Source: a virus
DNA length: 24,557 bases
Strand: one strand, 5' to 3'
IMG/VR virus record: IMGVR_UViG_3300021964_000510
Coordinates: 1 to 24,557 of that record
The notes beneath the pieces are model-generated. The model saw nothing but the letters and a program-made list of their open reading frames with translations, did not search any database and was not told where the DNA came from. Positions 1 through 24,557 of this stretch are shown here, piece by piece (the first letter of the stretch is position 1; every line of letters starts with the position of its first letter). Made by a program: the position numbers and the translations under genes.

Positions 1-545
1 TCACCTGTAAAGTTTTCAACTCTATTTCTTTGGTAGTTACCTTCAAACGATAAAATAGAAGTTCTTAGATAATTACTAGAATAATTACTATCTCTATTTC
101 TTGTATATGCACGAGCATAGTTTCCTTCAAAGTTCCTTGAGTAGGTTGCACCTGCGATTGCTTGTCTATCACGTGTATAGTTATCTACAAAATCACCAGT
201 ATAATTACCGATATATTGTGCTTGTCTAGTATAATTTCCAATAAAAGTATTGGTATAATTTCCTGTATATGCACTTACAACAGTAGAGGAACGAACAGAC
301 GAACCAAAATTACCAGTATATTCAAACAAACGACTGTAATTAGCAGTAAAGGTATTACCATAGTTTCCTGCATAGGCAATATCGGCAGAAGTAGTTCTGG
401 TATAATCTTTATCAATTTCACTACTATAGTTGCCAATAAAGTTACCGAGGAAACCAGATACAGTATAAGTGCTAACTCTAGTTTTAGTATAGGTTGCAGT
501 ATAGGTACTTGTTCTTGCTACATTAGAACTTCGTGAGAATGCACT
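1..545 (-). repeat. Degenerate protein-level repeat (YxGNY / FxGNY units)
   Basis: Translation of the minus strand here gives recurring YTGN, YIGN, YAGN, FEGN and FIGN elements followed by Y-(T/S)-R. Spacing varies (roughly 8 to 19 residues), so the array has diverged and is not an exact DNA tandem repeat. It continues beyond the left edge. Confidence 0.7.
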
Positions 546-1439
546 GTTTCTAGTTCTTTGATAGTCAGCAGAGTATGTTGAAGTTCTTAGTCTTGCATAA
601 GTTGATACACGTCCTCTTGTATAGTTTGCGGACTCAATTGCTTGACGAGTATCGGTTGCAGTACCCTTTGAAGACCAAGTTCCTGATAAACCATTACTTG
701 TAGGATTACCAGCAGCAGAACTATAAATCTTATATGACCCAACACCATTACTGGTTGACGAAATCTTGTTCTGTAAACGAGTACCAATAGAATATTTTAC
801 TTGGTCGTCAGACATTAACTGAAGACCTTGATATGTTCCTGTAGCACCACTAGAACGTTTAATAGAGAACGGTAACACCTTAGTAGGTGCAGTCATAGAA
901 GTTCTACGATACAAATTATATGGAGTTGACGTTCCGTCTGTTCTGGTATCAGTAGTTACATTTGCTACGTCAAGAGTATATCCACCAGCTGGTGTAGACG
1001 TTGCAAGTTTATATGTGCCTGGGTAATCAGAAGTAAAGATACGTGTGTTAATTCTATCAAGCATTACACTCATATCAGAGTCATTCATTTCACGAATAAC
1101 TGTTTGACCGTCACTGTCTCTAAACATTACAGGAAGACGATTATTACTTCCAGAAGGAGTAAGAGTTCCTTTAGTTTGTCTAACTGGAGTTGTGGTTGTA
1201 CTAAATGTTATGGAAACATTATCACCACCTGTTCCTACTGCTTGGTCATAGGAAGTATCGGTAATATTACCGATTGTATTTTCTGTTCCGTGAACGTTAA
1301 GCGCAAGTGACCCTACATCTGAACTATCTCCAGACGCAAGGTGTAGACCTGCTTGATATGCTAGATAATTTTCTTCTGTTGAGGAGAACTGAACAAAATC
1401 GGCACTAGCACTGTCTTTTAACTTTAATGGAACAGTCAT
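1..1439 (-). CDS. Tyr/Asn/Gly-rich repeat virion protein, fibre-like (partial, runs off left edge)
   Basis: An open frame of 479 codons starts at ATG 1439 (MTVPLKLKDSASADF) and continues past base 1 without a stop, so the C-terminus is missing. A GGAG ribosome site lies at 1451-1454, 11 bases before the ATG. Residues 1 to about 270 are a Ser/Thr-rich, beta-type region without a motif I can name. From about residue 280 the protein becomes a degenerate repeat rich in Tyr, Asn, Gly, Thr and Arg, with units such as YTGNYTNTFIGNYTRQAQ followed by YIGNYTGDFVDNYTRDRQ. Similar repeats occur in structural proteins of marine T4-like phages. Its place as the last minus-strand gene, after two other fibre-like genes, suggests a peripheral fibre or tail-surface protein. 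No catalytic motif was seen. The gene is certain; the fibre role is inferred. Confidence 0.8.
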   Translation of the reverse strand, partial: MTVPLKLKDSASADFVQFSSTEENYLAYQAGLHLASGDSSDVGSLALNVHGTENTIGNITDTSYDQAVGTGGDNVSITFSTTTTPVRQTKGTLTPSGSNNRLPVMFRDSDGQTVIREMNDSDMSVMLDRINTRIFTSDYPGTYKLATSTPAGGYTLDVANVTTDTRTDGTSTPYNLYRRTSMTAPTKVLPFSIKRSSGATGTYQGLQLMSDDQVKYSIGTRLQNKISSTSNGVGSYKIYSSAAGNPTSNGLSGTWSSKGTATDTRQAIESANYTRGRVSTYARLRTSTYSADYQRTRNSAFSRSSNVARTSTYTATYTKTRVSTYTVSGFLGNFIGNYSSEIDKDYTRTTSADIAYAGNYGNTFTANYSRLFEYTGNFGSSVRSSTVVSAYTGNYTNTFIGNYTRQAQYIGNYTGDFVDNYTRDRQAIAGATYSRNFEGNYARAYTRNRDSNYSSNYLRTSILSFEGNYQRNRVENFTG

Positions 1440-1456
1440 GTTCGCACTTTCTCCGA

Positions 1457-2908
1457 TTAATTAAGTTGTGTTCCATTCTCATCAAATATTAGTGGAATGT
1501 CTGCCCTCAGTGCATTTAAAGCTGCAACAAAATTATCTCTCTCTGACCCAACAAAAGCTGCGTCTAAGTCATTCAATGAACCCAATCTTGAGTTCTGTAA
1601 TGTTGTGTCCGAATCCAAAAGAAGGATATCGTCTGCAAGAGAGTTAATAGATGTTACAAGGTTTGTTCTATTTGCGATAGAACCGTCTGTATTTAAATTA
1701 TCTAAATTACCTACTGCACTATCTAGTAAGTTTAAAGATGAACCAATATTACCTGTAGTAAGATTATCACCACTTATTGCAGTTCCTACTTCAGTATGTA
1801 ATTCGTTAATTGCACCACGAAGGGTTGTTGCAGAAGTATTTAATGAAGCAGCACCAATTTCAGTGTCGTGTTCATTAATAGCACCTGCCAATGTTTGTGC
1901 GGTTGTAGTAAGAGTCGCACTACCAATCTCTGCGTCTAACTCATTAATAGCGTCTGCGTGTGAGTTTGCAGTTGTTGTTAATACTTGTGTAGGTTCAACT
2001 GTAGTATTGAGTGTATCAATTTCTTGTTCTAATTCAAAGATTGCACCAGATACAGTTGATGCAGTAGTACCCATTGCACCAGCAGTAATTGTTCCTAGTT
2101 CTGCATCGTGTTCATTAACAGCAGAAGTAAGATTTGATGCACTAGTTGTTAGGTTTCCAACCGTACCAATATCTGCTTCGTGTTCGTTAATTGCGTCAGC
2201 AACAGTTGTTGCAGTAGTATTGATTGCTTGTTTAGGTTCAACAAAAGCAATAAGAACGTCACGGTCACTATCTAGTTCCGCAATCGCAGTAGATACTGTA
2301 GATGCACTTGTTCCCATTGCACCTGAAGTAATAGTACCTAATTCTAAATCGTGTTCTTTTACCGCACCTGTAATAGTAGATGCAGAAGTACCCATTGCAA
2401 CATTACCTTGTAATGCGTCAAGTTCATTGACCGCACCAGTTAATGTTTTTGCAGTGGTCGTTAAGTTGGTGTGAGGTCTTGCACCGATATCGGAGTCAAG
2501 TTCATTTACACCAGCAGTTAGATTCTTTGCAGTGGTTGTTAGGTTGGTATGTGGTCTCGCACCAATATCACTATCAAGTTCATTGATACCAGATACAACA
2601 TCATTTGCAATAGTTGTTAGGTCTGAAGCAGCAGAACCACCACCAGAACCGTGTAAGTCTTCGTCAAGTTCATTTAGTGCAGATACGATATTATTTGCAG
2701 TAAAATCTGCAAGGTCAGTCGCAACTAAATTATTAGAAGTTCCACGAATACCTAATTCTAGTTCGTTGATAGCTGCAACGGCACTAGAGTCTTCGTTCGT
2801 ATTTAAACGACCAGTTGCACCCAAGTCTAAGGACACTGTATTGGTATTGGTCACCAACGTAGTGAACGTATCTTGAATAGTTGTAATTGTCGGTTTGCTT
2901 GTTGCCAT
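1457..2908 (-). CDS. Repeat-built fibre-like virion protein with about 13 AINEL repeats
   Basis: The 483-residue protein is built almost entirely of 23- to 31-residue units, each carrying A-(I/V/L)-N-E-(L/H) followed by an acidic stretch and IG/LG. Clear units start at residues 46, 77, 107, 133, 159, 182, 208, 239, 263, 289, 320, 343 and 366; weaker ones occur near 390, 420 and 463. Between them run Thr/Ser/Ala-rich segments such as LTTTAKTLTGAV. There is no signal peptide, membrane segment or enzyme motif. Such alternating short helices and Thr-rich turns suit a long trimeric shaft. The start ATG at 2908 overlaps the stop of the 68-residue gene upstream as TAATG, and a late-promoter box lies 127 bases upstream inside that gene. 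Assignment as a tail-fibre or whisker-like structural protein is inference from repeat architecture and neighbours. Confidence 0.85.
   Translation of the reverse strand: MATSKPTITTIQDTFTTLVTNTNTVSLDLGATGRLNTNEDSSAVAAINELELGIRGTSNNLVATDLADFTANNIVSALNELDEDLHGSGGGSAASDLTTIANDVVSGINELDSDIGARPHTNLTTTAKNLTAGVNELDSDIGARPHTNLTTTAKTLTGAVNELDALQGNVAMGTSASTITGAVKEHDLELGTITSGAMGTSASTVSTAIAELDSDRDVLIAFVEPKQAINTTATTVADAINEHEADIGTVGNLTTSASNLTSAVNEHDAELGTITAGAMGTTASTVSGAIFELEQEIDTLNTTVEPTQVLTTTANSHADAINELDAEIGSATLTTTAQTLAGAINEHDTEIGAASLNTSATTLRGAINELHTEVGTAISGDNLTTGNIGSSLNLLDSAVGNLDNLNTDGSIANRTNLVTSINSLADDILLLDSDTTLQNSRLGSLNDLDAAFVGSERDNFVAALNALRADIPLIFDENGTQLN
1880..2365 (-). repeat. 81-residue super-repeat, two copies in tandem
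   Basis: Residues 182-262 and 263-343 of the repeat fibre protein form two consecutive copies with an exact 81-residue offset. Matching landmarks are GTITSGAMGT (191) with GTITAGAMGT (272), VEPKQ (224) with VEPTQ (305), and DAINEHEADIG (238) with DAINELDAEIG (319). Copies correspond to 2123-2365 and 1880-2122. Confidence 0.8.
2423..2578 (-). repeat. 26-residue near-perfect tandem duplication
   Basis: Residues 111-136 and 137-162 of the repeat fibre protein share LDSDIGARPHTNLTTTAK and then differ only in the last few positions (NLTAGVNE versus TLTGAVNE). The copies cover 2501-2578 and 2423-2500. Their closeness suggests a recent in-frame duplication. Confidence 0.85.
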
Positions 2909-3114
2909 TACAGTTTCTCTACTAGTTTATTAAGGAGTTCTTTTATTTCACCGACTTCATTCTTTAATTCTTCAAACTCTCTATCTTTACTTTTCCTTTT
3001 TTTCTTTGCTTCTCGTGCTTTTCTAATTTCATCTTTATTTATATTAACAACGACACCTGAATTTGGGTCTCTTGCTAATCCAGAAGCATTTTCAACCATA
3101 ATATAATCTTTCAT
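2908..3114 (-). CDS. Small charged coiled-coil protein, 68 residues
   Basis: This short gene fits exactly between two large structural genes: its ATG at 3114 overlaps the stop of the 1738-residue gene (TAATG) and its stop overlaps the next ATG at 2908 (TAATG). That double coupling is the main reason to accept it and its start. The N-terminal half contains ENASGLARDPNSGVVVN; the second half is highly charged (KAREAKKKRKSKDREFEELK) and ends in a heptad-like EVGEIKELLNKLVEKL, a likely coiled coil of about 30 residues. There are no membrane segments or cysteines. Similar small proteins with a DPNSG motif occur in marine T4-like phage structural clusters. A role as a small virion or assembly factor is inferred only from position. 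Confidence 0.8.
   Translation of the reverse strand: MKDYIMVENASGLARDPNSGVVVNINKDEIRKAREAKKKRKSKDREFEELKNEVGEIKELLNKLVEKL
3036..3043 (-). promoter_or_regulatory. Late-promoter box TATAAATA inside the 68-residue gene
   Basis: The minus strand reads TATAAATA, the T4 late-promoter -10 consensus, with transcription expected near 3030. It would serve the repeat fibre gene at 2908 and the Tyr-rich gene after it. It lies within coding sequence (Asn-Ile-Asn-Lys codons), so chance is possible. Confidence 0.4.
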
Positions 3115-6100
3115 TATACTGCCAATGCGATTGCTCTAAAGTCCTTAAATATAGGAACTAACGAAGAGTTATTAGAACGCATTACAATCTTAAATTGATA
3201 TGAAGTAAATGGGTCAACATCACCACCGTCACCACCAATCAAGAATCGGTAATCACGGAATGTATTAGCAGGAGCAATAGTTTGCTCTGGTGATACTAAC
3301 GTATAATCTTTATCAAATATATTCTCACCGTCTGTTGCAACTCTGTAGTATAAATCAAAGTCTGAACCAGAAGGTCTGACAGCAGAAACAATAACTTTTA
3401 AACCTACTGCGTCTTCTTCAAGAGTTCCAACAGTAGTAATATGTTTTGCAAGTGAAGAACCACCAAACGATGTTGTTTCGGCAGTAAATGTTAGTGGAAC
3501 ATTAAATCCACTTGCAGGTGATTGTGCTTGGTTATCAATTAAGTTTGATGTAGTAATCAATGACGCTCTTTGTGCATCAATCAGAGGAGATACGTCTGAA
3601 CGAACTGTTCCCATATCAATCTTAAATGAAGTTGATTTAACCCCTGCACCAAGTTCCGCAGTTTCGTTTGCAGATTTAGCAATAAGTTTTGGAGCAGAGA
3701 AATAGTTCTCATCACCAACAGCGACTTCTGAACTATAGTCTGCGTCTTTCTGATATCTAACTTGTGACCCAGTTACAGCAGCAAGTGATTTACCTGTAGT
3801 GTATTTTACACCATAAGAAATCGTTGTGTCATCTGGAACAAGTGTAGTGAACTGAGGAATGACTTTATTAAATTGTACTTGTCTATCCGCAACCACACCA
3901 TTACCACCAAATCTACCAGAGGAAGATGCACTAGAGTCTGCTTCAAATCTTAGACCAAATCCATCAATCGCAGTAATTGTTCTACTACCAAGAATACTTG
4001 TTCCTAGAATACCATTATAAGTCGTTGCGGAATCAAGTCCTTCAATCGTAATAGTATCTGATATATCATATCCGTGATTAGGGAATAACATAGTGACTGT
4101 TGCGTCACCATTTTCCATAAAGAATGGATTTGCGTCAGTAGCTTCTGCTTCAACAGGTGCATTCTCAAAGACCGCATATCCACCAGCAGTATCAAAGTTT
4201 GCTTGGAAGATTTTAAATGATAGGTCTTTAGTTTGGTCGGGCTCCCACGTTTTACCATTCTGAGATTTAAACAATGAACCCATTGATGGTTGACGAGAGA
4301 TTCTCTTTTCAGTTGAACCTAATTCAAACGCATAAGTTTCAGCAACATATGCTTCATAGTCAATTGATTCTGCAAGAAGCACGATAGCGTAATCGGTATC
4401 TGGATTCAAGAAGATTGGTTCATCAAACTCAAAAGTAGTAGGAGACGCAACAACAGACGATTGTGTTTGTGATGCAGGTAGATTCACTGAACTAGGATTC
4501 AAGAATTTACTTGCATTACCAATAATGTCTGTTGCAGACGGAATACCATTGACCATAGGACGAATCTGTAATTCTACAGGTACACTTGAGTCCTTAGTTT
4601 TAAAATAAGTCTGAACTTTAGTAACAAACATACCAGAAGGTTTAGTTACGGTAAATGATTGTGCTAATGGGTCTCTGTTACGGACTCTTGTAGTCTCAGT
4701 CCATCTACGAGTTCTCTTCTGAGTAATACGAGTAGATGTAATACTTTCTTGTCTTGTATCTAATGTACCTTGTGCAACATAGTTAATTGAAGCACGAGAC
4801 AATGATGATGCATCATCGTTCTTACTAATATCAAGAAGTTTAAACTCACGAGAACCAGCACGGAAACGAGTAGTTGGATTAGATGGAATAAAGAATGAAC
4901 CTTCAATCTCACCATTACTATTTGTTTCTAGGTTAGTTGACCCTTGTGGGTGAGCAGTAGATTTTCTATATCTATTACCATAGTATACCGCATCACCACG
5001 AGTACTTGCGTGTCTGTTAAAAGATTCTTCACGACAGAAATCAGATACTAATGTTCCGTCAAAGAATGGGAAGTATCTTGTATTAGGTCTTAGACCTTCT
5101 GCACGGAAGAATACTTTTCTTGAACGAATAAACGGTAAGAATGTTAAGGATACTGTTCTTTCACCAACTTTCTTACGAACAGTTCTAGTACCAGTAATAA
5201 TAGTTTGTGAATATGAACGTGTAGTTTGTGTTCCAGTATTAGTAATACCATTCTGATTAATACCGTCTGACGCTCTTTGTTCGTTAATACCTGCCCAGTT
5301 CCATTGAGGAACTCCGTTCCATCCATTAAGGAAAGACATTCCTTCTTCACCGATAAATCTTACAGCGTCTGGATTACGATTACCGAATCCATTAATAGGT
5401 GTCCAAGGAGTAATACTCCATTGCCACGCATTAGTAATTCCTCTACGAGCAGCAGTACCAACAGCAAGGTCACCTTCATTAAGGTCTGGAAGTTGTTCTT
5501 CTGCGGTCTGATTAATTACGTTTGCAGGTTTATATTTTGTTTGTAACCATTCGTCCGAAGCAGGAGATAAAGTAAGATTACCTTCACCTGTAATAACTGC
5601 GAATGGGTTTACATTTTCTGTTCCAGAAATTAGGGGTTGACTTATTGCAACACTTTCTGTATAATTAAGGAATACAGTATCACCTTTTAGAATTGTATTA
5701 GATGATTTAGCACTATCGTATACAAGTGCTACGTTATCGTCAAAAGTTGCAGGAGATAATAGACCTCTTGATGGGTCAATACCTGCACGATATTCTGAGT
5801 TTTCTGCATCCGAGAAACTTCTATCCTTGAAGTTATCTACAAAGAATCCAGACTTAGTTCTAGAGTTTCCAGCTGAATCTAAAATTAAAAGTGAAGATGT
5901 ATCAACTTCAAGAAGACTTAAAGAAGTAACTTCTTCTAACTTATCAATCCTAGTTTCAAGGTCAGAGATATCTCTCATAGTAAATCTCTTTGCCTTGATA
6001 GGAGTAACTGCAACGTCTGAATCGTTTAGACCATATGCATTATGTTTGATTTCAAATAATGCAAGTGTGTTTTCTGGAGTAGGTGGAATCTGAGCAGCAA

Positions 6101-8330
6101 ATCCTGCTTCACCTTGAATGTTCTTGACTTCGCCAGCAGTAGTAACAACAATCTTATCAGAACGAGGCATATAGTATTCTATATCACCTTGGAAGATATC
6201 ACCATTAGTTGGAATTTCGTTATGAGCAGCACCAGAACCAGTAAATAGTCCAGCAGAGTCAACCGAAGAACGGAAGTCAATTACATCACGTAGATTTACT
6301 GAAGTACGAGGCCCCACTTGGAATGCAGGAATATTTTCGTATTCAACTTGACCAGTATAAGAGTTTACTGAGAAGTAATCACCATTACCGTGAGTAAAGT
6401 GTTTGAATCTACAGAAGATTGCACCACTAGGAGCAGTTGCACCACCGTCTAATACAAGACGTGCATTATCATAATACCCTGCTCTTTGACCGTTGTCAAC
6501 AGTAAATAGATAAGAAAGGTCTGCACCATTTGAATCAGTTTGTTTAATTGAGACAACACTATATAAATCGGTTGCGTGTAGGTTAACAAACTTAGTACCA
6601 GTACCGTCTGATTCTACACCAGTATTATTATATGTTGTTTCTACCAAAGTCTTTGGACGAACAATAGGTTGTGCTTTATTGACCTTTGAATATACAGTCA
6701 CCGCACTTGATGTAGGAAGACCATTAATGGTTATAGAACTTGTTCCTGAACCAGAGATTGATGGAGACGCAACAACATCACCAGACGAATCGGTTGTTAC
6801 AATATATTGACTTGTGTTTACAAATGTCTCACCACTTGCAGACAATGAAAGTGTCAGTGAACCAGAACCATTAGATGTTCCTGTACGAATACGTTGAACT
6901 TCAAAGTCTACGTCAGTAATACTTCTTGGTCTAGGATTAGGAACAGGATATACTAAATTAACTTTAGTTGATTCTTTTATAACTGCTTTACTATTCTCTA
7001 AAAGTGGGTTAGCATAGTCAGCTGAACCAGTACCAAGAGATTTAACATTACGTAGTGCTTGACCAGAATTCATCTTGATATCAAACAGATAGACACGGAA
7101 GTTTGCACCGTCTTCTTCTATATAACGAACTCTTGCAGTACCAATAGTAGACCCACCATATGCGGTAGCACTACGAAGGTTGACTGTCGCATAGTCATTA
7201 ATGTTTAGATTACCCTTTAGAGTATTACAAATAAAGTATTGACCATAACTAATACCTGTAACTTCGTTAGTCAAAGAAACAGTATTTCTTGGTTTTGGAA
7301 TTGTTAGGGGTGTTGCTTTTTCGGTTGCACCACGATAACCGTTTACATATGCAACTCCGTCTGATACAGAAGCAATAATATTTGTTCCTGAATCACTAAA
7401 GTCTACAGTAAAGTCTTTGGCAATATAGTTACCAGACTCTTCAAAAGTTCTTTGTGCAACTAATTTATTGGGTGCATTATATTCATCAAAACCAGTTACT
7501 TGGTCAACAATATTACCGTCTACTACATCACAATAGTAAACAAAGTTTTGGTCTGAATCAACAAGGTCTTGAGTCGTGAGTATTAGTTGGATACGATATC
7601 TGTCTGCACCAGGCGAAGACAAGTTAGGTGTCGCACCTTGGTTATCATACAATGCATCCGTATCTGAGACAGTTACGATATCTTCGGTTACTCTGAAACC
7701 AACAACCTTAGTTGGGAATCTAGTATACTTAGAAAGAATCAGTGATTGGGGTTTTGCAAATACAAAATGTCCACGAGTAAAGAAATCACCAGCTGCGTTT
7801 GAAATCTTGCAACCTTGACCAGTAGCAGGGTTAACAACAGTATTAGTTGATTGAACCGTAAGTGTATCACTACCGTTTGAAATATCTTCACCTGCACTCA
7901 TACGAATTGGATTATCACCAGCTGTTGCACCTGAAGTATTGGTATACTGAACGTATAGTGTTGCAGGGTCAGAACCTACTGCTTCTACTACTTGTAAAAC
8001 TCTTGCTTTTACAGTAGAAGTCTGACCAGTAAATTCTGTTCCTACCAAAGTAGTTGGGTCGGCAGGTAATACATTAGTAGTTGTGTTTAACTTAATAAAC
8101 TCATAATCACTAGTGATAGAAGGGCCGCCTGGGTTTACTGACGCACCATCTTTAAAGATATTACGACCAAATCTTCCAATCTCTTCTTGAATGATTGTCT
8201 GCAACTGCGTAAGTTCACGTGCTTGCAACGCACGTCCACTGTTAAACAGAATGCGATGATAGTTATCACTATCCTTAAAATCATCCTTGTAAGAGGAGTT
8301 GAATACGTTAGATGTAAATGTCTTTGGCAT
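3114..8330 (-). CDS. Giant (1738-residue) baseplate/tail-fibre protein, DUF4815-like N-terminus
   Basis: The largest gene in the window. The first ~60 residues carry YHRILFNSGRALQARELTQL followed by QTIIQEEIGRFG, the signature I associate with DUF4815-type N-terminal domains of large marine phage virion proteins. Residues about 60 to 1000 are mostly beta-rich Ser/Thr/Gly sequence. Around residues 1050-1100 is an Arg-rich stretch leading into FFRAEGLRPNTRYFPFFDG, also characteristic of these proteins. Around 1225-1400 a jelly-roll-like segment starts DPLAQSFTVTKPSGMFVTKV and includes FLNPDTDYAIVLLAES. The C-terminal ~85 residues look like another beta-sandwich. A ribosome site AAGG lies 8 bases before the ATG. 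It follows gp8 by 10 bases, the region where T4 keeps genes 9 to 12, so it probably supplies the peripheral baseplate and fibre-anchoring function. Direct homology to T4 gp10 or gp12 is not visible. Domain naming is from memory. Confidence 0.85.
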   Translation of the reverse strand: MPKTFTSNVFNSSYKDDFKDSDNYHRILFNSGRALQARELTQLQTIIQEEIGRFGRNIFKDGASVNPGGPSITSDYEFIKLNTTTNVLPADPTTLVGTEFTGQTSTVKARVLQVVEAVGSDPATLYVQYTNTSGATAGDNPIRMSAGEDISNGSDTLTVQSTNTVVNPATGQGCKISNAAGDFFTRGHFVFAKPQSLILSKYTRFPTKVVGFRVTEDIVTVSDTDALYDNQGATPNLSSPGADRYRIQLILTTQDLVDSDQNFVYYCDVVDGNIVDQVTGFDEYNAPNKLVAQRTFEESGNYIAKDFTVDFSDSGTNIIASVSDGVAYVNGYRGATEKATPLTIPKPRNTVSLTNEVTGISYGQYFICNTLKGNLNINDYATVNLRSATAYGGSTIGTARVRYIEEDGANFRVYLFDIKMNSGQALRNVKSLGTGSADYANPLLENSKAVIKESTKVNLVYPVPNPRPRSITDVDFEVQRIRTGTSNGSGSLTLSLSASGETFVNTSQYIVTTDSSGDVVASPSISGSGTSSITINGLPTSSAVTVYSKVNKAQPIVRPKTLVETTYNNTGVESDGTGTKFVNLHATDLYSVVSIKQTDSNGADLSYLFTVDNGQRAGYYDNARLVLDGGATAPSGAIFCRFKHFTHGNGDYFSVNSYTGQVEYENIPAFQVGPRTSVNLRDVIDFRSSVDSAGLFTGSGAAHNEIPTNGDIFQGDIEYYMPRSDKIVVTTAGEVKNIQGEAGFAAQIPPTPENTLALFEIKHNAYGLNDSDVAVTPIKAKRFTMRDISDLETRIDKLEEVTSLSLLEVDTSSLLILDSAGNSRTKSGFFVDNFKDRSFSDAENSEYRAGIDPSRGLLSPATFDDNVALVYDSAKSSNTILKGDTVFLNYTESVAISQPLISGTENVNPFAVITGEGNLTLSPASDEWLQTKYKPANVINQTAEEQLPDLNEGDLAVGTAARRGITNAWQWSITPWTPINGFGNRNPDAVRFIGEEGMSFLNGWNGVPQWNWAGINEQRASDGINQNGITNTGTQTTRSYSQTIITGTRTVRKKVGERTVSLTFLPFIRSRKVFFRAEGLRPNTRYFPFFDGTLVSDFCREESFNRHASTRGDAVYYGNRYRKSTAHPQGSTNLETNSNGEIEGSFFIPSNPTTRFRAGSREFKLLDISKNDDASSLSRASINYVAQGTLDTRQESITSTRITQKRTRRWTETTRVRNRDPLAQSFTVTKPSGMFVTKVQTYFKTKDSSVPVELQIRPMVNGIPSATDIIGNASKFLNPSSVNLPASQTQSSVVASPTTFEFDEPIFLNPDTDYAIVLLAESIDYEAYVAETYAFELGSTEKRISRQPSMGSLFKSQNGKTWEPDQTKDLSFKIFQANFDTAGGYAVFENAPVEAEATDANPFFMENGDATVTMLFPNHGYDISDTITIEGLDSATTYNGILGTSILGSRTITAIDGFGLRFEADSSASSSGRFGGNGVVADRQVQFNKVIPQFTTLVPDDTTISYGVKYTTGKSLAAVTGSQVRYQKDADYSSEVAVGDENYFSAPKLIAKSANETAELGAGVKSTSFKIDMGTVRSDVSPLIDAQRASLITTSNLIDNQAQSPASGFNVPLTFTAETTSFGGSSLAKHITTVGTLEEDAVGLKVIVSAVRPSGSDFDLYYRVATDGENIFDKDYTLVSPEQTIAPANTFRDYRFLIGGDGGDVDPFTSYQFKIVMRSNNSSLVPIFKDFRAIALAV

Positions 8331-8340
8331 TTTCTATACC

Positions 8341-9699
8341 TTAAATTTGAATTACTATTTTAATATCTTCTGTCTGGTCAGTCGCACGAGTAATAGCCGC
8401 ACGACTATCTATATACAAGAGTTGACCAGAGAATGCATCTATCTCAGGATTTATGTATGGAGCAAACGAAGCGTTTAGAACACCTGCACCATTACCGTCT
8501 GTTTCTGTAATGTTTTCACCAGAATCAAAGTTTCCAAATCCAGTCACCTCAGTTTGGTGATACCAGATATTAGATGAATCAACCTTATCAATCAATGCTT
8601 GAACACCAGAGGTTGAACCTTCAATAGTGTTATCCGCAGTGAATCCAGATGTCACACTTGACAATTTTAATTGTTTGAGTATAATACCTGTTGATGCAGT
8701 AAAGTCTACTGAACCAGAACTATCTTTTAAGTCTTTCATAAGACCTACTTGACGGAAATCATTACCAACAATAAAGTCAGTATTTTCTGTTCCTGTTGGT
8801 TTTACGTTGAACATAATCGAAGTAGAACGAAGGTCGTCTCTTGGGTCTCCACCTAATCCTAAAGGAGTAGATAGAATTGCTCTTACTGAAGCAGGTTTAG
8901 TTGGTGAACCACCACCTGTTACAGCAACGTCAGCATAGTTGTATCCAGAACCAAGTGTGTAATTACCAGAACTGTCAATCAATTCTACTTTTACTACTTG
9001 ACCACCAGAAATTGTTGCACCTGCTTTTGCTTTTGTTCCATTACCAGTTACAGTAACAGTAGGTGTAGAGGTATAACCTGAACCACCTGAGTCAACTGCA
9101 TAACCGACAATCTGTCCAACAATAGCAGCATTCTGAACTGCAAGTTGTTCTACGTCAGCAGCAGGAGAATCTGAGTCAGTTGCACCTTGCAACTTAATAG
9201 GAAGATAGTTTGCAGAAATATATTTGGTTGCGTCTAAAGCACTGATAGAATATAAGAATTTCCAAATATAACCGTCAGCAGTATCAAACGGAGTACCTGT
9301 AGTATTACCACTTGGTTGTACTGTAGAAACTTGTGCTTGACCAGACGCATTCTTTGATTGTTGGATACACATATAAACTTGGTTGTTGTCATTCATAACA
9401 TAGTATGATTGTGCAGGATAACCTACTTGTGCATCGTCATATGCAGAATAAATTGCACCAGAAGACCAGTTATAACGAGGAACAACAAAAGATAAGTCAA
9501 TAATATTCTTTGCAGATTGTGCTCCAAGACGGAAGTTTCTTTCTTCTCTTGCAGTATTTACTACTGTTGGGGCAATATCAGAATCATTCCAATCTTCGGA
9601 ACGTCCGATTACCGCAAAGTAATTCTCAGCTGAATCAGCAAAATCTGATTGAATACTACTAATAACTTGTTTTTTTAATGGGTTGGTTACTGTTGCCAT
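8341..9699 (-). CDS. gp8: Baseplate wedge protein gp8
   Basis: At 452 residues it resembles T4 gp8 (about 334 residues) at several landmarks in the right order: GRSEDW near residue 32, VVPRYNW near 72, a Tyr-rich strand near 90-112 (QVYMCIQQS), DGYIWKFLYSI near 142, and a C-terminus GQLLYIDSRAAITRATDQTE, matching the T4 gp8 ending with its DQTE motif and final beta-strand. T4 gp8 dimers sit at the outer edge of the wedge and bind gp7 and gp10. The roughly 120 extra residues are mainly between 185 and 420, where Gly/Thr-rich strands (TPTVTVTGNGTKAKAG, DNTIEGSTSGVQALI) suggest an inserted beta domain. The start has AGGA about 8 bases upstream. It lies between the fibre-like gene and the giant baseplate gene, with short gaps. 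Confidence 0.9.
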   Translation of the reverse strand: MATVTNPLKKQVISSIQSDFADSAENYFAVIGRSEDWNDSDIAPTVVNTAREERNFRLGAQSAKNIIDLSFVVPRYNWSSGAIYSAYDDAQVGYPAQSYYVMNDNNQVYMCIQQSKNASGQAQVSTVQPSGNTTGTPFDTADGYIWKFLYSISALDATKYISANYLPIKLQGATDSDSPAADVEQLAVQNAAIVGQIVGYAVDSGGSGYTSTPTVTVTGNGTKAKAGATISGGQVVKVELIDSSGNYTLGSGYNYADVAVTGGGSPTKPASVRAILSTPLGLGGDPRDDLRSTSIMFNVKPTGTENTDFIVGNDFRQVGLMKDLKDSSGSVDFTASTGIILKQLKLSSVTSGFTADNTIEGSTSGVQALIDKVDSSNIWYHQTEVTGFGNFDSGENITETDGNGAGVLNASFAPYINPEIDAFSGQLLYIDSRAAITRATDQTEDIKIVIQI

Positions 9700-9704
9700 C
9701 TCAA

Positions 9705-10736
9705 TTATCCTGTTGTTGTGCCGTTATTTGACACGAAAAACCATTTACTCTTTGTGTCATTCCATACTAATTGACATCCATCACCTTCGTCAAAACTTAC
9801 GAATCCTGCACCAGAGTCTACGTTAAATATGTTTGATGTTCCACCTTGAGGAGTAAGTCTTACTTCACCTGCTCCTACGTTTACAAAGTGTTTTGTTTCA
9901 CCCTGAATAGTTCCGTCATCAATAGTTGGTGATATTAAACTACCAGAGTTAAATACTGTTAATGGTTCTGTTAAGTCTACCGCAGAAGATGTTGCAACGT
10001 CTGTTCCTTTTTCAAGAACAAGTTTGTTTACAATCTCAACACCACCTGTACCTTTTGCACCTAGTTTAAGACTAATGTTAGTATCAGCACCGTCAACGTC
10101 TATGGTAGGGCCGTTACCAGTTGCAGAGTTAGTAATAGTTGCAAAGTTGACTGCACTAGAGACATTCTTTAATTGAAGATATTCGTCTCCTGAGCTATCA
10201 AAGATTTTAGAACTACCACTAAAACCACCAAAGGTAGGATTAGTTACGGTTAGACCATTAATTGTTTTGTTATTAAGTGTTTGTGTATGATTCGCAAATA
10301 CAAATGTATCATTACTTGATAGTAGAGGAAGTGTGATATTACGATTTGCACTTAGATTACTAACCACCACATTATAACTATGACTTGAATCTGTATCTTT
10401 AATAGACGGAGTTGTTAGACTAGGACTTAGAATAGTTTTGTTTGTAAGTGTCTGTTGACACGAATCAAGAATAAGTGTTCCACCATCATTAGGAACATAT
10501 ACAATACGGTCAGCAGTAGGTTCTACTGCACAAAGAGTTGTTTCAAAATCATCTTCTGCTTGACCTTCAAAGACCACACCATCTTGAGTCAGAGTAACAC
10601 TTGTAGTTGCAGAGTCACCACCAATAGACAAATAGAGTTCTTGAAAGTTCTCATTTATCTTTTGGGCAGCAGTACGTAGGGTATCCCCTGTACCATCGTT
10701 TGCGGTAGTACCTCTGTTTAATGTTTGTCTTGCCAT
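9705..10736 (-). CDS. Fibre-like virion protein with GTGDTLRTAAQKINENF N-terminal motif
   Basis: The 343-residue protein opens with LNRGTTANDGTGDTLRTAAQ followed by KINENFQELYLSIGG, an attachment-type N-terminal segment common to many marine T4-like phage structural proteins. The middle carries recurring QTLTNKTI / QTLNNKTI turns (near residues 94 and 151) joined by Ser/Thr/Asn-rich strands, typical of trimeric fibre shafts. The C-terminus (CQLVWNDTKSKWFFVSNNG) looks like a small beta tip domain. The gene is preceded by a 41-base gap holding a clear late-promoter box, so it can be transcribed apart from gp6 and the gp7 candidate. Its location between the gp7 candidate and gp8 suggests a baseplate-attached fibre, perhaps doing the job of T4 gp9 to gp12. 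No T4 homologue is recognisable. Confidence 0.8.
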   Translation of the reverse strand: MARQTLNRGTTANDGTGDTLRTAAQKINENFQELYLSIGGDSATTSVTLTQDGVVFEGQAEDDFETTLCAVEPTADRIVYVPNDGGTLILDSCQQTLTNKTILSPSLTTPSIKDTDSSHSYNVVVSNLSANRNITLPLLSSNDTFVFANHTQTLNNKTINGLTVTNPTFGGFSGSSKIFDSSGDEYLQLKNVSSAVNFATITNSATGNGPTIDVDGADTNISLKLGAKGTGGVEIVNKLVLEKGTDVATSSAVDLTEPLTVFNSGSLISPTIDDGTIQGETKHFVNVGAGEVRLTPQGGTSNIFNVDSGAGFVSFDEGDGCQLVWNDTKSKWFFVSNNGTTTG

Positions 10737-10759
10737 AGTTTAAATCCGTCTGTTTTATC

Positions 10760-10767
10760 TATTTATA
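10760..10767 (-). promoter_or_regulatory. Late-promoter box TATAAATA upstream of the fibre-like gene
   Basis: The minus strand reads TATAAATA in the 41-base gap between the gp7 candidate and the fibre-like gene. It ends 23 bases before the ATG at 10736, giving an expected leader of about 18 bases. It is the only sizeable gap in the wedge cassette, which supports function. Confidence 0.8.
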
Positions 10768-10777
10768 ATAGTTTTTA

Positions 10778-11779
10778 CTAAAGTGTAAAACTTTTTATAT
10801 ACTGGTCTGAGTCAGCACTATACCAGATATGTTTATCTTGGTCAATGGTTTCAAATCTAAAGTCATTAGATAAGTCCATACCGTTTGTTTCAAATTCGTC
10901 CGAATCATCAAAGGTTGGTGAAGTAGCAACTTGTGCTTCACGTAATGATGAATACTGATTCTCAATTGTTTGTATATCACCAACAGATAATCCTCTGATA
11001 TCTGCAAGTTCTGGGTTAATTCTACTTAATACACCGTCTGAATCACTATATAGGTCATCCACAAGAGCAGTAACGTCTAGTGTTGCTAGACTACCAAAAC
11101 TTGCGTTGTTCTCTACCACAAAAGGTGGTGGGTCAGCAGGAATAACTGTAGGTGCAGTTAGGGTATCAGTAACGTCTGATACAATCTGCACTTCACTACC
11201 AATAAACATACCAGCAGGGTGAGTGAATAGTTTATAAGGTTCTTTCCACTCATTAAATGCAAGTTCTGACTTGACAAGGATAGCAAATGTCTGGTATAAT
11301 CTATTATCAGTAATAAACTTTTGTGAGTTAAATCCAATCTGAGAATCTGCCTCTCCAACTTTAAATACATTTTCTTTGGTATAGATTACGTCTGGGTCTA
11401 TACCAAAAAAAGTTCTGAAGAACTGTTGAATAGAATACTTTGTTCCCTTAGAACGATATAAAGTATTTGAATATTTTGCGGCTGCTCTTTTATCAGCAAA
11501 CCCTTCAAAATAAGATTGACCTAATAGAAGTTCGTCTTCAATATATGATAATAGGTCAATATCAGTTTGAGTGATATCACGATTATAGAACAAGTCATTA
11601 ACTAGACGAGAGGGAGAATCCTCATCGTCTTCAAAGTGATAATATTCATCTAACAGAGTTATAAGTTTAGGATACTCGGTCTTAAAGAATTCTGGTAGAA
11701 CTTCTTCAATATAATACTTAGGAAAGGCAACGTCTCTCCTATTTAAATCCGTTAATGTATCATCACTTTTGTGTGCCAT
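10778..11779 (-). CDS. Candidate baseplate wedge gp7 / TriB-like core protein (short)
   Basis: The 333-residue protein follows gp6 directly, its ATG overlapping the gp6 stop as TAATG. The N-terminal half is helical and acidic (VLPEFFKTEYPKLITLLDEY, then a cluster of D/E), followed by YSNTLYRSKGTKYSIQQFFR and TFFGIDPDVIY, and a beta-containing region. In T4 the gene after gp6 is gp7 (about 1032 residues), whose core forms a triplex with two gp6 chains. In P2-type and pyocin baseplates the equivalent second protein is much shorter and also follows the gp6 equivalent. Position, size and fold-like pattern make this a candidate for the minimal gp7/TriB subunit. That is inference: I see no residue-level match to T4 gp7. 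It could instead be a lineage-specific wedge accessory. The existence of the gene is certain. Confidence 0.8.
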   Translation of the reverse strand: MAHKSDDTLTDLNRRDVAFPKYYIEEVLPEFFKTEYPKLITLLDEYYHFEDDEDSPSRLVNDLFYNRDITQTDIDLLSYIEDELLLGQSYFEGFADKRAAAKYSNTLYRSKGTKYSIQQFFRTFFGIDPDVIYTKENVFKVGEADSQIGFNSQKFITDNRLYQTFAILVKSELAFNEWKEPYKLFTHPAGMFIGSEVQIVSDVTDTLTAPTVIPADPPPFVVENNASFGSLATLDVTALVDDLYSDSDGVLSRINPELADIRGLSVGDIQTIENQYSSLREAQVATSPTFDDSDEFETNGMDLSNDFRFETIDQDKHIWYSADSDQYIKSFTL

Positions 11780-13605
11780 TAGTTAGTGACTCCAGTATCA
11801 ACTTCAACGATACGACTAAATGAATTTGATTTATCGTGTTCTAATACATCATTCCTAAATGGAGTGACTGCACTCTCGTTAGCAGGTTTAGCACTTACCT
11901 TAATAAATGTCTCTGCACCAACAAAGTTATCTATTTGTAATCCAACAATACTAACAGTATCCCCTGTATAACTACCTACATTATCAACAATAACTTCACG
12001 GTCATCTTGGTTGAATACTTCTAGTTTGTTGGTCTTGAGTTTGTTTCTAAGAATACAAGTTTTGTTCTTATAGGTAAACGCAGAAGAAGTAATGACATAG
12101 TTTACATCATCTGTATCTGCGATTGCAGTTGCATATCTCAATGTATGGTCTTGAATTGCAGTAAGTGTTGGAGTAAACCTTCTTTGAATCTTGATATTAG
12201 AACGAGAAGATAGAATCGCAGGACTTACATTGTCAACTAGAGTTAACAGATTAGAACGTCTGAATGATTGATTAAACTTACCTGTATTATTATTAAAATA
12301 AGTATCAATAGTATTGGTCACATTGTCTTGAATTGTATTTCTAGACAAAGTAGTCAGATTAGGATTAAATTGGAAAAATGTTTGTGTTTCTACAAAAGTT
12401 TTAATTGGGTCTTCAAACTCAACATTAAAAGAAGCAACAGATAATTGTTTTGCAAGGTCAACAATAGAATTCTTTGTTGTTGCTACGGTTGTTGCGTCTA
12501 CATCTGAATTGAATAGAATAGACAGATACACTGTTCCAAACTTAGGATTCAATGCTTCCTCTCCACCAAAAGACTGAATATCTTTAATAAGTGTAGAGAA
12601 GTTTCTTAATACTAGAGTAGAATAGTCCACCGCAGTTACCATTCTGTTTTGTGAGGCATATTGGAATGGTGCAACTTTACGAACTGATTCGATAGATTCT
12701 TTTTCACCACCACCCACAGAATTAGATACTGTAGTCACTGATACAGAATATCCAGAACCAGCGACTTGAATCTGGTTTTGTGGTTCAAATGTTTTTGCGG
12801 TATCAGAAGCAGAACCAGAAGCAGCAAGATAAGTCACGGTGACTTTACTACCTGCCGCAGGTGCTTTACCTAAAGTTGTTCCGTTACCAAATGATAATTC
12901 AAAGAAACCGTTTGGTGATTCTTTTAGAATATATAATGTTGATGCAGAACTAATTGTTGTTGCTTTTAAAATACTTGTGTATGTTGCAAAGATTGAAGAC
13001 GATGCACTTTCATATACACGAACAACTGCGGTGTCAATATCAATTGAAGTATCAGGAATAATATAAACTGCGTTATCTTCCTTTCTATTTACAAGGAATG
13101 TTTTTACTCTTTCTACACCTTCATATACTTTTATATTATCAGAACCAGAAGCGTCCTTAAATATATACAGACCTTCACCATTATCACTTGCACTTAGATT
13201 CTCTTGTGTTTGGAAAACATATTCAGTAGAATCAACCGTTGAATTAAATTTAAATCCACTACTTAATTGTAAGTTCGCAGGTCTACCAGATACACCAGAT
13301 AAATTAACAGACATTTTAATAATTGCCTGAGAAGATGTTTTGGAATCTGGAATATATCCGATACCTTCGGCAAGAGAGATAATAGAACTACGTAATTGTG
13401 CAGTTCCAAGAAATGATTCATTCAGAGCAAAGTTTGCGGTAAGTCCATTGTAATGGGTATTATATGCAAGAACATCTAGAATATTAGATAGACCAGACGC
13501 TTCAAAATTATAATCTGCAAACTCTTTTTTCTCTGCAAGAAAAGTTTTTAAATTGTTTTTGATTGCATCAAAATCTAATGAGGTTGATTTAATTGTTGTT
13601 GCCAT
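11779..13605 (-). CDS. gp6: Baseplate wedge protein gp6
   Basis: The 608-residue protein matches T4 gp6 (about 660 residues) over its N-terminal region: EFADYNFEASGLSNILDVLA, YNTHYN, NESFLGTAQLRSS and GYIPDSKTSSQA correspond in order to EFLDYDFEGSRLNVLCDLLA, YNT, ESFMRTANLRSS and GYLPTSKSAAQT of T4. gp6 dimers form the continuous inner ring of the baseplate and contact gp25, gp53 and gp7; the family extends to P2 gpJ and type VI TssF-like proteins. The middle (about 130-300) is beta-rich, and residues about 300-480 contain the helical VRKVAPFQYASQNRMVTAVD segment typical of the J-like core. It lies one base after gp25 and couples by TAATG to the gp7 candidate. High confidence. Confidence 0.95.
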   Translation of the reverse strand: MATTIKSTSLDFDAIKNNLKTFLAEKKEFADYNFEASGLSNILDVLAYNTHYNGLTANFALNESFLGTAQLRSSIISLAEGIGYIPDSKTSSQAIIKMSVNLSGVSGRPANLQLSSGFKFNSTVDSTEYVFQTQENLSASDNGEGLYIFKDASGSDNIKVYEGVERVKTFLVNRKEDNAVYIIPDTSIDIDTAVVRVYESASSSIFATYTSILKATTISSASTLYILKESPNGFFELSFGNGTTLGKAPAAGSKVTVTYLAASGSASDTAKTFEPQNQIQVAGSGYSVSVTTVSNSVGGGEKESIESVRKVAPFQYASQNRMVTAVDYSTLVLRNFSTLIKDIQSFGGEEALNPKFGTVYLSILFNSDVDATTVATTKNSIVDLAKQLSVASFNVEFEDPIKTFVETQTFFQFNPNLTTLSRNTIQDNVTNTIDTYFNNNTGKFNQSFRRSNLLTLVDNVSPAILSSRSNIKIQRRFTPTLTAIQDHTLRYATAIADTDDVNYVITSSAFTYKNKTCILRNKLKTNKLEVFNQDDREVIVDNVGSYTGDTVSIVGLQIDNFVGAETFIKVSAKPANESAVTPFRNDVLEHDKSNSFSRIVEVDTGVTN

Positions 13606-13606
13606 T

Positions 13607-14056
13607 TTATCTTAACCTTGCTAATGTAGTTGAGAATTCTACTTCTTCTTCTGTATTTACTACTTTAAATTTAATAGTTACTTCTAAACTATGAGAATCT
13701 GGTTGTATGATTACTCCAACATTCAAGACCTTTGCTCTAGGTTCATACACTTGAATATTGTTTATAATATTTCTTTTTAAGACAGAAGATTTACCACGGT
13801 CTGCCAATTCAAATAATTGTGACCTAATATTGCCACCAAAATTAGGACGAAAAGGTTTCTCTAGTAAATTTGTCATAACCAGAGTCTTAACCGCTTGTTT
13901 GACCGCAGCTGCGTCAGTCTTCTTGTAGAGTTCTCCACTAGAAGGTTTAACCTTAAACGCTAGGTCTATATCGGTATACTGTCTCTCTCTTGTGGTCGCT
14001 ATGGACGCAGTTTGGAGATTAGTATCTTCTTGTGCAAATGCTCTTCTTAATGCCAT
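13607..14056 (-). CDS. gp25: Baseplate wedge protein gp25
   Basis: At 149 residues, close to T4 gp25 (132), it carries the family hallmarks: Asp-Leu-Ala-Phe near residue 31, a central helix VKQAVKTLVMTNLLEKPFRP, the conserved FGGNIRSQLFEL stretch, and the EPR motif at residues 105-107 (VYEPRAKV) followed by two beta strands. gp25 joins the gp6 ring to the sheath end and primes sheath polymerisation; TssE of type VI secretion belongs to the same family, and EPR is its most conserved motif. Although historically called lysozyme-like, it has no catalytic residues of that kind. A late-promoter box TATAAATA ends exactly 5 bases before the ATG. gp6 follows after one base. Confidence 0.96.
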   Translation of the reverse strand: MALRRAFAQEDTNLQTASIATTRERQYTDIDLAFKVKPSSGELYKKTDAAAVKQAVKTLVMTNLLEKPFRPNFGGNIRSQLFELADRGKSSVLKRNIINNIQVYEPRAKVLNVGVIIQPDSHSLEVTIKFKVVNTEEEVEFSTTLARLR

Positions 14057-14061
14057 AACTC

Positions 14062-14069
14062 TATTTATA
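14062..14069 (-). promoter_or_regulatory. Late-promoter box TATAAATA immediately before gp25
   Basis: In the 20-base gap upstream of gp25 the minus strand reads TATAAATA-GAGTT-ATG. If the box spans -13 to -6 as in T4, transcription would begin at the A of the ATG. An AAGG sequence lies upstream of the box, so it could act as a ribosome site only on read-through mRNA. Confidence 0.75.
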
Positions 14070-14076
14070 ACCTTTT

Positions 14077-14670
14077 TTAGTCGCTTTCTTTAATTTCTAC
14101 CAATTCCTTTGCACTCATTAAGGAATTATTAAACCAAGTCTCTACATTTTTACTAAAGTTCATATCAAAGGTTGCAGGTGCGTTCTTAAACTCTAATCCT
14201 ATTTGTCCAGTAACACTCTTGTCTACATTAAAAGTATCATAATCCAGATACAAAGTTTCAAAGTTAATATAGTCTTTCCAGTATTCTGCGACATCAAACG
14301 TTCTTTCTAAATCAATCTTACCTTCTCTATCTACAACTTGATAGAATACTAAACGACCATCACTCTTTGCTTCCATAAGGTTATTACCTTTGTCAACGTC
14401 TTTTAGGTCATAGATACCTTCAGATACAATCAATCGGATATCATTAAAGTTTTCGGTATTACCATTAATGATTCGCATTGCTTCTGCTTGAAGATATAGA
14501 TTACGAGCAATCTGTTTTCTTTTATCATTACTGGTTACGTGATTGAATGATGTTCTATCACCATATGCACCCAGAAACTTTGCAATAGTTACGCCTGGGG
14601 CAAGTTTGGTTGCAGAGTTAATCTCACTCTGGAATTCTGGATTATATACTGGGTCAACTAATATTATCAC
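14077..14670 (-). CDS. Unassigned protein between spike and gp25 (GTG start)
   Basis: A 197-residue protein I do not recognise. It starts with GTG at 14670, overlapping the TGA stop of the spike gene by four bases (GTGA), which fixes the start; the next Met is about 70 residues in. The sequence is mixed alpha/beta and acidic, with a helical QIARNLYLQAEAMRIINGN region, then IRLIVSEGIYDL, a central GRLVFYQVVDREGKIDLERT, and aromatic-rich AEYWKDYINFETLYLDYD. There are no cysteines, no signal peptide and no enzyme motif. T4 puts the PAAR-like tip gp5.4 near this position, but this protein is too long and lacks a PAAR pattern. Its coupling to the spike gene suggests a spike partner, chaperone or hub accessory protein. 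That role is inference from position only. Confidence 0.8.
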   Translation of the reverse strand: MIILVDPVYNPEFQSEINSATKLAPGVTIAKFLGAYGDRTSFNHVTSNDKRKQIARNLYLQAEAMRIINGNTENFNDIRLIVSEGIYDLKDVDKGNNLMEAKSDGRLVFYQVVDREGKIDLERTFDVAEYWKDYINFETLYLDYDTFNVDKSVTGQIGLEFKNAPATFDMNFSKNVETWFNNSLMSAKELVEIKESD

Positions 14671-16115
14671 GGTGTAAACCTCTTACCTCTATTCTCAATC
14701 GCATTACCAATCGGTTCAAATCCAAATCTAGATGACGGAGATTTCTTTGCAGTCCTACCGATTGCAGGAGGTGTTTTTGTTTTATAATCTGGATTTAGTC
14801 TTTCTTCAGAAACAAGAATACTACCAACTGCATCACGAGAACTTGAATTACGGAATGCAGAACGAATCTCTTGGGTTGTTGGAATCTTATCAAATACGTC
14901 TTTATAATCATCGGTCAATATGATTCTACTCTTTAGAGTATCCCCTGCATCAACCACAACATTCTTAATTGCATATGAACCAGCTGTTGTATGCGAAACT
15001 ACAATGAGTGGTGTGATTGGGTCTTCACCAGTAATTGTTGCTTGTTCTTTGGTCGCTGCCGTATGTGTATCACCTACTGTACTTCCAGAAGTAAGTGCTT
15101 CTCCATATGACTGAGAATGTGTGAGGTCAGATACTTCGGCAAACCCTGCTACGTTTGCATTATAGGAACGAAGTGCTTCGTCCGCAATACCTTTAAATGT
15201 TCCGTGGAAGATTGCACCAGAAGATTCTGCGACTGCACCTAATCCACCTTGGAATACATTACCAGTAAAGTCAACCTTCTTACCACCGATTGCACCTTTC
15301 TGTCCTAATACTGATACATACTTTGCACCAGAGATATTGGTATTCTTTGAAGATACTGCAAAGGATTCCTTTCCAGACATAAAGATATTACCTTCAGACG
15401 CAAGTTCAACATTACCTTCAATATAATTAGTTTGATTCTTTTTAACAAATAGGTTATAATCTTTTAGACCAATCTCACTATAAGTTCCGACAGTCTTAGT
15501 TGTTCTACTTCCCTTGGTTGTATATAATGAACTACCTGTAACAGTAGTCTTATGATTGTGTTCAATCGCTTCTACTTTATTACCTGCAACGTTAAGATTC
15601 ATATTACCACCAACGTCAACATTGTAATCACCTGTTACTTTAAGATTAAGATTACCATTATAAACTAGATTACCGTGACCTTCAACAATAACTGTTTGGT
15701 CTCCTCCAGTTACTTCTACTTTATTATTGACCGCAGAAATAACAACAGAACCGTCTGCTCGCATTTCCACACCTGCACCTTTTCGGTGTTTGATAAGAAC
15801 ACGTTCACCGCCTGGCGTATCGTCATATTCTACAACGTGACCAGATATAGTTTCTTGTACTTGATTGAATGGATATTCAGAAGGTCTTTGTTGTTCAATA
15901 TTAAGAGATACACCAAAGTCACCACCCCCAACATAGAGGTCATTAGTCTTTAGTCCACGAGCAGATTTATTGATTGAAGAACCAAAGTTATATTCTCTCT
16001 TTGGGTATTCTCCTGTAGGGTCTTGCATTCCATCATAAGTTACGCCCAGAGTTTCTTCATTACCCTCACCGAGTTTGGCAACTCTTAAATCAAAATTGTC
16101 TTTTTTAGTTGTCAA
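14667..16115 (-). CDS. Central spike protein, gp5 C-terminal beta-helix equivalent (TTG start)
   Basis: The 482-residue protein resembles the C-terminal spike of T4 gp5. Residues 31-38 (QDPTGEYP) match the linker SDPTGQYP that follows the OB domain in T4 gp5. Residues 91-130 hold GHVVEYDDTPGGERVLIKHR and VEMRADGSVVIS, the entry typical of VgrG/gp5 spikes. Residues about 130-290 are short beta-helix strands with Gly-Asn/Gly-Asp turns (GNLNLKV, GDYNVDV, GNMNLNV). The last ~190 residues are less regular and end basic. The start is TTG at 16115: AGCGGAG lies 7 bases upstream, while the first ATG (codon 30) has no ribosome site and would cut into the DPTG region. The gene overlaps the amidase gene by 11 bases. 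The trimeric needle probably sits below the gp27-like hub and pierces the outer membrane. Confidence 0.88.
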   Translation of the reverse strand: MTTKKDNFDLRVAKLGEGNEETLGVTYDGMQDPTGEYPKREYNFGSSINKSARGLKTNDLYVGGGDFGVSLNIEQQRPSEYPFNQVQETISGHVVEYDDTPGGERVLIKHRKGAGVEMRADGSVVISAVNNKVEVTGGDQTVIVEGHGNLVYNGNLNLKVTGDYNVDVGGNMNLNVAGNKVEAIEHNHKTTVTGSSLYTTKGSRTTKTVGTYSEIGLKDYNLFVKKNQTNYIEGNVELASEGNIFMSGKESFAVSSKNTNISGAKYVSVLGQKGAIGGKKVDFTGNVFQGGLGAVAESSGAIFHGTFKGIADEALRSYNANVAGFAEVSDLTHSQSYGEALTSGSTVGDTHTAATKEQATITGEDPITPLIVVSHTTAGSYAIKNVVVDAGDTLKSRIILTDDYKDVFDKIPTTQEIRSAFRNSSSRDAVGSILVSEERLNPDYKTKTPPAIGRTAKKSPSSRFGFEPIGNAIENRGKRFTP

Positions 16116-17919
16116 GGTTTATCTCCGCTGGACTCAAAGGACTTGTGTTTGCAGGGTCAGTCGTAATATTACTTTTTCTGAATACTGATTCCACATAGTC
16201 TACTACATCAAAATATGGGTCAAGTTCAACTTCGTCAATATCGTTATGACCAAACACTTGACCGCCTGGGTATTTACGATAGAACGACCTGAGAAACTTT
16301 TCTAGGGTTGTAAACTGTTCACGTGTAAATGATTGTGCGGAACGATAATCTGTAGGATTATCATCACCAGACGCAACATTTATTCCACCGACCATTACAA
16401 GACCAATAGAATATACATCGTGACCATTAACCACAGCGTGTTCTCCATTACGGTTAACAGGTCTACCACGTTGAAGTCTACCATCACGTCTAATAACATA
16501 ATGATATCCAATACCATCGTGTCCTAATTCATTATGAATGTTATTTATCTCTATCGCACCAATGTTTTTATTAGTATATGTTTCTGTTGCGTGAACAATA
16601 ACTTCGGTAATATCTCTTTTAATACTTGCAAATTCAGCGTCAAGTTCTTCTACAGACGCAACATAAGTAAACACATCGTCTTCACTATTACGTCCTTTCC
16701 ATCTCTGGTTATTCGCATCAACAGGAATACCTTCGTCAAATAACTCTGCGTCTATCACAACACTTCCACCAATAGTAGTATCAAGTTGACTAAGACCATT
16801 ATCAATAATTATAATCTCATTAGTACACGTTTCTATTTCTGTTTTAGAGATACCTAATTTGGTTGCTTCGTTTACACAAGCGTCATTTAATTTTGTTGGA
16901 GTTGTTGGTTTCTTTTCTTTTTGCACTTTTTCGACAACAGCTTTCATTCTATCCGATACGTTTTCTGATTTAGTTACCAGAGTCTTTACTGCTTTTGTTT
17001 TTTCAACAGGGTCGTCTGTAGCAAATTGAGCAAGGATTGCTTGTCTTTCTCGTTCGGTTGCAGAAACACCGCCAGGCACAAGAGTCTGAATAAATGCACT
17101 TGCACTACCTGTTAACTTTTCTGCAATGTTTTGTAATACTCCACCAAGTCCTGTTTCTGTTCTGGTATTAAAGTCTGATACAAAATTGTTTACGTTTGTT
17201 TCTAATTTGTTGACAGCAGAGGTGACATCATTGAATACTGTTTTTGCTACGTCACCAACACTACCAAACTTAGATAATGAATTCTTTGGGTCATCTAGTT
17301 TTGCGGTCAGTCCACCAATTCCTGTTGCATCGGACACTGCGTCTTTTACGTCTTCTAGTTTTCCACTAAGACTTGATACAGGAGTAATGTCTTTTACAAT
17401 ATCATCAATCTTAGGAATTTGAAGATTCGGTAAAGCGGCAGTAATTGACGATAGTTCTCCTGCATCAGCAATAGTTGCCGTAAAGGTAGATATGTCAGAC
17501 ATAGCAGCACCAGAAATAGATTCTACTTTTTCTACTGCGGATTGAATATCTTCTGGTGTCCCTCCACCAACTGCTGCCATTGTTGCACTAGGTTTATCTC
17601 CACCTGCTTGAGTCATTGCAGGTAATCCTGCAAGAGAAGCTAATGCAGACGAAGGATTTGCTTTTCCACCTACGCCAGGCAATTTATCTGTAAGTTGACC
17701 AAGACCGTCTTTTAAAACTTCGTTAGGTGAAATACCTGATTCACCCAAACTCTTAACACCACCCAAGACTTCACCATCAATCGCACCAATCTTACTAGTA
17801 GTCTTTACAAAGGTTTCTTCTACAGATTTTACTTCTGATTCAATCAGTGTAGTTTGAGATTTTAACTTTCTTGATTCTGCTTTCAGTACAGTATTTAAAT
17901 CTTCTTTCTTCAGTGCCAT
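16105..17919 (-). CDS. Baseplate hub protein with C-terminal zinc N-acetylmuramoyl-L-alanine amidase
   Basis: The 604-residue protein has two parts. Residues 1 to about 430 are Ala/Ser/Gly/Lys-rich and mostly helical with no recognised domain. Residues about 435-580 form an Amidase_2 domain related to T7 lysozyme and AmpD: EVIVHATETY, DGIGYHYVIRRDGRLQRGRP and YSIGLVMVGGI align well with T7 lysozyme. Predicted zinc ligands are H443, H558 and D567 (Asp third ligand, as in AmpD, where T7 has Cys), with Tyr472 conserved. Such enzymes cut the bond between muramic acid and L-Ala in peptidoglycan. The Lys usually two residues before the third ligand is E565 here. The gene lies between the OB-fold gp5 protein (TAATG overlap) and the spike (11-base overlap), so it likely supplies the tail lysin activity during DNA entry. 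A free endolysin role seems less likely given the long N-terminal region and the position. Confidence 0.9.
   Translation of the reverse strand: MALKKEDLNTVLKAESRKLKSQTTLIESEVKSVEETFVKTTSKIGAIDGEVLGGVKSLGESGISPNEVLKDGLGQLTDKLPGVGGKANPSSALASLAGLPAMTQAGGDKPSATMAAVGGGTPEDIQSAVEKVESISGAAMSDISTFTATIADAGELSSITAALPNLQIPKIDDIVKDITPVSSLSGKLEDVKDAVSDATGIGGLTAKLDDPKNSLSKFGSVGDVAKTVFNDVTSAVNKLETNVNNFVSDFNTRTETGLGGVLQNIAEKLTGSASAFIQTLVPGGVSATERERQAILAQFATDDPVEKTKAVKTLVTKSENVSDRMKAVVEKVQKEKKPTTPTKLNDACVNEATKLGISKTEIETCTNEIIIIDNGLSQLDTTIGGSVVIDAELFDEGIPVDANNQRWKGRNSEDDVFTYVASVEELDAEFASIKRDITEVIVHATETYTNKNIGAIEINNIHNELGHDGIGYHYVIRRDGRLQRGRPVNRNGEHAVVNGHDVYSIGLVMVGGINVASGDDNPTDYRSAQSFTREQFTTLEKFLRSFYRKYPGGQVFGHNDIDEVELDPYFDVVDYVESVFRKSNITTDPANTSPLSPAEINLDN
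16123..16129 (-). promoter_or_regulatory. Ribosome binding site fixing the TTG start of the spike gene
   Basis: The minus strand reads AGCGGAG, with GGAG 7 bases before the TTG at 16115. It is one of the strongest Shine-Dalgarno matches in the window and decides for TTG over the unsupported downstream ATG at 16028. Confidence 0.7.
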
Positions 17920-18785
17920 TATACTATCCTGTCCGTCATTCTTCTAGACTGAAGTTCTACTTGTTTAATGAACTTACTATCTGATTTATCAAGATAATAT
18001 TTACAAATAATTTCACATATACCGTTTTTACCTTCTAATTTATCTGATTGTAACAATCTAATATTAGCACCAGTCTTTGTTCCGTTTAATTCATAAGCAA
18101 TAAATGCTAACTGAGTCATATATTGTTGATAGTTATTAGAGAAGTTTTGTAGGTCAGTATATCTTTCTCTAGAAAAATCTGCAAGACCTCTTGATTGTCT
18201 ATTGACTCCAGTTCTTTGACCAGAGGATAATGTAAATGCAGAAGAAAGACCAATAGATTGTTTGACTGTATATCCAAGATTTAAAAAGAATTTGACCGCA
18301 GTCTTTTCTCTTGATAACTTGACCAGATTATTAATATTCCCAGAGTTTTCATTTTGAATATCTGCGTCTTTAGGTTTTACTGCATTTATTACTTTCTCCC
18401 ACAAGTTTTCTGGTTTGTTATCTTCTCCTATATCTTCTTCTGTTTGACCTAACTGCACACTAGTAGGTAATTCTACGTGAGGAAGTGTACCAAAAACAAC
18501 AGGAGTTTGAGAGTTCATACCGTCCATAAACATACCGAAGACCAATGCGTTAGGTTGAATCTGAGGCATTCTACCAATACCAGATACTCCACCTTCGGTT
18601 GTAGGAAGCATACATTGTGCCCAAGGTAAGTCTGCTTGAGGAATCAATCTGGTAGAATCTGTATGTAATCCGTGAACTCTAATCTTAACTCTACCTTCAT
18701 ATCCATAGGGTGGAGACGCATCCACAACAGTTGCAATAAACCATCGTGTGTTATCACCATAATATTCTGATAGAATAGGTTTCAT
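17919..18785 (-). CDS. gp5: Baseplate hub gp5 N-terminal OB-fold protein with lysozyme-like tail domain
   Basis: Residues 13-105 match the OB-fold domain of T4 gp5: RWFIATVVDASPPYGYEGRV, KIRVHGLH, LPWAQCMLPTTEGGVSGIGR and a strand ending VVFGTLP correspond to WFVGVVEDRMDPLKLGRVRV, RVVGLH, LPWMSVIQPITSAAMSGIGG and IVLGTYG. In T4 this domain binds gp27 and caps the hub trimer. Residues about 105-155 are an acidic linker. Residues about 158-265 (AVKFFLNLGYTVKQSIGL, RGLADFSRERYTDLQNF, YMTQLAFIAYELNG) resemble the phage tail lysozyme family (Phage_lysozyme2), but the expected Glu in the ESG motif is Ser187 (LSSG), so it is probably inactive. The protein is only 288 residues because amidase and spike are separate genes downstream. 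It is joined by TAATG overlaps on both sides. Confidence 0.9.
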   Translation of the reverse strand: MKPILSEYYGDNTRWFIATVVDASPPYGYEGRVKIRVHGLHTDSTRLIPQADLPWAQCMLPTTEGGVSGIGRMPQIQPNALVFGMFMDGMNSQTPVVFGTLPHVELPTSVQLGQTEEDIGEDNKPENLWEKVINAVKPKDADIQNENSGNINNLVKLSREKTAVKFFLNLGYTVKQSIGLSSAFTLSSGQRTGVNRQSRGLADFSRERYTDLQNFSNNYQQYMTQLAFIAYELNGTKTGANIRLLQSDKLEGKNGICEIICKYYLDKSDSKFIKQVELQSRRMTDRIV

Positions 18786-20146
18786 TACGGAAGTCTCTCT
18801 AGTTTACAAACATTCATTGAAACCGTATGTTGAGTTCCTGCAAATGTGTGACGAGTTTTGTGAATAATAAAATCACCAGATTTACCTTTATCTATTAGGT
18901 CATCTTCATTTCCAAATAAAGAAGTTTCTGTATTATCATTAACAACTTTAAGATTTACGATATCACCAACACTTGCTTTAGAAATAATAAAACCTGCACC
19001 TTCAACAACAACATTCATCATATTCTTATAGAGGTGATTCTTGATTGCACGACTCTCTACTTTCTTTTTAAATTTAGTCGCATCGTATTCATCGTGATAA
19101 CTTTTGTATCTACCATATGTCCCACTTGAGGTCACGGTATGATACATTTTTGGTTGATATAAATCAACAAACCTATCACCTATTCTAAAAGATGGGTCAA
19201 AGACATTTTGATTCTCACCAATAATTTGTTGCTCTCTTAAATTAGAAAGTTGGTTTCTTATCGTATGATGTTGTGAAAATATTTGACCTGTATTAAGATT
19301 TGTGTTAGAATAACCAGCAGAGACAGCACCCTCTTGAACAAGTTTCAATGTGTTTGCCATTTTAGATGTTCTTATATTTTTAATAGTGAAGGTTCTCTCT
19401 AACTCAGATTGTGTCTCTGAATTAGCAACGTTTGCTGGGTTATAGGTGTATGGTAATCGTGAGTTAAACGCTTGTTGTGATAACATAGAATCAAGATTAC
19501 CTAAACGAAGATTATCATCGTGCATTGATGCATATGCAAAGAACGGAGAACCTGTTACTGTTGTTGCACGACTAATTAACCAATTGATTGATTCTATTGG
19601 ATTTAGATTAGGAATAATTCCTTTCATATTAGTTTGTATTGGTTCTGATTTTTTACCATTACCCAGAAACAAATATGAAAGGTCTATATCTAGATTCATC
19701 TCTGTCGCAAGAAGTTTGACCAAGATATTATCAATAGTGCCACTAAATGATTTACTAATTTTCTTTAGACTAGATAAAAATGCGTGTTCGTCTAGCAATG
19801 TAAAAACATACATACTAGACTTTCCGTTATCATTAGACTTGACAGAACGTTCTACTCCTGTCATAATAAAGGTACGTTCAAATACTGTATCTAAATCATT
19901 TTCAACCGAAGATAGTTGAACTTTAAATCTTTCTGTACCTTGAAAGTTTATCTTATCAAAGAGTCCTTTGTCATCAAGAATAACAACCGTACCAGTTAAA
20001 TAAGGTTTATCTAGACTTTCAAAGATATTAAGTTCTGCAACAGAAGTTCTTACATCAAAGAAGTTCGCATTAAAACCACCAATACGGTCTGCGGTAATAG
20101 CTGCTTCAGTAATCTTATACTGTTGTGATTGAGTGGTTTTTGCCAT
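18785..20146 (-). CDS. Baseplate hub protein, gp27-like
   Basis: The 453-residue protein follows gp53 and precedes the OB-fold gp5 protein, both with TAATG overlaps. The N-terminal half (LNIFESLDKPYLTGTVVILD, then a strand-rich KVQLSSVENDLDTVFERTFI) suits a tube-type barrel domain. Residues about 180-215 contain NPIESINWLISRATTVTGSP followed by FFAYAS, a segment common in gp27/gpD-type hub proteins. The C-terminal part ends VGDIVNLKV and a final strand, as expected of a hub barrel. T4 gp27 (about 391 residues) forms the trimeric cup carrying gp5 and adapts sixfold tube to threefold spike. Assignment rests on architecture, the hub segment and the gp5 partner next door; direct identity to T4 gp27 is low. 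Confidence 0.8.
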   Translation of the reverse strand: MAKTTQSQQYKITEAAITADRIGGFNANFFDVRTSVAELNIFESLDKPYLTGTVVILDDKGLFDKINFQGTERFKVQLSSVENDLDTVFERTFIMTGVERSVKSNDNGKSSMYVFTLLDEHAFLSSLKKISKSFSGTIDNILVKLLATEMNLDIDLSYLFLGNGKKSEPIQTNMKGIIPNLNPIESINWLISRATTVTGSPFFAYASMHDDNLRLGNLDSMLSQQAFNSRLPYTYNPANVANSETQSELERTFTIKNIRTSKMANTLKLVQEGAVSAGYSNTNLNTGQIFSQHHTIRNQLSNLREQQIIGENQNVFDPSFRIGDRFVDLYQPKMYHTVTSSGTYGRYKSYHDEYDATKFKKKVESRAIKNHLYKNMMNVVVEGAGFIISKASVGDIVNLKVVNDNTETSLFGNEDDLIDKGKSGDFIIHKTRHTFAGTQHTVSMNVCKLERLP

Positions 20147-20910
20147 TAACTAACTCGTTGTTTCTTAAAGTTATTGAATTCACTTACAACTCTAGTAACT
20201 ACGTCTGGTTTCAATACGTTTATTTCTTTTAGTTCATCGTTGCGTCTTTCAAGTCTATCTCTATAAGTGACCGCAGTCCAAGTAGGAGAAGGATTTGCAA
20301 AGTCAAATAAAGTAAGGTCTTGATATACACCGTTTGCATCTTCATAGTGGTGAACAGAATTATATTGTTCAGATTCTTTTACTAAATTTGCGGTAAAGGT
20401 TTCACCGTCTTGAACACTAATATATGTTATCTGTTCGGTAGAACCAAAATTAGTTGTGTTGGGTTCTTCTCCTGTATCAATAACGAGTTGACCCATATCC
20501 AGATTTCTTTTAACAATTGTTCCAACCGTGCCACTTGTTACTCCTGTAACGATTTGACCTACAGGAAAAGAATTTGATATGTCAGTATTTGTTGTTACCG
20601 TTCTATACGGATACTTAGATTGTGCTTGTTCTAGAATACTATAGGTAGGAACAGGCCAACCAGATAAACGAATATGGTCATTCAATAAAAAGAATGTCCA
20701 ATAATAATCTGTTGTTCCATACAACTTATATGATAATGTATCAGGTCTGTCTCCACTAACAATAGTATACTTGTTATAAAAAGAAATGTTATCTTTTAAT
20801 CCGTCAATAACATCAATATACTGGGTTAGGTTGTTAAATAAAACCGAAGATTCGTTGTCACCAAATCGGTAATTAACAACTCCTATATCTTTAAAATATT
20901 TTGTACTCAT
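20146..20910 (-). CDS. gp53: Baseplate wedge protein gp53 (LysM-like)
   Basis: The 254-residue protein matches T4 gp53 (196 residues) in its core: ISFYNKYTIVSGDRPDTLSY, then KLYGTTDYYWTFFLLNDHI, against YYIKGSPRPEELANAIYG, then YWVLLMCND in T4. This is the LysM-like segment shared by wedge proteins that clamp gp6, gp25 and the hub together. The next WPVPTYSILEQAQSKYP also fits. Residues about 105-170 (GQIVTGVTSGTVGTIVKRNL and following) are an insertion resembling a small beta barrel, absent from T4 gp53. The C-terminus (RNDELKEINVLKPDVVTRVV) is helical as in T4. It couples by TAATG to gp48 upstream and to the gp27-like gene downstream. Confidence 0.92.
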   Translation of the reverse strand: MSTKYFKDIGVVNYRFGDNESSVLFNNLTQYIDVIDGLKDNISFYNKYTIVSGDRPDTLSYKLYGTTDYYWTFFLLNDHIRLSGWPVPTYSILEQAQSKYPYRTVTTNTDISNSFPVGQIVTGVTSGTVGTIVKRNLDMGQLVIDTGEEPNTTNFGSTEQITYISVQDGETFTANLVKESEQYNSVHHYEDANGVYQDLTLFDFANPSPTWTAVTYRDRLERRNDELKEINVLKPDVVTRVVSEFNNFKKQRVS

Positions 20911-21962
20911 TAGAATCCATCCTCTTCAACGTCTTTTCTGTTGAGTGTTCTTGTTTCTTGGAATGCAAGAGACATTTCAATCTCAGTAAAATTACCGTCT
21001 GAGTGCATTGCCATTGCAGTACTGTTATAGTTAGTGCTAACATCTCTTAAGAAACAGGGTTTTATTCTAGTTGCAATCTCTTCTCCATCATACTCAAGAC
21101 TAATTTGAAATTTGTTAGGAAATTTATATCCGATAGAGATTGAATTCCCACCACTAAGAGGAAGATTAATGTTTTCTGGATATAATTCTGTACGGAAGAA
21201 TTTAATAATCTGTTTAATTTCTTCTGCTTCTTTTGGAGACGTTGCAACAAATTTAAATATAAATGAGAATTCTCTCAACCCAACGGACTTGAATAATACA
21301 CGAGTGTTAGGGTTTGTGGTAACACCTGCCGCTGATTTAAATGCACCTTGTACTTCGTCTGGTAATGCAGAAGCAAGTTTTACTACACCAAGTTTTGCTA
21401 CGTCCGCTCCAGACGAACCACCTGTAAGACCAGCAGTAAGAGTTTTCATTCCACCTTCAATTAAACCTTTAATAGCACCTGTACCAGATGTTACTCCCTT
21501 TTCTGCACCTGCACCTATACCACCTAAGTCAAAATTCTCATATTGAACATTATCACGATACTGTAAACCTATAGGAAGATATAAAGATACTTGTCTATCT
21601 AAATCAATCAGAGGTCTTTCATTTATAATAGGGACATTTAGTTCACCGTCAAATGAACTAAACGATTGTGATTCTTCTTCTGGACTTTGTTCTGGGTCTG
21701 AAGCAACCTTATTTATTATTCTTTTTATGTTTCCAGTGATAGCCCCTGCTAAATTACCAAGGTCTGTTTCTGGTTCTTGCATTACATTGAATACAATTCT
21801 ACCTTTGTATTCGTCAGGATTGTTCAGTGGATATTCTAGAAATACTCTTTTCTTAGCTTCTTCAATGCCAGGCTTCTCTCCTGTCGCTGCTTCAACTATC
21901 TGAGCAGGAGTAAGAACGTCTCCAACTTGTGCGTCTTGTATGTTTGTTACTTCTCGTGCCAT
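20910..21962 (-). CDS. gp48: Baseplate tail-tube cap protein gp48
   Basis: First gene of the minus-strand operon, 350 residues (T4 gp48 about 364). The C-terminal half has the tube-family pattern: LREFSFIFKFVATSPKEAEE, IIKFFRTELYPE, YKFPNKFQISLEYDG, and an ending FTEIEMSLAFQETRTLNRKD that parallels the T4 gp48 ending FTLEITMREIITLNRAS. The middle (about 150-200) is a Gly/Ala-rich linker. gp48 sits on top of the hub and, with gp54, starts tube polymerisation. It could in principle be the gp54 paralogue, but length and C-terminus favour gp48. A late-promoter box lies 35 bases upstream in the divergent region. No strong Shine-Dalgarno is visible before the ATG. Confidence 0.88.
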   Translation of the reverse strand: MAREVTNIQDAQVGDVLTPAQIVEAATGEKPGIEEAKKRVFLEYPLNNPDEYKGRIVFNVMQEPETDLGNLAGAITGNIKRIINKVASDPEQSPEEESQSFSSFDGELNVPIINERPLIDLDRQVSLYLPIGLQYRDNVQYENFDLGGIGAGAEKGVTSGTGAIKGLIEGGMKTLTAGLTGGSSGADVAKLGVVKLASALPDEVQGAFKSAAGVTTNPNTRVLFKSVGLREFSFIFKFVATSPKEAEEIKQIIKFFRTELYPENINLPLSGGNSISIGYKFPNKFQISLEYDGEEIATRIKPCFLRDVSTNYNSTAMAMHSDGNFTEIEMSLAFQETRTLNRKDVEEDGF

Positions 21963-21973
21963 TATATTAGTCC

Positions 21974-21981
21974 GATAAATA
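21974..21981 (+). promoter_or_regulatory. Probable plus-strand late-promoter box GATAAATA for gp4
   Basis: GATAAATA fits the relaxed NATAAATA late consensus reported for marine T4-like phages. It ends 32 bases before the gp4 ATG, giving a leader of about 27 bases that includes the AAGG ribosome site. It lies inside the divergent spacer, interleaved with the minus-strand promoter. Confidence 0.6.
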
Positions 21982-21997
21982 GATTAAAATTCATCTT

Positions 21998-22005
21998 TAT
22001 TTATA
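21998..22005 (-). promoter_or_regulatory. Late-promoter box TATAAATA driving the minus-strand baseplate operon
   Basis: The minus strand reads TATAAATA, a full match to the T4 late consensus, 35 bases before the gp48 ATG at 21962. Expected leader is about 30 bases. It is the natural main promoter for the hub genes. Confidence 0.85.
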
Positions 22006-22013
22006 AGGTTTTT

Positions 22014-22490
22014 ATGGCATATTCAGGAAGATACAGAGTAAAAAATCCAAAGAAGTATGATGGTGACCATACTAATGTAATCTATCGTTCTCTATGGGAA
22101 AAGTATGCCTTTAAATGGTGTGATGATAATCCCAATGTAAAATCGTGGTCTTCCGAAGAGATTGTTATACCTTATCTATACGAAGTAGACAAACGTTACC
22201 ATAGGTATTTTATGGATTTAAAAATGGTTATGGAAAACGGTAAGACGTGGTTGATTGAGATAAAACCAGATAAAGAGACCAGAATACCTACAAGTGGTCG
22301 TAGAACTAAACGATTTATATCAGAAAGTATGACCTATGTCAAGAACGTAAACAAATGGGAAGCGGCAAGTGAATATGCAAAAGACCGTGGGTGGCACTTT
22401 GCTATCTGGACTGAAAAGAATGAACCATTAAAAAGTCTTATTCCCAAATCAACAAAACCTCTAAAACCTTTCCAAAGACGCAAGAAATAG
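22014..22490 (+). CDS. gp4: Head completion protein gp4 (PD-(D/E)XK nuclease-like)
   Basis: The 158-residue protein matches T4 gp4 (also called gp50/65; about 150 residues): MAYSGRYRVKNPKKYDGD, IYRSLWEKYAFKW, VIPYLYEVDKRYHRYFMDLK and WLIEIKPDKET line up with MAYSGKW..., YRSNWEKFFFEW, VIPYF...RRYFMD and FFIEIKPKKET. It shows a PD-(D/E)XK nuclease-type core with E29, D68 and E82-I-K84. gp4 acts late in head completion, before tail joining. The start at 22014 is chosen because it gives the conserved MAYSG N-terminus and has AAGG 5 bases upstream; the frame stays open upstream to an ATG at 21927, but that would read into the divergent gene. It heads the plus-strand cluster. Confidence 0.95.
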   Translation: MAYSGRYRVKNPKKYDGDHTNVIYRSLWEKYAFKWCDDNPNVKSWSSEEIVIPYLYEVDKRYHRYFMDLKMVMENGKTWLIEIKPDKETRIPTSGRRTKRFISESMTYVKNVNKWEAASEYAKDRGWHFAIWTEKNEPLKSLIPKSTKPLKPFQRRKK

Positions 22491-22491
22491 T

Positions 22492-22499
22492 TATAAATA
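22492..22499 (+). promoter_or_regulatory. Late-promoter box TATAAATA immediately before the A-type carrier gene
   Basis: TATAAATA-GATGT-ATG: the box ends 5 bases before the start codon at 22505, directly after the gp4 stop. A T4-type start site would fall on the A of the ATG. No Shine-Dalgarno is visible upstream. Confidence 0.75.
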
Positions 22500-22504
22500 G
22501 ATGT

Positions 22505-22816
22505 ATGATTGAGGTTACCGATAACGCAATACAGAAACTAATAGAAAAAGAAGTTCAGTATATAAGACTCGGAGTTACTGGTGGAGGTTGTGCAGGGTAT
22601 GAATATTTCATAGAACACGCAGAACCTATATCGGATAGCGATATACTTGTTGATTATGGAAAGTTTAATGTAGTTGTAGACGAAATGTCAAAACCATATT
22701 TAAGTGGTTCTACTCTTGATTGGGTAAAAGAAGGATTAAATGAAATGTTTAGAATTATTAATCCCAAAGAAGAATCTGTTTGTGGGTGTGGCATAAGTGT
22801 TCAGTTTAAGGTATAA
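22505..22816 (+). CDS. A-type iron-sulfur cluster carrier (IscA/SufA/ErpA, HesB family)
   Basis: The 103-residue protein is a complete A-type carrier. The N-terminus MIEVTDNAIQKLIEKE fits the family; LGVTGGGCAGYEY holds Cys29 (family GGCSGxxY), and the C-terminus SVCGCGISVQF holds Cys93 and Cys95 (family CGCGxSF). All three cluster-binding cysteines are therefore present, and the length is typical (about 105-120). Such proteins hold a 2Fe-2S or 4Fe-4S cluster and pass it to client enzymes in the cytoplasm. Fe-S assembly genes are known in marine phage genomes as host-derived auxiliary genes. Here it lies between gp4 and a virion-cluster gene with its own late-promoter box, so expression is probably late. 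Its client is unknown: a host enzyme, a phage enzyme or a virion protein. The ATG at 22501 is in another frame and stops at once. Confidence 0.93.
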   Translation: MIEVTDNAIQKLIEKEVQYIRLGVTGGGCAGYEYFIEHAEPISDSDILVDYGKFNVVVDEMSKPYLSGSTLDWVKEGLNEMFRIINPKEESVCGCGISVQFKV

Positions 22817-22819
22817 ATA
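22812..22819 (+). promoter_or_regulatory. Late-promoter box TATAAATA overlapping the carrier stop codon
   Basis: TATAAATA-AACCT-ATG: the box covers the TAA stop of the carrier gene and ends 5 bases before the next ATG at 22825, again placing the expected start of transcription on the ATG. AAGG lies just upstream, usable only on read-through mRNA. Confidence 0.75.
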
Positions 22820-22824
22820 AACCT

Positions 22825-23415
22825 ATGAGTAATATTTTTAACAGACTAGAACTACAGGCATTCCGTGCAGGTATTACACCTAGAACAAAGGAAAGTCGTG
22901 AATGGTTTCGTAAGAAAGCAAGTACTCTTAAAGTTAATCGTAGAGAATTAATGAAGGAAGAACCTCTAAAGACTAATGCGGACAGAGGTGGTGTTGGGTC
23001 AATGCAAATGTTTTTCTATGACCCCAAGACTAAGGAAACACTTCCATATTATGATACGTTTCCTTTAGTTGTTGTGGTCGGGCCAGCAGAAGGTGGATTT
23101 TATGGATTGAATCTACATTATCTTCCACCCCTTCTACGTGCAAAAATGTTAGACGCACTAATGGAAGTTTCTTCTAGTAAGAAAAGTGATGACGCAAAGT
23201 TTGTTATTACATATAAAAGGTTAAAGAGTATTGCCAAAATGCGATACTACCAACCTTGTTTTAAACACTACTTGAATAAACACGTTAAAAGTAAATTTGC
23301 AGAAGTACCTGCTCCAGAATGGGAGATTGCAACGTTTTTACCAACAGCACAATTCCAGAAGGCAAGTAAGCAAAAAGTATATGGCGATTCAAGAAAAATG
23401 ATAGGTAAAGGTTAA
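22825..23415 (+). CDS. Unassigned T4-like structural-cluster protein (196 residues)
   Basis: A 196-residue basic protein. It begins with a helical, charged N-terminus (NRLELQAFRAGITPRTKESR, EWFRKKAS), followed by QMFFYDPKTKETLPYYDTFP, LVVVVGPAEGGFYGLNLHYL and PPLLRAKMLDALM. This pattern is shared by a conserved T4-like phage protein sitting near gp4; I recall relatives labelled DNA end protector (gp2), but I cannot confirm a match to T4 gp2, so the name is left open. The C-terminal third is rich in Lys and aromatic residues (MRYYQPCFKHYLNKHVKSKF), consistent with nucleic acid or virion contact. A late-promoter box ends 5 bases before the start; the stop overlaps the next start as TAATG. T4 gene order (2 next to 4) is compatible with a head-completion role. 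Confidence 0.82.
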   Translation: MSNIFNRLELQAFRAGITPRTKESREWFRKKASTLKVNRRELMKEEPLKTNADRGGVGSMQMFFYDPKTKETLPYYDTFPLVVVVGPAEGGFYGLNLHYLPPLLRAKMLDALMEVSSSKKSDDAKFVITYKRLKSIAKMRYYQPCFKHYLNKHVKSKFAEVPAPEWEIATFLPTAQFQKASKQKVYGDSRKMIGKG

Positions 23416-24116
23416 TGGCATTTCGTATTGACGATTTTAAATCACAAGTAGGTAAAGGTGGTGGTTTTGCTATGGGAAATCTTTTTAAGATTTTCCTACC
23501 TCCACTCAAAGGTGACGCAAGAGAAATGAATCTATTGTGTAAAGCTGCTTCATTGCCAGGCAGACAAATTACCTCAATTGAAAAACCTATGGGTCTTCAG
23601 AACACTAAGATTGCATATGGGTATGCAGTAGATGATGTGACATTAACTTTTCATTGTCTCAATGATATGAAAATAAGAGAATACTTTGAGACGTGGCAAA
23701 ACCTTGCAGTCAATCAAGAAACATTAGAAGTTGGATATTACAATGAGTATACTCACCCTGTTATTATTCAACATATTAAGAAGGGTACTTCTTTTCCTAT
23801 AAAGAAAAAGAAACTATTTGACTCTGGTAAACTACCTTCGTCTATTGCGAATAGATTACCAAGACTAGGGCCGCTCGACCTTGCACAAGGTGAGTTTGAC
23901 TTAAATGCAGTGTTCGGTGATGATATCACTTATACTTTGCTCCTAGATAAAGCATACCCAACTACAATGAATGCAATTGAGTTGAGTGATGACGGACAAT
24001 TACTTGAAGTTACAGTGCAACTATCATACAAGAATTGGAAGTCTAAAAAAGGTGACAGTGTAGGCAATGACTTTGTTCAAGGTCTCGCTGGTGAACTAAT
24101 TAGAAAATTTTTATAA
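23415..24116 (+). CDS. Tail tube-family protein, probable gp54-like tube initiator (gp19 superfamily)
   Basis: The 233-residue protein shows the T4-type tube fold pattern: an N-terminal arm, GNLFKIFLPPL, then CKAASLPGRQITSIEKPMGL, GYAVDDVTLTFHCLNDMKIR, EYFETWQNLAV and EVGYYNEYTHPVIIQHIKKG, ending with YPTTMNAIELSDDGQLLEVT and VQLSYKNW. gp19-type tube proteins have the same order (SxxMPG, a strand ending TFxC, FFEDWQ, YP.T, YNYW). About 45 extra residues (130-175; LPSSIANRLPRLGPLDLAQG) interrupt the fold before the last strands. Because gp48 lies across the promoter region and a gp26-family gene follows, a gp54-like role starting the tube on the baseplate is more likely than the main tube protein; that choice is inference. 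The ATG overlaps the previous stop as TAATG. Confidence 0.82.
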   Translation: MAFRIDDFKSQVGKGGGFAMGNLFKIFLPPLKGDAREMNLLCKAASLPGRQITSIEKPMGLQNTKIAYGYAVDDVTLTFHCLNDMKIREYFETWQNLAVNQETLEVGYYNEYTHPVIIQHIKKGTSFPIKKKKLFDSGKLPSSIANRLPRLGPLDLAQGEFDLNAVFGDDITYTLLLDKAYPTTMNAIELSDDGQLLEVTVQLSYKNWKSKKGDSVGNDFVQGLAGELIRKFL

Positions 24117-24131
24117 TATTTGGAGAATATA

Positions 24132-24557
24132 ATGGCACTACCTAAGTTAAATGACAATCTAAAATATGAGATGATAATTCCGTCTACTGATAAGCTTGTC
24201 ACATATAGACCTTATTTGGTCAAAGAGGAAAAACTGCTTCTAACAGCGTTTGAATCAAAAGACCAGAAACAGGCAATGAGAGCAATGGTTGATACTGTTG
24301 TTGCTTGTGTTAATGATGATATTAAAACAAGCGAACTATCAACGTTTGATGTTGAATATATGTTTACTCAGATTCGTAGTAAATCAGTTGGTGAATCATC
24401 AACATTAAGATTTAAATGTGAAGCTGAGAAATGTGAAAAAACAACTGACGTTGATATTGATTTAACATCTGTTGAAATAACAAAACCAGAAAATTCAGGT
24501 AATGTTGTTGAACTTACAGATGATATCTCAATAGAATTAAGATACCCAACTTATGAT
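24132..24557 (+). CDS. gp26: Baseplate protein of the gp26/gp51 family (T4_baseplate), partial at right edge
   Basis: A frame of 142 codons opens at ATG 24132 and is cut by the window end. A good ribosome site (GGAG, 6 bases before the ATG) fixes the start. The sequence MALPKLNDNLKYEMIIPSTD, VTYRPYLVKEEKLLLTAFES and TFDVEYMFTQIRSKSVGESS resembles T4 gp26-type baseplate proteins (about 208 residues): RPY.V.EEK.LL, a middle VxxC segment, then EW/EYxFxxxRxxSVGE. FKCEAEKCEKT gives a C-x4-C pair where family members often have a CxxC pair, a possible half metal site. gp26 and gp51 of T4 are needed for hub assembly. It follows the gp54-like gene by 15 bases. gp51 cannot be excluded from this fragment. 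Confidence 0.85.
   Translation, partial: MALPKLNDNLKYEMIIPSTDKLVTYRPYLVKEEKLLLTAFESKDQKQAMRAMVDTVVACVNDDIKTSELSTFDVEYMFTQIRSKSVGESSTLRFKCEAEKCEKTTDVDIDLTSVEITKPENSGNVVELTDDISIELRYPTYD

Follow-up and report, generated by a model that had tools for sequence, protein, structure and literature searches.

A T4-related myovirus hub with gp5 divided over four genes, a decayed lysozyme site and an adjoining amidase as the probable entry enzyme

The window analysed here, the whole 24,557-nucleotide stretch of IMG/VR virus record IMGVR_UViG_3300021964_000510, likely encodes a T4-related myovirus hub whose gp5 is distributed over four genes, whose lysozyme has a decayed active site and whose most likely enzyme of entry is an amidase in the adjoining gene, with the roles reversed, or both sites kept, in related lineages. 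The first gene would supply an OB fold with a phi29-gp13-type lysozyme domain, the second a large N-terminal region with a T7-type zinc amidase, the third a linker with a β-helix spike, and the fourth a spike-tip piece. The lysozyme domain would be retained in the window lineage as a structural part, whilst the amidase would most likely be the virion enzyme that opens the peptidoglycan at entry, cutting the sugar-peptide bond and not the sugar chain. The features concerned are as follows.

18785–20146, minus strand: gp27-like hub gene, upstream (phrog_350 tail protein, 9e-38)
17919–18785, minus strand: hub gene of 288 aa, OB fold plus lysozyme-fold domain (Gp5_OB, E 4.2e-6), counterpart of T4 gp5* (OB plus lysozyme)
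18462–18785, minus strand: OB fold, residues 1–108 (fold matches P1 Gp5 9vzk, Z 9.6, 78 aa, rmsd 2.4, and T4 gp5)
17922–18350, minus strand: lysozyme-fold domain, residues 146–288, predicted inactive (model residues 142–288 match phi29 gp13, 3csq)
18225–18227, minus strand: codon of Ser187, at the position of the catalytic Glu (gp13 Glu45) by column mapping from the alignment
16105–17919, minus strand: middle gene, 604 aa (Amidase_2, 1.7e-11, at residues 435–568; phrog_822, 7.6e-33)
16669–17919, minus strand: N-terminal region, residues ~1–417, about two thirds of the middle gene (low confidence by AF2 pLDDT per block; helical part at ~280–377)
16180–16626, minus strand: amidase domain, residues 432–580 (T7 lysozyme 1lba, Z 18.9, rmsd 2.2, 137 aa)
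14667–16115, minus strand: spike gene, 482 aa, TTG start (phrog_430 gp5, 1.4e-33; Gp5_trimer_C, E 1.9e-4, below its curated cut-off)
16002–16022, minus strand: DPTGEYP linker motif, spike residues 32–38, near the N-terminus (T4 counterpart DPTGQYP, gp5 116)
14077–14670, minus strand: 197-aa gene, a split-off C-terminal spike part (fused to the spike in L088, L090, L098 and L145)

The OB, middle and spike genes are three separate minus-strand open reading frames with overlaps of 1 nt and 11 nt. The first-pass annotation had proposed that gp5 functions are spread over three coupled genes with overlapping ends, which holds, with the gene at 14077–14670 to be added as a fourth. It also named joined genes in related genomes as a sign of a sequencing frameshift; among the relatives' loci (a redundant set) the OB–middle junction is fused in 0/175 cases and overlapping in 129, and the middle–spike junction is fused in 0/158 and overlapping in 106, which rules out a frameshift or assembly artefact as the cause of the split. 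The opposite of fusion occurs in two loci, with the middle gene of L080 and the OB gene of L087 each broken into two frames. Where both junctions are readable the middle gene always has the OB gene on one side and the spike gene on the other, and both window and relatives are split where T4 has a single gene for OB fold, lysozyme and spike. The family profile of the upstream gp27-like gene matches (75 bits) a gene of Ochrobactrum phage OC that is linked in its record to PDB 1WTH_D, in which chain D is gp27.

The first gene had been annotated as an OB fold; this describes its N-terminal part correctly, by profile (Gp5_OB, PF06714, above cut-off) and by fold, but not residues 142–288, which adopt a phi29-gp13-type lysozyme fold without the catalytic Glu. 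In the predicted model the C-terminal half of the protein superposes on phi29 gp13 (3csq) over 140 residues (Z 15.8, rmsd 2.3), with pLDDT ~90 across the domain. Taken alone, the window protein reaches E 0.022 with Phage_lysozyme2 (PF18013), short of the cut-off; across the OB-gene family the profile is found at E <= 0.1 in 32/35 members (best 2.8e-24). The residue aligned with gp13 Glu45, the suggested catalytic residue according to PMC10394673, is Ser187, and the Glu of a lysozyme-intact relative falls on Glu45 when aligned to 3csr (counted along the printed alignment). GH24 (PF00959) gave no match at E <= 0.1 in the window's three proteins, nor in any of four long related contigs (control positive in 3/14). 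The claim that an amidase stands in place of the muramidase is thus not borne out: the window muramidase is, judging by sequence and model, inactivated rather than missing, its fold persisting in the OB gene.

That this domain still cuts through a displaced catalytic residue is very unlikely. In its favour, the fold is well preserved and dN/dS is low; however, in 72 dereplicated loci the Glu is replaced (by S, A, V, K, I, Q, T or W) in 33/33 lysozyme-dead lineages, all 33 of which also lack the preceding GN (present in 38/39 Glu-bearing loci), and no constant acidic residue lies within about ten positions in an alignment judged by eye.

The middle protein is an Amidase_2/T7-lysozyme-type protein by both fold and profile, in agreement with the annotated AmpD/T7-type enzyme. 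Residue alignment places all three zinc ligands in the window domain (H443, H558 and D567, the H, H, C/D set), with E565 at the position of K128, the Lys of T7 lysozyme. If, as in a PGRP-like protein, replacement of this Lys by Glu left a domain that binds peptidoglycan without cutting it, the window hub would have no active enzyme. Lys is indeed present in 0/33 lysozyme-dead lineages, as against 7/11 lineages with both sites intact. Nonetheless, the zinc ligands are all retained in 33/33 lysozyme-dead lineages and lost in 28/39 lysozyme-intact ones (dereplicated), the position of Tyr46 holds Tyr (31) or Phe (2) in the 33, and this Lys varies within the Amidase_2/T7 lysozyme family, active amidases of the same fold with other residues at its place being known. 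We consider a purely binding role unlikely, though worth some weight, and favour an amidase that cuts, on the supposition that intact sites signify activity.

It is also conceivable, but quite improbable, that the amidase is the lysis endolysin, lying by chance inside a baseplate operon and forming no part of the virion. Its phrog_822 match and the next PHROG matches are filed under lysis, and profile searches of nine long related contigs gave at most one Amidase_2 match per contig (9/9). Against this, that one match is at the hub locus in 8/9 contigs (one of the eight below cut-off), the gene sits between OB and spike genes with the overlapping ends described above, the window amidase carries some 400 additional N-terminal residues, and many relatives have lost the amidase site yet keep the whole gene under purifying selection. 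Moreover, a separate M15 peptidase frame (159–186 aa) lies elsewhere in 6/9 long contigs and is a better endolysin candidate. An SLT profile found no match in the nine contigs; GH108 found none either, but its control was also without any match, and the search is hence uninformative. The middle protein is more plausibly a virion component.

The third gene is a gp5 β-helix spike by its profiles (phrog_430 and, more weakly, Gp5_trimer_C), its trimeric state being predicted. The annotation had placed the DPTGxYP linker on the spike side, and this is where it is found, whereas in T4 gp5 DPTGQYP directly follows the OB fold. The reason for counting the 197-aa gene with the hub is that many relatives have it joined to the C-terminus of the spike. 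Its family has no PDB match and the window protein has no PHROG family; 1/19 members has a weak PHROG match, to a family of unknown function. That this gene may be a decayed M15 peptidase akin to the Cr30 and Melnitz tips is at most a tentative idea: a local hhalign pairwise comparison gives E 3.6e-5, but a probability of 45, and the constant residues of the family do not resemble a zinc set.

The relatives' loci form a redundant set, in which the window's own genes recur at 100% identity (L001/L026), and the wider scan took in 80 of at least 587 relatives. No near-identical DNA was found among the phage records searched. A single prokaryote match, a 142-kb contig within a Sphingobacteriales MAG, may be a co-binned phage.

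Both active sites can be read in 158 loci. The lysozyme is lost and the amidase intact in 85, the reverse holds in 50, both are intact in 23 and neither in 0; dereplication gives, in the same order, 45/36/13/0 (n=94), 33/28/11/0 (n=72) and 28/24/9/0 (n=61). The first 95 readable loci had given 72, 22, 1 and 0, and strict reciprocity of the two sites was given up in favour of ‘never both lost’ because the wider scan added many lineages with both intact. We suggest that the two-enzyme state came first.

Decayed domains are under purifying selection in both directions. dN/dS is 0.05 for the decayed lysozyme domain in the sole close pair and 0.07–0.17 for the decayed amidase domain in six close pairs; in the closest pair, L001–L002, the live amidase (0.23) exceeds the dead lysozyme (0.05), and in more distant pairs, whose dS is close to 1 or exceeds it, the values are 0.16–0.18 for the dead lysozyme and 0.03–0.12 for the amidase. 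Decayed amidases still match the PHROG amidase profile in the two cases tried (L172, 2.6e-15; L088, 1.2e-5). Since they remain recognisable and have low dN/dS, the decayed domains look structural.

Whether the two sites are truly complementary is less certain. Each trait requires a minimum of 3 changes on two trees; for the lysozyme this falls to 2 without the doubtful L209 and to 1 if the long-branch L162 is also removed, so that, with these two doubtful rows excluded, one event may account for the loss of the lysozyme, which lowers the odds both of complementarity and of our preferred explanation. A Pagel-type test gave LRT 11.05 (P 0.026), whilst an independent-pairs test had too few pairs for significance to be reachable. 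Under simulated independent loss, 48% of runs had no double-dead tip; with at least 15 losses of each required, this held for 6/164. Owing to the few independent events and the simulation outcome, the rule that at least one site must live is unproven, and complementarity is a suggestive lead. Nor does every hub need an enzyme: in HTVC008M, Mosig and C48C1, which have OB fold and spike, Pfam picked up no enzyme domain at E <= 0.05. The broader proposal, of a widespread, largely uncultured T4-related clade with two hub wall-cutting enzymes for different bonds, either of which may lose its site but keep its fold whilst at least one is always alive, is accordingly tentative, and we would sooner doubt than assert it.

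The annotation further took the muramidase to have been replaced, and implied a separate lysin subunit, open to replacement, lying between cap and needle. Hub enzymes do vary among T4-like records, where GH24, lysozyme2, CHAP or VanY-like domains, or none detected, are located in the OB gene and GH19-like enzymes also occur, and the middle proteins of L060 and L083 carry an additional M15 domain. In this clade, however, 156/156 complete middle genes have one and the same amidase-type domain, whether its site is intact or lost (redundant set; 23 further loci without a middle-gene match end at a contig edge), and the OB gene has kept its lysozyme fold, making free exchange highly improbable.

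The preferred reading, one enzyme decayed beside a live neighbour, raises the question of whether a puncturing device needs its enzyme for chemistry or for shape. For either enzyme the fold can outlast the active site, which suggests that hub ‘lysozyme’ domains have a structural role and that there is a choice of two wall bonds; a gene of this sort labelled ‘tail lysozyme’ may encode an inactive domain. If true, the two-enzyme clade would be a natural experiment in the hand-over of enzymes within a virion machine.

A literature search of titles and abstract openings, with subscription papers mostly outside its scope, found no account of this hub; the accessible portions of PMC3037559 and PMC10811340 contain nothing on a gp5 split, and the sole matching text in that of PMC9004378 is a reference-list entry. 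A split gp5 is itself already known. PMC6630229 describes one in Agrobacterium phage Atu_ph04, citing phiM9 and P10VF also; there too the OB and spike parts are in separate genes, but at a distance from each other, with CHAP in the OB gene and no amidase gene annotated beside them. Methylophilales phage Melnitz is similar, an OB-plus-enzyme gene being followed by a linker-plus-spike gene with DPxxxYP near its N-terminus, although the enzyme there resembles VanY (22.4 bits, against a cut-off of 25, which it does not reach) and there is no intervening amidase gene. The gp5 proteins of Caulobacter phage Cr30 and Ochrobactrum phage OC share OB fold, Phage_lysozyme2 and spike, but as single genes in which an amidase domain was not found. 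The C-terminal half of the OB gene product folds like the lysozyme domain of phi29 gp13, but gp13 retains Glu45 where the window has Ser187, and it has a second domain. T7 lysozyme and AmpD share the fold, zinc ligands and Tyr of the window amidase, in which C130 is replaced by Asp and K128 by Glu, and which is joined to a large N-terminal region within a baseplate operon. T4 gp5 (gp5*/gp5C) has OB fold, lysozyme domain and β-helix spike in the same order, with a DPTGxYP linker; the T4 lysozyme is GH24, whereas that of the window is of phi29-gp13 type with a lost site, an amidase gene is inserted and the linker is on the spike side. The annotation's description of T4 gp5 as one polypeptide is right for the gene but not for its product, which, according to PMC7650644, is cleaved between Ser351 and Ala352 with both parts found in the particle; the mature T4 virion thus also has separate halves, reached there from one gene by proteolysis and here through several genes.

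The window is a virus record of 24.6 kb in IMG/VR with a GC content of 36%, and its minus strand carries a T4-like baseplate operon comprising the tail-tube cap, gp53, a gp27-like protein, the OB, middle and spike genes, a 197-aa gene, gp25, gp6 and more genes. The first three ORFs listed here stand as the first-pass annotation gave them, with overlaps of 1 nt and 11 nt:

17919-18785, minus strand, OB gene (288 aa)
16105-17919, minus strand, middle gene (604 aa)
14667-16115, minus strand, spike gene (482 aa)
14077-14670, minus strand, 197-aa gene

The window DNA matched no phage record at megablast sensitivity; by gp6, the closest phage record is C48C1 (38% identity across 97%). The prokaryote genome collection yielded a single relative, a 142-kb contig in a Sphingobacteriales MAG (45% identity); it is perhaps a co-binned phage genome and a weak hint of the host. 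Elsewhere, 1457-2908 encodes a protein which, by eye, is rich in near-repeats of a TTTAxxLxxAINELD-like unit.

Relatives were sampled as 204 redundant IMG/VR loci; one contributing search met at least 587 relatives, of which 80 were retained. A frameshift fusing the genes in relatives had been named as a refutation; among readable junctions none is fused (0/175 OB–middle, 0/158 middle–spike). Gaps of at least 500 bases occur at five of the 175 OB–middle junctions, those in relatives L080 and L087 being due to a broken ORF. Of 90 distinct spikes, 61 have the linker motif DPxGxYP within their N-terminal 90 residues, and the 12 printed out of the 29 misses all show variants (e.g. DPTGALP, NASGDLP). 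The fused proteins of T4, RB16, HTVC008M and Mosig carry it behind the OB fold; Melnitz has it close to the N-terminus of the spike. T4 gp5 is cleaved between Ser351 and Ala352 and both pieces remain in the particle, according to PMC7650644, so the gene split resembles the outcome of T4's proteolysis, with the difference that here the linker is on the spike side.

The 197-aa gene stands alone in the window, but many relatives (L088, L090, L098 and L145 among them) have it joined to the C-terminal end of the spike. Its protein has no Pfam or PHROG match and its family no PDB match; in pairwise comparison it weakly resembles the M15-like tips of Cr30 and Melnitz. The spike of L088 (10424-12811), a lysozyme-intact relative, has an added C-terminal region that is M15-like by eye (HPAG...D...IHYD).

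The OB gene had been read as an OB fold. It is not OB alone: in the PDB the profile of its 35-member family (one member identical to the window's sequence) matches both T4 gp5 (5e-19 to 2e-18) and phi29 gp13 (6.8e-6), and residues 142-288 of the AlphaFold2 model (mean pLDDT 76.5; about 90 in the lysozyme-fold half) align with gp13 (3csq; Z 15.8, rmsd 2.3, 140 residues). Lytic transglycosylases are the next structural rows for this half alone (Z 7.6). Phage_lysozyme2 matches residues 162-270 weakly (Pfam, E 0.022) and is found at E <= 0.1 in 32 of the 35 aligned members (best 2.8e-24); Atu_ph04, one of the three lacking it, has CHAP instead. The Glu of an intact GNxxxES motif in one relative aligns with gp13 Glu45, suggested as catalytic in PMC10394673; the window has Ser187 there.

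The AmpD/T7-type amidase assigned to the middle gene is supported by structural alignment: residues 432-579 match T7 lysozyme (1lba; Z 18.9, rmsd 2.2, 137 residues), with zinc ligands H443, H558 and D567 and Tyr472 aligned with their counterparts in T7 lysozyme. E565 stands where T7 lysozyme has Lys. The N-terminal two thirds are poorly modelled to about residue 270, followed by a better helical part (about 280-377). A middle-gene match is present in 181 of the 204 loci, the other 23 ending at a contig edge, and an amidase-type domain, intact or decayed and placed using a loose threshold, in all 156 complete middle genes. Middle proteins of relatives L060 (3708-6107) and L083 (8838-11075) have an extra Peptidase_M15_3 domain behind the amidase.

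Both active sites are readable in 158 of the 204 loci: lysozyme lost and amidase intact in 85, the reverse in 50, both intact in 23, and both lost in none. In the same order, dereplication gives 45/36/13/0 of 94, 33/28/11/0 of 72 and 28/24/9/0 of 61. For the nine lysozyme-lost loci whose amidase is unreadable, the sequence ends ahead of or inside the amidase domain. Among the 72 dereplicated loci, 33 have S, A, V, K, I, Q, T or W in place of Glu, and all 33 have lost GN; GN is present in 38 of the 39 with Glu, L209 being the exception. The His following the amidase Tyr is conserved in 72/72. Both decayed amidases tested (L172, L088) still match an independent PHROG profile. Dead lysozyme domains give dN/dS values (Nei-Gojobori) of 0.05 in L001-L002, the one close pair, and of 0.16-0.18 in two pairs whose dS exceeds 1, and dead amidases 0.07-0.17 across six close pairs; several further pairs were saturated.

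On two trees built from gp27, gp53, gp25 and gp6 of 72 loci, each trait requires a minimum of three changes; lysozyme requires two without the doubtful L209, and only one if the long-branch L162 is also removed. A dependent trait model compared with an independent one gives an LRT of 11.05 (4 df, P 0.026). Under simulated independence, 48% of all runs lack any double-dead tip, as do 6 of the 164 runs with at least 15 losses of each. Pairs were too few for an independent-pairs test. The complementarity of the two sites is therefore a lead rather than proof.

Most likely, the OB/lysozyme-fold protein would be seated on the gp27-like ring, the spike would bear the linker, and the middle protein would contribute an amidase opening the wall at entry, the lysozyme domain acting as structure in the window's lineage. 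Two observations make it less probable that the amidase is instead a lysis endolysin: six of nine long contigs have separate M15 peptidase frames, and in eight of the nine the sole Amidase_2 match is at the hub locus (the ninth has none). GH24 lysozyme was found in 0/4 long contigs.

Amongst known T4-like hubs, those of T4 and RB16 have GH24, Cr30 and OC lysozyme2 (OC additionally M15), Atu_ph04, OLIVR5 and ORM_20 CHAP, and BUCT-ZZ01 a GH19-like match; Melnitz has a VanY-like match below the cut-off. At E <= 0.05, no enzyme domain came up for HTVC008M, Mosig, C48C1, or gp5 of cyanophages S-SM2 and S-SSM4. How variable gp5 is in enzyme content can be seen from Melnitz (L131), which has OB plus VanY-like then spike, Mosig (L105), which has a 361-aa OB plus spike, and C48C1 (L129), whose OB of 196 aa carries a short spike-like tail. 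The Atu_ph04 spike gene (L102, 6273-8834) has, by eye, a transglycosylase-like stretch in its N-terminal half, and in Pfam only weak spike-type domains. A split gp5 is already reported for Atu_ph04 in PMC6630229. A split or an unusual enzyme is thus not in itself new; what is new is two enzymes in adjoining hub genes decaying oppositely by lineage.
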